A stretch of 64,000 nt of DNA from Fimbriimonadaceae bacterium (GTDB taxonomy: Bacteria; Armatimonadota; Fimbriimonadia; Fimbriimonadales; Fimbriimonadaceae). Below the pieces are notes generated by a model. The model ran no database searches. It was not told where the DNA came from and saw only the letters and a list, made by a program, of their open reading frames with translations. Positions 1 through 64,000 of this stretch are shown piece after piece. The translations under genes and the position numbers were made by a program. The DNA lies in contig JAHBTB010000001.1 in assembly GCA_019638795.1 (NCBI GenBank), positions 124,001 to 188,000 on the forward strand. Direction: 5' to 3'. The first letter of the stretch is position 1; each line of letters starts with the position of its first letter.

Positions 1-685
1 AAGTCGAGTCGGAGAAGCCATAACTCAGGCCGGTGCTCGGGGCCGGCGACTCGCGCAAGGTGGCAGCGCCCGAGAGCACACCGATGGAGCCCAGGAACGT
101 CCCTGTCGCGTCGGCGAGTTGGACCCCTCCCTTGGCGCCCGACACCGAAGAACTGAAGGTGATGTAGGCCGCGCCCGACCCACCGTCCAGCACACTGGCG
201 ACCACACCGTTGCCCAAGGCGTTCACTTTGGCGGCGACGGAGGTCAGGGAGTCAGAGGTGTTGACCTGGACCGACTTGCCGTTCACGACGAACGTGCCCG
301 ACATGTTCAGGGCGTCGGTCGCGCTCGACTGTGCGGCGGATGCGACCTTGTGGTTCTGGGCCAGTTGGTTGATCTTGACGGTGTACTGCCCGGTGGCGGC
401 CGTTCCCGACGGGGTCACGGTCAATGCCGACGTGTCGCTGCTCGTCGCCGCCGAAGGGTTGAAGTTCCCCGCGGTGCTCAATCCGGCCAAGGCCGTCGTG
501 ATGGACTGGACTTGGGACTTGAGCTGGGAATAGACCAGTTGCTTGGCCTGAAGCACCTGTTGTTGTTGCTGGATCCGCTGGATCGGCAACTGTTCGATCT
601 GGATGAGCTTCGAAATGATGCTGTCGACGTCGATACCCGACGCCAACCCTGAGAAGTGGATGCCCGAAGTCGACCCTAAGCTCAT
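1..685 (-). CDS. fliD: Flagellar filament cap protein FliD, N-terminal part (cut by window edge)
   Basis: Reading the minus strand from the ATG at 685 gives an open frame to the window edge (228 codons). It begins MSLGSTSGIHFSGLASGIDV and continues into a Gln-rich helix (LPIQRIQQQQQ). The GLASGIDVDSIISKLIQIE segment is the hallmark of the FliD N-terminal D0 coiled-coil region; the following Thr/Ser/Ala-rich beta part fits the next domain. FliD caps the growing flagellar filament and promotes flagellin polymerisation. The start is supported by a GAGGGA Shine-Dalgarno 5-10 nt upstream. It lies downstream of cheW-cheA-HDOD on the same strand, separated by a hairpin, so it may have its own promoter. 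The C-terminal part lies outside the window. Confidence 0.88.
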   Translation of the reverse strand, partial: MSLGSTSGIHFSGLASGIDVDSIISKLIQIEQLPIQRIQQQQQVLQAKQLVYSQLKSQVQSITTALAGLSTAGNFNPSAATSSDTSALTVTPSGTAATGQYTVKINQLAQNHKVASAAQSSATDALNMSGTFVVNGKSVQVNTSDSLTSVAAKVNALGNGVVASVLDGGSGAAYITFSSSVSGAKGGVQLADATGTFLGSIGVLSGAATLRESPAPSTGLSYGFSDST

Positions 686-727
686 GTTCCCTCTTGTAGG
701 TGTTCCGCATTTCGCGGAGAAAATCGA

Positions 728-760
728 GGGGGCCCGCCCGGCATAGGCCGGACAGGCCCC
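728..760 (-). terminator. Hairpin between the HDOD gene and fliD
   Basis: On the minus strand an imperfect stem (GGGGCC..TCCGGC pairing with GCCGGG..GGCCCC, loop CTAT) lies just after the HDOD stop codon and is followed by CTCGATTTT. It probably ends the cheW-cheA-HDOD transcript ahead of fliD. Confidence 0.5.
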
Positions 761-766
761 GTAATC

Positions 767-1636
767 TTAGAGGAGACCCACCAGGTCCTTGGCCCGGGCC
801 ACCTGTTCGGCGACCTGCTCGCGCAGCGAGTCAAGGTCCCCTTCGGTGTAGTTGAGCACCTTCATGGCGCGCGGGTCGATCTGCCCCTTCACGCCGACAA
901 AGGTCGGGTCGCTGAGTTCGCTGGCCAGGTAGTCCGCGATATGGACACAGGCGGTGGTCGGCGAGACGTTGTTTTCCGGCAGGTGGTCGTGGTCCCGGAT
1001 GGCGTCGACGAGCACGCTCGGGAAGTTCCACTTCTCCGCCAGGGTCGCCCCCAGTTCAGCGTGGGTGAACCCGAGGATACGGGTCTCCGTCTCCGAGATC
1101 GGCTCTTCGTTCTTGAGCGACGCGGTCAGGACTTCCTGGTACGGCAAGGTGAAGAGCGTGAACAGGAACAGCCTGCCGACATCCCGGAGCAGACCAGAGA
1201 CGAAGACCGTCTCCACGTCCTTCCGCTCCATGTTGCGCTTCCGGGCGAGTGTCTCGGCGGCGGACGCGGCGGCAAAGGAGTTCTGCCAATACGCCTTCTG
1301 CGTCTCAATGACCCTCGGGCTGGACGAAGTGAGAATGTTGAGGACGCCGATGGAGAGGACCAGGTTGCGCACCTGATGGAGACCCAAGATCGCGATCGTC
1401 TGGTTGACGTTGACGATTTGGCGAGGCAGACCGAAATAGGCCGAGTTGACGACCTTCAGCAACTTCGTCGTGATCGCCGTGTCCAACGAGAGGTGCTTCT
1501 CGATCTCTGCCGTCGACACGTTTTCGTTCTCCGTCGCCTGGACGACTTGCAAAACGACCCCGGGAAGGGCGGGCAGGTCGACCATCGCCTTTTCGATGTA
1601 GCGTCGTAGTAGGAAGTTTTCTGATCTCAGTGCCAT
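767..1636 (-). CDS. HDOD-domain signalling protein
   Basis: This 289-residue protein has the HDOD layout: an N-terminal LPALPGVVLQVVQA stretch, then LDTAITTKLLKVVNSAYFG and QTIAILGLHQVRNLVLS, and a long helical remainder. HDOD proteins are HD-related but lack the metal-binding HD pair, and mostly act in signalling, often with chemotaxis or c-di-GMP genes. The ATG at 1636 follows the cheA stop by 16 nt, so it is very likely co-transcribed with cheA and cheW. I see no output domain besides HDOD, so its partner is unknown. Confidence 0.85.
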   Translation of the reverse strand: MALRSENFLLRRYIEKAMVDLPALPGVVLQVVQATENENVSTAEIEKHLSLDTAITTKLLKVVNSAYFGLPRQIVNVNQTIAILGLHQVRNLVLSIGVLNILTSSSPRVIETQKAYWQNSFAAASAAETLARKRNMERKDVETVFVSGLLRDVGRLFLFTLFTLPYQEVLTASLKNEEPISETETRILGFTHAELGATLAEKWNFPSVLVDAIRDHDHLPENNVSPTTACVHIADYLASELSDPTFVGVKGQIDPRAMKVLNYTEGDLDSLREQVAEQVARAKDLVGLL

Positions 1637-1652
1637 GGTTGTTGTCTGCTTC

Positions 1653-3689
1653 TCACCTGTCTGACGGGATCACCCCGTTCACGTCCACGATCAGGGCCAC
1701 GTTGCCGTCGCCCAAGATGGTCGCCCCGCTCACGCCCACGGTCTCGCCGCAGAAGCGGCTGAGGGACTTGATGACGACCTCTTGCTCCCCGATCAACCTG
1801 TCGACGACCAAGCCCACCCTCTGTTCGGCCAGACCGACGACGACAACGTAACTATCGGCCTGATCGCCGCCGTTGCACACCTCGAAAACGTTCCGAAGTC
1901 GTAAGAGTGGCGTCGTCTGACCCCTGATCACGATCACCTCGCGCCGGTTGATCCTCTGCACCTGCGACGGGTCGAGGAACAAGGTCTCGATCACGCTGCC
2001 CAGGGGCAACACAAACACATGGCCGTTCACGTCGACGAGCAGGCCCCGGATGATCGCCAGAGTCAGGGGGAGGCGCAAGCTGAATCGTGAGCCTTCGCCC
2101 GGGGTCGAGTCCAAGTCGATGACGCCGCCCAGCTTTTGGATGTTGGAGCGGACGATGTCCATCCCCACCCCGCGGCCGGAGACCTCGCTGACTTCGGCGG
2201 CGGTGCTCAACCCGCTGTGGAAGATCAGTTGCAGGGCCTCCTTGTCGGACATCTTCGCGGCCTGGTCGCTCGTGATCAGGCCCTGGTTGACCGCCTTCGT
2301 CCTGACCCGCTCCAGGTCGATCCCCTTGCCGTCGTCGATGATCTCGATGACGATGTGGTTCTCCTGGTGCCGGGCGCTGACGATGACCCTGCCCTGGGCC
2401 GGCTTGCCGACCTTGCTCCGCTCGGCCGGCGCCTCGACGCCATGGTCGACGCTGTTGCGCAGGATGTGGAGCAGGGGGTCGCCGATGACTTCGATGACAC
2501 TGCGGTCAAGTTCGGTCTCGCCTCCCACCAGGTCGAGCTTCACGTCCTTGCCAAGCTTCTGGGCCAGGTCGCGGACGACGCGGGGGAACCGGTTGAAGAC
2601 GGTCTCGATGGGCATCATCCGTGCCTTCATGATCTGGTCTTGAAGGTCTGCGGTGATCCGGGCGATGTGGCCGACGGTCTCCTGGAGCGCGTCGACCTCC
2701 CGGTCCTGATACCGTTGGCTGATCTCGATGCCGATCTGCGAGATGCGGGTGCGGTCGATGACCAACTCGCCGACCAAGTTCATCAGGTTGTCGAGCCTGG
2801 CCACGTCGACACGGACGGTCTGCCCCGTCTCGCCCTTGCGCGTCGCCCCAGAGCTTGCCGGAGCCTCGCCGGACGGCGGTGCCGCCGCGGTGTTGGCGGT
2901 TTGTGCCTGAGGCTCGGCGTCGGGCTCGTCCTCCTCGGTCGGAGGAGCCCAAACATCGACGGTGACACTCTCGACCTCGCCGATTTCCTTGAACTTGGCG
3001 AGGATGTCTTCGGCAGAATCCTTGGACTGAATCGCAAACTCGAAGTCGAGTTCGAACCGTTCTTCCTCCAGGGCTTCCAAGTCGGGCGCGGTGACCAAGA
3101 CTTCACCGTGCTCCTGCGCGACAGACAGGGCCATGAAGGCCCGGACGTACTTCATCACGCAGTCGGGGTGGAGCCGGAACCGAGCGTGGAGGATCGGCCC
3201 TTCGGCCAGTGCCTCTTGAAGGACGGGGACCAGGTCGGCCGGAATCATCGACTTCGCCGCCTTGGGCGCGACGATGAGTTTCAACGCCGGGGCGGCCTCA
3301 CCACCGTTGCCGATGGCATGGAGCTGCTCGACCAGGTTGCCGCACTCGACGGCGTCGCCGTTACCCTCCCTGATCTGCTCCGCCATCTTGCCTAGGGTGT
3401 CGATGCACTCCAGGAGCCGGTCGGCGATGTCAGTCCGGATCGTCAACGTGCCGTTCCGCAGCTGGTCCAGGATGTTCTCGGTCTCATGGGTCAACTCGGC
3501 AAAGCGTGAGAAGCCCATGGCGCGGCTGCTGCCTTTGAGCGTGTGGGCCGCGCGGAAGATCACCTGGAGCCGCTCGGGAGTCGGCTCACGTTCCAAGATC
3601 AAGGTTTCTTGCTCCAGCACCTCGAGTTGCTCCTCCGCCTCCTGGAGGAACAAATCGACGTATTGGGACATGTCAAGTTCGGCGCTCAT
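1653..3689 (-). CDS. cheA: Chemotaxis histidine kinase CheA
   Basis: This 678-residue protein has the CheA architecture. The N-terminal HPt domain carries the phospho-acceptor His49 in RAAHTLKGSSRAMGF. A P2-like region (about 135-235) and an acidic/Pro/Ala linker follow. The dimerisation domain starts near VDVARLDNLMNLVGELVI, and the ATP-binding domain shows the N box HILRNSVDHGVE, DDGKGI and GRGVGMDIV. A CheW-like domain closes the protein (about 540-678). CheA phosphorylates CheY/CheB in response to chemoreceptors at the membrane. It sits between cheW and the HDOD gene; no cheY, receptor or methyl-transfer gene is in the window. Confidence 0.96.
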   Translation of the reverse strand: MSAELDMSQYVDLFLQEAEEQLEVLEQETLILEREPTPERLQVIFRAAHTLKGSSRAMGFSRFAELTHETENILDQLRNGTLTIRTDIADRLLECIDTLGKMAEQIREGNGDAVECGNLVEQLHAIGNGGEAAPALKLIVAPKAAKSMIPADLVPVLQEALAEGPILHARFRLHPDCVMKYVRAFMALSVAQEHGEVLVTAPDLEALEEERFELDFEFAIQSKDSAEDILAKFKEIGEVESVTVDVWAPPTEEDEPDAEPQAQTANTAAAPPSGEAPASSGATRKGETGQTVRVDVARLDNLMNLVGELVIDRTRISQIGIEISQRYQDREVDALQETVGHIARITADLQDQIMKARMMPIETVFNRFPRVVRDLAQKLGKDVKLDLVGGETELDRSVIEVIGDPLLHILRNSVDHGVEAPAERSKVGKPAQGRVIVSARHQENHIVIEIIDDGKGIDLERVRTKAVNQGLITSDQAAKMSDKEALQLIFHSGLSTAAEVSEVSGRGVGMDIVRSNIQKLGGVIDLDSTPGEGSRFSLRLPLTLAIIRGLLVDVNGHVFVLPLGSVIETLFLDPSQVQRINRREVIVIRGQTTPLLRLRNVFEVCNGGDQADSYVVVVGLAEQRVGLVVDRLIGEQEVVIKSLSRFCGETVGVSGATILGDGNVALIVDVNGVIPSDR

Positions 3690-3721
3690 CGTGTTGTGCT
3701 TGCGGCCATGCCGCGTCGGGG

Positions 3722-4192
3722 TCAGGCTGCCAAGGCCCGGTCGAGGTCAAGAAGGGTGATCAGGTTTTCGTTTCGTCGGGCCACGCCGCGGACAAAGTCG
3801 TTGTCCACGTCGCTGACGAGGGCCGGGGTGTCCTCGATCTGATCGGGCTGGAGGGTCATGACCTCCGTCACCGCGTCGACGACAATGCCGACGTTCCCGC
3901 CCTCGCTCTCCACGACGATGATGCGGGTGTTCTCCGTCTCGTCGGCCTGGGCTAGGTTGAAGCGGGCGCGCAAATCGAGGACGGGGATCGTCTTGCCCCG
4001 CAAGTTGACCAGGCCGCGCACATGGGAGTCGGTCTTGGGGATCGATGTGATCTCTCTCAGCCGGATGATTTCATTGACGCGGAAAATGTCGATCCCATAC
4101 GCTTCGTCAGCGAGTCGGAAAACGACAGTCTGAAGCTCGTCGGGAGAGTTGGCAGACTCGCCGACCGCCCCGTCTTTTGGTGCCAATTCCAT
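3722..4192 (-). CDS. cheW: Chemotaxis adaptor CheW
   Basis: This 156-residue single-domain CheW contains LQTVVFRLADEAYGIDIFRV near the N-terminus, then INEIIRLREITSIPKTDSHVRGLVNLRGKTIPVLDLR, written here in outline, the standard CheW beta-barrel core. It couples chemoreceptors to CheA. It is the first gene of the minus-strand cheW-cheA-HDOD run, with 32 nt to cheA. Promoter elements should lie in the 79-nt gap facing the HAD phosphatase gene, but I see no strong consensus there. Confidence 0.95.
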   Translation of the reverse strand: MELAPKDGAVGESANSPDELQTVVFRLADEAYGIDIFRVNEIIRLREITSIPKTDSHVRGLVNLRGKTIPVLDLRARFNLAQADETENTRIIVVESEGGNVGIVVDAVTEVMTLQPDQIEDTPALVSDVDNDFVRGVARRNENLITLLDLDRALAA

Positions 4193-4271
4193 GTGATGGA
4201 TTGTTGGCTGGCCGGGCCCGCAACTTTACTGTTCCCGACGGAGGGTCGGCCGACCGGGTATCCCATGCGCA

Positions 4272-5108
4272 ATGGCCCGGGTCCGGCTGATCGCCACCGA
4301 CCTCGACGGGACGCTCCTGACGAGCCGCCGCGAGGTCCACCATGCCTCGGCGTATGCCCTGCGCACCGCCCACGAAGCGGGGATCGTCGTGTGCCTGGCC
4401 AGCGGGCGCGCTCTGAACACGATGCTCCCCTACGCCGAGCAGCTGGGCATACCCGGGCCGATCGTCAGTTGCAACGGGGCGTATGTCATCGACCAAGACG
4501 GGGGCGTGGTCCGCGACCACACCTTGGACCAAGCGACCCGGGACACCCTGCTTGCCTACGCCGAGGAGCACGGCCTGCACGTCAACGCCTACGTCAAAGG
4601 GCGTGTCCTAGCCAGCGAGAGCGGCGCCTGGTTCGAGTTGTACCGGTCACGTGTCCGGTCGGAGCTTGAAGTCGTCGGCATGGCGGGGCTCGCCTCCTAT
4701 GTGCCGACCAAGTTGCTCTACATCAGCGACCCTGACGACATCCAGGCCCACCGTGCCCGCCTCCTTCCCCTCATGGCCCAGTCGGGGGTGACGGTGGTCG
4801 TCAGCGAGCCCGACTACATCGAGTTTCTGCCGGTGGGGGTCACCAAGGGCGGTGGACTCAAATCGGTGGCCGACTCGCTGGGGATCGACCGGAGCGAGGT
4901 GGCCGCCGTCGGTGACTGGGACAACGACCTGGAAATGGTCCAGTGGGCCGGGTTCGGCGGGGCCGTCGCCAACGGTAGCGACGCTATGCGGCAGGCCGCC
5001 GACGTCGTCGTCGCGACCAACGACATGGGCGGTGTCGCCGAGTTTCTCGAACTGGCCCTCCGACGGAGTGAGGTTGAGGGTGGGTATACTCACCCGGTCG
5101 AGGTATGA
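4272..5108 (+). CDS. Cof-type HAD phosphatase
   Basis: This 278-residue protein starts with the HAD motif I ATDLDGTLL, has motif II-like LASGRALNTM, Lys in VTKGGGLKSV (motif III) and motif IV VGDWDNDLEM. The large insertion between motifs II and III is the C2-type cap of the Cof/YidA family, which dephosphorylates sugar phosphates and similar small metabolites in the cytoplasm. Its stop overlaps the next start (ATGA at 5105), so the two genes are translationally coupled. The substrate cannot be told from sequence. Confidence 0.9.
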   Translation: MARVRLIATDLDGTLLTSRREVHHASAYALRTAHEAGIVVCLASGRALNTMLPYAEQLGIPGPIVSCNGAYVIDQDGGVVRDHTLDQATRDTLLAYAEEHGLHVNAYVKGRVLASESGAWFELYRSRVRSELEVVGMAGLASYVPTKLLYISDPDDIQAHRARLLPLMAQSGVTVVVSEPDYIEFLPVGVTKGGGLKSVADSLGIDRSEVAAVGDWDNDLEMVQWAGFGGAVANGSDAMRQAADVVVATNDMGGVAEFLELALRRSEVEGGYTHPVEV

Positions 5109-6103
5109 ACATGAGGTTCTGGACAGTTCTCACTGCAATCGCCATGGCTGGCGCGGCATTCGCGGGCACCATCACCGTGACCTCGCCGTCCAACGGTGAC
5201 TTCCTTGGTCAAAACAACCAAGTCAAGTTCAACATCACCGGCTCTTCGGCGAAGGTGACGGTCAAGGCGACGGCGACTTCGGTCACCGACCCGGCGATCA
5301 ACATCACCGTCCAGGATGACTTCACCCCTCCGGTCAGCGGTGAGATTTCGGGTTCGCTGACGCTCAACTTCAACCAGAGCGTCCCTCAGGGGCCCTACAC
5401 GCTGAAGGTGCGGGCGACGGAACCCGGCAACACGTACAACTCGCCGGCGGACCTTACTCTGACCATCGACATCGACAAGCCGAAGTTTCTTGACTTCAAC
5501 CCCCTCAACAACAGCTTTGTAAAGGGCATTGTCCCAATCACCGCCTCGTTCCGCGAGGAAAACATGAAAGAGTGGCGGGTCCAGGTCGGCGGCAGCGACA
5601 TCCCGAACAACACCGGCGTCACCAACGACCTGCTGGTGAACTGGGACACCACCGGCTTCACCAAGGACGGCCCCCAGAGCATCTCGATCAAGGCCACCGA
5701 CAAGGCGAACAACCAGGACTCCAAGTCGATCAACCTGACGATCGACCGCCTGCCTCCGTCCCTCGCCGTCAATTCGCCGCGTGACGGCGACACCTACCGC
5801 TCGGGGTCCAACATCCCCGTCGTCCTGACCGCCACCGACCAGTTCAGCGGGTCTCTGGACAAGTACGCCATCACGGTCGAGATCACCACCATGGCCGACG
5901 TGGTCATCGGCAGGGTCGCCCGCAGTTCGGTGACCGTCAACGGCAACAGCGTGGTGTGGACAGGACGTCTCCGCGCGACCCGCAACTTGCCTGCCCAATT
6001 CAAGCTCCGCTTCACGGCGGTCGACAAGGCTGGAAACGTTGCGACGACGCAAACAGTCCTGGTGAACAGAGGATCGCGGGTTTCCACCCGAACATTTCGA
6101 TAG
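5105..6103 (+). CDS. Secreted protein with Ig-like repeats, function unknown
   Basis: The 332-residue product begins with a signal peptide (MRFWTVLTAIAMAGAAFAGT) and is almost entirely beta-strand-like sequence in about three repeats, each starting near a phrase such as ITVTSPSNGDFL, LDFNPLNNSFVKGIV and LAVNSPRDGDTYRSG. This resembles bacterial Ig-like (Big) surface modules. The start could be 5105 or the in-frame ATG at 5111; a TATACT box lies at 5085-5090. It precedes an outer-membrane barrel gene and a caspase-fold gene on the same strand, so all three may act at the cell envelope. Confidence 0.75.
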   Translation: MNMRFWTVLTAIAMAGAAFAGTITVTSPSNGDFLGQNNQVKFNITGSSAKVTVKATATSVTDPAINITVQDDFTPPVSGEISGSLTLNFNQSVPQGPYTLKVRATEPGNTYNSPADLTLTIDIDKPKFLDFNPLNNSFVKGIVPITASFREENMKEWRVQVGGSDIPNNTGVTNDLLVNWDTTGFTKDGPQSISIKATDKANNQDSKSINLTIDRLPPSLAVNSPRDGDTYRSGSNIPVVLTATDQFSGSLDKYAITVEITTMADVVIGRVARSSVTVNGNSVVWTGRLRATRNLPAQFKLRFTAVDKAGNVATTQTVLVNRGSRVSTRTFR

Positions 6104-6168
6104 CCGCGAATGGGCCAGCATCAACTTGACCTGACCGCACGTCTGGAAACAAATAGGAGAACAACTGA

Positions 6169-7314
6169 GTGAGCGCAAGGAAGCAACGGCTAGGCTGGAC
6201 GCTGGTGGCCACTGTCTGTGGGGTCGCCGCACACGCCCAAGTCCCCGATCTCTTGAACGCGTTTGACGCCGGTGGCCGCGCCATGGCCTTGGGCGGCGGT
6301 TCTGCTGTCACCGACAGCGACACCCGATCGGCCCTGAACAACCCCGCGACCCTGGCCTATGTCCGGGAGCCCATGTTCCGGTTCGACGTCCGCAATTTGC
6401 CGGACAGCACGGTGAACGTCACGGGGAGCTTTGTCAACCGGACCAACACGACCGACCCAGGCCTAGGCAAGAACGCCATCACCCATCTGGGATACGTCAC
6501 CCCCTACAAGGACGGCACGTTCGGCGTCTCCTTCACGCGGACCGGCTACATCAAGAACCGGACGACCGGCGACAACCTGACCAACGGGTCGCTGACCGTC
6601 CGGAACCTGGTCGAGGTGACCGAGGCGACGACGGACATGTTCACGTTCAGCTACGGACGTCCCAGTGGCCGCTACAACATCGGTTACGGCCTCGTCCTCG
6701 CCAACCAGTACGTGAACGGGTCGCAGCGCTACAGCTTGTTCGACAGCGGGAACAACAACGTCGGCACCGTGGACAGTTCCGCCAGCGGAAACAGCTACGG
6801 CGTCGGCGCGGTCTTTGGCATCCAATCCCGGCCGCAGGCGGACGAGAACTACACGTGGGGCGCCAGCGTCCGCACCCCGATCTCCCTGACCGGCAACTCC
6901 GACACCAAGGACTACCTGGGGCGGCTGCCCGGAAAACTGTCCTTTGGCGCGGCGGGCCGCCACGACCTCCCGGGCCGACAAGACTTCTTCGCTTGGGCCT
7001 TGGGCACCGACTACTACTTTGGCGGTGACACCAGCGGCATCATCGAGCGGAGGAACAACTGGGGCTTCGGTGGGGGCGTCGAATACAACCTCTTCAAGTT
7101 CAACGCCCGCATCCCCTTGCGGATCGGGTACGCCTACATCCCCAACGGTGGCACCGGCTTCTCTGACCGCAACGCTTTCACCCTGGGCATCGGTTACCGG
7201 CCAGACAGTTCACCGTTCTCCGTAGACCTCAGCGTGGCCAAGGTGACCGGCACCGGCAGCGGCCCCTACGACCTCGCCCTCGGCGTGACCTACAAGCCGG
7301 GCAAATCCAAGTGA
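6169..7314 (+). CDS. Outer-membrane beta-barrel protein (PorV/UPF0164-like)
   Basis: The start is a GTG, chosen because of the AGGAGA Shine-Dalgarno 8 nt before it. The 381-residue protein has a signal peptide and then AFDAGGRAMALGGGSAVTD, the typical N-terminal plug-like segment of FadL/PorV/UPF0164 barrels, with ALNNPATLAYV directly after it. The rest alternates polar and aromatic residues in strands and ends in a terminal strand (LALGVTYKPG). It probably sits in an outer membrane. No substrate can be assigned. The stop overlaps the region of the next start. Confidence 0.75.
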   Translation: MSARKQRLGWTLVATVCGVAAHAQVPDLLNAFDAGGRAMALGGGSAVTDSDTRSALNNPATLAYVREPMFRFDVRNLPDSTVNVTGSFVNRTNTTDPGLGKNAITHLGYVTPYKDGTFGVSFTRTGYIKNRTTGDNLTNGSLTVRNLVEVTEATTDMFTFSYGRPSGRYNIGYGLVLANQYVNGSQRYSLFDSGNNNVGTVDSSASGNSYGVGAVFGIQSRPQADENYTWGASVRTPISLTGNSDTKDYLGRLPGKLSFGAAGRHDLPGRQDFFAWALGTDYYFGGDTSGIIERRNNWGFGGGVEYNLFKFNARIPLRIGYAYIPNGGTGFSDRNAFTLGIGYRPDSSPFSVDLSVAKVTGTGSGPYDLALGVTYKPGKSK

Positions 7315-7319
7315 CGCGC

Positions 7320-8711
7320 ATGAAGACGACCCAAGCGATACTGACCGTGGCGCTGGCCCTTACGGCCGCCTTCGCCCAGGCCCAAGCATGGAGCGACGCC
7401 TACGACAAGGCGGTGAAGGCCGCGAACTCGGGCCAATGGGCCGAGGCGCGTGACGCGTTCAAGGAAGCCACGGCAAGCCGGGCTGAGGACTCCAACAAGC
7501 CGACCAACCTGGGCGGCTCGCTATTGGAGCGCACGACGTGGCGCGACGGTGCCCTCTACTCACCCAACTTCGGGGCGGCCTATGCCATCTTCCGGCAGGG
7601 TATGGCGGCCACGGACGGGGCCGAGGCGACCCGGCTCTTGACCGTCGCCACCCAAGAAGGCGAGGCTCTCGTCGCCAAGGGCCAGGCAAGCCAAGAGATT
7701 GTCCACGTTCTCGTGACCGCCTACACCAAACTTGGTGCCATGGGCGTCGAGGGTGCGGCTGACGCCGCGGCAAAGGCTGGGGCCCTGGCCGGCAAGGCGC
7801 ATTGGCGGGTCGATAACAGCTTCGTCGCCCCCACCGACATGGGCGGCGCCAAGTCCACCGAACCACAGCAGACTTCAAAGCCGACGGCGACCAAGGTCAA
7901 CAAGCCCGCCGTCTCCGGCATCAAGGGTAATTCGACCTTCTATCGGGTCAAGGCCGGAGATTTCACCTCCGTGGCCGACGTCGTGGCCGACCCCACCGAG
8001 AAGATCCCTGCCAAGGCCGACAAGTTCGCCTTGGTCATCGGTAACGGCGAGTCTCGCGTCGACGAACTCAAGATGGACTATGCCCCCGGCGACGCCGAGA
8101 TGGTCCGCAACGCCCTGGTCGACCACGCCGGCTACATGCCTGGCAACGTGTCCTTGCTGACCAACGCGTCCGCCAGCCAAATCATGACGGCGGCGCAAGA
8201 GCTGGCCGCCCGAGTCCCCGAGTACGGCACGGTGACGATCTACTTCACCGGCGTGGCCGCCAATCTCGACGGGAAGGACTACCTTGCCGGTGTCGGGGCC
8301 AATTCGGTCACCGACACCTCGCAGATGGTCGCCAAGATGGACCTCTTCCGGACGTTCATGCAACGCGGGGCGAGGATCTTCGCCTTCTTCCAGGTGAACC
8401 GGGAGAACCGTGACGGCAACGTCTTTGGCACCGAGATCCCGCGGGTCGGCCAAATCTCGCAGATGCAGGCCACCCTGCCGGGCACGACGGTCACCGCCGT
8501 CACCAACGGCAAGGAGACCCACGGTGCCTTCACCAACGCCTTCACCAGCGTCCTGACCCGGTTCCATACGAACACCGTGCCGCTCTTTGAGTTCGCTTGG
8601 CAGGTGTTCTACAATATGCGCCGGGGCGGTAACACCGGGGTCGGCGGAGGTAGCGAGCAGACACCGACGTTGCCGGTTCTTTCCAACCTGTCGTCAGACG
8701 CACCGTTCTAG
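7320..8711 (+). CDS. Caspase-fold (C14-like) secreted protein, probably catalytically dead
   Basis: The ATG at 7320 gives a clean signal peptide (MKTTQAILTVALALTAAFAQAQ); a GTG at 7311 is possible. An N-terminal TPR-like helical region (about 25-160) precedes a caspase/metacaspase-like domain beginning KFALVIGNGESRVDELKMDY and continuing APGDAEMVRNALVDHAGY. Where the family has a catalytic His in a YFSGHG-type strand end, this protein has TIYFTGVA. Where it has DAC with the catalytic Cys, it has FAFFQVNR. The fold is recognisable but both catalytic residues appear lost, so it may be a binding or scaffold protein. It follows the barrel gene with no gap. Confidence 0.75.
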   Translation: MKTTQAILTVALALTAAFAQAQAWSDAYDKAVKAANSGQWAEARDAFKEATASRAEDSNKPTNLGGSLLERTTWRDGALYSPNFGAAYAIFRQGMAATDGAEATRLLTVATQEGEALVAKGQASQEIVHVLVTAYTKLGAMGVEGAADAAAKAGALAGKAHWRVDNSFVAPTDMGGAKSTEPQQTSKPTATKVNKPAVSGIKGNSTFYRVKAGDFTSVADVVADPTEKIPAKADKFALVIGNGESRVDELKMDYAPGDAEMVRNALVDHAGYMPGNVSLLTNASASQIMTAAQELAARVPEYGTVTIYFTGVAANLDGKDYLAGVGANSVTDTSQMVAKMDLFRTFMQRGARIFAFFQVNRENRDGNVFGTEIPRVGQISQMQATLPGTTVTAVTNGKETHGAFTNAFTSVLTRFHTNTVPLFEFAWQVFYNMRRGGNTGVGGGSEQTPTLPVLSNLSSDAPF

Positions 8712-8746
8712 ATCGTCATAGGTCGGCGCGTGGCGGGCCGCCACCG

Positions 8747-9616
8747 ATGGAGCGCACAACTGTAAGGCCGCAAGTCGAGCCGCTGGATCAAGAAGTCCAG
8801 CGGCTCATCGAGCATGTGGCCACGGCGTACGGACTTCGCTACGTCGAGGAGTACCTGGTCCCTCACCTGGCGCGTCCCCTTGGGCTTCAACGGGGAGACA
8901 AAGCCGGAGTCGTTGCTGCCCTTCGAGACCCCGTGGGCGCCTTACGGGTCCTCTACGGTCAATACGGCTTTTCCCGCCGGGGCAAGAGCCGCGACGACCT
9001 TGCCGAGGCCGCCCTGTCCGCCGTCGACAAGGTCGCCGGTTTGGATGGACCCGGCTCAAACGTGTGGTCGGCATTTGAATCCGCCCTCACCGCCCAAGGG
9101 GGCCGCCCGGTCGAGATCCAGGACCGGGGCGTCGTCCAAGGCCTTTACGAACTGGCCCAAGAGGTCGCGGAGGCCCACGACGGAGCGTCCATCGTGGGGT
9201 GGATCGACCAATCGGCCCGTGCGACGGGGCGTGTCGAGGAGGTGTTCAACCGGATCGTCGACATCCGGGGCCTTGGGCCGAAGACCACCTCGACGTTTGT
9301 CCGCGACATGGTCTACATCCTCGGGCGAGAGGACGACCTGGAGCCGGCCGAAAAGATCCATATCCAGCCCGTCGACCGGTGGCTCCGCCTCATGGCCGTC
9401 GAAACCGTCCCCGAACCAGGCGTCCGGGACGCCGCCGACTGGGTGATCGCCGGAAAGGTCACTAAGTATTGCCGGAGGGCCGGGGTGAGCAGCATTCTCT
9501 TCAGCATGGGATGCACCTCCTTCGGCCAGCGGACGGTCCGCGAGGTGGAGCGGTTCGGCTACGAGATCGCGAAGCTCAAGCGGTACCTGGACTCATCCGC
9601 CGGCCCGCGATCCTGA
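8747..9616 (+). CDS. Helix-hairpin-helix protein, function unknown
   Basis: This 289-residue, mostly helical protein has no signal peptide. One helix-hairpin-helix-like segment is visible around residue 165-190 (IVDIRGLGPKTTSTFVRDMV), followed by IQPVDRWLRLMAVE. The order resembles the HhH-GPD glycosylase core, in which a conserved Asp follows the hairpin, but I do not see a convincing catalytic Lys/Asp set. A DNA-binding or repair role is an inference only. Its 3' end overlaps the convergent coaX gene by 41 nt. Confidence 0.65.
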   Translation: MERTTVRPQVEPLDQEVQRLIEHVATAYGLRYVEEYLVPHLARPLGLQRGDKAGVVAALRDPVGALRVLYGQYGFSRRGKSRDDLAEAALSAVDKVAGLDGPGSNVWSAFESALTAQGGRPVEIQDRGVVQGLYELAQEVAEAHDGASIVGWIDQSARATGRVEEVFNRIVDIRGLGPKTTSTFVRDMVYILGREDDLEPAEKIHIQPVDRWLRLMAVETVPEPGVRDAADWVIAGKVTKYCRRAGVSSILFSMGCTSFGQRTVREVERFGYEIAKLKRYLDSSAGPRS

Positions 9617-10346
9617 GCCCTTCCAGCGTCAGTTCGGGCACGTGTTCGTCGATCTCGCCACAGAGGTCCACAAACTTTTCGCCAAGCCCGCCCGTGCTGA
9701 CGACCTTGCAACCGGGCAGTTCCTTCCGCACGCGGCGGCACAGGCCGTCGACCGCCTCGGCATAGCCGAACATCAGGCCCGACTGGATGCTTTCCACCGT
9801 CCGCTTCCCTACCGCACGGGCGGGGGCCTCCAAACTCACCGACGGGAGCTTCGCCGTCCGAGAGGCCAGCGACTCCATCGAGACAGTCAGACCCGGCATG
9901 ATGACGCCGCCCGCATACGCGCCGGAGGCGTCGACGCAGTCGAACGTGGTCGCGGTGCCAAAATCGACGACGACGACCGGCGGAGGCCATCGGTCGAGGG
10001 CCCCCAAGGCGTTGGCGATCCGGTCGGCCCCGACCGCGTGGGGAGGGTCATAGGTGACGGGAAGGCCGACCTGGTCGCCAGTGCGCAAGAACACCGGCTG
10101 GATCCCCAAGTACTTCCGTACGAAGTAAGTCCATGCCATGTCGGTCGAGGGGACGACGCTGGCCACGACTGCCTGTGACCCCGCGAACTCCAGGCCGCCA
10201 AGACGAGCCAAGGCTTCAAGCTGCACGGCGACCTGGTCTTCCGTCAGGCGGTCGTCGGTGGCGAGCCGCCACGTGGCCCGCCAGGTGGAGCCGTCGTGCA
10301 GCCCCACGACCGTCTGCGTGTTGCCGATGTCAATCGCCCAAAGCAT
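9576..10346 (-). CDS. coaX: Type III pantothenate kinase CoaX
   Basis: The 256-residue protein has the ASKHA phosphate motif WAIDIGNTQTVVGL at the N-terminus, DPPHAVGADRIANALGA in the middle and VVVDFGTATTFDCVD plus GAYAGGVIMPGL, all signatures of CoaX. It phosphorylates pantothenate, the first step of coenzyme A synthesis, in the cytoplasm. The length is normal for the family. It overlaps the end of glmM by 17 nt and is the last gene of the grpE-glmM-coaX run. Confidence 0.95.
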   Translation of the reverse strand: MLWAIDIGNTQTVVGLHDGSTWRATWRLATDDRLTEDQVAVQLEALARLGGLEFAGSQAVVASVVPSTDMAWTYFVRKYLGIQPVFLRTGDQVGLPVTYDPPHAVGADRIANALGALDRWPPPVVVVDFGTATTFDCVDASGAYAGGVIMPGLTVSMESLASRTAKLPSVSLEAPARAVGKRTVESIQSGLMFGYAEAVDGLCRRVRKELPGCKVVSTGGLGEKFVDLCGEIDEHVPELTLEGLRIAGRRMSPGTA

Positions 10347-11685
10347 GAGTCAAGTCCACCCGGCTGTAGACCTTACCGCCTTGGGCGGTGAGCAGAGCTT
10401 GGACGACCAGTTCGGCGGCGCGGTCGCGAAGCGCCTGGTCGTCGGCCTCGACCATCACCCTCAGGATCGGTTGGGTGCCGCTGGCCCGCACGTTGATGCG
10501 GCCCCTCCCCGACAAAATCGCCTCGGCCTCCCGGGTCGGCCCCGCCGACGCGTCCTCCCAGCCGTCCTTGCGGTCGACTTGGACGTTGACGAGCACCTGG
10601 GGCCAGTTCAGGCAGTCCGTGGCGGCCTCCGCCAGCGTCTTCCCTTCCCGCTTCAAGACCCTTGCCAGTTCTAGGGCGGTCACCAGGCCGTCGCCGGTGG
10701 GGCCATGGTCGGGAAAGACGATGTGGCCGCTCTGTTCGCCGCCGATCTTGCCGCCGATCTCGCGGAGTTTGGCGCTGACATACTTGTCGCCCACGTCGAC
10801 ACGCACGAGCTGGACCCCCCGTCCGGCCAACCAGTGCTCAAAGCCACCGTTACTCATCACCGTGCCGACCACTTCGGTCGGGTGCCAGTGGGCGCACCAC
10901 AAGCCCATCATCCAGTCGCCGTTGACCAGCTTGCCGGTCGAGTCGGCGAAGACAGCCCGGTCTGCGTCACCGTCAAAGGCGACGCCCAGGTCAGCTCCGG
11001 CGTTGCGGGTCGCCTCCTGCAAGACATGGGGCCGGGTCGCTCCGCATCCGGTGTTGATGTTGTCGCCGTCGGGGTCGGTGCCGACCGTCTGGACCTTCGC
11101 CCCCAGGCGTCGGAACACCTCTGGGCCTGACTCAAAGGCGGCCCCGTTCGAACCGTCCACCACGACAGACATGCCGTCGAGTCGCTCCGGCACCAGGGAC
11201 ACCAGCCAATCCTCGTAATCGGCGACACCGTCGCGAGACTGGACCAACCGTCCGACCCCGTCGCCGGTCGGCCGGTCGCCGAAGGGACTGCCGAGGTTGT
11301 CCTCGATCCACCGCTCAAACTCGGCTTCGACCTTGCGGCCGTCGGCCTGGATCAGTTTGATGCCGTTGTCAGGGGCGGGGTTGTGGCTCGCCGACACCAC
11401 GGCTCCCAGCCCGAACCCCCGCGAACGGACGATCCAGGAGACCCCGCCCGTCGGCACGACACCCATCGGCACGGCCTCGACGCCGGCGCTGCAGAACCCG
11501 GCGGCAAGGGCGGCACCGAGCATGGGGCCGCTCCGCCGTGTGTCGCGGCCGATCGCTACCCGCGGGGGCAGGCCCAGTCCGACCATACGGCGACCCGCCG
11601 CCTGGCCGATGCCAAAGGCAAGCTCGGGGGTCAGCGTCGCGTTGGCCAAGCCCCGGGCCCCGTCGGTGCCGAAGAGACGGCTCAT
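10330..11685 (-). CDS. glmM: Phosphoglucosamine mutase GlmM
   Basis: This 451-residue protein starts MSRLFGTDGARGLANATLTP, has the phosphoserine loop VVSASHNPAPDNGIKLI (active-site Ser about residue 99), the metal-binding loop AFDGDADRAVF and the sugar-specificity loop GGEQSGHIVF. It converts glucosamine-6-phosphate to glucosamine-1-phosphate for UDP-GlcNAc and peptidoglycan synthesis. Its start overlaps the grpE stop (ATGA) and its stop overlaps coaX, so the three are one transcript. Confidence 0.96.
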   Translation of the reverse strand: MSRLFGTDGARGLANATLTPELAFGIGQAAGRRMVGLGLPPRVAIGRDTRRSGPMLGAALAAGFCSAGVEAVPMGVVPTGGVSWIVRSRGFGLGAVVSASHNPAPDNGIKLIQADGRKVEAEFERWIEDNLGSPFGDRPTGDGVGRLVQSRDGVADYEDWLVSLVPERLDGMSVVVDGSNGAAFESGPEVFRRLGAKVQTVGTDPDGDNINTGCGATRPHVLQEATRNAGADLGVAFDGDADRAVFADSTGKLVNGDWMMGLWCAHWHPTEVVGTVMSNGGFEHWLAGRGVQLVRVDVGDKYVSAKLREIGGKIGGEQSGHIVFPDHGPTGDGLVTALELARVLKREGKTLAEAATDCLNWPQVLVNVQVDRKDGWEDASAGPTREAEAILSGRGRINVRASGTQPILRVMVEADDQALRDRAAELVVQALLTAQGGKVYSRVDLTHALGD

Positions 11686-12224
11686 GACGGCTTTTGGCTG
11701 ACGCGCACACGGGCCGGCCGCACCACGCGGTCGTGGAGGAGGTAGCCCGACTCAAGCTCGTCGAGGACGGTGCCGTCGGGGTGTTCGTCGGTCTCCGTCA
11801 CGACCAATGCCTCGTGCACCGACGGGTCGAACGCTTCGCCGGTCGACGGCACGCGCAGGACACCGCCCGACTCAAGGGCCTTCAGCAGTTGCTTGTGCAC
11901 GGCCCGGACACCGTCCAGGAGGGACTCCGCGCTGGCGCCCTTTTCAAAGGCCGCCAAAGACCGTTCGAAGTTGTCCAAGACGGGCACCAAATCCCGCACC
12001 AGGCCCTCCGTGGCGTACTTCTTGTCCTGCTCAAAGTTCTGACGCAGGCGCTTTTGGACGTTTTGGGCCTCCGCCATGGTGTAGACCAATTGCTCGCGCA
12101 ACTTGTCGCGTTCGGCGGTCAGGGCGGCGACCAACTCGTCACGCGGGTCGGCCTGCTCCTCGACTGGCTCGTCGGTCTCCGGTGCGGGCACCGTCGGCTT
12201 CTCGATGTTTTCAACGTCGCTCAT
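11682..12224 (-). CDS. grpE: GrpE nucleotide exchange factor
   Basis: The frame is open upstream, but the ATG at 12224 (MSDVENIEKPTVPAPE) fits GrpE best and has a GAG-containing ribosome-binding site; this gives 180 residues. The acidic N-terminal tail, the long coiled coil (ALTAERDKLREQLVYTMAEA) and the C-terminal beta-wing (VLRVPSTGEAFDPSVHEALV) are all present. GrpE exchanges ADP on DnaK. Neither dnaK nor dnaJ is in the window. Pairing with glmM and coaX is unusual, and no CIRCE-like element is visible upstream. Confidence 0.92.
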   Translation of the reverse strand: MSDVENIEKPTVPAPETDEPVEEQADPRDELVAALTAERDKLREQLVYTMAEAQNVQKRLRQNFEQDKKYATEGLVRDLVPVLDNFERSLAAFEKGASAESLLDGVRAVHKQLLKALESGGVLRVPSTGEAFDPSVHEALVVTETDEHPDGTVLDELESGYLLHDRVVRPARVRVSQKPS

Positions 12225-12273
12225 GGGCTCTTGGAGACTACGAGGGTACCGCCCGGCATGTGTCCGACCCAGG

Positions 12274-13527
12274 TCAAGCCAGCGCGGCAAGGATCTCCGC
12301 CGTCTCGGCGACCGCCTCGTCGAAAATCTTCACGGCACGGTCGATCTGCTCCACCGACACATTGAGCGGGGGCTCGAACCGAATGACCCGCGGGTTGTTC
12401 AGGGTGTAGGCGGCGACGAGTCCACGCTTGGACATCTGGGCGATCGCCAGCTCGCCGACTTCGTCCATCGTGAACTCGACCCCGACCATGAGGCCAAGCC
12501 CGCGGACCTCCTTGAGCAGGCTTTGCCGGGCCTGGACTTCCTGCAAGCGGGACTTCAGGTGGCTTCCGTTGGTCCGGCTCTGTTCGACCAGACCTTCTTC
12601 GTCGATGACCCGGAGGGCGGCCAAGCCCGCCGAACATGCCAGCGGGTTGCCACCAAACGTGCTCGTGTGGAGGAGCGGGTTCGCCCCGTACACCTTCTCT
12701 AGGACGGCCTGGGTGCACATGGTCGCGCCGATGGGCATGACCCCCCCGCCCAGACACTTGGCCAAGGTCATGATGTCGCCTTCGACGCCGTCATGTTCGC
12801 TGGCGAAGAGGCGGCCCGTCCGCCCCAGGCCGGTCTGGACCTCGTCGACGATGAGCAGGGCCCCGTGGCGGTCGCAGATTTCCCGGAGGCGGGCGAGGTA
12901 CCCGGGAGGCGGGACATGGATGCCGCCCTCGCCCTGGACGGGCTCGATGATCATCGCGGCGGTCTCGCCGTCGACCGCCGTCTCGGCGGCGCTGGCGTCG
13001 CCGTACGGGACAAACGTGGTGGACGGCACCAGAGGCTCGAACGGCAGCCGGGCCTTGTCACGGCCAGTGACAGCCAGGGCCCCCATCGTCTTGCCATGGT
13101 AGGAGCCGACCGTGGAGACGGTCTTGGTCCGTCCTGTCGCCACCCGGGCGAATTTGAGGGCCGCCTCGACCGCCTCGGCCCCGCTGTTGCTGAAAAAGGT
13201 GAACGCCAGGCCACCGGGGGCACGTTTGGCCAGTTCCTCGGCCAGCTCCGCCTGGACAGGGTTGAAGAAGACCTTGCTGCTCAGCGGCATCAAGTCAAGT
13301 TGCTTCTTAACCGCCTCCACGACCTTGGGGTGACGGTGCCCCAGGGAGAACACGCCGTATCCGCCAAGGAAATCCAGGTACCGCCGCCCTTCGTGGTCGA
13401 CCAGTTCGCATCCTTCTGCGCTGGATTCGACAGTGAACCCGGCGAAGTTCATCATCCGGGCCAGATAGGGGTTGATATGATCGCTGTACTGGCCCACGAC
13501 GTGGGCCTGCAAGGCGTCGGCGTCCAT
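12274..13527 (-). CDS. Class III aminotransferase (acetylornithine/putrescine aminotransferase-like)
   Basis: The 417-residue product from the ATG at 13527 has the full class III PLP fold: YLDFLGGYGVFSLGHRHPKV, FFSNSGAEAVEAALKFAR, SYHGKTMGALAVTG, the PLP Asp in LLIVDEVQTGLGRTG and the Schiff-base Lys in TLAKCLGGGVMPIGA. It moves an amino group between an amino acid or diamine and 2-oxoglutarate. The VYGANPLLHTSTFGGNPLACSA region resembles putrescine aminotransferases, but acetylornithine or ornithine as substrate is equally plausible. It lies 49 nt upstream of grpE. Confidence 0.88.
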   Translation of the reverse strand: MDADALQAHVVGQYSDHINPYLARMMNFAGFTVESSAEGCELVDHEGRRYLDFLGGYGVFSLGHRHPKVVEAVKKQLDLMPLSSKVFFNPVQAELAEELAKRAPGGLAFTFFSNSGAEAVEAALKFARVATGRTKTVSTVGSYHGKTMGALAVTGRDKARLPFEPLVPSTTFVPYGDASAAETAVDGETAAMIIEPVQGEGGIHVPPPGYLARLREICDRHGALLIVDEVQTGLGRTGRLFASEHDGVEGDIMTLAKCLGGGVMPIGATMCTQAVLEKVYGANPLLHTSTFGGNPLACSAGLAALRVIDEEGLVEQSRTNGSHLKSRLQEVQARQSLLKEVRGLGLMVGVEFTMDEVGELAIAQMSKRGLVAAYTLNNPRVIRFEPPLNVSVEQIDRAVKIFDEAVAETAEILAALA

Positions 13528-13532
13528 GGTTG

Positions 13533-13538
13533 AGTCTA
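13533..13538 (-). promoter_or_regulatory. -10 box for the aminotransferase gene
   Basis: TAGACT on the minus strand ends 5 nt before the ATG at 13527, which points to a leaderless transcript. Confidence 0.45.
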
Positions 13539-13577
13539 GCAGGGCCCCCGGGCTTCCCCTTGGGGCCCCACGCCCTC

Positions 13578-16370
13578 TCAGCCGACGGTCAGCGTCGTCT
13601 GGGCGGTCCCCAGCCCCTTGGCCCGCACTTTGACGGTGACCTTGCCTGCCTTGTGACCCGTGCGGACGACACCGGTCACCCGGCCCTGCCAACAAACGTG
13701 GGTCTTGGCCTGCATGCTGTGCGCGTCGGTCGGACTTCCGTTGCTCACGCCGGCCAACCAACCCGCCCCCGAGACGTCGAACGTGACCTCGTCATCCGCG
13801 AACGGCACCCGCCGGCCTTGGGAGTCCACGACCGAGACGGTCACCCAAGCCGCGTCAAGGCCGTCAGCGGCGAGTTTGTCACGGTCGACCGAGACATCGA
13901 GGCGCACCGGCCGCCCGGCTGTCTCCAGGGTCCAACGCTTCGCTTCCTTCCCGTCGGCGTCCAGCCCGACGGCCTCAAGCTTTCCGGGTTGGTACGGCAG
14001 TTCGAAGACGGCCATGTACTTCTCTGGGCGGCCCGTCTTGGCCGCGCCGACTTCCACACCGTTCAGGAGCAGTTTCACCGACGGGTAGGACGAGTAGACC
14101 CGGACGCGCATGGGCTTGCCCCCTCGGCCGGGCCAAGTCCAGCTCTCGTGGTCGTCATACCAACCCCAGCCGCTGATCTGGTACTTCTCGTCCGCAGGCT
14201 CGACGAACGCGGCCAACGTGGACTTGCTGCCGAACAGCACTTGTCGGTAATACGTCTGTGGTTTGCGACGTCCGACCAGGTCGATCTCGCCCGATCCGGT
14301 GGCGATGTAGGGGAACTCGCCAAAGAAGCTGTTCGACTCGCCTGGACGGACCACGCGGCCGACGCCGATCTCCCCGAGGTAGTCCCATCCCGTCCAAATG
14401 AAGTCGCCGATGACGTAGCTGTGGTCACGGACTTGCATAAGCCCGTCGAACATCTGCATGGACTGCGACTCGGTCGTCATCAAGACCCGGTCGGGATGGG
14501 CCGCGTGGATGGCGTCGAACTGGTCGGCCGAATAGTTCAGGCCCTGGACGTCAAGAGTCTTGTAGGTGGCCTCGAGGCTCGGCCATCCCGAGCCCACCGG
14601 GAACGCGGCCATTGTGACGGGTCGGTACGGGTCCTCTTGCTTTAGGTGTCCGGCCAGCATGGCGGCGGTCTCCGCCCCGAGAGGCTCCGCCTGCTCGGGG
14701 ATCTCGTTACCGACGCTCCACATGATCACCGACGGGTGGTTGGCGTCCCGACCCAGCATCGCGTCAAGGTCCCTTTGCCACCATTGCTTGAAATAAAGGT
14801 CGTAATTGCTTCCTTTGCTCCGGTTCCAGTTGTCGAACGCCTCTTCCAGCACCAGCATGCCCAACTTGTCGCAGGCGTCGAGCAAGGCCTGGCTCGGTGG
14901 GTTGTGGGACGTGCGGACGGCGTTGTATCCACACGCCTTCATGATCTGGATCCGCCGCTCCTCTGCCCGTGGGAGGCTGACCGCCCCCAGGGGGCCGTTG
15001 TCGTGGTGCACGCAGCCGCCGTGGAGCTTGACCGGGTTGCCGTTAAGGAGGAGCCCGGTCTTGGCGTTGACGGTGACCGTCCTGACGCCGACCTTGGTCT
15101 CGGTGGCGTCGACGACCTTGTCGCCGTACCGGACTTCACTCCTCAGGGTGTAGAGGTTGGGGTTGTCCACCGTCCACAGTTGCGGGGCGCTGATCCGGAA
15201 CGTCGTTTTTTGGGTGTCGCTCCCCTTGGCGGGGACGACGACGCCGACCTCGTTCGACCAGACGGTCAGGCCGTTGGGGGCGACGAGCTTCTGGGCGAGC
15301 TTTGCCTCGGACGGTGTGCCCATGTCGTTGGCGACGGTCGTGACGACCTGGACGGCGGCGTCGTCCGGGCCGATGTCGATCGTGTTGAACCTTGTCCCCC
15401 AGGTCTTAAGGTGGAGGAGGGGCGTCACCACCAGCCGGACAGGGCGATAGATCCCTGAGCCGGTGTACCACCGGCTGTTCGGGGCCGTCGTGTCGACCTG
15501 GACGACCAGGTTGTTATCGGCGCCGATGTTGAGCCCGTCCAAAACGACGTTGAACGGCGTGTAGCCGTAGGGGTGCTCGGCGACCTGCTTTCCGTTCAGC
15601 CAGACCTTGGAACGCATGTAGACGCCGTCAAAGCGGAGCTCCACCCGCTTGCCCTGCCAGTCAGCCGGAGCCTTGAACGACTTCTTGTACCAACCGAACC
15701 CCCCGACGGTGAAGCCGGTGGCCTTGCCGTCCGGCGCGTCGGTGTCAAAGGGGCCGACGACGTGGCGTGGTGCGCCGGGGGCATAGAGACCGCCGTCCCC
15801 TTGACCGTTGTAGACCCGGACGGCCAGCACGTCGGCGCCACCGCCCTTGATGAGCTTGGCGGGCACGGTGTACCGGCGCGTGACGTCCCACGCGGTGGCG
15901 TAGTGGGGCGGCAACTGCCCCATCGAGCCGATCTTGACCCCGTTCAAATATGTTTCGTCACAGTCGTCGATTTTGCCGACGCTGATCACGACGTCTTTGC
16001 CTTTGGCCAGGTTGATGTGGCGGCGGTACCAACCGAAAGAGTCCGGGTGGTTGGCACCCAGGGACTTGGACCAATTAGCCGGGCCGTCGACCATCTGCCA
16101 AGCGTTGTGGTCGAAGTCGGGATCGGCCCATTTCGGGTCGTCGCCCAAGCTGAACGCCCAGCGCCCCGCCGTCACGTCGACGTCTGGGGTCGTGCGCACG
16201 GACGGACGGTCCTCGATCTGGAAGTCGTGAGGAAGGTGGACGGGTCGCCATTCCGCCTTGTCGGGCACCGAAGTCTCGTCGTGCTGGGCCCGGTAGAAGG
16301 ACCAACCGCCGTTGAAGTCGATGTCCACCCGCGGACTGTCGAGAGCGGCCAACACCAAGGCGCTGAGCAT
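13578..16370 (-). CDS. Glycoside hydrolase family 2 (beta-galactosidase-like)
   Basis: This 930-residue protein starts with a short hydrophobic segment and then VDIDFNGGWSFYRAQHD, typical of the GH2 sugar-binding domain. Two Ig-like domains follow, then the TIM barrel with the acid/base Glu in IMWSVGNEIPEQAEP (about residue 556) and the nucleophile Glu in VLMTTESQSMQMF (about 632). The C-terminal part holds further beta-sandwich domains, including a Big-like PVRLDVSVDRDKL stretch. Such enzymes remove beta-linked sugars (galactose, glucuronate or mannose) from oligosaccharides. Export is likely but the signal is short. It is followed on the same strand by no partner gene. Confidence 0.92.
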   Translation of the reverse strand: MLSALVLAALDSPRVDIDFNGGWSFYRAQHDETSVPDKAEWRPVHLPHDFQIEDRPSVRTTPDVDVTAGRWAFSLGDDPKWADPDFDHNAWQMVDGPANWSKSLGANHPDSFGWYRRHINLAKGKDVVISVGKIDDCDETYLNGVKIGSMGQLPPHYATAWDVTRRYTVPAKLIKGGGADVLAVRVYNGQGDGGLYAPGAPRHVVGPFDTDAPDGKATGFTVGGFGWYKKSFKAPADWQGKRVELRFDGVYMRSKVWLNGKQVAEHPYGYTPFNVVLDGLNIGADNNLVVQVDTTAPNSRWYTGSGIYRPVRLVVTPLLHLKTWGTRFNTIDIGPDDAAVQVVTTVANDMGTPSEAKLAQKLVAPNGLTVWSNEVGVVVPAKGSDTQKTTFRISAPQLWTVDNPNLYTLRSEVRYGDKVVDATETKVGVRTVTVNAKTGLLLNGNPVKLHGGCVHHDNGPLGAVSLPRAEERRIQIMKACGYNAVRTSHNPPSQALLDACDKLGMLVLEEAFDNWNRSKGSNYDLYFKQWWQRDLDAMLGRDANHPSVIMWSVGNEIPEQAEPLGAETAAMLAGHLKQEDPYRPVTMAAFPVGSGWPSLEATYKTLDVQGLNYSADQFDAIHAAHPDRVLMTTESQSMQMFDGLMQVRDHSYVIGDFIWTGWDYLGEIGVGRVVRPGESNSFFGEFPYIATGSGEIDLVGRRKPQTYYRQVLFGSKSTLAAFVEPADEKYQISGWGWYDDHESWTWPGRGGKPMRVRVYSSYPSVKLLLNGVEVGAAKTGRPEKYMAVFELPYQPGKLEAVGLDADGKEAKRWTLETAGRPVRLDVSVDRDKLAADGLDAAWVTVSVVDSQGRRVPFADDEVTFDVSGAGWLAGVSNGSPTDAHSMQAKTHVCWQGRVTGVVRTGHKAGKVTVKVRAKGLGTAQTTLTVG

Positions 16371-16376
16371 GCCCCT

Positions 16377-16382
16377 AAGTTA
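16377..16382 (-). promoter_or_regulatory. -10-like box for the GH2 gene
   Basis: TAACTT on the minus strand ends 6 nt before the ATG at 16370. No Shine-Dalgarno is visible. Confidence 0.35.
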
Positions 16383-16411
16383 CCTGGGCCGGGGCACCGG
16401 CCCCCGAACGT

Positions 16412-16984
16412 TCACTTCTTCTTGAACTCGACCGACTTATGGGTCCGGGCCGCAGACTCTGTACCGGCCTTGAGGTCGGGGTAGCTGACGATCGACACAG
16501 AGTAGACCTTCTCCCCGTCTCCGACGAGAGTCAAGCTCACCACGTAGTTCTCGTCCTTCTTTTCGGGATGGACGCTGTAGACCCCACGGACGGCGGGGTG
16601 GTCGCCCAGTTCGCTGTCGCTCCGCTCGATCTCCTTGGGCCCGGCCTGGCTACCGTCAAGCTCCTTGAGGACACTCTTCATCACCGTCTTAAGGAAGGTG
16701 GCGTCGGCCTTGGTGCCGGGGCGCCCCTCAAAGACGGTCGCCCGGACAAAGTAGTCGTCGTTCTCAAAGTCGAAGTCCTGCGAGGTCTTGACCCAGTCGC
16801 CTTGCGCCTCGCTCTTTTCCACCTCGCCAGCCTTGAACTTGTCCCCGGGGATCTCCATCGTGAGAGGGGTGGACCCGACCTGGACACGCTTCCAATCGTC
16901 CCGCGAGGGGGCGAAACCGGTCAGTGCGGCAAGGGCTGCGCACAGGACGAAGGCTTGGGTGATGAAGCGGCGCTGGCTCGACAT
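16412..16984 (-). CDS. Secreted protein of unknown function
   Basis: The 190-residue protein has a signal peptide (ITQAFVLCAALAALTGFA) and a single alpha/beta domain. The composition is charged and soluble, with no Cys in the mature part. I do not recognise the family; it resembles small envelope proteins that contain a PsbP- or DUF1795-like fold (PLTMEIPGDKFKAGE, then VRATVFEGRPG), but this is a guess. It has its own promoter-like box at 16992. Confidence 0.65.
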   Translation of the reverse strand: MSSQRRFITQAFVLCAALAALTGFAPSRDDWKRVQVGSTPLTMEIPGDKFKAGEVEKSEAQGDWVKTSQDFDFENDDYFVRATVFEGRPGTKADATFLKTVMKSVLKELDGSQAGPKEIERSDSELGDHPAVRGVYSVHPEKKDENYVVSLTLVGDGEKVYSVSIVSYPDLKAGTESAARTHKSVEFKKK

Positions 16985-16991
16985 GTCTGCA

Positions 16992-16997
16992 AGTATA
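16992..16997 (-). promoter_or_regulatory. -10 box, leaderless arrangement
   Basis: TATACT on the minus strand ends 7 nt before the ATG at 16984, with no ribosome-binding site between. Confidence 0.55.
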
Positions 16998-17020
16998 GAC
17001 GCGGCGACCCCCCCACGGCG

Positions 17021-17869
17021 TCACGCCATGCCAAGGGGGGCCAGCAACCGGGCCAAGGTGTCGGCGTCGTAGGCGTCCATCTCACCGACCTTGGCCAGTT
17101 CGGCGTCGGCCTCTTCGGAGTGCCCTGCGGCACGCAAAAGCCGTTCGAGCACGCCGTGGTAGGCAGGCTTGTCGGGATCGAGGTCACAGGCCAGGCGCAC
17201 GGCACGCAGGGCCTCCGGCCGCTTGTCGGTCCCCCACAGGGCGAGGCCGGCTAAGACGAGGACGTGGTCGTCGCCCGGGCTGAGTTCGATGGCCGCTTGG
17301 GCCGATTTCGCCGCTTGGTCGAACTCCTTGAGCTCGTAGGCCAGGTCGGCCGCCCAGTAGTGATAGAACGCGTCGTCCGGCGCCGCGGCGATCGCACCTT
17401 GCACGGCGTCCAGGGCTGCCTTGCGGTAACCGTTGGTGCGCAGGGCGTCGGCCAGCCGGAACTGGACGTACGCGTCTTCGGGATGCTCCCGGGCACTCTC
17501 CTCAAGGGTCGCGACCGCGTCGCGTAACCGGCCGTACCTTCGGTACATCGCGCTCAGGGCGACGGTCAGTTCGCCGCTTGACGCCTTGTCCTTGGCCTTG
17601 AGATACTGGTAATAGGCTTCCGGGAGCATGTCGGCCGTTTCCATGGCCCCGGCCAGGTCCATGCGGGTGCCTTCGTCGGTCGCCCCCTGGGAGACCGCCC
17701 GCTTAAAGTGCTCGACGGCCGCTTGGTATTGCCCGGCGTCCATGCTCTCCCGGCCGAACCGCTTACTCTGCTCGGCGTCGCGCCCGACCCTCTCGGCGAC
17801 TTCTTCGCCGGGGGTGTCGCTGCCGGGCAGGTCGAACAAGTCCATGATCTGCCGGAACGGCAATTCCAT
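17021..17869 (-). CDS. TPR-repeat protein
   Basis: This 282-residue cytoplasmic protein is a chain of about six tetratricopeptide repeats, for example AGQYQAAVEHFKRAVSQGA, GRLRDAVATLEESAREHPED and KEFDQAAKSAQAAIELSPGD. TPR arrays bind partner proteins. No catalytic domain or signal peptide is visible. It lies between two unknown genes on the same strand, each with its own -10-like box, so co-regulation is uncertain. Confidence 0.85.
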   Translation of the reverse strand: MELPFRQIMDLFDLPGSDTPGEEVAERVGRDAEQSKRFGRESMDAGQYQAAVEHFKRAVSQGATDEGTRMDLAGAMETADMLPEAYYQYLKAKDKASSGELTVALSAMYRRYGRLRDAVATLEESAREHPEDAYVQFRLADALRTNGYRKAALDAVQGAIAAAPDDAFYHYWAADLAYELKEFDQAAKSAQAAIELSPGDDHVLVLAGLALWGTDKRPEALRAVRLACDLDPDKPAYHGVLERLLRAAGHSEEADAELAKVGEMDAYDADTLARLLAPLGMA

Positions 17870-17876
17870 GGCCGAG

Positions 17877-17882
17877 ATTCTA
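17877..17882 (-). promoter_or_regulatory. -10 box, leaderless arrangement
   Basis: TAGAAT on the minus strand ends 7 nt before the ATG of the TPR gene at 17869. Confidence 0.55.
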
Positions 17883-17884
17883 CG

Positions 17885-18799
17885 TCAGGCCAGTGCGGAG
17901 GGCTGGGCGGCAAGGTACGCGTTGATCCGGCGGGCGAGGGCCTGCTTTTCTTGGGGCGTCAACCGCGAACCAAACGCGGCGAGCTTGCCATCGACGGTGC
18001 GGACGACGACGGACGTCGATTTGGCCTGGCTGTCGCCACGGTTCCGGAACGTCAGGTTGCCCAGCGTCGGGGTCGTGACCTCCGCCTGGGCCCCGTCGGC
18101 GAGGACAAAGGACTTCACCTTCTTGCGGCCGAGGGTGGTCGTCGTGACGGTCAAGTCACGCCCGTCCAAGTCGATCTCCTCGTCGCTGAGGGCGGCGACC
18201 GTCGCGGCGATCATCGCGAACCCCGCGGCGAAGAAGATCGCGTAAAACAGGAGGAGGGCCAAGGCGGCCGGACCGAACGCCCTCCACATCCCGCCGATCA
18301 TGATCGTGGCGTGGAACAGGGTGAAGGCGTTCCACCCCAGGGCGAAGACACCGGTCCCCGCCGCAGCGGCCCAACTTCCCGACCCTGTCTTGACGTTGAT
18401 GTAGGCGGGAACCGACGACACCCCGAGCTCTTGCCTGGCCTCGCGTTCCTGGAGGCGCGACTGCAGGGCGTCGAGGTCGACGCTGCTGCGCGGCGCACCG
18501 GGCGCGACGACCCCCAACCGCACCCGCCACTCGTCGAGCAAGGACTCGACCTGGCCTGCCGCGGAAAAGAACGTGGCGGCAAGGCGCCGGTCGATCTTGT
18601 CTCCCGCGTCGCGCACCCGGGAGGTCAACCCAGGGAGCTCTTGCTCCAGCCGGCCCAGCGACTCCACCGCGGCCTTCGCCTTCTTGGCCCCCGGGGCGGG
18701 GTCGACGTCCATCCACGACGCGAAACGCGCCAGAAAGCGTTCGACGTCTTCGCCGAGCTGCTGGTCAAACGAGTTCTCGTCGGAGAATTGCGTCTGCAT
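17885..18799 (-). CDS. Membrane protein of unknown function with two central TM helices
   Basis: The 304-residue protein has a helical, charged N-terminal half (about 1-125), two hydrophobic helices (about 140-205: GTGVFALGWNAFTLFHATIM and GPAALALLLFYAIFFAAGFA) and a C-terminal beta-rich domain with DLTVTTTTLGRKKVKSFVLA. That C-terminal part resembles the PH-like bacterial domains that follow TM pairs, but I cannot assign a family. It is probably an inner-membrane protein with both ends on the same side. A TAGAAT box lies 12 nt upstream of the ATG. Confidence 0.65.
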   Translation of the reverse strand: MQTQFSDENSFDQQLGEDVERFLARFASWMDVDPAPGAKKAKAAVESLGRLEQELPGLTSRVRDAGDKIDRRLAATFFSAAGQVESLLDEWRVRLGVVAPGAPRSSVDLDALQSRLQEREARQELGVSSVPAYINVKTGSGSWAAAAGTGVFALGWNAFTLFHATIMIGGMWRAFGPAALALLLFYAIFFAAGFAMIAATVAALSDEEIDLDGRDLTVTTTTLGRKKVKSFVLADGAQAEVTTPTLGNLTFRNRGDSQAKSTSVVVRTVDGKLAAFGSRLTPQEKQALARRINAYLAAQPSALA

Positions 18800-18942
18800 C
18801 GCCGTGCCCCTATTCTAATCGGTCACTACGACCCATGAAGTGGAGTCCGTGCGGGCCAGACATCCCCAGGGTCGTCACAGTGGCCCCCGGACGGGCGTCG
18901 GTAGAATCGGGCATAGCCAACCCCTCATTGGCGAGGACAACC

Positions 18943-20466
18943 ATGAGCAGCGTTTTGATCCATCCCACCGAGACCGGCGTGACCGCCGAGAACTACATCA
19001 ACGGCGAGTGGCTGGGCAGCGACCAGACGTTCCAGTCGCTGAACCCCGCCAACCGCAAGCACGTCGTCGGCACCGTGCCCGTCGCCAGCCGGAGCCAAGT
19101 CCGCGACGCGGTCTTGGCCGCCAAGGCCGCCTTCCCCGCGTGGAAGAACAAGAGCTGGGTGCAACGGGGCGAGATCGTCGACAACCTGGCCCAGCTGATC
19201 AAGCGCGACCTGGAGGAGCTGAGCCGCATGGTCACGATCGAGTGCGGCAAACCCATCAACGAAGGCCGCGCCGACGTGGTCGAGGCGCTGCACATGGCCC
19301 AATACGTTGCGGGCCTGAGCCGACTCCCCATCGGTCACGCGATCAGCAGCGAGATCCCCGCCAAGGACGCCTACATCCTCCGCAAGCCCAAGGGCGTCGT
19401 CGGTGTCATCACCCCGTGGAACTTCCCCTTTGCGATCCCGCTGTGGGGCATCCTTCCCGCCGTCTTGGCCGGGAACACCGTCGTCTTCAAGCCCAGTGAA
19501 GAGACTCCCGTCGTCGCCCACAAGCTGGCCAAGCTCTTCGCCGAGGCCGGCTTCCCCAAAGGCGTCATCAACACCGTCCACGGCTTCGGCGAGGACACCG
19601 GCGACGCCCTTGTCAAGGACCCTGACGTGAACGTCATGCTTTTCACCGGGTCTCTGGCCGTCGGCAAGATGATCCAGCAATCGGCCTCCGCCGAGGTGCA
19701 CAAGTTCGTCGTCACCGAGATGGGGGGCAAGAACGCCACGATCGTCTTGGAGGACGCCAACCTCGACATCGCGGTCAACGCGGCGGTGCTCGGCGCCTTC
19801 AAAACCACCGGCCAGAGGTGTGTCACCAGCGGCCGCATGATCGTCGACAAGAAGATCGAGGGCCGGTTCACCGAGATGTTCCTGGACAAGGTCAAGCGCA
19901 TCGTCATCGGCGACGGCCTGCGCGACGACGTCTTCATGGGCCCGTTGATCAGCCCCGAAGGCGTCAAGAAGTGGCAACACCACAACGCCAAAGCCAAGGA
20001 GGAGGGCGGCGAGATCCTGCACGACGGGCAGGTCCTCACCGGCGGAGAACACGCCGACGGCAACTTTGTCGAGCCGTTCGTCTATCGCTTCGGCAGCTAC
20101 AAGCCCGACACCTTCTGCCTGAAGGAAGAAGCCTTCTCCCCCCACGTCGCCATCATCGGCGTGGACGGCATCGAGGAAGCGGTGCGGGTCTATAACGACA
20201 CGAAGTACGGCCTTGCCATGGCCGTCATCACCGAGGACTACCGCAAGTTCCGCTACGTCCGGGACAACGCCGACTACGGATTGGGTTACGTCAACCTGCC
20301 ATCGATCGGCGCCGAAGTCCACCTGCCGTTCGGCGGGGTCAAGGGTTCGGGCAACGGCCACCCGGCGGCCGAAGGGGCGATCGACGCGGTCACCCACAAG
20401 GTGGCGTTCACCGTCAACCATGCCCACGAAATCGTCATGGCCCAGGGCCTGAGCACGACGCTCTAG
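18943..20466 (+). CDS. NAD(P)-dependent aldehyde dehydrogenase
   Basis: The frame is open further upstream, but ATG 18943 (MSSVLIHPTETGVTAENYIN) has a GAGG ribosome-binding site and gives the normal family length of 507 residues. Conserved ALDH features: GVVGVITPWNFPFAIPLWGI, FTGSLAVGKMI, the general base Glu in VTEMGGKNATIV, the catalytic Cys in TGQRCVTSGR and EEAFSPHVAI. It oxidises an aldehyde to the acid. Closest in feel are semialdehyde dehydrogenases (succinate- or 2-oxoglutarate-semialdehyde type); the exact substrate is open. A hairpin follows at 20505. Confidence 0.92.
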   Translation: MSSVLIHPTETGVTAENYINGEWLGSDQTFQSLNPANRKHVVGTVPVASRSQVRDAVLAAKAAFPAWKNKSWVQRGEIVDNLAQLIKRDLEELSRMVTIECGKPINEGRADVVEALHMAQYVAGLSRLPIGHAISSEIPAKDAYILRKPKGVVGVITPWNFPFAIPLWGILPAVLAGNTVVFKPSEETPVVAHKLAKLFAEAGFPKGVINTVHGFGEDTGDALVKDPDVNVMLFTGSLAVGKMIQQSASAEVHKFVVTEMGGKNATIVLEDANLDIAVNAAVLGAFKTTGQRCVTSGRMIVDKKIEGRFTEMFLDKVKRIVIGDGLRDDVFMGPLISPEGVKKWQHHNAKAKEEGGEILHDGQVLTGGEHADGNFVEPFVYRFGSYKPDTFCLKEEAFSPHVAIIGVDGIEEAVRVYNDTKYGLAMAVITEDYRKFRYVRDNADYGLGYVNLPSIGAEVHLPFGGVKGSGNGHPAAEGAIDAVTHKVAFTVNHAHEIVMAQGLSTTL

Positions 20467-20504
20467 ACCCGTAAATCGGTCTTGGGTTCGAACCCAGGAC
20501 GAGT

Positions 20505-20549
20505 GAAAGCGTGTGGTCGAGCTTCAAGAGCTTGACCACACGTGCTTTC
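20505..20549 (+). terminator. Long hairpin after the aldehyde dehydrogenase gene
   Basis: GAAAGC-GTGTGGTC-AGCT pairs with AGCT-GACCACAC-GCTTTC around a short loop, with a 2-nt bulge and one mismatch. There is no T-run behind it. It probably ends the upstream transcript. An upstream GTG (20511) of the next frame falls inside it, which argues for the later start at 20598. Confidence 0.5.
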
Positions 20550-20597
20550 CGCTCGACCGCGCCTGCCCTTGGCCCACCAAGAGGTAGCCTCGTCGCC

Positions 20598-21500
20598 ATG
20601 GTCGCCGCCGCCCTGCTCGCCCTCAGTGTCCCGTTCCGCGTCGCCGGATACCTACCCGACTGGCGGGCAGCCTCGTTTCAAGAATCCTGGGCCAAGGGCC
20701 TGACCGAGGTCATCGTCTTTTCTGCCTCGCCCAAGTCCGACGGGTCCCTTGACACCAGGCTCTTGGACCAGTTCCCGTGGGACAAGCTCCGCAGCCTACG
20801 GGAGAAGCAAGGCCTGCGCGTCACGTTCGCGGTCGGCGGATGGGGGAGGGGCACGGCGAACTTCCCCGTCGTCGCCCACGACCCAAAGCTGCGGCAGGCC
20901 TTTGCCGTGTCGGTCAACATGACGTGCGACAAGTACAGGCTCGACGGGGTCGATTTTGACTGGGAGCATCCCAAGAACCCGACCGAAGAAGCGGACTACG
21001 GCAAGCTCCTCCAAGCCGTCAAAGAGTCGTTCAAGGGCAAGGACCGAACGACCAGCCTGACCATCGCGGGGTGGCAAAAACTTCCCCGGTCGGCGTTCGC
21101 CTACGCCGACTTCGTCCAGGTCATGGCCTATGACCACGAAGGCAAGCATTCGACGATGGAGGACACCGTCAAGGACCTGGACCTCGTCGCCGCCCTCGGG
21201 GCCAAGCCGGCCCAAACCGTGCTCGGCCTGCCGTTCTATGGGCGCACCTATCGAAACCAGCGGTCGGAAGCGACATATGCCGACCTCGCCGGCCGGTTCA
21301 AGCTCAAGCCCGGTGACGACACCGCCGGCGACTTCTACTTCAACGGCCCCGAGACCGTCGCTGCCAAGGTCGCCCTCGCCCAAAAGCGCAAGCTGGCCGG
21401 GGTCATGATCTGGGAGATCGGCCAGGACACCACCGGCAGCCTTTCGCTCCTCGCCGCGATCAACCGGGCCAAGCTCAACCCTAAGCCTGTTGTAGACTAA
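20598..21500 (+). CDS. Glycoside hydrolase family 18 (chitinase-like)
   Basis: The 300-residue product from ATG 20598 has a short signal peptide (MVAAALLALSVPF), then VAGYLPDWRAASF, VTFAVGGWGRG (the SxGG-like strand) and the catalytic DGVDFDWEHP, matching DxxDxDxE with Glu as proton donor. QVMAYDHEG and GLPFYGRTY are also family signatures. It should cleave beta-1,4 GlcNAc-containing polymers (chitin or peptidoglycan-like) outside the cytoplasm. It is a compact, single-domain version without a binding module. Confidence 0.9.
   Translation: MVAAALLALSVPFRVAGYLPDWRAASFQESWAKGLTEVIVFSASPKSDGSLDTRLLDQFPWDKLRSLREKQGLRVTFAVGGWGRGTANFPVVAHDPKLRQAFAVSVNMTCDKYRLDGVDFDWEHPKNPTEEADYGKLLQAVKESFKGKDRTTSLTIAGWQKLPRSAFAYADFVQVMAYDHEGKHSTMEDTVKDLDLVAALGAKPAQTVLGLPFYGRTYRNQRSEATYADLAGRFKLKPGDDTAGDFYFNGPETVAAKVALAQKRKLAGVMIWEIGQDTTGSLSLLAAINRAKLNPKPVVD
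21493..21498 (+). promoter_or_regulatory. -10-like box before a PEP-CTERM gene
   Basis: TAGACT ends 9 nt before the ATG at 21508; it overlaps the end of the GH18 gene. Confidence 0.4.
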
Positions 21501-21507
21501 AGTCACT

Positions 21508-22131
21508 ATGTTGCGGAGAGGACTCTTGGTCGCGGGCTTGGTGGCCGCGACGTCGTTCGCCAGCGCCTTGACCTACACGTTCGACACTGACAACGAAGGG
21601 TGGCGGCAAGCGGACTTCAACCCGTCGACCCTGCAATTGACGGTCATCGGACCCTCCACATGGGCCGCACCGGGGCAGATCGAAGAGAACGACTTCACTG
21701 GCTGGGCGTTCGACGTCAGCCCGACCCTTGCTGGAGGCTTCCAGGGCTACACCTCCGTGTCCTTCGACTACGCGGCTGACGAGACGGACAACTTTGCTTA
21801 CCCGCTTCTGGTCCTCGCCAACCCGACGGAGGCGGTCTACGTGGAGGAGATCCCCACCGCAGACGGCGCCTACCACCACTACAGCTACTCTCTGACCGAC
21901 CCGACGGGGTGGAAGTACGGGAACGCGGGAGGCCTACGGGACGCCACCCAGGCGGACATTGACAACGTCCTCGCCAGCCTGGTCATCATCGGCGTCGACG
22001 TGGACACCCACGACGGTGCCGACCACACCAAGCTGGACAACGTCTCTCTGGACGCGGTGCCGGAGCCGGTGACCATGGCCGGCCTCGCCGCCATGGCCCT
22101 CTTGGTCCGGGCGCGCAAGCGCCGGGCCTGA
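21508..22131 (+). CDS. PEP-CTERM surface protein
   Basis: The 207-residue protein has an N-terminal signal peptide (RGLLVAGLVAATSFASA), a beta-rich body of jelly-roll character, and the C-terminal sorting signal VPEPVTMAGLAAMALLVRARKRRA in outline: a VPEP motif, a hydrophobic helix and a basic end. PEP-CTERM proteins are handled by an exosortase and sent to the envelope or extracellular matrix. The body resembles carbohydrate-binding-like sandwiches (W and F rich), but no family is clear. Confidence 0.82.
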   Translation: MLRRGLLVAGLVAATSFASALTYTFDTDNEGWRQADFNPSTLQLTVIGPSTWAAPGQIEENDFTGWAFDVSPTLAGGFQGYTSVSFDYAADETDNFAYPLLVLANPTEAVYVEEIPTADGAYHHYSYSLTDPTGWKYGNAGGLRDATQADIDNVLASLVIIGVDVDTHDGADHTKLDNVSLDAVPEPVTMAGLAAMALLVRARKRRA

Positions 22132-22156
22132 CCGCCCGGCCGGACGACATGCCCGG

Positions 22157-22162
22157 CATAAT
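22157..22162 (+). promoter_or_regulatory. -10 box, leaderless arrangement
   Basis: CATAAT ends 6 nt before the ATG of the oligoendopeptidase gene at 22169. Confidence 0.5.
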
Positions 22163-22168
22163 CGGGGC

Positions 22169-23935
22169 ATGTCGTCCGCCACTGTCGCCACGGACTGGGA
22201 TCTCACCGTTGTCTGGCCGAGCCTGGAAAGCCCGGAGTTCGCCGCCGCCTACCAACAGACGAAGGACAGGGCCGAGGCCCTGACGGCCGAGTTCGACCGC
22301 TTGGGAATCCAAGCGGACTCGCCTGCCAAAGCCGACGACACATCCACCTTGGTGTCGGTGATCGACCTGTGGAACGCCTTTGACACCGAGTACCAGACGC
22401 TGGAGGCCTACGTCTACGGCCACTATGCGGTGGACACCAAGGACGAGGCGGCCCAGGCGAGCCTCAGCGGCCTCGACGCGGTGAGGGCGGTCCGCGCCAA
22501 GCTCTCCAGCAGGCTGGAGGGCTGGGCGGGCACCCGTGCGCCGGGCGACCATCCCACCCTGCAGGCGCACCGGTACTGGATTGAAAAGGCGAAGACGGCG
22601 GCCAGACACCAAATGACCGGGGCTGAGGAGTCCCTCGCCGCCGACTTGGCCGCTTCGGCGGTGACGGCGTGGGAGCGCCTCCATGCCGACGCGACCGCCC
22701 AACTCAAAGTGGCCTACCGCGGAGGCACCCTCACGATGAACGAGGCGCGCAACCTCGCCTTCGACGACGACCCCGCGGTGCGGAAGGACGCCTACACCGC
22801 CGAACTGGCGGCCTGGCCGGGGGCCGAGCTGGCCTCCGCGGCGGCGATGAACGCGATCAAGGGGGCCACGGGGACATTGGAGGCCCGCCGGGGCTGGACA
22901 CCTTTCGATGTCGCCGTCTTCCGGTCGAACATCGACCACCCCACCCTGGAGGCGATGCTCTCTGCCGCCCGCGACGCGTTCCCCGTCCTCCGGCGGTACA
23001 TGCGGGCCAAGGCGCGGCTTGTCCGGGGTCAGGAACGGCTGCCCTTCTACGACCTCTTCGCGCAGGTCGGCGAAAGCACGACGACCTGGGATTACGACCG
23101 GGCCGTCGATTTTGTCGCCGACCAGTTCCGCACGTTCTCGCCGAGAATGGCGGACATGGCCCTCCGGGCCCGGGCGGAGCGGTGGATCGACGCGACCCCC
23201 AAGCCAAACAAGGTCGGCGGCGCGTTCTGCATGCACCTGCGCGGGGGCGAAAGCCGGCTCCTCCAAACCTGGAAGCCGACCTTGGGTTCGGTGGGGACCC
23301 TGGCCCACGAGCTGGGCCACGCGTACCACAACTTGTGCCTCGCTGAGCGCACCCCCCTCCAACGTGAGACGCCGATGACCCTGGCCGAGACAGCGAGCAT
23401 CTTCTGCGAGGTGCTCGTCCACAACGCCTCGATCGCGGAGGCGTCCGGTACCGAACGGTTGGCGATCTTGGAGCGGTCGCTCCAACGGTCGACCCAGGTT
23501 GTCGTCGACATTGTCTCCCGCTTCGACTTCGAGACGGCGGTCTACGCCCGGCGGCAAGAGCGGGCGTTGTCGCCGGCCGAGTTGTGCCAGGCCATGCTGG
23601 ACGCCCAGGAGGGCACCTACGGTGACGGCCTCAGCGACGAACGGCACCCCTACATGTGGGCGGCCAAGCCTCACTACTACAGCGCCGAGGCCTTCTACAA
23701 CTTCCCGTACATGTTCGGCCACCTCTTCTCGCTTGGCCTCTACGCCGTCTACGAGCAGGACAAGGAGGGCTTCGTCGCCCGGTACGACCAGCTCCTGTCG
23801 TCGACCGGACTCGCCTCGGCCGGCGACTTGGCCGCCGGGTTCGGCATTGATATCAAGACGAAAGCATTTTGGGAAGGCTCTCTCGCGATGGTGGCTGCAG
23901 AAGTCGCAGAATTCGAACAGCAGGCGCAACCATGA
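22169..23935 (+). CDS. M3 family oligoendopeptidase (PepF-like)
   Basis: This 588-residue cytoplasmic metallopeptidase has the M3 zinc motif in LAHELGHAYHNLCLAE (HExxH, near residue 380) and the third ligand region LAETASIFCEVLVHN. The N-terminal helical half (WDLTVVWPSLESPEFAAAY) matches oligoendopeptidase F proteins. It degrades short peptides. Its stop overlaps the next start in an ATGA, so the beta-helix gene is coupled to it although the functions look unrelated. Confidence 0.92.
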   Translation: MSSATVATDWDLTVVWPSLESPEFAAAYQQTKDRAEALTAEFDRLGIQADSPAKADDTSTLVSVIDLWNAFDTEYQTLEAYVYGHYAVDTKDEAAQASLSGLDAVRAVRAKLSSRLEGWAGTRAPGDHPTLQAHRYWIEKAKTAARHQMTGAEESLAADLAASAVTAWERLHADATAQLKVAYRGGTLTMNEARNLAFDDDPAVRKDAYTAELAAWPGAELASAAAMNAIKGATGTLEARRGWTPFDVAVFRSNIDHPTLEAMLSAARDAFPVLRRYMRAKARLVRGQERLPFYDLFAQVGESTTTWDYDRAVDFVADQFRTFSPRMADMALRARAERWIDATPKPNKVGGAFCMHLRGGESRLLQTWKPTLGSVGTLAHELGHAYHNLCLAERTPLQRETPMTLAETASIFCEVLVHNASIAEASGTERLAILERSLQRSTQVVVDIVSRFDFETAVYARRQERALSPAELCQAMLDAQEGTYGDGLSDERHPYMWAAKPHYYSAEAFYNFPYMFGHLFSLGLYAVYEQDKEGFVARYDQLLSSTGLASAGDLAAGFGIDIKTKAFWEGSLAMVAAEVAEFEQQAQP

Positions 23936-24921
23936 CCACCGTCGCCATCGCCCTCTTCGCCCTCGCCCACACGGGCGACATCGGAAGATCCATCCTCGAG
24001 TTCGGGGCGCACAGCATCACCGAACCGGGCAAGGAGTCCTTCGACAGCACCGCCGCGATCCAGAAAGCGGTGGACACGTGCACCACCGTGCTCGTCCCCG
24101 CCGGCGTCTATCTGGTCGACCCGAGCGTCGGAATACGCCTCAACCGGTCGTATGTGTCGGTGATGGGGGAAGGGTGGGGCCTCTCCGTGCTCCGTTGCAA
24201 GCCGACAGGGGGCTCGCTGTTCCGGCGAGACTGGAACCCGTCCGCGAAAAACCCGTACGTCTTCGGCGTGTCTATCCGGCGCATCGGCGTGGAGCTTGAG
24301 TCCCCGACCCCGGCCAGCCCGTCCAACCCGGTCAACATCGCCTTTGACCTGCGGAACATCACCCGCAGCCTGGTGGAAGACTGCTACGCCGGAAACTTCC
24401 GTACCTCCGAGATCGGCGGCAAGCGCCGGTTCGACAACGCCGACTACATCCAGGGCATCGCGTTCCTCTTTGGCAACGTCCCCGCCTCGTCGCCCGGCTA
24501 CTGCGGCGGCGAAGGCAACCAGGCGGTCCGGTGCCGGGTCTTTGGCGCCCGCAAGGGGTTCGACATCGACGACGCCGAGCTTTCTCCCCGGTCGGGCGCC
24601 CATGCCACTCTGATCACAGACTGCGAGGTGCAGTTCTGCGAATCGGGGATCAGCCAAGAAAGCCGTTACACCGCGGCGACCCACATCCGCAACCCGCTTG
24701 TCCAGGCCGTCTTCAACGCCAAGGGCAGCGACAAGGACACCGTGGCGGTCCGCATGGACGGCTACGACGGCATGTTGACCGGCGGGTACCTCGAAGAAAA
24801 GGCGAAGCGGTCGGTGTGGCTCGGCCCCCAGTCGCACGGCAACACGGTCACGGGCGTCTACATCGCCAACAAGGGCCGCACCAGCGACGACGGCAAGAAC
24901 AACAGGCTGGAAGGCGGCTAG
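23932..24921 (+). CDS. Secreted right-handed beta-helix protein (pectate-lyase-like)
   Basis: From the ATG at 23932, which overlaps the preceding stop, the 329-residue protein has a short signal peptide (TTVAIALFALAHTGD), then the N-terminal cap seen in Pectate_lyase_3 proteins: FGAHSITEPGKESFDSTAAI, then QKAVDTC and LVPAGVYLVDP. The remainder fits stacked parallel beta coils (for example HGNTVTGVYIANKG). Such proteins are often polysaccharide lyases or glycosidases, but I cannot point to catalytic residues. Confidence 0.78.
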   Translation: MTTVAIALFALAHTGDIGRSILEFGAHSITEPGKESFDSTAAIQKAVDTCTTVLVPAGVYLVDPSVGIRLNRSYVSVMGEGWGLSVLRCKPTGGSLFRRDWNPSAKNPYVFGVSIRRIGVELESPTPASPSNPVNIAFDLRNITRSLVEDCYAGNFRTSEIGGKRRFDNADYIQGIAFLFGNVPASSPGYCGGEGNQAVRCRVFGARKGFDIDDAELSPRSGAHATLITDCEVQFCESGISQESRYTAATHIRNPLVQAVFNAKGSDKDTVAVRMDGYDGMLTGGYLEEKAKRSVWLGPQSHGNTVTGVYIANKGRTSDDGKNNRLEGG

Positions 24922-24930
24922 TCGTTCGGT

Positions 24931-24936
24931 TAGAAT
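24931..24936 (+). promoter_or_regulatory. -10 box, leaderless arrangement
   Basis: TAGAAT ends 6 nt before the GTG at 24943, and is the evidence for that start. Confidence 0.55.
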
Positions 24937-24942
24937 GCACCT

Positions 24943-25161
24943 GTGGACAGGCTGAGCGAATCGGGGTGGCCCCGGCACCAGCTGGCGTGGGTGCTCGCGC
25001 AGAACAAGTTCGTCGCCGAGGCACGGCGTCTGGACTCCTGCCTTCTGTGCCGGAGCCCCAAGGTCAACGAGGCCGGGCTCTGCGAGGGATGCTATGCCAG
25101 CCTTGAGCCCCCGGACATAGACTTGGCGGAGCGTTGGCTTGCCGGGGCGATGCCTCGATGA
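24943..25161 (+). CDS. Small zinc-ribbon protein, function unknown
   Basis: The 72-residue product from GTG 24943 has two CxxC pairs, CLLC (33-36) and CEGC (47-50), a likely treble-clef or zinc-ribbon site, after a helical N-terminus (WPRHQLAWVLAQNKF) and before an acidic helix. It is supported as a gene by the TAGAAT box 6 nt upstream and by the ATGA overlap with the next gene. It heads a three-gene coupled run that ends in hisF. The function is unknown; a nucleic-acid or protein-binding role is possible. Confidence 0.65.
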   Translation: MDRLSESGWPRHQLAWVLAQNKFVAEARRLDSCLLCRSPKVNEAGLCEGCYASLEPPDIDLAERWLAGAMPR

Positions 25162-26003
25162 CAGGCTGGGTCGTCGTCACCGTCGTCATTCTTTCGGTCG
25201 CCGGGCTCGTCGCTTGGCGGCTCTTGCAAGGCAAACGCCTGCCCAACTACCTGGCGTTGACGGAGTACTGGGTCTACTCCACCGCCGAGCACCTTCCCGA
25301 CCAGACCGCCCTGATGGACCGGATGATCAGCAGCAACCCTCACAACCGGCGCGGCTACGCCTGCATCGGCGCACGCGAGGGGATGCTCTTCACCGACGTC
25401 CGGCTCCACATGGGCCTGGCCAAGCGGGCCAAGAACCCCACGACGTTCCGGCCAGACTTGTTCGACCAAGTCGTCACTCCGACCAAGGAGGTCCTGGAAG
25501 GCCTCGCCGAGTGTACGTCGCTGATCCGCCTGCGCTATGTCAGCCGGGCCAAGCTCCCTGACACGCGCCAGCTTCAGTTCATGCCGCACCTGACCGACGC
25601 CATGGCGGAGATGACCGGGGCCAAAGTGGTGTTCGACCAGGTCATGGAGCGACTCTGGACGGCGGAAGAGTTCCGCGCCGCCGTGGCGCAGAAGCCGAAC
25701 TGCGAGCGCCCCGACTTCCACGTGCAGGTCATTTGGCAAGTAGCGCCGGAGGGCTGTGTCACCGAGACGAGGGGCTTGGTCAAGGTCGGATGGCCCGAGC
25801 TTGTCGGCGGCCCCTTTGAAAGCGACCAAGAAGTGCTCATGCGCGGCTTGATGAACCGGCTCGCCTTCCAGATCGTCCGGACACCGGGCGCAGAGGGGCC
25901 GTTCCAGTTCGAGGAGTTTGACGACAAGTTCGTCGCCGAGATCGGCCCGTGGCAGGACGGAAAGCGCCGGGTGGTCTGGAGCCGCGTGCAGGTGCAAGGA
26001 TGA
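25158..26003 (+). CDS. Membrane-anchored protein of unknown function
   Basis: The ATG at 25158 overlaps the preceding stop and gives 281 residues. One N-terminal TM helix ([20 protein letters not shown]) is followed by a soluble domain of about 255 residues with alternating helices and strands. There is no motif I recognise, and the body lacks Cys pairs or an obvious nucleotide site. Its stop overlaps the hisF start (ATGA), so it is translated together with the zinc-ribbon protein and HisF. Confidence 0.65.
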
Positions 26004-26755
26004 CGGCGGTCCGCCTCGTCCCTTGTCTGGACGTCGACCGGGGCCGGGTCGTCAAGGGGGTGAACTTTGTCGACGTCCGTGACGCGGGCGACCCCGTCGA
26101 TCTGGCCCGGTTCTACGACGCCGAGGGCGCGGACGAGTTGGTCTTCTTGGACATCACCGCCAGCCATGAGGGGAGGCCGACCGTGGTCGACCTGGCCGAA
26201 CGGGTCGCCGAACAAGTGTTCATCCCCTTCACCATCGGGGGAGGGTTACGACGGACCGAGGACATGCGCGACGTCCTGGCCGCCGGGGCCGACAAGGTCA
26301 GTCTGAACTCGGCGGCCGTGGCCGACCCCTCCCTGGTCGGTAGGGCCGCCGACATGTTCGGCGACCAGTGCGTCGTCGTCGCGATCGACGCGAGAAGGTC
26401 GGGAGACGCCTGGGAGGTCTATACCCACGGCGGTCGGCGGCCGACCGGCCTGGACGTGGTCGAGTGGGCGACGCGGGTCACCAAGCTTGGCGCGGGTGAG
26501 ATTCTCTTGACCAGCATGGACGGAGACGGCACCCGCCATGGTTATGACAACGCCCTTAACCGGGCGGTGAGCGACGCCGTGGACGTGCCCGTGATCGCCA
26601 GTGGAGGGGCCGGGAACGCCGGACACCTGGTCGACGCGGTGCGGTTGGGCGGGGTCGACGCCGTGCTTCTCGCCGGAATCCTCCACGACCGGCAGACGAC
26701 CGTAGGGGCGCTCAAGCGGGAGATGGCCGCCGCCGGACTGCCGGTCAGGATCTGA
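26000..26755 (+). CDS. hisF: Imidazole glycerol phosphate synthase subunit HisF
   Basis: The 251-residue protein begins [20 protein letters not shown] and has the catalytic Asp11-equivalent in CLDVD, the [13 protein letters not shown] phosphate loop, [11 protein letters not shown], the second Asp in [15 protein letters not shown] and the C-terminal ASGGAGN loop. With HisH it makes IGP and AICAR in histidine synthesis. The start is fixed by the ATGA overlap at 26000. No other his gene is in the window, so hisF is separated from its pathway partners. Confidence 0.95.
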
Positions 26756-26775
26756 GTTCTCTCCCTCGCGGCCAG

Positions 26776-26792
26776 CAAAGCGTGACGCTTTG
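26776..26792 (+). promoter_or_regulatory. Perfect inverted repeat upstream of the sugar transporter (possible operator)
   Basis: CAAAGCG-TGA-CGCTTTG lies 21-38 nt before the ATG at 26814. TACAAA at 26794-26799 could be a -10, so a protein bound here would block the promoter. It could also be the terminator of hisF, but no T-run follows. Confidence 0.4.
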
Positions 26793-26813
26793 GTACAAAC
26801 TGGTGAGACGGCG

Positions 26814-29258
26814 ATGACGAAGTCGCTTGGGATCTTCCTGCTCCTCATCTGGGCTGCGGCGACGTCGGCCACGACCGTGAGGTTTTGGGCTGTCACCGGC
26901 AGTGCCGACGACGCCGCGATGTACCGGCGTCTGGCCGCCGCCTACGAGAAACGGACCGGCGTGCATGTGGAGGTGACTCCCCTGGCATGGGGAAACTTCC
27001 AAAGCAAGTACTTCACCGCCATGGCGGCGGGCATGCCACCCGACGTCGGGGCGACCAACCTGGGGGGCCCGTTCGACTACGGCACCGTCGGCGGTCTGGT
27101 GGACCTGCGCCAAGAGTTCCCCGCCGAGTGCCGCGACCTGGAGCGACGGTTCAACCCACGGCTGATGCCGCTGTTCTCGGTGGGCGACCACCTCTACGGT
27201 GTGCCGGCCGACCTGAGCACCGTCGTCCTCGTATACCGCAAGGACATCTTCGCCCGGCTTGGTCTGGCCGCTCCGCAGACGTGGAGCCAACTTGAGCGGA
27301 CGATCATGGCCTTGGAAGGGGCCGGCTACCGGACGTACTTCAACTTCACCGCTGGGGCCCAGTGGGCCCTCTACATGTACACGATGCCGTACGGCGTCCA
27401 GGGCGTCGAACAACGTCCCGACGGGAGCGGCAAGCTCAACTGGCGCGAACCGGCGTACCAAAAGGGCGTCATGCAGGCCCTGAAGTTCTGGTCGTTGCGC
27501 GATTCACCGGGCAAGGATTTGGGGAGCCGGTTCACGGGGTTGTTCCGCAGTGACAAGCCTGGCGAGGCGGTGCCCCTGCTGATCGACCTGCCCCAGGTCA
27601 ACGGCATGAAGCAACTGGCGCCGGAGGTGGCCGACAAGATCGGGGTCGCCCCGTGGCCGAAGGCCGACGACGGCCAACCCTACTCGGTCGTCGGCGGGAT
27701 CACCTATGTCGTCTTCCGCAAGGGAAAGGAACACAAGGCCGCCTTTGATTGGCTGAAGTACCTGTGCAGCGACGAAGGCCAGCAGGCCGTCGTCCTGGAC
27801 CGCATGTCCCGCAAGACCGGAGGCGAGCTGACGATTTCGGCGCTGAAGGACATGTACGGGCCCCAAGCCGAGTCCTTCTGGGCCCAACCCGCCTTCGACC
27901 CCGTGAGAGACATGCAGAAGGTCATCGCGGCGGCCTACCCCTCGTTCGGGACGACCGCCTCGGTCCAAGGCAACACCGAGGCCGGCCGCATCGAGCAGAA
28001 CCTGCTCGACGAGATGCAGTCGTACATCGTCGACCAAGTCAGCAAGGAAGCCGAGAAACTCGGGTTGACCCGGTCGACGCTTCACCGGGCCTGGGGTCAG
28101 GGCCGCCACTTGGACGTCCGTGAGGCGATCGTCCAGCGGGCCACCCAGGAACTCAAGCGGAAATATGACGTTGCCGCCCCCAAGGCCGAACAGCAGCTCC
28201 AAGAGGCCGCCGCGCGCCAAGCCCGCCGGACGCAGACGGTGCTCCGCGACCTAGACAAGTACGAGAAGGCCCCCAACATCATGGACGGGATCAAGGGCGG
28301 CCTCCTCGCGGCGTCCGTCGGCCTGACCGCCCTGGTGCTCCTCCACCCCCGGTTACGCAAGTACCGGCTGAGCTACCTCTACGTCGCCGTACCCTTGGCG
28401 TTGGCGGTGGTCTTTGTCTTTGTGCCCGCCCTGACCGCCCTCTACATCTCGTTCACCGAATACCACCCGGTCCTGCCCCTGAGCACAGCCATGCCGGTGG
28501 GGCTCCGCAACTACACCGACATCTTCCGGTCGGGGGAGATGCAGGCGGCCTTGTCCCGCACGCTTGTGTACGCCGTGGGCACCGTGCCGCTCGGCCTTGT
28601 CCTCTCCTTGGGGTGCGCCCTGTTGCTGAACAGTGTCAAGCGGGGCACGAACTTTTGGCGGTTCATTTACTTCTCGCCAATGGTGACGAGCGGTGTCTCC
28701 ATCGCCCTCATCTTCGCCCAGCTCTTCATGTTCGGCAAAGAAGGGTGGTTGAACGCCCTGCTCCTTAACCTCCACCTGGTGCGCGAGCCGGTGCAGTTCC
28801 TCCAGAGCGAGCACAACTTCCTGAACAGCGTCATGGCCCTGGCGGTGTGGCAAGGGATCGCGTTCTCGACGATCGTCTTCCTGGCCGGTCTCCAGCAGAT
28901 ACCGGACCAACTCTTCGAGGCGGCCGAGATCGACGGTGCGGGGGCGGGGGACAAGCTACGCCACGTCGTTCTGCCCGGGGTGCGGCCCCAGACCGCGTTC
29001 CTGTCCATCCTGGGGGTGATCGGCGGGTTCCAGGTCTTCGACACGATTTTTCTCCTCGCCGGCAAGAGCGGTGACGCCGGCGCCCGCTTCGGCCCGAACG
29101 ACAGCGGCATGACCGTCGTGCCCCTGATCTATCACCTGGGGTTCGAGAACATGCAGATGGGCGTCTCGTCGGCGGCGGCCTACGTCCTGTTCGCCGTCGT
29201 CCTGCTCTTGACCTTTGTCCAATGGCGATTCTTCAGCGCCCCGGGGAGGCAATCATGA
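26814..29258 (+). CDS. Sugar ABC transporter: binding protein fused to MalF-type permease
   Basis: This 814-residue protein joins two parts that are normally separate. Residues about 20-420 are a family 1 solute-binding protein (TTVRFWAVTGSADDAAMYRR, then AMAAGMPPDVGAT and GDHLYGVPADLSTVVLVYRK). After a charged helical linker, a TM helix (about 495-508, LLAASVGLTALVLL) leads back into the cytoplasm. Then comes a MalF-type permease, from YLYVAVPLALAVVFVFVPAL, with the EAA loop FEAAEIDGAGAGDKLRHVVL (about 700). The topology is consistent: binding protein outside, linker helix inward, then permease. The MalG partner overlaps by ATGA. No ATPase is in the window, so a shared MsiK-type subunit is likely. 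Confidence 0.88.
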   Translation: MTKSLGIFLLLIWAAATSATTVRFWAVTGSADDAAMYRRLAAAYEKRTGVHVEVTPLAWGNFQSKYFTAMAAGMPPDVGATNLGGPFDYGTVGGLVDLRQEFPAECRDLERRFNPRLMPLFSVGDHLYGVPADLSTVVLVYRKDIFARLGLAAPQTWSQLERTIMALEGAGYRTYFNFTAGAQWALYMYTMPYGVQGVEQRPDGSGKLNWREPAYQKGVMQALKFWSLRDSPGKDLGSRFTGLFRSDKPGEAVPLLIDLPQVNGMKQLAPEVADKIGVAPWPKADDGQPYSVVGGITYVVFRKGKEHKAAFDWLKYLCSDEGQQAVVLDRMSRKTGGELTISALKDMYGPQAESFWAQPAFDPVRDMQKVIAAAYPSFGTTASVQGNTEAGRIEQNLLDEMQSYIVDQVSKEAEKLGLTRSTLHRAWGQGRHLDVREAIVQRATQELKRKYDVAAPKAEQQLQEAAARQARRTQTVLRDLDKYEKAPNIMDGIKGGLLAASVGLTALVLLHPRLRKYRLSYLYVAVPLALAVVFVFVPALTALYISFTEYHPVLPLSTAMPVGLRNYTDIFRSGEMQAALSRTLVYAVGTVPLGLVLSLGCALLLNSVKRGTNFWRFIYFSPMVTSGVSIALIFAQLFMFGKEGWLNALLLNLHLVREPVQFLQSEHNFLNSVMALAVWQGIAFSTIVFLAGLQQIPDQLFEAAEIDGAGAGDKLRHVVLPGVRPQTAFLSILGVIGGFQVFDTIFLLAGKSGDAGARFGPNDSGMTVVPLIYHLGFENMQMGVSSAAAYVLFAVVLLLTFVQWRFFSAPGRQS

Positions 29259-30073
29259 AGCTGGGCACCCTTGTCCGGTGGGTGTTGCTCGTCTTGGGCG
29301 GACTTGTCCTTGCGACGCCCTTCTACTACATGGTCGTCATGTCGCTCCGGCCGGACAAGGAGTTGGCCCAGACCGGCTTGAACTTGGCCGTCAGCCACCC
29401 TTCCCTCCAGCCGTACAGCGACCTCTTTGACGCGGGTGTCATTCTGCAGGCGACGTGGAACTCGGTGGTCGTCGGCCTGTCCGTCACGTTGGGGACCATG
29501 TTCTTTTGCACCCTCGCCGGCTATGCCTTTGAAAAGCACCGGTTCCCCGGGCGGAACGCCCTCCTGATCGTCCTGCTCTCGACGATGATGGTGCCCGGCG
29601 CGGTGTTGATGGTGCCCGGGTTCCTCTTGCTGCGCGACTTCGGCTGGCTCGACACCTTTCTGCCGCTGGTGGTCCCCGGGGTCGCGGGCGCGTTCGGCGT
29701 TTTTTTGAGCAAGCAGTTCATGGCCAGTGTCCCGGACAGCCTGCTGGAGAGCGCGCGCCTCGAAGGCGCCCACGACTTCCGCGTCTACTGGTCCATCGTC
29801 CTTCCCCTCTCCAAACCCTTGCTCGCCACCCTCGGCATCCTGACCTTCCTTGGGTCGTGGAACAGCTTGGTCGGCCCGTTGATCGTCTTGCTCGACGAAA
29901 AGAAGTTCACCCTTCCCCTCGCCGTGGCCATGCTGCAGGGCCGGTTCCCGGGCAAGGAGAACATCCAAATGGCCGGGGCGGTCGTCTCCATCGTGCCAGT
30001 CTTGGTCCTGTTCATGCTCTTCCAGCGGCAAATTGTGGCCAGCCTCGCCAGTTCTGGTCTGAAGGAGGGATAG
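29255..30073 (+). CDS. Sugar ABC transporter permease, MalG type
   Basis: The ATG at 29255 overlaps the previous stop and has a GGGGAGG ribosome-binding site 6 nt upstream; the in-frame ATG at 29222 is less likely. The 272-residue protein has six TM helices and the EAA loop LLESARLEGAHDFRVYWSIV, followed by LPLSKPLLATLGILTFLGSW, typical of CUT1 MalG/LacG/UgpE proteins. It forms the channel with the fused binding-protein/permease. An AGGAGG lies at its 3' end and probably serves the next gene. Confidence 0.93.
   Translation: MKLGTLVRWVLLVLGGLVLATPFYYMVVMSLRPDKELAQTGLNLAVSHPSLQPYSDLFDAGVILQATWNSVVVGLSVTLGTMFFCTLAGYAFEKHRFPGRNALLIVLLSTMMVPGAVLMVPGFLLLRDFGWLDTFLPLVVPGVAGAFGVFLSKQFMASVPDSLLESARLEGAHDFRVYWSIVLPLSKPLLATLGILTFLGSWNSLVGPLIVLLDEKKFTLPLAVAMLQGRFPGKENIQMAGAVVSIVPVLVLFMLFQRQIVASLASSGLKEG
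30063..30068 (+). promoter_or_regulatory. Strong Shine-Dalgarno for the MFS gene
   Basis: AGGAGG overlaps the end of the malG-type gene. Counting 9 nt on gives the ACG at 30078, in frame with the MFS protein; no ATG, GTG or TTG lies in that frame until 30189. Confidence 0.55.
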
Positions 30074-30077
30074 GGCG

Positions 30078-31373
30078 ACGCGCGGCCCGGTCGGGTTCCC
30101 GTCCTTCGACCATGCCGGGCGTGCGCTCCGGCATCGGAACTTTCGCCTGTACTTTTTTGGCCAGGGACTGTCGCTCATCGGCAACTGGGTGACCCGGCTG
30201 GCCACCGGGTGGCTGGTCTATGAACTGACGGGTTCGCCCCTGATGCTCGGCGTGGTCAGCTTCTCGGGGCAGATCGTCACCTTTGTCCTCGGACCGGTCG
30301 CGGCGGCCTGGATGGAGCGGTTTGAGCGGCGGAGGTTCCTGGTCTGGACGCAAGCCGCGTCAATGGTCCAGTCACTGACCCTGGCCTACGTGACTTTGAC
30401 CCATGTCGTCACCTACCACCAGGTGATCGCCCTCACCGTGTTCCAGGGGGTCGTCAACGCCTTCGACATGCCCGGACGGCAGTCCTTTCTCGTGCAAATG
30501 GTGGATGACCGAGAGGACTTGGGCAACGCCATCGCGATCAACTCTTCGATGGTCAACGCCGCGAGGTTGGTCGGGCCCGCGATCGCGGGGCTGACGATCA
30601 GCCTGGTCGGCACGGGGATGTGCTTCTTTATCGACGGGGTCAGCTACCTTGCCGTGATCGTCTCGCTCCTGATGATGGACCTGCCCGCCCACCGGCCTCC
30701 GGCGGCGGGCGTGCAGTTGATGCACCAGCTCCGCGAAGGATGGCAATACATCAGCACCTTCCGCCCCATGCGCGTGATCTTGCTCAACTTGGCGGCGACG
30801 AGCTTTCTCGGGATCAGCTACTCCGTCCTTCTGCCGATCATCGCCGGTGACGTCATGCACGGTGGGGCGTCGACCCTGGCCTGGCTGACAGGGGCGTCGG
30901 GCGTCGGCGCCCTGGTCTCGGCCCTTTCCTTGGTCCTCCGCAAGTCAGTCGTGGGGCTGACCCACATCCTGAACGTCGCGGCGGGCCTGCTCGGGGTGGG
31001 CATGGTCGTCCTCGGGCTCTCCCACGCCATGTGGCTCTCGATGCTCGCCCTGGTCTTCACCGGGTTCGGGTTCATCCAGGTGGCGTCGGCCACCAACACG
31101 ATCATCCAGACCCTGGCGCCCGAAGACATGCGCACCCGCGTGATGGGATATTTCACCATGGCGTTTTTTGGCTCGGCTCCGGTCGGCAGCCTGCTGGCCG
31201 GGGCGGCCGCCCACCAGTTCGGCACGATGCCGACCTTGGTCGGGGCCGGCCTGGGTTGCCTGGCGACGACGGTCGTCTTCACCCTGGCGTTGCCCAAGGT
31301 CAGGGCGGACATGCGGCCCGTGTACCAAGAGTTGGGCCTGATCCCCGCACCAGAGCCCGACGCCACCCAATGA
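30078..31373 (+). CDS. MFS transporter (EntS/MFS_3 type), non-standard start suspected
   Basis: The frame encodes a twelve-helix MFS protein of the enterobactin-exporter-like group (IVTFVLGPVAAAWMERFERR, NAIAINSSMVNAARLVGPAI, RVMGYFTMAFFGSAPVG). The family's conserved start of TM1 is present as ALRHRNFRLYFFGQGLSLIG, but this lies before the first standard start codon (GTG 30189). Codons from 30063 to 30188 contain no ATG, GTG or TTG. The AGGAGG at 30063-30068 is ideally placed for the ACG at 30078. I therefore place the start there as an inference; a base error creating a lost start is the main alternative. Expected function: drug or siderophore-like efflux. It follows the ABC transporter closely. 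Confidence 0.8.
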   Translation, partial: TRGPVGFPSFDHAGRALRHRNFRLYFFGQGLSLIGNWVTRLATGWLVYELTGSPLMLGVVSFSGQIVTFVLGPVAAAWMERFERRRFLVWTQAASMVQSLTLAYVTLTHVVTYHQVIALTVFQGVVNAFDMPGRQSFLVQMVDDREDLGNAIAINSSMVNAARLVGPAIAGLTISLVGTGMCFFIDGVSYLAVIVSLLMMDLPAHRPPAAGVQLMHQLREGWQYISTFRPMRVILLNLAATSFLGISYSVLLPIIAGDVMHGGASTLAWLTGASGVGALVSALSLVLRKSVVGLTHILNVAAGLLGVGMVVLGLSHAMWLSMLALVFTGFGFIQVASATNTIIQTLAPEDMRTRVMGYFTMAFFGSAPVGSLLAGAAAHQFGTMPTLVGAGLGCLATTVVFTLALPKVRADMRPVYQELGLIPAPEPDATQ

Positions 31374-31396
31374 CGGGTGTCCGCACTCCCAGGCGA

Positions 31397-31402
31397 GATA
31401 CT
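31397..31402 (+). promoter_or_regulatory. -10 box, leaderless arrangement
   Basis: GATACT ends 6 nt before the ATG of the DUF1080 gene at 31409. Confidence 0.45.
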
Positions 31403-31408
31403 CGCATA

Positions 31409-32176
31409 ATGGGTGAAGTGAAGTCGAGAACCCCAGTCCGAACCGTCGTCGCCAGTCTGTGCGCGGGCTTGGCCGCGGCGCTTGTCGCCCAGTCCCAACA
31501 ACAAGCCTCCAGACCTCAAGACACCGAGGTCTGGACTCCGGTCCCTCCCGTCGTGACCCCTGGTGAGGCGGGCGCCCCGCCGTCGGACGCCACAGTCCTG
31601 ATCGGCCGCGACGGCCTAGGAGCCTGGCACGACTCCAAGGGTGGCGAGGCCAAGTGGGACTTCGCTGACGGGGTCGCCACCGTCAAGCAGGGGGCCGGCG
31701 ACATCGTGACCAAGGCGTCCTTCGGCAGTTGCCAGGTGCACCTGGAGTGGCGGACGCCCGCGGTGGTCAAGGGCGACGGCCAGGGCCGCGGCAACAGCGG
31801 GCTCTTCTTCATGGACCAGTACGAGTTGCAGATCTTGGACAGCTACGAGAACAAGACCTACGTGAACGGCCAGGCCGCCAGTATCTACAAGCAGTACGCC
31901 CCGCTGGTCAACGCGAGCAAGAAACCGGGCGAATGGCAGACTTACGACGCGGTCTTCCACGCCCCCGCCTTCGGGGCCGACGGCAAGGTCCAGAAGCCGG
32001 CGTCGATCACCGTCCTCCACAACGGGGTCTTGGTGCTCGACAACGTGCAGATCAAGGGCGAGACGGTCTACAGCGGCCGGCCCGAATACCACGCCCACCC
32101 GCCCCAGATGCCTTTCCACATCCAGAACCATGGCAATCCGGTCAGCTTCCGCAACATGTGGGTGCGTGAGCTCTGA
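31409..32176 (+). CDS. Secreted DUF1080 (3-keto-disaccharide hydrolase fold) protein
   Basis: The 255-residue product starts with a signal peptide (RTVVASLCAGLAAALVAQSQ), then a Pro-rich stretch and a laminin-G-like DUF1080 domain: LIGRDGLGAWHDSKGGEAKW, VHLEWRTP, GNSGLFFMDQYELQILDSYE. The related 3-keto-disaccharide hydrolases act on oxidised sugars, and the fold is close to concanavalin-type lectins and GH16. Start 31409 is chosen for the signal peptide and the GATACT box. It converges with the GH97 gene, with only 3 nt between the stops. Confidence 0.85.
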   Translation: MGEVKSRTPVRTVVASLCAGLAAALVAQSQQQASRPQDTEVWTPVPPVVTPGEAGAPPSDATVLIGRDGLGAWHDSKGGEAKWDFADGVATVKQGAGDIVTKASFGSCQVHLEWRTPAVVKGDGQGRGNSGLFFMDQYELQILDSYENKTYVNGQAASIYKQYAPLVNASKKPGEWQTYDAVFHAPAFGADGKVQKPASITVLHNGVLVLDNVQIKGETVYSGRPEYHAHPPQMPFHIQNHGNPVSFRNMWVREL

Positions 32177-32179
32177 CCT

Positions 32180-34105
32180 TCACCCGGACACAAAGGCGAC
32201 GAACCCGCCGTCGGCGGCCATCGTGACAGGGACCGTTCCCCCGGCCGCGACCTTGACCTGCTCGGTCCGAACCCCGTTCGGGCCCGCGCCCGGCGTCAGG
32301 TCGTCCAGCCACAAGGTCGCAAAGTGGTCCCGTGGCGGCAGAAAGGTCAACGGCACCTCGACCGTGCGGGACGGCCCCGCCGACATTCCCGCCACCCACC
32401 ATTCCTTCCCCTTTCGCCTGGCGGTCACGAGAAGCTTGCCTGGCTCGCCCATCAGAACCCGGGTCTCGTCCCAGTAGGTGGGGACGGCCTTCAGGACCTC
32501 GAATCCTGGCTGGCCCCGGTAGGCGTCGGGATAGTCCGCGACCATCGGGTTGGGGTTGTCGAAGCACACATAGCTGGCGAGCATGGCCGCCCGTGTCCCC
32601 AGGACTTCTGGGGCGACAAACTTGGCCTTGAAATCTTTCGGTGACACCGCACGGAACCCGCCGGAATGGAAGTCCATCGGCCCGGCGACCATGCGCGTGA
32701 ACACCGTCTTGAGCACATGGGAGGGCGTGACCAGGTCGCTCCACTTCATGTACTCCTGGTTGAGAGCCCCCTCGTGGTTCATGAGGTTCGGGAACGTCCG
32801 TTGGAGACCGGTCGGTTTCCAGACGCCGTGGAAATGCACCAGGATATGGTGCTTGGCGGCGGCACGGAGGACATGCTCGGCGAACTCGACCGTTTCTTGG
32901 TCGTCATGGTCCAGAAAGTCCACCATCAGTCCTGCCCATCCGAGCCTTTCAAACTCGGCGAAGGCTTGGTCCACATGGCCTCGTAGCGCGCCGCTGTGCA
33001 CCCAAGTCCAAAGGCGGACACCCTTGGACTCGGCGTACCGCCTGATCTCCTTCAGGTCCAGGTCGTCGCGGACCCGCGTGACGTCGGTGCTCGGGCCGGG
33101 CACGACACCCTTGTTGTACTGGTGGTACCAAGGGGTGTCGTCATTGTCGGCGATGGTGCTGTGGTAGCGGACGCCGTTCTCGGCGGCAAAGTCGATGTAC
33201 TTCTTCTGCGCTTGCAGGCTGAAAATCGGCGGCTCCGGCCTGCCGTCGTCGACGACGTTGCCGTTCCACCACGGCCACGTCATCTTGCCAGGCTTGATCC
33301 ATCCGGTGCCCCCCGTCTCGTTGGGGTCGGCCAAGCAGTAGATTGTGTTGCTTTCAAGGAGCTTTCCGGCCCGGTCTCCGACAAGGACGACCCGCCATGG
33401 CGTCCGGACCGGGCCGTCGACGACGACCTTGGTGCCGTCGGGCCGAGGGGTGAGGTCGCTGACGACCTGGTCCCCGGCCATACGCAGTCCCATCCCGGCA
33501 TAGCGGCGGAGGTTGGCCTCGGTGACCGCGACGGTCGCCCCGTCAAACTGGAGGGTCAAGGGAGTGTCCAACAGGGCCCCTGCCTTGACTTTGTCGAAAG
33601 GCACGGCGTCGACCGTGTGCTCATGGCTCGTCCGGTAGCTCTCAAGGTACTGGACGAAGGCGGTCGGGTTGCCGACGGGCCGGAACGAAGTCCCCTCGTC
33701 GATGACCACGGTCCGGGGTGAGTTCCTCAGGCCGCCGACTTCGTACCGAACGGCGACGGCGTCGTCATAGACCCGGAAGACAATCTCGACCTTACGGCGG
33801 GACGACGATTCCAGAGTCAACCGCCGTTCGGCGTATGAGTCCATGGCGTGGTCGGCCCGGCCAAACAACACGGCGACCCGCCGGTCCACTCGGCGCACCG
33901 ACTCCTTGACGACCCTGGCACCGTCGAGGACGTCGCCGTCACCCGCCAAGGTAAGGCTGAGCCGGTTGCCGGTGAAGAGTGGCCGCCCGTCATAGGAGAC
34001 CGACCAAGTAGGCAAAGACGTCTCAAGCCTCAGACGGCGGTCGGGCGATTCGGTGGCGCTCACCACCCGCCCTGCCAGGACCACACACAAAGCGGCGACG
34101 GACAC
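32180..34105 (-). CDS. Glycoside hydrolase family 97 (alpha-glucosidase/alpha-galactosidase type)
   Basis: This 641-residue secreted protein starts with GTG 34105 and a hydrophobic signal. It has the GH97 N-terminal beta-sandwich (SPDRRLRLETSLPTWSVSYD; FRPVGNPTAFVQYLESYR) and the TIM barrel with GLMVDFLDHDDQETVEF and ILVHFHGVWKPTGLQRTFPN, then NHEGALNQEYMKW. The Asp in VDFLDHDDQE is where the retaining GH97 members keep their nucleophile, so a retaining mechanism is likely; this is inferred. GH97 acts on alpha-linked glucose or galactose, usually with Ca2+. Confidence 0.93.
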   Translation of the reverse strand: MSVAALCVVLAGRVVSATESPDRRLRLETSLPTWSVSYDGRPLFTGNRLSLTLAGDGDVLDGARVVKESVRRVDRRVAVLFGRADHAMDSYAERRLTLESSSRRKVEIVFRVYDDAVAVRYEVGGLRNSPRTVVIDEGTSFRPVGNPTAFVQYLESYRTSHEHTVDAVPFDKVKAGALLDTPLTLQFDGATVAVTEANLRRYAGMGLRMAGDQVVSDLTPRPDGTKVVVDGPVRTPWRVVLVGDRAGKLLESNTIYCLADPNETGGTGWIKPGKMTWPWWNGNVVDDGRPEPPIFSLQAQKKYIDFAAENGVRYHSTIADNDDTPWYHQYNKGVVPGPSTDVTRVRDDLDLKEIRRYAESKGVRLWTWVHSGALRGHVDQAFAEFERLGWAGLMVDFLDHDDQETVEFAEHVLRAAAKHHILVHFHGVWKPTGLQRTFPNLMNHEGALNQEYMKWSDLVTPSHVLKTVFTRMVAGPMDFHSGGFRAVSPKDFKAKFVAPEVLGTRAAMLASYVCFDNPNPMVADYPDAYRGQPGFEVLKAVPTYWDETRVLMGEPGKLLVTARRKGKEWWVAGMSAGPSRTVEVPLTFLPPRDHFATLWLDDLTPGAGPNGVRTEQVKVAAGGTVPVTMAADGGFVAFVSG

Positions 34106-34111
34106 GGGAAC

Positions 34112-34117
34112 AGTATC
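34112..34117 (-). promoter_or_regulatory. -10 box, leaderless arrangement
   Basis: GATACT on the minus strand ends 6 nt before the GTG of the GH97 gene at 34105. Confidence 0.45.
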
Positions 34118-34139
34118 GCCCGGAACGCCCGGTCCGGTG

Positions 34140-34805
34140 TCACGGGCCGACGATGACTTTGCCCTTCAGCTCGTCCCAGGTCGCGGTGACCTCGATCGCA
34201 CCCTCGGCATAGCTCCCCATCTCGTAGGGGTCGAACCGCCAGGTGAGCCCCTCGTCAGTGATGTAGAACTTGTCGGCCTGCTCGCGGGTGAGGTGGGTGA
34301 CCGCCCCCGACTGGACCTCAGTCGCTCCTTTCTCTTTGAGTTTGGGGATCACGATCCCTGACGCGAAGGCTTCGGGCACCATCCGGACCCGCATGATGTC
34401 GGCCAGGTGGATGCGCTTGACCTTGCCGTCGACCCGCTGGTAGTTGAAGGTCTCGGAATCGTGGTTGGGGTGTGCCCCGCCCGTATAGAAGTGGCACTGC
34501 ACGAGGAACGAGAGGAGGTTCTCCCGTCGAAGCTTGGGCTCCACACTCCAGTCCGCCGTGTACTCGTGCTCGGGCTTGGCGTCCAACTGGTTGAATTCGT
34601 GCTTGAAGGCCCCGACACGCTTCTGGGCCGCCGCCTTGAGGCCCGCCGTCGCGACTTTGCCGATCGAACTCGTGTAGACCGGATAGCTTGCGGTGATTTG
34701 GTACCACCCTGCCTTGACGGACTGGACCTTGCCTAGGCCGTCGACCACCATGGCGCTGGCCAGGACACAAGAAAAGGCGACACCTACGGTCGTGAGTGCT
34801 CTCAT
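34140..34805 (-). CDS. Secreted DUF3298/RsiV-like protein
   Basis: The 221-residue protein has a signal peptide (ALTTVGVAFSCVLASAMVV) and a DUF4163/DUF3298-type body: YQITASYPVYTSS, then LSFLVQCHFYTGGAHPNHDS, FNYQRVDGK and a C-terminal YITDEGLTWRFDPYEMGSYA stretch. The same domains occur in the anti-sigma factor RsiV, where they bind lysozyme, and in many lipoprotein-like proteins. No TM anchor or sigma-binding part is seen, so an anti-sigma role is not supported. Confidence 0.8.
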   Translation of the reverse strand: MRALTTVGVAFSCVLASAMVVDGLGKVQSVKAGWYQITASYPVYTSSIGKVATAGLKAAAQKRVGAFKHEFNQLDAKPEHEYTADWSVEPKLRRENLLSFLVQCHFYTGGAHPNHDSETFNYQRVDGKVKRIHLADIMRVRMVPEAFASGIVIPKLKEKGATEVQSGAVTHLTREQADKFYITDEGLTWRFDPYEMGSYAEGAIEVTATWDELKGKVIVGP

Positions 34806-34811
34806 GCCCCC

Positions 34812-34817
34812 ATTATG
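34812..34817 (-). promoter_or_regulatory. -10 box, leaderless arrangement
   Basis: CATAAT on the minus strand ends 6 nt before the ATG at 34805. Confidence 0.5.
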
Positions 34818-34850
34818 GAGCGCGGAGGGTCCCCGTGAGAATGCCTGGCC

Positions 34851-36581
34851 CTACCCCACACCGGTGCCGCGGCGGTCGGCAGGCAGTTCGGCGTCGCGGT
34901 TCGCGTGGATGAAGAGCGACCCCTCCACGACTGTCCCGTCGAGGGGCTCGGCCCCGGGGAGCAACAGTCCCTTCAGCCAACCGTCGCGCACCAGGGCCTC
35001 GACGGTCTCCATCGCCTTGCTCAAGATGTCGCTGTTGAAGTCCATGTTGTCCCGTCGGAACCCGGCGGCGAGGTGGGACAGAGCCTTGAAGGCCGCCTTG
35101 TCGGTCTGGAACGCCTCGACGACGCGGCGCACCATGCCCACCATGGGCAACACCTTGTTGTTCCGGCTCCACCCGTCGACGCGCAAGACCCGGCCCTTTT
35201 CATACGACGGCATCGCGACCGGCACCGCCCGGCGAAGGTCGAGTTCAAACCCGTTGAACCCGCCGTAAGCCGTCTGGACCTTGTCGTCAAGAAACCAACG
35301 GTTGATCTCGTGGATGGCAAAGAAGCTGTAGCTGCCCAGCCCGCCCGCGTACATGTCCTCGTCGACGAAGCCGCCGGTGCCGATCCATTGGAACGCCTTG
35401 TCGGCGTCTAGCTCCATGCCTGCCTCGGCGGCGATCCGGCTGGTGAACTCCTTCAGTTCACTGAAGTGGGCGTTGGCACGGTACCAGTAGTCGGCAAACC
35501 GGATGTGCTGGCCGACCCGCCGCCGGTTTCGCCCGGTGTACTGCTCGAAGAGCCAGTCGCGGTCACCACCCTTGGCCAGTTCGATCACGGTAAACGCGGC
35601 CTCCCTCGCGCTGGCATGGGTCAGGGTGAGGCCGGCAGAGAGGATCGGGTCGGCAAAGCCGGCCGCTTCCCCGACCAGCATCCAGTTCTCCTCGGCCATT
35701 GTCTCGCTGATGAAGGACCAGTCCTTGGTCGCGGTGAAGTGCCCCTCGCAGGTGGCGTCCGCCATCAGCTGGCTGATCCGGGGCTCCTCGGCCAGGGCCC
35801 GCAAGTACAGTTCTTCGGGTCGCAGCCCGGTCGACTTGTAGTACTCGGCCGGGCAGACAAACCCGATGGAGGTCCGGGTCGGCCCCAACGGGATGAACCA
35901 GATCCAGCCGTAACCCAGGGACATGATCTGGATCCGGGTCCCGCCGACGCCGAGCTTAACCGCCCACTCCGCATTTTGCCAATAGTCGTAGAAGGCCACG
36001 TTCTTGAGCGCGCTGGGCTCTTCCACCGGGACCCCGAGGGCCCGTCGCAACGCGGCGGCGTTGCCGCTGGCGTCGATGTACATGTCCGCCGTCACCTGCT
36101 CGCCGTTGCCCAGCTTCAGATAGGCGATCTCACGTCCCTTTTTCCCGACGGAGGCGACCCCCGTCCCCTCGAACACCTCCGCACCCAGTTCGCGGGCATG
36201 GTCGAGAAGAATCTTGTCGTAGACCGCACGGTCGACTTGGAACGCGGTGCGCAACCGTTGCCCGGCGAACTTGGCGGGGCGCTCCTCGTCCTGGAACTCA
36301 CCGTTCGGGGTGAAGTTGAAGTCCCAGAGGTCGCTTGTCTTGCCCCACCGGTAGGTGGCGCCGATCTTGACGGGAAAGCCGGCCGCCTCCACCTTGTCCC
36401 ACACCTTCATCTCGTCGAGGATGTAACTGATGTAGGGGAGCTGGCTTTCGCCGACGTGGTCCCGGGGGAACGTCTCGCGTTCAAACACGGCCACGCTGAG
36501 TTCGGGGCAGTACTGTTTGAGAAATGTGGCGCAGGTCGAACCCCCCGGCCCCCCACCGACAATCGCGACATCGTAATGCAT
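34851..36581 (-). CDS. Flavin-dependent halogenase-like FAD oxidoreductase
   Basis: The 576-residue protein starts YDVAIVGGGPGGSTCATFLK, a GxGxxG FAD-binding site. VFERETFPRDHVGESQLPYI and the C-terminal FAD segment EAAGFADPILSAGLTLTHAS are typical of the halogenase/geranylgeranyl reductase superfamily. It also has WIWFIP at about residue 200-210, a match to the WxWxIP signature of flavin-dependent halogenases, and an RWGKT Lys. The likely chemistry is chlorination or bromination of an aromatic substrate with a separate flavin reductase. Start 36581 follows a GGAG site; the frame is open further upstream but crosses an operator. It is divergent from the LacI gene. Plain FAD hydroxylase activity is the alternative. 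Confidence 0.78.
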   Translation of the reverse strand: MHYDVAIVGGGPGGSTCATFLKQYCPELSVAVFERETFPRDHVGESQLPYISYILDEMKVWDKVEAAGFPVKIGATYRWGKTSDLWDFNFTPNGEFQDEERPAKFAGQRLRTAFQVDRAVYDKILLDHARELGAEVFEGTGVASVGKKGREIAYLKLGNGEQVTADMYIDASGNAAALRRALGVPVEEPSALKNVAFYDYWQNAEWAVKLGVGGTRIQIMSLGYGWIWFIPLGPTRTSIGFVCPAEYYKSTGLRPEELYLRALAEEPRISQLMADATCEGHFTATKDWSFISETMAEENWMLVGEAAGFADPILSAGLTLTHASAREAAFTVIELAKGGDRDWLFEQYTGRNRRRVGQHIRFADYWYRANAHFSELKEFTSRIAAEAGMELDADKAFQWIGTGGFVDEDMYAGGLGSYSFFAIHEINRWFLDDKVQTAYGGFNGFELDLRRAVPVAMPSYEKGRVLRVDGWSRNNKVLPMVGMVRRVVEAFQTDKAAFKALSHLAAGFRRDNMDFNSDILSKAMETVEALVRDGWLKGLLLPGAEPLDGTVVEGSLFIHANRDAELPADRRGTGVG

Positions 36582-36605
36582 GATTGATTGGCTCCAAGAT
36601 CGCCC

Positions 36606-36619
36606 GCGAATCGTTTCGC
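36606..36619. promoter_or_regulatory. LacI-type operator O1
   Basis: GCGAATCGTTTCGC: five-base arms GCGAA/TTCGC around a TCGT core with the central CG usual for LacI-family sites. It lies 25 nt upstream of the halogenase-like gene, directly downstream of a TAACAT -10-like box on the minus strand (36625-36630). Its reverse complement recurs exactly at 37871. Confidence 0.75.
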
Positions 36620-36687
36620 AACTCATGTTACACCCACCAGGGCGGCTTGTTGCAACCTGGACCAAGGCGCAGGGCCCCCTCGTCGTG

Positions 36688-36693
36688 TATAAT
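36688..36693 (+). promoter_or_regulatory. Consensus -10 box of the lacI-type gene
   Basis: TATAAT, immediately followed by operator O2. No clear -35 is visible at 16-18 nt. It gives a leader of about 70 nt before the ATG at 36770. Confidence 0.6.
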
Positions 36694-36707
36694 CCGAATC
36701 GTTTCGC
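36694..36707. promoter_or_regulatory. LacI-type operator O2
   Basis: CCGAATCGTTTCGC differs from O1 only in its first base. It abuts the TATAAT box, so repressor bound here would block transcription of the regulator itself. O1 and O2 are 88 bp apart, near eight helical turns, which would allow looping. Confidence 0.75.
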
Positions 36708-36769
36708 AAAGATGGCCCGTGGCACCGTCGCCAGAAGCTGGGCCCCACGCGTTCCCGACCGGTGGCTCC

Positions 36770-37792
36770 ATGAGTGCGACGATCAAAGACATCGCCCAAA
36801 AGCTCAACATCTCCACGAGCACGGTCAGCTACGCCCTCAACGGAGGGCCCCGTCCGGTGCCCCCGGCGGTGAAGGAGGAAGTCCTCCGGGTCGCCCGCGA
36901 GCTGAAGTACCGCCCGAACCGCCTGGCCAAGTCGCTGGTGACGCGCCGCTCGCACACCGTAGGCATCCTTCCCACATTGGCGGCCCCGAACCTGGCGGTG
37001 TCCCCCTACTTCCAGATGGCGTTCAACGGCGTCCTCAACCAAGCCGAGATCCAGGGTTACGACGTGCTCGTCTTTTCCCGGCCGCAATCGACCGCGTCGA
37101 AGGCCGACGACATCCTGAGCGTGCTGTGGGACGGCCGCACCGACGGCACCGTCCTGATCGCGCCGTATGTGGACGCCCCGGTCATCCCGGCCCTGCTTCA
37201 ACTAGGTGTGCCCTTCACGGTCGTCAACTCCCGCGTCGAGGGGGCGGTGTGCGTCACCTGCGACAACCGGCACGGCGTGGAGTCGGCCCTGAACCACTTG
37301 GTCGGACTGGGGCACACCAAGATCGGCCACCTCGCCGGGCCCGACGTCCTGGAAGACGCCCGGGTACGTCAAGCGGCGTTTGAAGACTTCATGCGGGACT
37401 CGGGCTTGGAGTTGAGGCCCGAGTGGATCGTCAAGACCGAATACACCAGCGAAAGCGCCGAGCAAGAGGCCCATGCCTTGCTTGACACGAAGGACCGGCC
37501 GACGGCGGTCTTTTGCGGCAACGACGAGGCCGCCCTTGGGCTTCTGCGGGCCGCCCGGGCCCGCGGCATCCGGATGCCGGACGAACTCAGCGTCGTCGGC
37601 TTCGACAACATCTTCAATTGCGAGCACATGCACCCACCCCTCACGACGGTCGAGCAACCGATCGGCGAGATGGGCAAAGCCGCCTTTGAAGCCTTGATCG
37701 ACCTGATCGAGGGCCGACCGGCCCAAACCGTCGTCATGGAGACGCGGCTCGTCGTCCGCGAGTCCACCGCGCCGCCGGCGCGCCGGGCCTGA
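36770..37792 (+). CDS. LacI family transcriptional regulator
   Basis: ATG 36770 gives 340 residues starting directly with the LacI helix-turn-helix TIKDIAQKLNISTSTVSYAL (residues 4-23) and the hinge YRPNRLAKSLVTRRSHTVGI. The periplasmic-binding-like effector domain follows, with VTCDNRHGVESALNHLVGLG, IGHLAGPDVLEDARVR and PDELSVVGFDNI. It probably senses a sugar or related small molecule. O1 and O2 lie in its 5' region and a double site lies before the next gene, so it likely controls itself, the divergent halogenase-like gene and the pseudopilin gene. Confidence 0.94.
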   Translation: MSATIKDIAQKLNISTSTVSYALNGGPRPVPPAVKEEVLRVARELKYRPNRLAKSLVTRRSHTVGILPTLAAPNLAVSPYFQMAFNGVLNQAEIQGYDVLVFSRPQSTASKADDILSVLWDGRTDGTVLIAPYVDAPVIPALLQLGVPFTVVNSRVEGAVCVTCDNRHGVESALNHLVGLGHTKIGHLAGPDVLEDARVRQAAFEDFMRDSGLELRPEWIVKTEYTSESAEQEAHALLDTKDRPTAVFCGNDEAALGLLRAARARGIRMPDELSVVGFDNIFNCEHMHPPLTTVEQPIGEMGKAAFEALIDLIEGRPAQTVVMETRLVVRESTAPPARRA

Positions 37793-37845
37793 CCCCGGGT
37801 CGACCAATTTTTCAAAATCAGTCCCACATTTTCGGCGACCTGTGT

Positions 37846-37851
37846 TATCAT
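37846..37851 (+). promoter_or_regulatory. -10-like box before the pseudopilin gene
   Basis: TATCAT, ending 7 nt before the operator pair at 37859, which would therefore sit across the transcription start. Confidence 0.45.
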
Positions 37852-37858
37852 GCTCCCT

Positions 37859-37888
37859 GAGAAACGTTTTGCGAAACGATTCGCAAAA
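37859..37888. promoter_or_regulatory. Tandem LacI-type operators O3 and O4
   Basis: GAAACGTTTTGC (37861-37872) is followed directly by GAAACGATTCGC (37873-37884), a 12-bp tandem spacing. The second is centred in a longer inverted repeat with arms TTTTGCGAA (37867-37875) and TTCGCAAAA (37880-37888) around ACGA. The core 37871-37884 is the exact reverse complement of O1. Confidence 0.75.
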
Positions 37889-37991
37889 CCCAACTCGGTG
37901 CCGAGAGGCACGTCAAACGATGTCGTGGCCCGCATGCCGGGCCCCCGATCTCGGTGGACGTTCACCGAACCCGAATCAAAGCCGAACGCAT

Positions 37992-38894
37992 ATGAGCAAC
38001 CGCAAAAGGGCCTTCACCCTGATCGAACTCCTTGTCGTCATCGCGATCATCGCGATCCTCGCCGCCATCCTGTTCCCTGTCTTTGCCCAGGCGAAGCTGG
38101 CCGCGAAAAAGACTCAGGCGTTGAGCAACGCCAAGCAGTTGGCCATCGCCAACATCATGTACCAGGGCGACTATGACGACATGCTGATCAAGTCGTACTT
38201 TGGCTTCCCGCAGGCCCCCGCCTGCGACTGGAACCTGCCCTGGGGCACGCCGGGCCTCTTCTACAACTGGCGCTACGCCCTGCAGCCGTACATGAAGAGT
38301 GTGCCGTTGCTCGGCGACACGACCAACCCGTTCAACGCGGACACTTACTGGACCCAGATGTGGGACGGACAGGGTGCCGCCCCCAACAAGTACGCCCCCG
38401 CCAACTTCGCGGTCAACACCTCGCTGATCGGATTCGCCAACGGCTCCTGCGCCGGTTTGGGCGACAAGGAGGGCATCAGCTCCCTTGACCAGGTCCCCGA
38501 GGTCGCCGGCACGATCATCATGCTGCCGAGCCGCACCCACTGGAACGACGTTCCGTGGAGTTGGGGCACCTACTCTGGATTCCTCGGCGGCCCGACTGCC
38601 GGTGACCCCTACAACTCGTGGTGCGCCCAGACCAACCACGGCGAAGGCTCTTGGTCGTACGTCTGCCCGGGGACGGGCAACGGGCCGATCCACGTGGTCG
38701 GCAAGCAGGCGAGCTTCGTCTGGGCCGACGGTCACGCCAAGGCCAAGTCCTACCCGGCCACGTTGCGCATGGACGACACCGAGAACGACGACTGGTATTC
38801 GAAGGGGTCGATCAACGTGAACACGGGCATGCCGTTCAACTACGCCGACCGCCAAGCGGCCGTGGCGTCCGGGTACTTCCCCGAATATCGCTAA
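37992..38894 (+). CDS. DUF1559-type pseudopilin (prepilin-like, H-x-DG)
   Basis: The 300-residue protein starts SNRKRAFTLIELLVVIAIIA, a type IV prepilin leader with the conserved Glu five residues after the A/F cleavage point, cut by a PilD-type peptidase. A long helix then leads into the globular domain (YQGDYDDMLIKSYFGFPQAP). Near the end, SFVWADGHAKAKSY is the DG motif of the DUF1559/H-x-DG family, abundant in Planctomycetes and Armatimonadota. These are probably minor pseudopilins of a type II secretion-like machine or surface proteins. ATG 37992 is the only start that keeps a normal leader. Operators O3/O4 lie about 105 nt upstream, and a strong terminator follows. Confidence 0.9.
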   Translation: MSNRKRAFTLIELLVVIAIIAILAAILFPVFAQAKLAAKKTQALSNAKQLAIANIMYQGDYDDMLIKSYFGFPQAPACDWNLPWGTPGLFYNWRYALQPYMKSVPLLGDTTNPFNADTYWTQMWDGQGAAPNKYAPANFAVNTSLIGFANGSCAGLGDKEGISSLDQVPEVAGTIIMLPSRTHWNDVPWSWGTYSGFLGGPTAGDPYNSWCAQTNHGEGSWSYVCPGTGNGPIHVVGKQASFVWADGHAKAKSYPATLRMDDTENDDWYSKGSINVNTGMPFNYADRQAAVASGYFPEYR

Positions 38895-38911
38895 GAAGGG
38901 TCAGCGACGCT

Positions 38912-38942
38912 GGGGCCCCCGCTCGTCCGGGGGCCCCCTTTT
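38912..38942 (+). terminator. Rho-independent terminator after the pseudopilin gene
   Basis: GGGGCCCCCG pairs perfectly with CGGGGGCCCC around a six-base loop, followed by CTTTT. This is the best classical terminator in the window. Confidence 0.85.
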
Positions 38943-38970
38943 CCACTCTCGTCTTCAAAACCAAACCAGC

Positions 38971-39177
38971 ATGCGAGCAAAGATCATCACCGTTTCCATC
39001 GTTTTCATCGGGCTCTTCCTCCTGAGCGGGTGCACCGGCGACACGTCGGGCGACACTCAAGCCCCCAAGAAGCCTGAGAACCCCACGACGAGCCAAATGC
39101 CGCGGAGCAAAGAAGAGGCCCAAAAGATGTTCGGCGGCGGTGGCGGAAACCCTGTCGCGCCCAAGAGCAACAACTGA
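38971..39177 (+). CDS. Small lipoprotein
   Basis: The 68-residue product has a signal sequence ending in the lipobox LLSGC (Cys about 20), then a short Thr/Pro/Lys-rich tail with GGGGG and no folded domain. It should be a lipid-anchored tether or a spacer. It lies 3 nt before the GH16 gene, so the two are co-transcribed. Small lipoproteins next to DUF1559 pseudopilins recur in this lineage, though I cannot check that here. Confidence 0.75.
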   Translation: MRAKIITVSIVFIGLFLLSGCTGDTSGDTQAPKKPENPTTSQMPRSKEEAQKMFGGGGGNPVAPKSNN

Positions 39178-39180
39178 GCC

Positions 39181-39942
39181 ATGTTGTGTCCGATGTTGGT
39201 GATGATGTCGATCGCCCAGCCGACGGCGCCCAAACTTGTCTTTGAGCAAGACTTCAGCAAGCTCAAGGACATTGACACGGCGGTCTGGACGTTTGACGAC
39301 GGCCCGGCCTACAACAACGAGAAGCAGCGCTACACCGCCAAGGCGGCCCGTAACGCCTGGATCGAGGACGGCCGGCTGATCATCGAGGCCCGCAAAGGCC
39401 CCGACGGGACGATCACCTCGGCGCGCCTGACCAGTAAGGAATGCTGGAAGTACGGCACCTTCGAGGTCGTCTGCAAGGTGCCGCGGGGCCGGGGGACGTG
39501 GCCGGCGGCCTGGCTCCTGAACGACCGGCTCCGCTCGACAAAGCACGGTTCACGACTCGGTTGGCCGCTCTGCGGCGAAATCGACCTGATGGAGAACGTC
39601 GGGTACGAGCCCCAGGAGTTTGTCTTCTCCCTGCACTCGGAGAAATACAACCACACCAAGGGCAACTCGCGGACGAACCGGGTCAAGATCAACGAGACTG
39701 TCCCGACGTTCCATACCTACCGGATGCACTGGGACAGCAATGGGATCACGATCCTCATGGACGGTAAAGAAGTCTTTGCCGCCAAGAAGACGGAGTCCAC
39801 CCTGGAAGCCTGGCCGTTTGACGACCCGTATTACTGGATCCTCAACCTTGCGATCGGCGGAGACTGGGGCGGGGCCAAGGGGATCGACCCCGGCATCTTT
39901 CCCGCCCGCTACGAGATCAAGTCGGTGCGGGTCTGGCAGTGA
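39181..39942 (+). CDS. Glycoside hydrolase family 16 (beta-glucanase type)
   Basis: The 253-residue secreted protein has the jelly-roll catalytic core with the ExDxxE motif in GEIDLMENVG (the nucleophile and acid/base Glu pair), preceded by TFEVVCKVPRGRGTWPAAWL and followed by HTYRMHWDSNGITILMDGKE. It probably cleaves beta-1,3/1,4-glucans such as laminarin or lichenan, though agarase-type specificities also occur in GH16. The N-terminal signal is short (LCPMLVMMSIAQP). No binding module is attached. Confidence 0.93.
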   Translation: MLCPMLVMMSIAQPTAPKLVFEQDFSKLKDIDTAVWTFDDGPAYNNEKQRYTAKAARNAWIEDGRLIIEARKGPDGTITSARLTSKECWKYGTFEVVCKVPRGRGTWPAAWLLNDRLRSTKHGSRLGWPLCGEIDLMENVGYEPQEFVFSLHSEKYNHTKGNSRTNRVKINETVPTFHTYRMHWDSNGITILMDGKEVFAAKKTESTLEAWPFDDPYYWILNLAIGGDWGGAKGIDPGIFPARYEIKSVRVWQ

Positions 39943-39944
39943 TC

Positions 39945-39989
39945 GGCGCGGCCTTGGCTGGGACGGTGGTCCCGGCCGGGCCGCGCGCC
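39945..39989 (+). terminator. GC-rich compound hairpin after the GH16 gene
   Basis: GGCGCGGCC pairs with GGCCGCG..CC (2-nt bulge) and encloses a second stem GGGAC-GGTG-GTCCC. No T-run follows. The rest of the gap to 40170 shows nothing else I can name. Confidence 0.35.
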
Positions 39990-40170
39990 CTACCCGCGTG
40001 CGGTGGCCCCGTCGACCCCCGGACGGAGCTTGTCCGGAGCCTCAAACCGTCCGCCAGGGGCGTCTTACCCAAGACGATGCGGCCGGCAATGGGCAATCTG
40101 ACACAATAAGTAAGGATTTGCCGCCCCAGGGCGCCCTCCCGGCGCGGCATACTCAAGTCGTCCGACAGCC

Positions 40171-40770
40171 ATGCACGAGTCGCTCCGAACCCGCATCAAA
40201 GAGGCAACCCGACCGATCCACGACCTGATCGACAACCACCCGGCCAGCCTGACCGTCCTGTCTCCGTCGGTGACCCTGGCTGACTACGCACGGTTTCTCG
40301 GTCTGACCTTTGGGTTTCTCCGGCCCCTGGAAGACTCCCTGGTCGCCTTCGGGCTCGAAGGATTCGTCCCTCGGTCACCGGCGATTCTCGAAGACCTCCG
40401 CCGTATCGGCGTGACGGAGGAGTCTCTGGCGTCGATCCCCACCGCCCGGGGCGTCGAGCCCTTGGCCAGCGAGGGTGAGGCGATGGGCCTGGCTTATGTG
40501 ATCGAAGGCTCCCGCATGGGCGGCATGGTCATCGCCAAGCATGTGGGCCGCCACCTGGACTTGACGGGCGAGAACGGACTTTCCTTCTTCTTGCCTGCCC
40601 ATCCCCACGAGATCTTGGCGTGGTTCCGCAAGTTTGTCGCCCGGCTGGACAGCTTTGCGAAGTGCTCCTGCGAAGAACGGGAGGCCATGGACGGGGCCTT
40701 CGGAGCCTTTCGCCTGGTCAAGTTCTGGCTTGACAACGCTCCCCGCTGGGAACCGGCCTTCGTCGGCTGA
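40171..40770 (+). CDS. Biliverdin-producing heme oxygenase
   Basis: This 199-residue all-helical protein has the proximal His17 in ATRPIHDLIDN and the distal helix GLAYVIEGSRMGGMVIAKHV, both hallmarks of bacterial heme oxygenases of the BphO/HemO group. It opens heme to biliverdin, CO and iron, for iron recycling or to supply a bilin chromophore. No bacteriophytochrome gene is adjacent, so iron release is the simpler guess. It is followed closely by a GNAT gene. Confidence 0.85.
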   Translation: MHESLRTRIKEATRPIHDLIDNHPASLTVLSPSVTLADYARFLGLTFGFLRPLEDSLVAFGLEGFVPRSPAILEDLRRIGVTEESLASIPTARGVEPLASEGEAMGLAYVIEGSRMGGMVIAKHVGRHLDLTGENGLSFFLPAHPHEILAWFRKFVARLDSFAKCSCEEREAMDGAFGAFRLVKFWLDNAPRWEPAFVG

Positions 40771-40778
40771 GCAGGGAC

Positions 40779-41240
40779 GTGACCGTTCTCCGGACGGACC
40801 GCGACGACGACCGGCTCCCTGCCCTTGTCGCTGGACTCGACCGGATGCTCCGGGAACTCGACGGCGAGGAACTCCACGGGACACTGTCGGTTTACAACCG
40901 GCTTGAAGAAGGTGCGCAAGTCGTGGTCGTCGAGGTGGACGGTGTGCCGGTCGGGTGCGGGGCCATGCGGGAGCGTGGAGACGCCACGGCGGAGGTGAAG
41001 CGGATGTTCGTCATACCTTCGGCCCGGGGCCGGGGGGTCGGCCAAGCGATCTTGACCGAATTGGAGACGTGGGCGACCGAACTTGGTCACCAATACCTCT
41101 TGCTCGAAACGTCCGCCGACCTTGCCGACGCAATCCGGCTCTACCTACGGTTTGGATTTGTGCGGGTTCCCAACTATCCGCCTTACGACACGATCGAGCA
41201 CAGTGTTTGTTTTCGTAAGCGGATTTCTTCCACCGGTTGA
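40779..41240 (+). CDS. GNAT N-acetyltransferase
   Basis: The 153-residue product starts at GTG 40779 and contains the GNAT core: AEVKRMFVIPSARGRGVGQA, where RGRGVGQA binds acetyl-CoA, and then LLLETSADLADAIRLYLRFG and a C-terminal strand. The substrate is unknown. It lies 8 nt after the heme oxygenase gene and is followed by a strong hairpin. Confidence 0.88.
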   Translation: MTVLRTDRDDDRLPALVAGLDRMLRELDGEELHGTLSVYNRLEEGAQVVVVEVDGVPVGCGAMRERGDATAEVKRMFVIPSARGRGVGQAILTELETWATELGHQYLLLETSADLADAIRLYLRFGFVRVPNYPPYDTIEHSVCFRKRISSTG

Positions 41241-41246
41241 AGAGCC

Positions 41247-41274
41247 AGCTTGGCCGGCTTATGCCGGCCAAGCT
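41247..41274. terminator. Perfect 12-bp hairpin between convergent genes
   Basis: AGCTTGGCCGGC-TTAT-GCCGGCCAAGCT, between the GNAT stop (plus) and the end of the minus-strand gene at 41286. It can serve both directions but has no T-run. Confidence 0.6.
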
Positions 41275-41285
41275 CTGCCCCTATC

Positions 41286-41657
41286 TCATGCCGAAAACTG
41301 CATGAACTTGGGTTCTCCTTCCTTTTCGTCGGACTCGTCCTGTTCGTCCCAGTCCGGCACCGAGAAGACCCTGGGGCGTTCGCGCAGAGTCATGGGATGC
41401 TCTTCGCGCACGGTCAAGTACTTGGCGGTCGCGCTCAGATAGCCCGCCGCCCGACGGCGGATCTCCGCAAGCCGTCGTCTCTTGGGAGCTGACCCGCTCT
41501 GAGCCTCCAGACGCTCGGCCCGGTCGGCCTGCTTTTGGGCCCAGTGACGTAGGACGGCGACCTTGATGGCGACCGGGCCGCTGCTCTGGACAAGCTGCTT
41601 GGTTTTCTCGACGATGTTTGAGACGAACGCGCGTTCGACCCGTTGTAACAGACGCAT
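41286..41657 (-). CDS. Small basic protein of unknown function
   Basis: The ATG at 41657 follows AGGAGGTG, the best Shine-Dalgarno in the window, and gives 123 residues. The protein is strongly helical and basic (RHWAQKQADRAERLEAQ; APKRRRLAEIRRRAAGYLS), with an acidic tail (DWDEQDESDEKEGEPKF). No family is recognised. The frame stays open upstream but without a comparable start. A consensus -10 lies at 41829, which gives a leader of about 165 nt. Its base composition is lower in GC than its neighbours. Confidence 0.7.
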   Translation of the reverse strand: MRLLQRVERAFVSNIVEKTKQLVQSSGPVAIKVAVLRHWAQKQADRAERLEAQSGSAPKRRRLAEIRRRAAGYLSATAKYLTVREEHPMTLRERPRVFSVPDWDEQDESDEKEGEPKFMQFSA

Positions 41658-41996
41658 AGACACCTCCTGATGCGTGTGGTCGGTGAGAATGCGGAGCACT
41701 CTCTTTCGATGCGTCGACGAGGTTAGCTGCCGGGTTAGAGCCGAAAGGTACTCTTCCTCTTCTGAGGATTCACCCCACTGTCGGTGGGTCCCCCGCTCCG
41801 CCCGAAGGGGCGGATTAGACTTGTCCCTATTATACCGCAGTCCGTCGGTGAGACGGGGCCTATGACACCCGGACAGAAAGAGCCGGTGTTTCCACTTGAC
41901 AATGCTTATAGATTTTATCAACTGTGTGGCGGACGCAAAAAGTCGCCCAGTCTTGCGGTAATCTAGCTTCCGTTTCGTTTGCTTGGAGAGACACAG
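41658..41996. other. AT-richer intergenic region with divergent promoter signals
   Basis: This is the only gap over 300 nt. On the minus strand TATAAT (41829-41834) heads a leader of about 165 nt that holds a small hairpin (CCGCCC-GAAG-GGGCGG, 41797-41812 region) and ends in AGGAGGTG. On the plus strand TTGACA stands at 41896 and TAATCT at 41959, but they are not at promoter spacing to each other. ACACCCGG..CCGGTGT near 41866-41887 forms a further small inverted repeat. I see no coding frame of its own. Confidence 0.55.
41829..41834 (-). promoter_or_regulatory. Consensus -10 box for the small basic protein
   Basis: TATAAT on the minus strand; transcription would start near 41822. No matching -35 is evident. 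Confidence 0.5.
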
Positions 41997-42572
41997 ATGA
42001 ACAAAATCCTTTTGCTCGCGTCGGCCACCCTTGGCTTTGCCGCCCTGAGTTCGGCCAACCTCGTCGTGAACGGCGACTTTTCCCTGACTGTCCCCAACGT
42101 GGGATTTGGCAACGGCTGGACCGGCACCCTCAATGACGGTGCGGGCGGGTGGCGGGCCACGGGTGGCAATCCGGACGGCACCTACATCATCAACTCTAAC
42201 GGTTCGACGTCCAGTAACCCGAGCTTGGCCCAGGACATCACCGGCCTGGTGGTGGGAGCCACCTACGTCGTGAGCGGCGACTACGCACGGGGGAACATCG
42301 GCGGCGGGACCGACAAGGACTTCGGCGTCACCATCGACGGCAACACTTGGGAGTACACCGTGCCGAGTTCCGACACTGACTTCGCCCACTTCAGCGAGCA
42401 CTTCGTCGCGACTTCGTCGAGCGTGACCCTCCTGCTTGAAGCCGAGCGCCATGGCGACCACGACGCCCGCGTCGACAACATCTCCTTGGAACTCGAATCC
42501 GTTCCCGAACCGGCCACCATGGCCGTGCTCGGATTGGGCGCCCTTGCCCTGCGACGGCGCAAGAAGGCCTGA
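41997..42572 (+). CDS. PEP-CTERM surface protein
   Basis: From ATG 41997 (GGAGAG site upstream) the 191-residue protein has a signal peptide (LLLASATLGFAALSSANLVV), a beta-sandwich body resembling carbohydrate-binding modules (LVVNGDFSLTVP, then WTGTLNDGAGGW and AHFSEHFVATSSSVTLLLEA), and the C-terminal tail VPEPATMAVLGLGALALRRR. It is nearly identical in its tail to the protein at 45589. The DUF642-like opening NGDFSLTVPN fits choice-of-anchor proteins. It is followed by a long hairpin. Confidence 0.85.
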   Translation: MNKILLLASATLGFAALSSANLVVNGDFSLTVPNVGFGNGWTGTLNDGAGGWRATGGNPDGTYIINSNGSTSSNPSLAQDITGLVVGATYVVSGDYARGNIGGGTDKDFGVTIDGNTWEYTVPSSDTDFAHFSEHFVATSSSVTLLLEAERHGDHDARVDNISLELESVPEPATMAVLGLGALALRRRKKA

Positions 42573-42586
42573 CCCGACGTCAGCCT

Positions 42587-42633
42587 GTGTCCGAAAGCCC
42601 GGCCGGAGAGTTGCCCGCCGGGCTTTCGGACAC
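42587..42633 (+). terminator. 17-bp perfect hairpin after a PEP-CTERM gene
   Basis: GTGTCCGAAAGCCCGGC pairs perfectly with GCCGGGCTTTCGGACAC around a 13-nt loop. No T-run follows. Confidence 0.65.
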
Positions 42634-42665
42634 TTGGACACCCGCCTCTGAGGTTGACTAGTCGA

Positions 42666-44480
42666 GTGAGACGGTGGTTCGCGGCGCTCTTGGTCGGCTT
42701 GGCGGGTTGCTCAGCGCCGGTGAAAGACGAGTCGGCCCGGCCCGTGCCGCAAGCACCGCTCACGACTCTGTCGAACGGATCGATCGGGCTCAAGGTCGGC
42801 CCTGACGGCTTCCCCTCTCCGACCATGTGGCTGGCCGCCCGGTCCACCGGGACGGGGCCAGACCCGGCGCAGGCCGTCCCCTGCCCTCTCCGCTTCCGCC
42901 TTGTCGACACCGAAGACCCAAGCGTCCGATGGACCGCCACCGTCGCGGCCTCGTCGCCAGCGGAGAACCGCGTCACCGTCCGGTGCAAGGGTCGCCGCTC
43001 GACCGTCGTCTTGGAGTACTCCCTCCATCCTGACCGGCCCGCCCTGGCCGTCCGCGTCTGGATGGACGGGCCTTACAAACCCACTGTCCTGCACTCTGAG
43101 GCCGTCGCGGGTTCGCCCCTGGTCGCCCGGTTTACCGGTGACGCCGCATCCTTGTCGCCTGGAGGCGAGATCGAACTGGGCGGCGCGGCCAAGACGCTGG
43201 TCGTCTCCCTGCCAGGGACCGACGCACCGCCTTGGCCGTCAGTACCCGCCCCACCCACCGTCAAGATCATCGGTGACGAGGACGCGGCCCGTGCCCTGGA
43301 CGGCATGATCGGCCGGCTCGTCTCAGGCTATCGGTCGGGGAATTGCTGGGGCCCGTTCAGCCTCACGGACGGCAAGTTTCAGGGCCGGGTTTTCTGGGAC
43401 CTGGACGCCTGGGTGCAACCTGCGATGGTCTTCCTGGACCCGGAGACCGCGAAGGACGCCGCGACGTGGCGCCTCTCGACCCTGCCCCAAGCCAAGCGGA
43501 ACTATGACGCCTGGGTCGCCCAGGGCCGCCCCGTGAGCGACAAGAAGAAGCTCGCCGACGTTGGGCCTGTCGGGACGGCCCCGCCCGGCGGGGCGATGTT
43601 CGCGTGGGAGTCGTCCATGTCGGGCGAGGAGCTCAGCACCGCGCCGACCCGGTTCGAGCACCACGTCACCGGATCGGTCTGCCTGGGCCTGCGCTATGCC
43701 TGGCTCGCCGGCCTGGTGCCGACGGCAGACCTTCGGGCGGCAGAAAGGGCCGCGTTCCGCTTCTATGAGGCCCGTTCGACTCCACGCGGCCCGGCGCCGG
43801 CCGACATCCGTTCCGTGGTGAGCCCCGACGAGTGGCATGTCGTCGACAACGACCTCTACACGAACAGCCTGGCCGACCGCCTCGCCCGGCACGTGCCCAA
43901 GGACGACCCGATCCGGTTCGGGCTCCCCCGAGACGAGGTGACCTACATGGCGTACCGAGGCGACGAGATGAAGGGCTACCAGCAGGCGTCGGCCCTCCTG
44001 GCCGTATGGCCTCTGGGCTCGGTCAGCGACCGCACCGAGGTCGGAAAGATGTACGATCGGTTCGCGGGCAAGGAAGCCCGCCAGGGCCCCGCGATGACGA
44101 AGAGTCTGAACGCCCTGGTCGCGGCACGGATCGGACGGGCGGACGAAGCCTTGCGCCAATGGCGTGACAGTTGGCGGCTCTACACCGACGACCCCGGACT
44201 CCGGTTCCGCGAGAAGCAGAAGGACGGCGAAGGCTACTTCTACACCGGTGCGGCCGGATGCGTGAACGCCTTCCTCTACGGCTTCCTCGGGCTCGACCTG
44301 ACCGAGTCCGAACCCCAGGGTGTGCCCTGGAAGGAGCGCACGACCTCGGGCTGGGTGTCCTTGAACCCCCACCTGCCCGGCGCGTGGAAGCAGGTCGACA
44401 TGAAGGGACTATGGATCAACGGACGCAGGCGTCACGTCACAGTTACTTCATCAAAACTTGAAGTTACCGATCCAAATTGA
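42666..44480 (+). CDS. GH65-like (alpha/alpha)6-barrel lipoprotein
   Basis: GTG 42666 (GAGG 12 nt upstream) gives 604 residues, with a signal peptide and lipobox LVGLAGC. The first third is a beta-sandwich (SNGSIGLKVGPDGFPSPTMW). The central barrel shows GRVFWDLDAWVQPAMVFLDP, GAMFAWESSMSGEELST and TRFEHHVTGSVCLGLRYAWL, close to the catalytic core of family 65 phosphorylases/hydrolases. The Glu in the WESSMSGEE region is the probable acid. It likely acts on alpha-glucosidic sugars at the cell surface. TTG 42654 is an alternative start. Confidence 0.75.
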   Translation: MRRWFAALLVGLAGCSAPVKDESARPVPQAPLTTLSNGSIGLKVGPDGFPSPTMWLAARSTGTGPDPAQAVPCPLRFRLVDTEDPSVRWTATVAASSPAENRVTVRCKGRRSTVVLEYSLHPDRPALAVRVWMDGPYKPTVLHSEAVAGSPLVARFTGDAASLSPGGEIELGGAAKTLVVSLPGTDAPPWPSVPAPPTVKIIGDEDAARALDGMIGRLVSGYRSGNCWGPFSLTDGKFQGRVFWDLDAWVQPAMVFLDPETAKDAATWRLSTLPQAKRNYDAWVAQGRPVSDKKKLADVGPVGTAPPGGAMFAWESSMSGEELSTAPTRFEHHVTGSVCLGLRYAWLAGLVPTADLRAAERAAFRFYEARSTPRGPAPADIRSVVSPDEWHVVDNDLYTNSLADRLARHVPKDDPIRFGLPRDEVTYMAYRGDEMKGYQQASALLAVWPLGSVSDRTEVGKMYDRFAGKEARQGPAMTKSLNALVAARIGRADEALRQWRDSWRLYTDDPGLRFREKQKDGEGYFYTGAAGCVNAFLYGFLGLDLTESEPQGVPWKERTTSGWVSLNPHLPGAWKQVDMKGLWINGRRRHVTVTSSKLEVTDPN

Positions 44481-44524
44481 ACTTTACGCAAGCGATAAAT
44501 ATCCGATCCCACAGACTTGAAGTT
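44456..44524. repeat. Direct repeat ACTTGAAGTT upstream of the globin gene
   Basis: The 10-mer occurs at 44456-44465 (end of the GH65-like gene) and 44515-44524 (14 nt before the globin ATG). The 59-bp spacing and the AT-rich gap suggest a regulator site, but it may be chance. Confidence 0.35.
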
Positions 44525-44537
44525 TTTTCGGCTCGCC

Positions 44538-45002
44538 ATGCGACGGTTTCCATCCCAGCATGCCGACACTCCCCTTGTGCAGTCCTGGCCCGAGACCGGT
44601 GAAACTGATGTGCTCCGCACCAGCTTCGCCAAGCTGGCCCCTCATGCAGACGCCTTCGCCGAGCAGGTCTATGCGAAGATGTTCGATGCTGCGCCGGAAC
44701 TGAGAAAGTTGTTCCCGAGCGACATGCAGGCCCAACGCGCCTTGCTGATGCAGATGCTCGAGAGCATCGTCGCCAACGTGGACAAGCCCGACGAGGTCCA
44801 GGCCCAGCTCCGTTCGCTTGGGGCCCGACATCGTGGCTACGGAGTGCACGGCGTCCACTTTGTCGTGTTTCGCGCCGCCGTCATCGCCACCCTGCGCGAG
44901 CTGCCCGAGCTCCATTTTCGAAAGGATGAGGTCGCCGCGTGGGACAAGATGGTGCGCGGCTTGGCGGCGGGCATGGGTTTCAAGATGAACGCCGCCGCCT
45001 GA
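44538..45002 (+). CDS. Single-domain globin
   Basis: ATG 44538 gives 154 residues. VLRTSFAKLAPHADAFAEQV matches the A/B helices, and LFPSDMQAQRALLMQMLESI spans the CD-E helices. The proximal His is in LGARHRGYGVHGVHFVVFRA (F helix). It lies in the flavohemoglobin-N-domain/vitreoscilla-type globin group and may bind O2 or detoxify NO; there is no reductase domain. A TTG start at 44517 is possible. It is followed by a cupredoxin gene with its own promoter. Confidence 0.85.
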   Translation: MRRFPSQHADTPLVQSWPETGETDVLRTSFAKLAPHADAFAEQVYAKMFDAAPELRKLFPSDMQAQRALLMQMLESIVANVDKPDEVQAQLRSLGARHRGYGVHGVHFVVFRAAVIATLRELPELHFRKDEVAAWDKMVRGLAAGMGFKMNAAA

Positions 45003-45034
45003 ACCCGACTCCCCACCCCCTCGGGGCGATCCGC

Positions 45035-45040
45035 TACACT
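45035..45040 (+). promoter_or_regulatory. -10 box, leaderless arrangement
   Basis: TACACT ends 7 nt before the ATG of the cupredoxin gene at 45048. Confidence 0.5.
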
Positions 45041-45047
45041 GGTCGCC

Positions 45048-45461
45048 ATGAAGACGCTCGTCGTCCCCATTTTCGCCCTCGCCCTCCTCGCCGGTTGCGG
45101 GTCGCCCGCCCCGGTCGACACCTCGGCCCAAGACGTCGAGGGAGACAAGCCGGTCGTGAAAAAGGAGGAGCCACCGGTCTCAGCGACCACGAACGAGGCA
45201 GGTGTCCAGATGGCGACGGTGTCGGTCGACGGCAAGTTCTCGCCCGCCGAGGTCCACGTGAAGAAGGGACAGCCCGTCGAGCTCGTCTTCGACACCAAGA
45301 ACCGCAGTTGCGCCGAGACGGTCGTCTTCAAGGTGATCGACCAGACGGTACACCTGAAGGACGGCGAAAAGACCACCGTCAAATTCACCCCGAAAGACGC
45401 CGGCACGATCGACTATGCCTGCAGTATGGACATGATCAAAGGCAAGATCGTTGTCGAATAA
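45048..45461 (+). CDS. Cupredoxin-like lipoprotein
   Basis: The 137-residue protein has a lipobox (LALLAGC), an acidic linker and a cupredoxin_1-type beta-barrel: FSPAEVHVKKGQPVELVF, RSCAETVVF and, near the end, IDYACSMDMIKGKIVV. Candidate copper or redox ligands are the two Cys residues and the Met residues of CSMDM; the usual His ligands of blue copper proteins are not evident. Such domains are common beside copper-handling proteins. It sits after the globin gene. Confidence 0.82.
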   Translation: MKTLVVPIFALALLAGCGSPAPVDTSAQDVEGDKPVVKKEEPPVSATTNEAGVQMATVSVDGKFSPAEVHVKKGQPVELVFDTKNRSCAETVVFKVIDQTVHLKDGEKTTVKFTPKDAGTIDYACSMDMIKGKIVVE

Positions 45462-45480
45462 CCTTGATCATTTTCTTCGG

Positions 45481-45514
45481 CTCGCATTGCTGCTGATGAC
45501 AGCAGAATTGCGAG
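45481..45514 (+). terminator. Imperfect hairpin after the cupredoxin gene
   Basis: CTCGCA-TT-CTGCT pairs with AGCAG-AA-TGCGAG around a GATGAC loop, with small bulges. Confidence 0.4.
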
Positions 45515-45588
45515 ACTTATCCTGAATCCTTGACAAGTTGTTCTCAAGACACCCTGGTCGGGGGCTAACTTGCAATACATTGAAGACG

Positions 45589-46251
45589 ATGAAAGTCCGT
45601 CTTCTTCTCGTTGCTGCCCTCGGCGCCATTGCGGCGACGGCCCATGCCGACCCCTACTCTTGGATCAAGTGGAACTCGTTCACGAGCAACTCGGCCGACG
45701 GCGTGATCACGACCTCGAACGGCGCCACCGCCGTCCACCTGTCCGGGTCGGTCAACAACGTCCTGTCGAGCTATCCCTCGTGGACTCCGGTCACGTCCTA
45801 TCGTGACGGCGTCGTCATTGACAACGCGCCCTACGAAGGGCAAGCCGGTTCCGACCACCAGATCGTCCAGATCCTCACCACCGGGGCCTATTCACTGACT
45901 TTTGACAAGCCAGTGGACCACCTCGCGTTTGCCGTGTGGAGCCTAGGCCAACCGGGGCAGGCCGTCCGGTACACCTTTGACCAAGACCTGAACTTTATCG
46001 CCGGTGGGCCGGGCACCGAGTACGGTGGGCAGTCGATCACCACCGGTTCCAACTGGCTCGAAGGACGGGAAGGCAACGGTACCGTCGTTTTCGACGGGCC
46101 GTTCAGCACCCTCAACTGGGACATTGACAACCCCGAGTCTTGGCACGGCTTTACGGTCGGCCTCAAAACCGCCCAATCGGTCCCCGAGCCGGCAACCATG
46201 GCCGTCATCGGTCTGGGCAGCCTGGCCCTGGCCCGGCGTCGGAAGCGCTGA
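45589..46251 (+). CDS. PEP-CTERM surface protein
   Basis: From ATG 45589 the 220-residue protein has a signal peptide (VRLLLVAALGAIAATAHADP), a beta-rich body (SLTFDKPVDHLAFAVWSLGQ) and the tail VPEPATMAVIGLGSLALARR ending in KR. The tail resembles that of the protein at 41997 over 20 residues, while the bodies are unrelated, as expected for exosortase substrates. A strong bidirectional hairpin separates it from the convergent PEP-CTERM gene at 46317. Confidence 0.85.
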   Translation: MKVRLLLVAALGAIAATAHADPYSWIKWNSFTSNSADGVITTSNGATAVHLSGSVNNVLSSYPSWTPVTSYRDGVVIDNAPYEGQAGSDHQIVQILTTGAYSLTFDKPVDHLAFAVWSLGQPGQAVRYTFDQDLNFIAGGPGTEYGGQSITTGSNWLEGREGNGTVVFDGPFSTLNWDIDNPESWHGFTVGLKTAQSVPEPATMAVIGLGSLALARRRKR

Positions 46252-46269
46252 AGGCGGCATTCAACAGTT

Positions 46270-46305
46270 CGACGGCCCGTCTTGCTTGATCAAGACGGGC
46301 CGTCG
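46270..46305. terminator. 15-bp perfect hairpin between two convergent PEP-CTERM genes
   Basis: CGACGGCCCGTCTTG pairs with CAAGACGGGCCGTCG around CTTGAT. It can stop transcription in both directions; no T-run. Confidence 0.7.
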
Positions 46306-46316
46306 ATTGTCACCGG

Positions 46317-46919
46317 TCACCGGCGACGACGCCGAGAAAGCGCCAGTGCTCCGGCACTGAGCACCGCCAAGGAGAACGGCTCCGGAACGGAAGCGACGCT
46401 GAACCGCTCGATGTTCAGAACGTCCCCCGAAGTCAGCCCTAAATCGACTCCCGTGATCGGGCCGTCGCTGATGAATCCGACAAAGTTCTCGGTACCAATG
46501 CCACCACCGGCCACCGAAGTGCTCGACCCGTCACTCAATGACACGGGGACGTCGGCGGCACTCCAATTGTCGTAGACGAGCCCCATCGCCATCACGCCGC
46601 CTCCGAGGTCGATGTGGACGTTGGTCGCCGTGATCTGCGCAGAGAGACAGGACGCAAGGCTGTTAAAGTAGCCAGATCCACCATATGTCTTGTCAACCAC
46701 GAACATTCCGTCGACGTCGCTGGTGAATGTGGCCGGGCCGTTACCCATAGGCCCTGTCCCGAAGTAGACGAAGGAGCCTGCGTCAGCAATTCCCTCAAAA
46801 TCGTAGTTGGACACGTTGGTGACAGCCCCTAGCCAAGTGACCTCAGACGTGTAGAACGTCGTGGTGGCCGAGCCCAGGGCGGAAATGACAAGCACAGGTA
46901 CAAGCAGATATCTCCTCAT
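46317..46919 (-). CDS. PEP-CTERM surface protein
   Basis: The 200-residue protein has a signal peptide (RYLLVPVLVISALGSATTTF), a beta-sandwich body (DFEGIADAGSFVYFGTGPMG) and the sorting tail VPEPFSLAVLSAGALALSRR plus a basic end. A GAGGA site precedes the ATG at 46919. It converges with another PEP-CTERM gene, and with the two at 21508 and 41997 makes four such proteins in the window. Confidence 0.84.
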   Translation of the reverse strand: MRRYLLVPVLVISALGSATTTFYTSEVTWLGAVTNVSNYDFEGIADAGSFVYFGTGPMGNGPATFTSDVDGMFVVDKTYGGSGYFNSLASCLSAQITATNVHIDLGGGVMAMGLVYDNWSAADVPVSLSDGSSTSVAGGGIGTENFVGFISDGPITGVDLGLTSGDVLNIERFSVASVPEPFSLAVLSAGALALSRRRRR

Positions 46920-46995
46920 TCCTCAGTTCTACTTCAGGTACCTATACCTGCACCCAAGAAACTGATCGCGGTGCGGAAAACAGGCAAATATACGT

Positions 46996-47544
46996 ATGAC
47001 GACAACTGACTTCACCATCCGACCCTGGTGCGACGACGACTCGGTGGAACGGCTGACCGATCTGCTCCACTCAGCCTACGCGGAATGGGGCCAGGCTGAC
47101 ATCTACTTCACCGCCGTGGGCCAAGACGCTTCCGTGACGCGGGAGCGCCTTGAGGGCGGGACAACCTGGCTTGCCGTGGACGGCGAGGCTTGGATCGGTA
47201 CGGTGACGGTCTACCCCGGAGCAGGGAACAGCATTGCCTACTACAACGACCGCCCCGGACTCTGGTACTTTGGGCAGTTCGGTGTGGACCCGGCCTGGAA
47301 AGGGCGCGGCGTCGGCCGGGCCCTCTTCGAGACCGCCATGGCCCATGCCGTCTCCCAAGGGGCCCGGGAGTTCGCCTGCGACACGAACCGGGAAGCCGCC
47401 CGGCTCATCGCCCTGTACGAGCGGTGGGGCTTGACCCAGGTTGGTCAGCACACCTGGCCCGGCGGAGGGCTCAGTGTCGTCTTGGCGATGCCCCTGCCAT
47501 GCGGAAAATCGGGCGGGCGACAAACAGAAAGAGGACCCGGCTGA
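46996..47544 (+). CDS. GNAT N-acetyltransferase
   Basis: The 182-residue protein has the GNAT A motif FGVDPAWKGRGVGRALFETA (pyrophosphate-binding RGVGRA) and the B motif EAARLIALYERWGLTQVGQH. The N-terminal part (DFTIRPWCDDDSVERLTDLL) is the usual first strand and helix. Acyl acceptor unknown. Its stop codon lies in the loop of a hairpin (47531-47555) that separates it from the convergent C39-like gene. Confidence 0.88.
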   Translation: MTTTDFTIRPWCDDDSVERLTDLLHSAYAEWGQADIYFTAVGQDASVTRERLEGGTTWLAVDGEAWIGTVTVYPGAGNSIAYYNDRPGLWYFGQFGVDPAWKGRGVGRALFETAMAHAVSQGAREFACDTNREAARLIALYERWGLTQVGQHTWPGGGLSVVLAMPLPCGKSGGRQTERGPG

Positions 47545-47555
47545 CGCCGGGCCTC
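47531..47555. terminator. Hairpin around the GNAT stop codon
   Basis: GAGG-CCCGGC pairs with GCCGGG-CCTC (one bulged A), and the TGAC loop contains the TGA of the GNAT gene. It probably ends both convergent transcripts. Confidence 0.45.
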
Positions 47556-47564
47556 TTCGCTCCC

Positions 47565-49244
47565 TCACTCCCCTTCTTGAGGGAAAACGTCACGCCATTC
47601 TTGCCCGACCATCGTCTCAGGTTCGGCGGCGACGTGTGACCGGATGAGCTTGGCCTGGCCCATCACGCTCAGGCCGGTCAGTTGCGTCACGACCTCCAGT
47701 CCCGCGGCGTCGAACGTCCTGAGGACACCGCCGTCCTGCACCATGGCCTTGCCGTCACCGGTCAGTTCGATCGACTCGATACCGTGGGCCGCGTAGGGCG
47801 ACATGCGCGGGCCGTGGGTGGCGCTTCGCGACACCGCGAAGAACTGGTGGGCCCCGCGCCGGGCATAGACGATCTCGTTCCGGGCCGGGTCGATGCGGAA
47901 CACCACTTCACCGTCACCCGGAGGCGGGGTCACCGCTGTCGAACCTTGGGGGACAAGGCCTTCGTTGTACATCCACACCTTGTCCAGGCCCTTGGACATG
48001 AGGGCGACACCGCGGGAAGACGTGTCGACGTCCATCGCGGCGGCGTCGCCGGGCAGGCTGACGGACTGACGCCGGATCACGTTCCTCGTCAGCCGGCCCT
48101 CTTCCAGGGTCATGTCGTCCCGCTCCAACCGGACCAGTCGGTCGCCGTTGTTCGTCGTGGTCAGTACGAAGACGTCCAGCGAGGGTCCGGCGACGACGAC
48201 TTTGCGCCCTCCGGGCACGTAGGTGACCAGATAGTGTTCGCCGGTCACCAGGTTGCAATAGAACAGTTTGCCGGTGTCGGTCAAATAGAACACGCCCAGC
48301 GAGCCGATGTCGTAGCACCAGTCGACAACCGGTTCGGCGGGGTCGAAGGTCAGCGTCCGGGGCGTCGGGTCACCAAAGTTCCACGGCGAGACACTGGTGA
48401 ACGAAGGCAATCGGGACTGCCCCTTACCGGGTACCGGCTTGGGGCTGATGGAGTCGTTGTACGCCGTCGTGTTGAACCAGCCCGCGAAGACGGGCAGGAT
48501 GCAGTGCATGTTGTCGTAGACGTGCCGCTTGTCGTTGTTCTCACCGGTGAACAGTGTGCACAGGGCCAGCGTCCTCTTCCCGTGGCCGGCCGTCGTCAGG
48601 GTGATGTTCCGTGTCTCGTAGGTCTCGACGTGAAAATCTGACTGGTCATAGAGATCACCGTCGTCTGTCGCCGGGTCGCGGAGGAAAAAGGCGTCGACAC
48701 TTCCTCTAAAGTCATATCCCGCAAGAGCCAAGCTGTGCCCACCGTCACGATGCCATGATCCACCATAAAGTTTGTAGCGTCCGTATCCGATCCGGCACAA
48801 TGACCCATCAAGCAGGCGGTTGCGGATCGTGTTCTTGCCCCAATTGAAACTCGGCCCATAGAGGGTGTGGATAACAAGCAGCGAGGTGTGGTTGCTTGTC
48901 CACGTGAAGAACGCATTGTACGCCGGGTGCGAGTAGGTGCCGTCTGTCGCGCTGGTAGCCATCAGGTACCCGAAGAGAAAGATCAGGCCGTCGTTGCCGA
49001 CATAATCGTCCCAATACCCTCCGGACATGGAGGACATGCCGTTGTCGCTCATGTACCGCGCCAGATCGACATATGACGTCGGCACGCAATACATGTTGCC
49101 GTCGTTGGGCAGAACACCCCTCCTTTGGTCGTAGTCGGGGATTCCCTGCCGGTAGAAGTACCCGGGAGCCGCCAAGCAACTCAATGCCATAGCGGACAGA
49201 CCGACCACCAACATTCCCCTCTTGCCCTGGCGAACACACCGCAT
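47565..49244 (-). CDS. Secreted C39-like protein with a C-terminal beta-propeller-like part
   Basis: This 559-residue protein has a signal peptide (GMLVVGLSAMALSCLAAPG) and a papain-like C39-type domain: the candidate nucleophile Cys in GNMYCVPTSYVDLARYM, the His in WHRDGGHSLALAGYD and the Asp/Asn position in DAFFLRDPATDDGD. The second half (about 300-559) is a string of short beta repeats (for example DIGSLGVFYLTDTGKLFYCN), resembling a small propeller. It may be a secreted cysteine peptidase or an inactive relative. It is divergent from an AraC gene. Confidence 0.7.
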   Translation of the reverse strand: MRCVRQGKRGMLVVGLSAMALSCLAAPGYFYRQGIPDYDQRRGVLPNDGNMYCVPTSYVDLARYMSDNGMSSMSGGYWDDYVGNDGLIFLFGYLMATSATDGTYSHPAYNAFFTWTSNHTSLLVIHTLYGPSFNWGKNTIRNRLLDGSLCRIGYGRYKLYGGSWHRDGGHSLALAGYDFRGSVDAFFLRDPATDDGDLYDQSDFHVETYETRNITLTTAGHGKRTLALCTLFTGENNDKRHVYDNMHCILPVFAGWFNTTAYNDSISPKPVPGKGQSRLPSFTSVSPWNFGDPTPRTLTFDPAEPVVDWCYDIGSLGVFYLTDTGKLFYCNLVTGEHYLVTYVPGGRKVVVAGPSLDVFVLTTTNNGDRLVRLERDDMTLEEGRLTRNVIRRQSVSLPGDAAAMDVDTSSRGVALMSKGLDKVWMYNEGLVPQGSTAVTPPPGDGEVVFRIDPARNEIVYARRGAHQFFAVSRSATHGPRMSPYAAHGIESIELTGDGKAMVQDGGVLRTFDAAGLEVVTQLTGLSVMGQAKLIRSHVAAEPETMVGQEWRDVFPQEGE

Positions 49245-49250
49245 GCCTGG

Positions 49251-49256
49251 ATACTA
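49251..49256 (-). promoter_or_regulatory. -10 box, leaderless arrangement
   Basis: TAGTAT on the minus strand ends 6 nt before the ATG at 49244. Confidence 0.45.
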
Positions 49257-49315
49257 TCGCGACTTCGTCTTCTTCGCGGTGCCCCGTACAGGCTTTGGTC
49301 AATCAAGTGTTTGAA

Positions 49316-49398
49316 TTGATCACTCTTGAGCCAGATTACAGTATGGTAGAGTAGCTAGATCGGCCAATCACCGACGTATCATTCCTAGAAGTGATCAA
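49316..49398. promoter_or_regulatory. Separated inverted repeat in the C39-like/AraC divergent region
   Basis: TTGATCAC (49316-49323) and its reverse complement GTGATCAA (49391-49398) flank 67 nt of AT-richer sequence. A paired binding site for the AraC protein is plausible but unproven. Confidence 0.35.
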
Positions 49399-49419
49399 AA
49401 ATATGATCCACAGCTTGTC

Positions 49420-50247
49420 ATGCCGGCACGATTCTCCCTGACGTCCCTGGCCGAACCCCTGGATATCCCGACCTGTGGGGCGTTCGCCGACGATGCAGAC
49501 ACCCAGGCGTGGGCCCAGCCCCGCGGCCTGTTCCAAGCCTTACTCCTGGAGGACAAGGGGACTTTCACGATGAACGCCGATGTCTTCCCTGTCGAAGGCA
49601 ATGACCTGGTGATCGTCCCGCCGGGGAGCCACAACGAAGTCTCGTGGTCGGCCGGCAGCACCACCCGCACCATCGTGTACTTCACCTTTCGGGCATCGGA
49701 CAGCCCCCAAGACGAAGTCGCCCTGCCGTTGCACACGAGACTGGGGGAGGAGGGCCGGGTGTGGAACGTCAACTTGAGGCGTGCCCTGAGCCGGATCCAG
49801 ACCAGCCGGACCAGCGCACAGGTTGTCGCCAAGGCGCTGTTGTGGGCGGTGGCGGTGCCGCCGCCGGTCGGGGAGCGCAACGTCTACGTCACCGCGGCCG
49901 AGCGCCTCGTCGCCGAGAACCTGGCCGAGCCGATCCGAATCGGTGACCTCGCGAAGAGCGTCGGCATCTGCCAGGGCCAGCTGAACCGGTTGTTCGTCAC
50001 CGTCCATGGCAAGACGCCGCTCCAATATGTCCGTGACGTCCGCGCCGAGCATGCCCACCACCTGCTGACCACGACGACCCTGTCGCTCAAGCAGGTCGGC
50101 GCGGCGTGCGGGTATCCCAACCCCCACCATTTCAACCGGTTCGTCCGCGACCGGCTGGGCGCCTCGCCCCGGGCGATCCGCAACCACCAGGTCCAGGTCG
50201 ACATGTTCCGGGTCAAGACCTACTCGTCAACCCTGGACAAACGCTGA
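49420..50247 (+). CDS. AraC family transcriptional regulator
   Basis: The 275-residue protein has an N-terminal cupin-like effector domain ([20 protein letters not shown], then [10 protein letters not shown]) and the C-terminal double helix-turn-helix: [20 protein letters not shown] and [20 protein letters not shown], followed by [14 protein letters not shown]. It binds DNA and probably responds to a small molecule. The divergent C39-like gene is the natural first target candidate. Confidence 0.92.
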
Positions 50248-50298
50248 CCGTCCGGCCCGGGGGCGGCCGACCCAGTGCCATACTGAAACGCAACCCCT

Positions 50299-51777
50299 AT
50301 GCCGGAATTCAAAGAAGGCCTCAGCTTCGACGACGTCTTGCTCGTTCCTAAGCGCACAGACATCCTGCCGAACGAGGTCGACACCGGCACCGACCTGCTG
50401 CCCGGGGTGCGTCTGACCGTGCCGATCGTCAGCGCCCCGATGGACACGGTCACCGAGTCACGGCTCGCCATCGCCATCGCCCGCGAAGGCGGCGTCGGCG
50501 TCATCCACCGCAACATGGACATCGCCACCCAGGCCGACCATGTTGACCGCGTGAAACGGAGCGAGCACGGGGTCATCACCAACCCGATCAAGCTGACCGC
50601 CGACAAAAAGCTGAGCGAAGCCACCGCGCTCATGGAGCGGTTCCACATCAGCGGCGTCCCCATCACCGACGAGGCGGGGCACCTGGTCGGCATCCTCACC
50701 AACCGGGACATCCGGTTTGAGACCAACTTTGAACTGCCTATTGCCGACCGGATGACGTCCAAAGACCTCGTCACCGCGTCGCCGGGGACCGACCTCGACA
50801 AAGCCCAAGCCCTCCTCGCCGAGCACCGGATTGAAAAGCTCCCGATCGTGGACGCCGACGGCAAGCTCCAGGGCCTGATCACGATCAAAGACATCGAAAA
50901 GGTGAAGCGGCATCCCAACGCCACGAAGGACTCCAAAGGGCGGCTGGTCGTCGGGGCGGCGATCGGACCGCTCCGCGAACCGTACGAGCGTGCCAAGGCC
51001 CTGTTCGAGGCGGGCGTCGACTTCGTCGTCATCGACGCCGCCCACGGGCAGAGCGTCGGTGTACGCGAGTGCGTGAAGATGCTGAAGAAGAAGTTGCCCG
51101 ACCTCAAGGTCATCGCGGGCAACGTCGCCACGAAGGAAGGGGTGCGTGACTTGGTCGCCCTCGGCGCCGACGGCCTGCGCCTCGGTATCGGCGCGGGCTC
51201 TATCTGCACGACCCGGATCGTCGCCGGCGTCGGCGTGCCTCAGTTCACCGCCGTCCTCGACTGCTGCGAGGAAGCGGCCAAACACGGCATACCCACCATC
51301 GCCGACGGCGGCGTCCGGTCGTCGGGCGACGTGGTGAAGTCCCTTGCGGCCGGAGCCAGCGCGGTGATGATGGGCAACATGTTCGCGGGGTGCGAAGAGA
51401 GCCCGGGCGAAATCGAGATCTATCGCAACCGCGCTTACAAGGTGTACCGAGGCATGGGTTCGATCGGGGCGATGCGGCAGGGGTCAAGCGACCGCTACTT
51501 CGCCGTCAAGGAGAAAGGGGCCACCCTGGTCCCCGAAGGCGTCGAGGGCCGGGTGCCGTTCAAGGGGCCGCTGGCCGACACGATGGCCCAAATGATCGGC
51601 GGCCTGCGGTCCGGCATGGGCTATGTCGGGGCGTCGAGCCTGAAGGCCCTGCAGGAAGGGGCTGAGTTCCTGAAAATCACCAACGCCGGGCTCAGGGAGT
51701 CGCACCCGCACGACGTGTGGATCACCAAGGAGCCACCGAACTACTCGTCGCCCTATGGCGGCGGTGAGGGCGACTAG
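50299..51777 (+). CDS. guaB: IMP dehydrogenase GuaB
   Basis: The 492-residue protein starts [20 protein letters not shown], has two CBS domains (about 95-210: [20 protein letters not shown] and [18 protein letters not shown]), the catalytic loop [17 protein letters not shown] with the active Cys, and the flap [14 protein letters not shown]. It oxidises IMP to XMP with NAD, the first committed step to GMP. It lies upstream of an M16 peptidase gene with its own start region. Confidence 0.97.
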
Positions 51778-51834
51778 CCCCCATCCGCCCTCGTCCACGG
51801 GGTCGCTCCGGTACCATCCCAGGGCAACCACCCC

Positions 51835-53061
51835 ATGGAACCCATCCAGAAAACCGTCCTCGCCAACGGTGTCCGCGTCCTCACTGAGCGGATCGACCAC
51901 GTCGGCTCGGCCAGCATCGGCGTCTGGTGCCGCACGGGAAGCACCCACGAGAACGCCGACGAAGCAGGGATCACCCACCTGATCGAGCACATGCTGTTCA
52001 AGGGCACGCCCCAGCGGACAGCCAAAGAGATCGCCGAGTCGATCGAGGGCCGTGGCGGCATGCTCAACGCCTTCACGGACAAGGAGCAGACCTGCTACTA
52101 CTGCCGCACCTTGGCCGAGGACGCGGGCAACGGACTGGACGTGCTGACCGACATGGTCCGGCATTCCCTCATCGACCCTAAGGAACTGGCGACCGAGAAA
52201 GGGGTCGTCATCGAGGAGATCAAGCGGAGCGAAGACGAACCCGGTGACCATGTCCACGACCTCCATCTGGAAGGGCTTTGGCCCGACCACGAACTCGGGC
52301 TGCCCGTCATCGGCACACGCGAGTCGGTCGGCGGATTTGAGCAGAAGAACCTCAAGGACTACATCGCGCGCCGCTACGTGGGGGCCAACCTGGTCGTCGC
52401 CGCGGCCGGCAAGGTGGACCACGACGAGTTTGTCCGCCTGACCGGACAGGCTCTGGGCGACCTACCGGCCGGTGAGGCCGACGCGCCGCTCGCCCGACCG
52501 ACCCCGTCGGCGGGCGACAACCTCGTGGCCAAGGACGTGGAGCAAGTCCACTTCTGCATCGGCACCCGGGGCACGTCCCAATATGACGACGACCTCTACG
52601 CCGGCGTGATCCTCGACGGAGTCCTCGGCAGCGGGATGAGCAGCCGGCTCTTCCAGGAGGTCCGCGAGAAGCGCGGGCTGGTGTACAGCATCGGCAGCTA
52701 CCACATGGCCTACTCGTCGGGAGGCGCGTTCACCGTCTACGGCGGCACCGGCCTGGAGACCTGGCAGCAGGTGCGCGAGGTCGTGCGGGCCGAGTTTGAC
52801 AAGATGATGGCTGACGGCCCGACGGAAGGCGAGCTCACCCGAGCCAAGAAACTCATTGGCGGCAACATGGTCCTCGGCTTGGAAAGCACGAGCAACCGGA
52901 TGATGCGGCTGGCCAGAAACGAACTGGTGCACAGGCGCCATATCCCCATGGAGGAGACCAAGGCCAAGATCGACGCGGTCACGGCCGCCGAGGTGGTCGG
53001 GCTGGCCCGGCGGATCCTTGGTGAGGAGCAAGTCCGGACCACGGCGATCGGCCCGTTTTGA
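51835..53061 (+). CDS. M16 family zinc peptidase
   Basis: The 408-residue protein has the inverted zinc motif HxxEH in HLIEHMLFKGTPQRTAKEIA and the downstream Glu in EKGVVIEEIKRSEDEP. VLGSGMSSRLFQEVREKRGL is the conserved part of the second domain. It is a pitrilysin/processing-peptidase-like protein with a complete active site and no signal peptide. The GAF histidine kinase gene starts 3 nt after its stop. Confidence 0.95.
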   Translation: MEPIQKTVLANGVRVLTERIDHVGSASIGVWCRTGSTHENADEAGITHLIEHMLFKGTPQRTAKEIAESIEGRGGMLNAFTDKEQTCYYCRTLAEDAGNGLDVLTDMVRHSLIDPKELATEKGVVIEEIKRSEDEPGDHVHDLHLEGLWPDHELGLPVIGTRESVGGFEQKNLKDYIARRYVGANLVVAAAGKVDHDEFVRLTGQALGDLPAGEADAPLARPTPSAGDNLVAKDVEQVHFCIGTRGTSQYDDDLYAGVILDGVLGSGMSSRLFQEVREKRGLVYSIGSYHMAYSSGGAFTVYGGTGLETWQQVREVVRAEFDKMMADGPTEGELTRAKKLIGGNMVLGLESTSNRMMRLARNELVHRRHIPMEETKAKIDAVTAAEVVGLARRILGEEQVRTTAIGPF

Positions 53062-53064
53062 CCC

Positions 53065-54648
53065 ATGGACCGTCCTGACCCCCGCGCGTCGTTGTGTTCG
53101 GCGTCCTCCGAGGACGGCCTGCTGGCCGAGTGCGCCGGGCTGATGGCGGAGACCCTCACCGCCGACTCGTGCGACCTCCTTCTGGTCGGGCCAAGCGGGA
53201 GCCTTGTGTTGCGGGCGAGCACGACCATGCGCGACCTGATCCACCGCGTCCGCATCGGGCGAGGCGTCGGGCTCGTCGGTCAGGTCGTCAAATCGGGGGG
53301 CCCGGTCGTGGTGGCCGAGAGCCTCCAAAGCGACAAGCATTACCGCCCGATGCCGGGCACCCGCGACGAAGAGTTCCAGTCGGCCCTCGGTGTCCTCGTC
53401 GGGTCGGTGGAGAGCCCCCTCGGAGTGGCGTTGTGGCGACGGTTGGAGGCCTGGGCCCCTACCCCGGAAGAGCTCCAAGCCGCGACCGACCTGGCCCACG
53501 ACATCGCCCTGGCCGTGAGTGTGTTTCGCAGCGCCTATGAGGCAGGCCTGCAAAGTAACCGGCTCGGTGCCCTCAGCGAGGTCACGCGCACCCTCAGCGA
53601 CTCGCCTTACCTGGAAGAGATCCTCCAACTCCTCGTCAACGTCGTCGCCCGTCGGTTCAACTACCGGGTCGTGACGGTCCGGCTGCTCGACGAGAAGCGT
53701 AACGAACTCATCCTGCGCGCCACCCAGGCGACGAACAAGGCCTACCAGCGCAAACCTGCGATCCGGCTCGGCGAAAGCATCGCCGGGCGCGTCATCGAGA
53801 AAGCCCAGACGATGATTGTCGAGGACGTGCAGGCCGACCCTGACTACATTGGCCACGACCTCGCCGAGGAGCAGGGGCTCCGCTCCATGGTGTGCGTCCC
53901 GCTGACGATCCAGGGCCGCGCCGTCGGTGTGCTCACCTGCTACACCGGCGAAGTCCGCGAGTTTGCCGAAGACGAGGTCGAAATGTTGGAGACCCTCGCC
54001 AAGCAGGCCGCCGTCAGCATCGAACATGCCAAGTTGCAGGTCCGCAACACCCTTATGCAGGAAATGCACCACCGGGTGAAGAACAACCTCCAGCAGGTCG
54101 CCTCTCTGCTCCGCCTGCAAATCCGGCAGTCGCACTACAAGTCCCTCGAAGAGGCCCTGGGCGACAGCTTGTCCCGTATCCTCGCCATCGCCGCCGTCCA
54201 CGAACTGCTCAGCCGGGACGACCTGGACCACGTCAGCATCAAGAGCATCGCGAGCAGTCTGGGCCAACACATGCAGCAGTCGTTCTTGCTGCCCGGCAAG
54301 TCCATTGCCTTCAGCGTCCGCGGCGACGAGGTCTATTTGAACACGACCCAGGCGACCCAGATCGCCCTGATCCTGAACGAGATGATCTCCAACGCGGTCG
54401 AGCACGGCTTTGGCGTCACCGACAAGGGCGAGGTACACATCAACATCGAGGAAACCGACGGCAAGATCGGGGTCTGGGTGAGCAACGACGGCGACCCGCT
54501 CCCTGCTGACTTCGACCCCAAAGGGGGCCAGCTGGGCCTGCAGATCATCCGGTCGCTGGTCGGCGCCTTGGGCGGGCAGTTCGAAATGGAAGACCGGTTG
54601 GGGTGGACGGTGTGCCAGGTCACCTTTGAACGCCAGGCGGCCGAATAG
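53065..54648 (+). CDS. GAF-GAF sensor histidine kinase (HisKA_2 type)
   Basis: The 527-residue cytoplasmic protein has two GAF domains (about 20-160 and 180-325; IRLGESIAGRVIEKAQTMIV in the second) and a HisKA_2 region with the phospho-acceptor in MQEMHHRVKNNLQQVASLLR. The ATPase domain follows with LILNEMISNAVEHGFG and GGQLGLQIIRSLV. It should sense a small ligand or redox state. No response regulator is adjacent. It lies 3 nt after the M16 gene. Confidence 0.93.
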   Translation: MDRPDPRASLCSASSEDGLLAECAGLMAETLTADSCDLLLVGPSGSLVLRASTTMRDLIHRVRIGRGVGLVGQVVKSGGPVVVAESLQSDKHYRPMPGTRDEEFQSALGVLVGSVESPLGVALWRRLEAWAPTPEELQAATDLAHDIALAVSVFRSAYEAGLQSNRLGALSEVTRTLSDSPYLEEILQLLVNVVARRFNYRVVTVRLLDEKRNELILRATQATNKAYQRKPAIRLGESIAGRVIEKAQTMIVEDVQADPDYIGHDLAEEQGLRSMVCVPLTIQGRAVGVLTCYTGEVREFAEDEVEMLETLAKQAAVSIEHAKLQVRNTLMQEMHHRVKNNLQQVASLLRLQIRQSHYKSLEEALGDSLSRILAIAAVHELLSRDDLDHVSIKSIASSLGQHMQQSFLLPGKSIAFSVRGDEVYLNTTQATQIALILNEMISNAVEHGFGVTDKGEVHINIEETDGKIGVWVSNDGDPLPADFDPKGGQLGLQIIRSLVGALGGQFEMEDRLGWTVCQVTFERQAAE

Positions 54649-54663
54649 GCCGTTTCCGGCGAC

Positions 54664-55221
54664 TCAAATCTCGACGACCATGCGGTACAGCTTGGTCCAG
54701 AGGCCCAGGTTTGTCTTCCGCGAAATGGTCGCGAGGATGCGCTCGGTCTGCTTGACATAGCGCTTCTTCTTTCCGCCCTTGCGGGTGCGCAAGGTATGGG
54801 TGAGGTTGCTGATCCGGTCGGCCAGCTTGATCGTCTGGGCCGGTTTGGACATCCTTCCGATGTCTTCCAGCAAGAGCCTGGAGCGCAGGTCGTAGACTTC
54901 CCTGTCCGACAGGCCCTCGATCTGCTCGGGGGTCGGCTCGGTCCGCGTCAGTTCGGCGACAAGGCCACCCACTTCGGTGCCGAACCGCTTGGCCACCTGC
55001 GCTGCCGTCACCCCGCCTTGTTCGACGATGTCGTGCAGGGCCGCGGCCACGAGCATGTTCTCGTCAGTCACCCCGCCCACATAGCGCAACTCGCTGACGA
55101 CCTCGAGCACGTGGGTGACGTACGGCAACGAGTCCTCTCCGCTCCGGTCAAACCCCAGATGCACCTCGGACGCCCACTTGACGGCCTCATGGAGCTTGGA
55201 CGTGGACTTGTCCATGGTCAT
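54664..55221 (-). CDS. HD-domain hydrolase of the SpoT/MESH1 type
   Basis: The 185-residue protein has the HD core in order: SLPYVTHVLEVVSELRYVGG (first His), LVAAALHDIVEQGGVTAAQV (HD) and TIKLADRISNLTHTLRT (Asp and Asn), as in (p)ppGpp 3'-pyrophosphohydrolases. The usual HDxxED is HDIVEQ here, so one acidic residue is changed. It could be a small alarmone hydrolase. Start 55221 (ATG) is chosen; GTG 55245 is an alternative. It converges with the histidine kinase gene. Confidence 0.82.
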   Translation of the reverse strand: MTMDKSTSKLHEAVKWASEVHLGFDRSGEDSLPYVTHVLEVVSELRYVGGVTDENMLVAAALHDIVEQGGVTAAQVAKRFGTEVGGLVAELTRTEPTPEQIEGLSDREVYDLRSRLLLEDIGRMSKPAQTIKLADRISNLTHTLRTRKGGKKKRYVKQTERILATISRKTNLGLWTKLYRMVVEI

Positions 55222-55282
55222 GTCAAAGTTAACCCCGTCCGGCACGCTTTCATGAAGTCGTCGCCCAATCCTGGTGCATTTG

Positions 55283-56281
55283 TCACGGCCGGCCGGCGTA
55301 ACCGTGCGGATGGGCCTGCATCCAGTCCCATGCGTGGCGCACCGCGTCCCGGACGTCGGGATACCGCGGCGACCACCCCCAGGCCTGACGCACCGCGGAA
55401 CTGTCGGCCACGAGCCGGGCCGGGTCGCCGGGCCGTCGGTCCCCGTAGGCGACCGGCACCGGACGTCCCGTCACCTCCTCTGCCGCCGCCAGCACCTCCC
55501 TCACACTGGCCCCTGTCCCGTTACCCAGGTTGAAGGTCTTTGACTCGCCCCCGGCGCCCAGGTGGTCGACGGCCCGCACGTGCGCCGAAGCCAGGTCGGT
55601 GACATGGACGAAGTCGCGGACGCACGTGCCGTCCGGCGTCGGATAGTCGGTGCCAAACACGGTGATCTGCGGCGCCCGCCCAGCCACGGCAAGCAGGACA
55701 CGCGGGATCAGGTGGGTCTCGGGCGAGTGGTCTTCGCCGAGTTCGCCTTCCGGGTCGGCCCCACAGGCGTTGAAGTAGCGGAAGACGACGCTCCGCAGGC
55801 CGTAAGCCCGGCCGTAGGCCGCCACCATCCGCTCGACGGCGAGTTTGGTGTCACCGTACGGGTTTGTCGGGTCTTTGGGATGGTCTTCGGGGATCGGCAC
55901 GTGCTGGGGCTCGCCGTAGACGGCGGCCGTCGAACTGAAGACGAACTGGCCGACCCCGGCGGCACGCATCGCTCCCAATAAGTTGTGGACGGCCACGACG
56001 TTGTTGCGCCAATACGGGCCGGGGTCCTGGACGCTTTCGCCGACTTCGATGCTGGCGGCAAAGTGAAGGACCGTGCCGACGTCGTGCTTTGCGAAGACAT
56101 CGGCGAGGGCGGCGGGGTCGTTCAGGTCGGCCTCGACGACCGGGCTCCCCGCCACCGCCTCGCGGTGCCCCTTGCTGAAGTTGTCGAGCACCAGGTGCTC
56201 TCGTCCCTCCTCGCGCAGGGCCTTCACCAGGTGCGAACCGATGTAGCCGGCCCCGCCGCACACCAAAACCGTCTGTCCCAT
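55283..56281 (-). CDS. galE: UDP-glucose 4-epimerase GalE
   Basis: The 332-residue SDR protein has the NAD motif VLVCGGAGYIGSHLVKALRE, the catalytic Ser/Tyr/Lys in FVFSSTAAVYGEP and NPYGDTKLAVERMV (YxxxK), and the C-terminal GTCVRDFVHVTDLASAHVRA typical of GalE. It interconverts UDP-glucose and UDP-galactose. The start follows AAGGAGG. It is next to the tRNA-Leu gene, divergently. Confidence 0.94.
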   Translation of the reverse strand: MGQTVLVCGGAGYIGSHLVKALREEGREHLVLDNFSKGHREAVAGSPVVEADLNDPAALADVFAKHDVGTVLHFAASIEVGESVQDPGPYWRNNVVAVHNLLGAMRAAGVGQFVFSSTAAVYGEPQHVPIPEDHPKDPTNPYGDTKLAVERMVAAYGRAYGLRSVVFRYFNACGADPEGELGEDHSPETHLIPRVLLAVAGRAPQITVFGTDYPTPDGTCVRDFVHVTDLASAHVRAVDHLGAGGESKTFNLGNGTGASVREVLAAAEEVTGRPVPVAYGDRRPGDPARLVADSSAVRQAWGWSPRYPDVRDAVRHAWDWMQAHPHGYAGRP

Positions 56282-56309
56282 ACCGTGCCCTCCTTGTACC
56301 TGGCGACGG

Positions 56310-56315
56310 TATCCT
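56310..56315 (+). promoter_or_regulatory. -10-like box of the tRNA-Leu gene
   Basis: TATCCT ends 11 nt before the mature 5' end of tRNA-Leu. Confidence 0.35.
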
Positions 56316-56326
56316 TCCGCTGGCCG

Positions 56327-56411
<85 letters not shown>

Positions 56412-56465
56412 CTTTCTTGATGGTCGGGGGCCGGTCCGCTTCCGGTAACGTCATCAACGAGAGCG

Positions 56466-57842
56466 ATGCACGACAAATCTGACGCCCTGGTCCTCTTCGG
56501 TGCGACAGGGGACTTGGCGCACAAGCTGGTCTTCCCCTCCCTCTTCTCCCTCGTCAAGCGGGGGATCCTCGACGTCCCCGTCATCGGGGTGGCACGGCCG
56601 ACATGGAAGCAGGAGGAACTCTGCGCCCGAATCGACGACAGCATCGCGCACTACGGCGACCCGACCGACACGGTGACTCTCGGAAAACTCAAGTCGCTGG
56701 TCCGGTATGTCAGCGGCGACTACAACGACGCTTCCACGTTCACGAGGATCAAGGACGCCTTGGGCGGGGCGTCCCGGCCCGCCCACTATCTGGCCATCCC
56801 GCCGTCGCTTTTCCCCCAGGTCATCGAATGCCTGGGCAGCTCGGGACTGGCCGAAAACGCCAAGGTCATCGTGGAGAAACCGTTTGGACGAGACCTCGCC
56901 TCGGCCGAAGAACTCAATAAAGTCGCCACGACCGTCTTCCCCGAGGAGGCGATCTACCGGATCGACCACTATCTGGGCAAGGAGGCGATCATGAACATCC
57001 TCTACTTCCGGTTCGCCAACACCTTCCTGGAACCGATCTGGAACCGTAATTTCATCTCCAGTGTGCAGATCACCATGGCCGAGGACTTCGGGGTGAAGGG
57101 CCGGGGGGCGTTCTACGAGAGCGCCGGGTGCCTCCGGGACGTCGTCCAAAACCACCTGTTCCAGATTGTCGCCCTGCTGGCCATGGAGCCCCCCTCGGGC
57201 CGCCACTACTGGGCCGTCCACCGGGAGAAGGCCAAGGTCTTCGAGGCGATGGTGCCCCTCGCGCCCGACGACGTGGTGCGCGGCCAGTACGTCGGCTACC
57301 GGGACGAACCGGGCGTCGACCCCCAGTCCGACGTCGAGACCTATTGCGCGGCCCGGCTCCACATCGACTCATGGCGGTGGCAGGGCGTGCCTTGGTACCT
57401 GCGCTCCGGCAAGAACCTGCCCGTCAAAGCGACGGAGGTGCTTGTGCAGCTCAAGCCGCCGCCCCAGCCGCTCTTCGCCGACTCGAACCCGTCGGCGGGA
57501 CGCCCGAACTACATCCGCTTCCAACTCGCCCCCCAGAGCGCCATCGCCGTCGCGGCCCGGGTCAAGAGCGCCGGCAAAGAGTTTGTCGGCCATCAGGACG
57601 AGTTGTTCCTCTTGGAGGAGGAACCGGGCGAGGCCTCGGCCTACGAGCGCCTGATCGGCGACGCGCTCATCGGCGACGACGCCTTGTTCACCCGCTGGGA
57701 GACCGTCCGGGCGGCGTGGGAGGTTGTCGAGCCCGTCCTAAGCGACCACCGCACCGTCCACCCGTACTGGGTCGGCAGTTGGGGCCCGGCGGAGGCCGAC
57801 GCCCTCACCGCGGGCGACGGGGGCTGGCACAACCCGGGCTGA
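56466..57842 (+). CDS. zwf: Glucose-6-phosphate 1-dehydrogenase Zwf
   Basis: The 458-residue protein has the Rossmann motif [20 protein letters not shown], the active-site signature [15 protein letters not shown] and [20 protein letters not shown]. It oxidises glucose-6-phosphate to 6-phosphogluconolactone with NADP (or NAD), starting the oxidative pentose phosphate pathway. The length is slightly below the common 480-510. No pgl or gnd is adjacent. It converges with the antiporter gene at a 2-nt gap. Confidence 0.96.
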
Positions 57843-57844
57843 GC

Positions 57845-58909
57845 CTAAGGCACAAAGGACGTCAGCAGGAAGACGGCGAACAGCATCAGGTGGGCCGCGC
57901 CGAGCAGGATGTTGCTCCGGCCCAGGCCAAGCGTCAACCCGTTGACGATGAACGTGAGGGTGAGCAGGATCGTCGCCTTGGCGTCCAAACCGAGGACAAG
58001 GGGGACGCCCATGATCAGGCTGGCGACGGCGACCACGGGGATGGTCAGTCCGATGCTGGCCAAGGCCGAACCCATCGCCAGGTTCATGCTGGTCTGAAAC
58101 CGGTTTGAGACGGCGGCACGCAGTGACGCCGCCGTCTCGGGCATCAGGACAAGGAACGAGATGAGGACGCCGACCACGGCCTGGGGCGCCCCGATCTGGG
58201 TGACAAACCGTTCCAGCGGGGCCGACAGGCTTTTGGCCAGCATCACGACGGCGACCAGGCTGACCAGCATGGCGACAAGACTCGACCAAGCCGCCTTCTT
58301 CGACGGTATCTCGGCATGCTCGTCGCCGTCGGCCTCCGGCTGGGTCGGGAGGAAGTAGTCGCGGTGCCGCCCGGTCTGGATCATCACGAACACGCCCCAC
58401 AAGACGAAAGACATGAGGGCGACCGCGGCGAGTTGGGGCGGCGAATAGGTCGCCACCGGGCTACTGGTCGTGTGGTTGGGCAAGACCAGGGTGAGACCGA
58501 CCAGGGTCACCAGCGCGGCCAGGGCCGACGTCGCCCCGTCCACGCGGAAGGTCTGCTCTTTGTGCCTGACGCCTCCCACGAAGAGGCAGACACCCAAGAC
58601 ACCGGAGCAGATCGTCATGACCGCCGCGTACACCGTGTCGCGAGGCAACGTTGTCCCACCCTCGCCCTTCGCCAACATGAGCGAGAGCACAAGGGCGGCC
58701 TCGATCGTCGTCATGGCGACGGCCAGGACCAGCGTGCCGTACGGTTCGCCGACCCGGTGGGCGATCACCTCGGCGTGGTGGACGGACGCGACCACAGCAA
58801 GGACCAAGCCCAACCCAGCGACGACCATGCTCAGTGGGCCAGGCACGGCGGCGACCAAGGCCCATGCCGCGAGGGCGATGGCGGGTGCCGCGGTCGTCAG
58901 CAGTCGCAT
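57845..58909 (-). CDS. Ca2+/H+ antiporter (ChaA-like)
   Basis: This 354-residue membrane protein has about eleven hydrophobic helices and the duplicated alpha repeats of the CaCA superfamily: HHAEVIAHRVGEPYGTLVLA with AMTTIEAALVLSLM (first), and SFLVLMPETAASLRAAVSNR (second), both containing the key acidic residue. It exports Ca2+ (or Na+) in exchange for H+ at the inner membrane. The cytoplasmic loop holds QPEADGDEHAEIPSK. Confidence 0.9.
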   Translation of the reverse strand: MRLLTTAAPAIALAAWALVAAVPGPLSMVVAGLGLVLAVVASVHHAEVIAHRVGEPYGTLVLAVAMTTIEAALVLSLMLAKGEGGTTLPRDTVYAAVMTICSGVLGVCLFVGGVRHKEQTFRVDGATSALAALVTLVGLTLVLPNHTTSSPVATYSPPQLAAVALMSFVLWGVFVMIQTGRHRDYFLPTQPEADGDEHAEIPSKKAAWSSLVAMLVSLVAVVMLAKSLSAPLERFVTQIGAPQAVVGVLISFLVLMPETAASLRAAVSNRFQTSMNLAMGSALASIGLTIPVVAVASLIMGVPLVLGLDAKATILLTLTFIVNGLTLGLGRSNILLGAAHLMLFAVFLLTSFVP

Positions 58910-58914
58910 CCCTT

Positions 58915-58920
58915 ATCGTA
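58915..58920 (-). promoter_or_regulatory. -10 box, leaderless arrangement
   Basis: TACGAT on the minus strand ends 5 nt before the ATG of the antiporter gene at 58909. Confidence 0.4.
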
Positions 58921-58961
58921 GCCCGTCCACGGCCGGACGCTTTGGGAAGGCTCCAATGGCG

Positions 58962-58967
58962 TAAGAT
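58962..58967 (+). promoter_or_regulatory. -10 box deciding the start of the M1 peptidase gene
   Basis: TAAGAT overlaps the ATG at 58966, which therefore cannot be in the transcript; the ATG at 58975 is 7 nt downstream. Confidence 0.5.
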
Positions 58968-58974
58968 GCCGTCT

Positions 58975-60591
58975 ATGCGCCATCGGGGAGTCGCCACCCT
59001 CTGCACTGGCTTGGTCGCCACCGCCGCCCTCGCCCAAGTCGCCAGCAAGTCCGGGGGGCCCCTGCCCTTCGAAGAAGCCGTCTACGACGTCAAATCCTAC
59101 GACGTCGGCCTCAAAGTCGACCCTGCGGACAAGTCAATCCAAGGCACGACCAAGATGGTGGCGAAGGCGGTCATCCCTTCCAACGCCATCCTTCTCGACC
59201 TTGACAGCCGGTTCTCCGTACAGATGGTCACCGACGGCCGGTACCCGCTCAAGTTCGACCGTCAGGACAACACCGTCCGGATCTTCTTCCCCCAATCCAA
59301 GCAGCCCGGCGAGACGATCACCACCGTGGTCACCTACAGCGGCAAACCCAAAGTGGCGAAAAACGCACCCTGGGACGGCGCGTTCGTGTGGGCCAAGACG
59401 AAGGGCGGACAACCGTGGGTCAGCGTCGCGTTGGAAGACGACGGGGCCGACATGCTTTTCCCCTGCAAGGACCACCCGTCGGACCGGCCGGACGAGGTGT
59501 GGATGCGCATCACCGTGCCGGACCCCCTCGTGGCGGTCGGCCCGGGGGTGGAATCGGCCCCTCCGGCCAAGCATGCCGACAAGACGACGACCTACTCGTG
59601 GCACATGCCGCTTCCCATCGCCAACTACAGCGTCGTCTTCAACGCGGCTCCGTACGACCTCGTCGAGGACAGTGTCAAGTCGGTCGGCGGGCAGACCGTC
59701 AAGATCCCGTTCTACGTATTGCCCGAGGACAAGGACAAGGCCCCCAAGCTGATCGCCGAGCTCAAGAAGTACTTCGCCTTCATGGAGAAGTACTGCGGCC
59801 CATACCCGTTCCGCACGGTGAAACTGGGGGTTGTCGAGACACCCCACTTGGGCATGGAGCATTCGACCGCCATCGCCTACGGGAACAAGTTCCGCTTCCG
59901 GGACGACGGGTTCGACTGGCTGATGCTCCACGAGTTCGGCCATGAGTGGTGGGCCAACCTCGTCACCGCGTCTGACTGGCGCGACATGTGGGTCCACGAG
60001 GGGTTCCAGTCCTACATGGACAGCCTTTACCAGGAGGAGACCCATGGACGCGCCGCCTATCTCGCCTCCATGAAGGGTCGCAAACAGGCCGTCCAAAACA
60101 AGATCGCCGTCGCTCCTCGGCAGTCGATGTCGTCCAGCGACATCTACACCGGGGACATCTACGACAAGGGCGCTCTCGTCCTCCACTCCCTCCGGTTCCT
60201 CGTCGGCGACAAGCGGTTCTTCGACTGCTTGCGGCGCATGGCCTACCCGACGGCCGAGATGGAGACGTGGACCGACGGTCGGGCCCAGAGGCTGGTGACC
60301 ACCGACGACTTTCTCTCCATCGCCGAACGAGAGAGCGGTATGAGGCTCGATTGGTTCTTCGAGGTCTACCTGAGACAGCCCGCGCTACCGAAGCTGCAGT
60401 CCGAGGTCAAGGACGGCGTCCTCCACCTGGCCTGGCAGACCCCGGACGGTCTCCGCTTCCCCATGCCTGTCGAAGTCGAGGTCGACGGCAAGCGGACCCG
60501 TGTCCCGATGAAGGACGGCAAGGGCAGCCTGAAGGTCGACGGGTCGAGCTTCAAAATCGACCCGGACGGATGGGTCCTGATGGCCCGCTAG
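58975..60591 (+). CDS. Secreted M1 family metallopeptidase
   Basis: From ATG 58975 the 538-residue protein has a signal peptide (GVATLCTGLVATAALAQVAS), an M1 N-terminal beta domain (YDVKSYDVGLKVDPADKSIQ) and the catalytic domain with HEFGHEWWANLVTASDWRD and the third zinc ligand in WVHEGFQSYMDSLYQ. Where the family has GAMEN it has LGMEHSTAIAYGN, a known variation. The C-terminal helical domain of large aminopeptidases is missing. It degrades peptides outside the cytoplasm. Confidence 0.92.
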   Translation: MRHRGVATLCTGLVATAALAQVASKSGGPLPFEEAVYDVKSYDVGLKVDPADKSIQGTTKMVAKAVIPSNAILLDLDSRFSVQMVTDGRYPLKFDRQDNTVRIFFPQSKQPGETITTVVTYSGKPKVAKNAPWDGAFVWAKTKGGQPWVSVALEDDGADMLFPCKDHPSDRPDEVWMRITVPDPLVAVGPGVESAPPAKHADKTTTYSWHMPLPIANYSVVFNAAPYDLVEDSVKSVGGQTVKIPFYVLPEDKDKAPKLIAELKKYFAFMEKYCGPYPFRTVKLGVVETPHLGMEHSTAIAYGNKFRFRDDGFDWLMLHEFGHEWWANLVTASDWRDMWVHEGFQSYMDSLYQEETHGRAAYLASMKGRKQAVQNKIAVAPRQSMSSSDIYTGDIYDKGALVLHSLRFLVGDKRFFDCLRRMAYPTAEMETWTDGRAQRLVTTDDFLSIAERESGMRLDWFFEVYLRQPALPKLQSEVKDGVLHLAWQTPDGLRFPMPVEVEVDGKRTRVPMKDGKGSLKVDGSSFKIDPDGWVLMAR

Positions 60592-60702
60592 GCAGGCACG
60601 CCCGGGGGCGTCCCGCTTTGCACGGTGTGGGTGACAACCCCGTGGCGTCGAAGCCCAAGAAACAGTATCCCAGCCTTGGCCCTAGGCGTCAAGAAACGTA
60701 GG

Positions 60703-61794
60703 ATGCTCGCTGCAATGGCCTTTGTGCTCGCCAACCAGGAGATGGACTTGGCCGACGCCTTCTCCCGCTTTGGCGACGAGACCGTCGGCATGATCGACGT
60801 GCTCTACCGCATGGGTCGCGAACCGACCTTTGCGGCCGCGGTGAAGGACCACCACGCGGTGAAAGAGCAAGCGACGATGTGGGACATGGCGGTGATGCTC
60901 TCCGCCGCCGCCGCCGCGATGCGTTTCAACCCACCCGGCTACCGGCCCATGTGGGAACAACTGACCGACGAAGTCGACACCTACTGGGACACGCGGGGCC
61001 CGTTCGCCGGCTACTGCGTCCTTCCCGGGCTCACCGAGCCCGACCGCTACTATGACGACAACGCCTGGGTCGCCTTGGCCCAGATCGAGGGGTTCGAGAA
61101 CGGCCACCGGGCCAGTGACATGGCCCGAGCCCGCAAGACCCTCGCGTTCGTCTTGAGCGGGAAGGACGACAAGGCGGGCGGCGGCGTCTATTGGCACGAG
61201 CAAGACCGCAAGACCAAGAACACGTGCGGCACCGCCAACACCGGGTTGGTCGCCGCCAAGCTGTTCAACGCGGCGGGAAAGGAGGACGACCTGAAGGTCG
61301 CCAAGGAACTTGACGCCTGGTGCGACGGGATGCGCGACACCGACGACCTCTACTTTGACAACCGGGCCCTCGACGGCAAGGTCGACAAGACCAAGTGGTC
61401 GTACAACACCGCCCTTCCCGTCCGCCTCAAACTCGAACTCTTCAAAGCCACGAAGGACGAGAAGTACAAGGCCGACGCCCTGCGGATCGCGACCGCGGCC
61501 CAACGGCGCTGGTACCGGGCCGGTGGAGGACTGGGCGACGAGACCGCCTTCGCCCACCACTTGGTCGACGCTTTCCTCGACTGTGACCGGGTCGACCCCA
61601 AGGGGCCGTGGCGCGACGTCGCCGTCCGGTCGACCCTGATCCTGCGGGACAAGGGCCGCAGTGACTACGGCATGTACGGGCTCAAGTGGGGCGAGACCGG
61701 CGTCCGTGAGGAAGAAGGCCACCGCCTGCTCTTCCAGGCCAGCGCGGCAAGGGCCTTCTACAGTGTCGCCGCGGCGTTGCGCGAGCGCCCTTAG
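60703..61794 (+). CDS. GH76-like glycoside hydrolase ((alpha/alpha)6 barrel)
   Basis: The 363-residue frame has a six-hairpin barrel with RYYDDNAWVALAQIEGFENG, where the DD pair matches the catalytic Asp residues of family 76 (alpha-1,6-mannanase). GGGVYWHEQDRKTKNTCGTA and the later WSYNTALPVRLKLELFKATK are also conserved there. The N-terminus is unsure: ATG 60703, ATG 60715 (10 nt after TAGGAT) or TTG 60676, which would add a KKRR-plus-hydrophobic signal. It probably degrades a mannan or similar alpha-linked polymer. Confidence 0.8.
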   Translation: MLAAMAFVLANQEMDLADAFSRFGDETVGMIDVLYRMGREPTFAAAVKDHHAVKEQATMWDMAVMLSAAAAAMRFNPPGYRPMWEQLTDEVDTYWDTRGPFAGYCVLPGLTEPDRYYDDNAWVALAQIEGFENGHRASDMARARKTLAFVLSGKDDKAGGGVYWHEQDRKTKNTCGTANTGLVAAKLFNAAGKEDDLKVAKELDAWCDGMRDTDDLYFDNRALDGKVDKTKWSYNTALPVRLKLELFKATKDEKYKADALRIATAAQRRWYRAGGGLGDETAFAHHLVDAFLDCDRVDPKGPWRDVAVRSTLILRDKGRSDYGMYGLKWGETGVREEEGHRLLFQASAARAFYSVAAALRERP

Positions 61795-61861
61795 ACGCCC
61801 GGGGCGACTTCTCCACCGGGGAGCGGTGCAGACCCCGCAGGATCACGGGTAAACATGAACC

Positions 61862-64000
61862 ATGCTGGCTGCGTTGACCTTGGCGGCGGTGTTGACAACC
61901 GGCGCCGCCGACCACGACCCGTTCGGTGTGCCGTACCGCCCCCGAGACATCTGGGTGTTCCGGTCAGTCCTCGACCAACACCCGCGCATGATCACGGTCG
62001 CCCTCCACAAGGACGTCTGGGTCGCCTACGACACCACCAAGTGCAACCTCTACCAGGCGTGGACGGGAGGGGTGAAGTTCGACGGTTCGGTCTACACCAC
62101 CGTCCACGGGCCGCAACCCACCAGCGAGGGCGCCCCCTATGTGCGCAACGACGTGGAGGGCGAGACATGGCAGCTCACCCAGGGGGGCAAGGCCGTCGCG
62201 ACCAAGCCGGTCTACCGGGGATACAAGTTTGTCGAGGGTCAGGTCAACATCCAGTTCGACTTGCAGTCTTCGGCCGGGGTCGTGCACGTCACCGAGATCC
62301 CCGAGTTCTTCTCCGCCGGGGCCGGCAAGGTCGGATTGGAGCGCAAGTTCGTCACGTCCGGCGTCCCTGCCGGGGCGACCCTCGCCGTCACCGGCACCCA
62401 CCTTGTCGACACCGAGGTCAACGTGCTGGGCGGAAGCCGCACGACGGTGCTCAAAGGGTCGGCGTCAAACATCGACGTCAAGGCCAACGGCCGCACCACC
62501 GTCCGCTACTCCTTTGTGCTTCCCAAGGCCGCGCCCCTGCCTACCCCCAAGCCTCTCCAAGACAAGAGCGACCAGCGGGAGCCTGGGCTCGGCCTGCGCG
62601 TCTACTTTGTCGACGACGACATGAGCCACGTGCCCACCCTGGTCGCGGGGCAGACCGGCAACGTCAACAAGATCATCCCCAACGTCGACCTCACGACCAA
62701 GGAAGCGTTCGGTGGCCTGGAGACCCGGTTCCTGACCCACGTCACCGGTTACCTGAATGTCAGCCAGGCCGGCCGTTACACGTTCCGCCTCGACAGCAAC
62801 GACGGCTCTCGGCTCTCCCTAGACGGCAAGATCGTCCTGGAGCACGACGGGTTCATGGAAATGGGCAAGCCGGGCGACGCCGCCGTTGACCTCGGGGCCG
62901 GTGAACACAGCCTCTTCATCGAGCACTTCCAGGAGTTCGGCCCGTTCGGCCTGCGGCTCCTATGGAAGAAGCCGGGCGACAAGGATTTCACCGTCGTCCC
63001 CCCGAGCGTGTTCACGACCGGCAAGGGCGAGGTCCGGGTCGTCGCCCCCGGCAAGAAAAGGGTCATGATGGCGGGCTCCCGCCGCGTGCCCGGCGACATG
63101 CGGCCCCTCGACAAAGTCCACCCGTCCTTCGACTTGTCGCAGGCCCGGCCCGAAAGTTTCAAGCCCAAGGTCGGCGGCATCGACTTCATGCCGAACGGCG
63201 ACATGGTGGTCTGCTGTTGGGAGCCGGACGGCGGCGTGTACCGGGTGTCCAATTACACGAGCAAAGACCCGTCGCAGATCAAGGTCAAGCGGATCGGCGG
63301 CGGCATGGCCGAGCCGCTCGGCATCAAGGTCGTGGACGGCAAGGTCTATGTCCTCCAGAAGCAGGAACTGACCGAACTTGTCGACAACGACGGCGACGGG
63401 GTGACCGACGAGTACCGGTGCGTCGCCAACGGTTGGCAGGTGTCGAACAACTTCCATGAGTTCTCCTTCGGCCTCCCCTACGACGACAAGGAGAAGGTGT
63501 TTTACGCCTCGTTGGCCATCGCCATCGACCCGGGCGGAAAGTCGGCGATGCAACAGCTCCCGAACCGTGGGTCGGTGATGAAAATCCACCTCGACGGCAC
63601 ATACGAGTACATCGCCAACGGGCTCCGGACGCCGAACGGCCTGTGGCTGACCCCTGACGGCAAGCTCTTCATCGCCGACAACCAGGGTGACTGGGTGCCC
63701 GCCAACAAGATCGTCCAGATCGAACCCGGCGCCTGGTACGGCAACCGGTCCGTCGACCCCCAAGGCACCGAGGGGCGCGTCGCCCACCCGCCTGTCGCGT
63801 GGTTGCCCGAGAACGAGATCGCCAACTCGCCAAGCAACGTCGTGCCGCTCGACTACGGCCCTTACAAGGGCCAGTGGGCGTTCGGCGACGTCACCTACGG
63901 CGGGCTGACCCGCCTCTTCATGGAGTCGGTGGGCGGCCAACTCCAAGGCGGCGTGGTCAGGTTTGTCGCCGGGCTTGAGGCCGGGGTCAACCGGACGGCG
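61862..64000 (+). CDS. PA14 / beta-propeller secreted protein (cut by window edge)
   Basis: Reading from ATG 61862 (713 codons, still open at the edge) gives a signal peptide (LAALTLAAVLTTGAADHDPF), an N-terminal beta domain (about 20-235), a PA14 domain (about 245-385: LGLRVYFVDDDMSHVPTLVA; RYTFRLDSNDGSRLSLDGKI) and a propeller like that of PQQ sugar dehydrogenase or Planctomycete-type membrane-bound dehydrogenases (VGGIDFMPNGDMVVCCWEPD; IANGLRTPNGLWLTPDGKLF). PA14 binds glycans. The C-terminus, which often carries a cytochrome c, is outside. The competing frame at 61855-62889 is an overlap artefact. Confidence 0.85.
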   Translation, partial: MLAALTLAAVLTTGAADHDPFGVPYRPRDIWVFRSVLDQHPRMITVALHKDVWVAYDTTKCNLYQAWTGGVKFDGSVYTTVHGPQPTSEGAPYVRNDVEGETWQLTQGGKAVATKPVYRGYKFVEGQVNIQFDLQSSAGVVHVTEIPEFFSAGAGKVGLERKFVTSGVPAGATLAVTGTHLVDTEVNVLGGSRTTVLKGSASNIDVKANGRTTVRYSFVLPKAAPLPTPKPLQDKSDQREPGLGLRVYFVDDDMSHVPTLVAGQTGNVNKIIPNVDLTTKEAFGGLETRFLTHVTGYLNVSQAGRYTFRLDSNDGSRLSLDGKIVLEHDGFMEMGKPGDAAVDLGAGEHSLFIEHFQEFGPFGLRLLWKKPGDKDFTVVPPSVFTTGKGEVRVVAPGKKRVMMAGSRRVPGDMRPLDKVHPSFDLSQARPESFKPKVGGIDFMPNGDMVVCCWEPDGGVYRVSNYTSKDPSQIKVKRIGGGMAEPLGIKVVDGKVYVLQKQELTELVDNDGDGVTDEYRCVANGWQVSNNFHEFSFGLPYDDKEKVFYASLAIAIDPGGKSAMQQLPNRGSVMKIHLDGTYEYIANGLRTPNGLWLTPDGKLFIADNQGDWVPANKIVQIEPGAWYGNRSVDPQGTEGRVAHPPVAWLPENEIANSPSNVVPLDYGPYKGQWAFGDVTYGGLTRLFMESVGGQLQGGVVRFVAGLEAGVNRTA

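Follow-up and report, generated by a model that had tools for sequence, protein, structure and literature searches.

A sugar-binding protein fused to a MalF-type permease in a Fimbriimonadaceae bacterium, and related fusions across Armatimonadota and other phyla

Among the genes carried on the 64,000-nucleotide stretch of Fimbriimonadaceae DNA analysed in this work (the window), one on the + strand (26814..29258) is an uninterrupted open reading frame (ORF) of 814 codons, with no stop in its translation. It encodes a fused protein of 814 aa, P0001, in which a sugar-binding protein (SBP), an additional transmembrane helix (TM0), and a MalF-type permease form a single chain, as indicated by the single ORF, Pfam, and an AlphaFold2 model. 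We propose, with a probability of about 0.85, that P0001 is part of a CUT1 sugar ABC importer with a covalently tethered receptor, one per MalF/MalG heterodimer. An earlier sequence-only reading had claimed a full binding protein and a MalF-type permease in one chain of ~814 residues, and this was borne out by the ORF translation and by Pfam, SBP_bac_1 matching residues 37-324 (E = 1.7e-25) and BPD_transp_1 matching residues 594-800 (E = 1.2e-12). On sequence evidence the architecture is real and conserved, and plausible in function.

Structure and integrity of the fused protein

The whole-chain AlphaFold2 model of P0001, built from 47 aligned sequences, has a mean pLDDT of 87.4 and a pTM of 0.85. 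The chain begins with a Sec signal peptide (residues 1-19, MTKSLGIFLLLIWAAATSA; 26814..26870; all P0001 coordinates are on the + strand), assigned from a hydrophobic N-terminus without a lipobox cysteine and probably cleaved near residue 19. It is followed by the sugar-binding protein domain (residues ~20-471; 26871..28226), defined by Pfam, by a sequence match to Lin1841 (the closest solved relative by sequence, E = 1.2e-18, ~20% identical), and by structural alignment, in which solved sugar-binding proteins match model residues 19-471 with Z scores of ~30-33 over ~380 residues (Z 33 over 382 residues against 5ysd). Helices 387-415 and most of 433-475 form the C-terminal part of this receptor domain. 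Between receptor and permease a charged linker with one TM helix had been claimed; the extra inward helix stands, and the linker, ~90 residues long on that reading, is shorter than claimed. Because the structural alignment extends to residue 471, the presumed linker consists mostly of receptor C-terminal helices, and only ~13-18 residues separate the receptor from TM0. In the model this short extracytoplasmic linker (residues ~476-488; 28239..28277) lies between the end of the SBP helix at 475 and the start of TM0 at 489.

TM0 itself (residues ~489-510; 28278..28343) is an out-to-in helix leading from receptor to permease, placed by a hydropathy maximum, by a model helix at 489-510, and by the positive loop after it (HPRLRKYRLSY; four positive charges, none negative), which runs into permease TM1. 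An outside receptor and a MalF with its N-terminus inside need an odd number of membrane crossings, so it is TM0 that makes the fusion possible. In 53 of 53 fused proteins (46 from the order and 7 from other phyla), SBP and TM1 are separated by a hydrophobic segment and, after it, a loop with more K+R than D+E, and the topology proposed from sequence, i.e., binding protein outside, linker helix inward, then permease, is supported across these homologues. The MalF-type permease domain (residues ~512-810; 28347..29243), with six helices and an EAA motif, was assigned from BPD_transp_1, solved CUT1 relatives, and invariant EAA residues. Its best NCBIfam models are UgpA, GlcT, and MalF, all scoring below the equivalog cut-offs, and its nearest solved structures are SugA and other CUT1 permeases. 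The EAA motif is the permease site that contacts the ATPase; in P0001 it reads E702-A-A-x-x-D-G-A, and E702, A703, A704, D707, and G708 are invariant in the homologue group.

Joining of two separate genes by a frameshift or assembly error, a possibility raised already in the sequence-only reading, is contradicted by four full-length homologues of P0001 from three other genomes (L051 and L054 in G024, L052 in G007, and L053 in G027), which are fusions 50-54% identical to P0001 from end to end with no stop in the junction. Because these homologues share the fusion and remain open through the same junction, chance and artefact are excluded as its origin; many further genomes carry fusions in which the linker differs, no point in support of such an error was found, and we give it next to no credence. 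The host genome (2.70 Mb, 99% complete) contains one match to P0001 at 100%, and a genome of the same genus carries an N-terminal fragment 80% identical to P0001 that runs out at the contig end.

Within the P0001 homologue group the mean pairwise identity is 53% for the SBP core, 41% for linker plus TM0, and 64% for the permease, and both halves of the fusion are thus conserved. The lower conservation of linker plus TM0 relative to the permease or the SBP core, together with the shortness and exposure of the pre-TM0 linker in the model, is what might be expected if the single polypeptide were cut outside the membrane, releasing a free binding protein to serve an ordinary CUT1 importer. We regard such cleavage as improbable, since TM0 and the positive loop are kept in all 53 fused proteins, which would be needless if release were the aim, and since separate genes, the simpler route, are present in the same genome. 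Another possibility is that the fused SBP serves as an accessory or docking module without substrate capture, the sugar being delivered by a standalone SBP. Six of the nine SBP_bac_1 places in the host genome are indeed standalone SBPs, the search for which had been proposed in the sequence-only reading, and in the genome's match lists no permease match lies close to the SBPs at C6:17930 and C7:96197. This possibility is very improbable in our view, given an SBP core conserved at the level stated above with many invariant aromatic residues (22 in the SBP region of the homologue group) and a fold that spans the whole of known sugar receptors. With a tethered, capturing receptor as the preferred reading, the six standalone SBPs could feed transporters as well.

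By inspection, a lipobox is found in 3 of the 53 fused proteins (L082, L083, and L093), the rest having mostly ordinary signal peptides, and it is present in several standalone SBPs (e.g., L049, L055, L024, L035, and L039). Its rarity in fused receptors and its presence in several standalone ones are consistent with replacement of the lipid anchor by TM0, and suggest that TM0 may do the anchoring in place of the lipid.

No clear catabolic operon was seen around the P0001 gene, and its neighbours are inconsistent across homologues and give no pointer to the substrate: within the window, HisF is encoded upstream and MFS downstream, and genes near the homologues include an FGGY kinase, GH29, and a sialic-acid-type esterase. 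The downstream region of the window (30189-34105) encodes an MFS_3 transporter, a protein with a 3-keto-disaccharide hydrolase domain, and, on the opposite strand, a GH97 glycoside hydrolase; they do not clearly share an operon with the importer. The substrate of P0001 is probably an oligosaccharide.

MalG and MalK partners and the proposed mechanism

The gene for a MalG-type permease partner of 272 aa (29255..30073, + strand; BPD_transp_1, E = 1.5e-16) begins with an ATG at 29255 that overlaps the fusion stop codon at 29256-29258. An ATGA start/stop overlap of this kind is the usual sign of translational coupling, and the claim of a coupled MalG gene after the fusion is upheld by the overlap read from the sequence and by BPD_transp_1. 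The best NCBIfam models of this protein are UgpE, GlcU, and MalG, and it carries no receptor domain. The single OB_MalK match in the host genome is a standalone ATPase of 377 aa (C4:227398; L136:1264-2397, - strand), whose gene is not adjacent to transporters; the genome has several CUT1 systems. Shared ATPases serve several importers in some Gram-positive bacteria, and by elimination this lone MalK probably serves all the CUT1 systems of the genome.

In the proposed mechanism, the signal peptide would export the binding-protein domain, TM0 would cross the membrane out-to-in and pass the chain to the MalF permease with its cytoplasmic N-terminus, and MalF would pair with the 272-residue MalG encoded by the gene that overlaps its own. 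Power would come from a pair of MalK-type ATPase subunits, probably copies of the lone 377-aa MalK, and the tethered receptor would catch the sugar and dock on its own permease, with no pool of free or lipid-anchored receptor. MalG being on a separate chain without a receptor domain, one receptor per heterodimer is expected; the 1:1 receptor stoichiometry and its consequences for capture kinetics would follow from the anatomy of the chain.

In the commonest fused system of the order, the partner is an enlarged MalG of ~565-610 aa (vs ~275 aa), found in the host genome as L044:3452-5209 (- strand, within G000:C1:690000-700000); further examples are in L057, L061, L063-L065, P0002 (L067), L069, L070, L073, L081, L083, L084, L086, L091, L095, and L096. 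Its N-terminal part has ~5 extra helices, and an extracytoplasmic insert of two beta repeats follows the first MalG helix. BPD_transp_1 is its sole Pfam match, its model reaches moderate confidence (pLDDT 70), and Foldseek returned weak non-permease matches (E 0.02-0.07), including tandem Agenet/Tudor (SH3-like) domains. The window's own MalG has neither the extra helices nor the insert. The third fusion of the host genome (L045:4122-6596, - strand; G000:C2:220154-222382) is not directly followed by a MalG gene, and neither is its relative L090:2962-5388 (- strand) in G021. No obviously unpaired MalG was seen in the PF00528 list of the host genome; the L045 fusion may form a homodimer or borrow the MalG of another system.

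Distribution and number of origins

The arrangement is not exceptional. Besides P0001, the host genome encodes two other SBP-MalF fusions, located at C1:695223 (810 aa) and C2:220154 (an 824-codon frame), and the same domain order, when looked for as that reading had proposed, was found across Armatimonadota and in other phyla; a fusion unique to the host genome or phylum is ruled out by these matches. All 47 long ORFs collected from the relatives and the window match BPD_transp_1, and 46 of them match SBP_bac_1. One candidate, L076, has no SBP_bac_1 match and was treated as separate, its N-terminal half being a shadow frame as judged from sequence. At E<=0.001, a profile of the receptor end and TM0 only (the junction profile) matches 219 of 291 Armatimonadota genomes; by hand count, ~173 of the 291 reach E<=1e-20. 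The strong junction matches listed fall for the most part in open frames of ~700-1000 codons.

Outside Armatimonadota, genomes were searched with a full-length profile and the ORFs were then read under table 11. Intact fusions with the linker helix were confirmed in 12 of 80 genomes (G299, G311, G320, G351, G362, G370, G395, G405, G424, G445, G456, and G466), a proportion that is not an unbiased frequency, 20 of the 80 having been picked for a junction-profile match. Two sets of candidates were rejected. Long open frames in G360, G462, G410, G321, and G315 are not receptor fusions under table 11. Plasmid relatives from Deinococcus, Allomeiothermus, Paenibacillus, and Sinorhizobium appeared fused by tblastn coverage, and the three that were checked are separate genes.

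In a tree of 84 permease domains, P0001 groups with four other fusions in a clade that has full support and lies apart from both the main fusion clade of the order and the one holding the third host-genome fusion. The fused/separate label requires at least 7 changes on this tree, two of them forced by well supported branches, and shuffled labels require ~25. The constraint of all fusions to one clade was not rejected in the AU test (p = 0.067). Fusion, or splitting, probably happened more than once, though this is not proven. We put at about even odds the broader proposition that the one-chain receptor-permease is a standard CUT1 form in Armatimonadota and in scattered members of other phyla, that it arose more than once, that the commonest version in the order works with an enlarged MalG (with ~5 additional helices and a tandem SH3-like insert on the extracytoplasmic side), and that it makes up a distinct, undescribed sub-class with a fixed 1:1 receptor stoichiometry.

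Significance and comparison with known systems

Three ways of arranging the receptor are distinguished in the literature, one being "fused to the permease", and ordinary importers tend to make receptor in excess of permease (PMC9045158). The excerpted text of the Fimbriimonas ginsengisoli genome paper gives 68 permease and 28 substrate-binding proteins and does not mention fusions (PMC4072686). No account of CUT1 receptor-permease fusions was found in the open-licence literature, which is weak evidence of absence. The main interest lies less in this single locus than in the phylum-wide spread and in the testable, fixed 1:1 receptor ratio. Such a ratio, fixed by fusion in a heterodimeric sugar importer, would be a natural test of the purpose of receptor excess, and a CUT1 complex with a single built-in receptor would lend itself to single-molecule and structural studies. 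In such genomes, a tally of standalone sugar receptors falls short of the true number of receptors.

The solved receptor closest to the P0001 SBP by sequence, and the top match by fold, is Lin1841 of Listeria innocua (5ysb, 5ysd), which binds beta-1,2-glucooligosaccharides; it is a standalone receptor, and its ~20% identity to the P0001 SBP does not imply a shared substrate. E. coli MalEFGK2 and mycobacterial LpqY-SugABC resemble the P0001 system in their MalF/MalG-type permeases with EAA motifs and in the SBP fold. A MalK-type ATPase gene lies elsewhere in the genome, and its product probably belongs to the P0001 system. In both of these systems, however, the receptor is separate, either soluble or lipid-anchored, whereas in P0001 it forms one chain with MalF via TM0.

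Receptors tethered to the translocator are established in importers of the GlnPQ type, and GlnP too has a short linker, of 19 residues before the TMD (PMC8025302). As in P0001, the receptor domains of GlnPQ, here in tandem, are N-terminal to the permease in one chain and capture is tethered. GlnPQ imports amino acids as a homodimer and has four receptor domains per complex, whereas the P0001 system would be a heterodimeric sugar importer in which one is expected. GlnP-type TMDs are not known to need an extra helix such as TM0. OpuA (glycine betaine) shares with P0001 the principle of a covalently attached receptor, but it belongs to a different transporter family with a different substrate and, unlike the P0001 system, is homodimeric, which gives it more than one receptor per complex. 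The OpuA receptor sits C-terminal of the permease. The leading family matches of P0001 are of the sugar type (UgpA/GlcT/MalF and SBP_bac_1) and not those of the amino-acid or osmolyte importers. We would place the P0001 system, as classified by sequence, outside the GlnPQ and OpuA families and within CUT1, as a new arrangement of receptor and permease.
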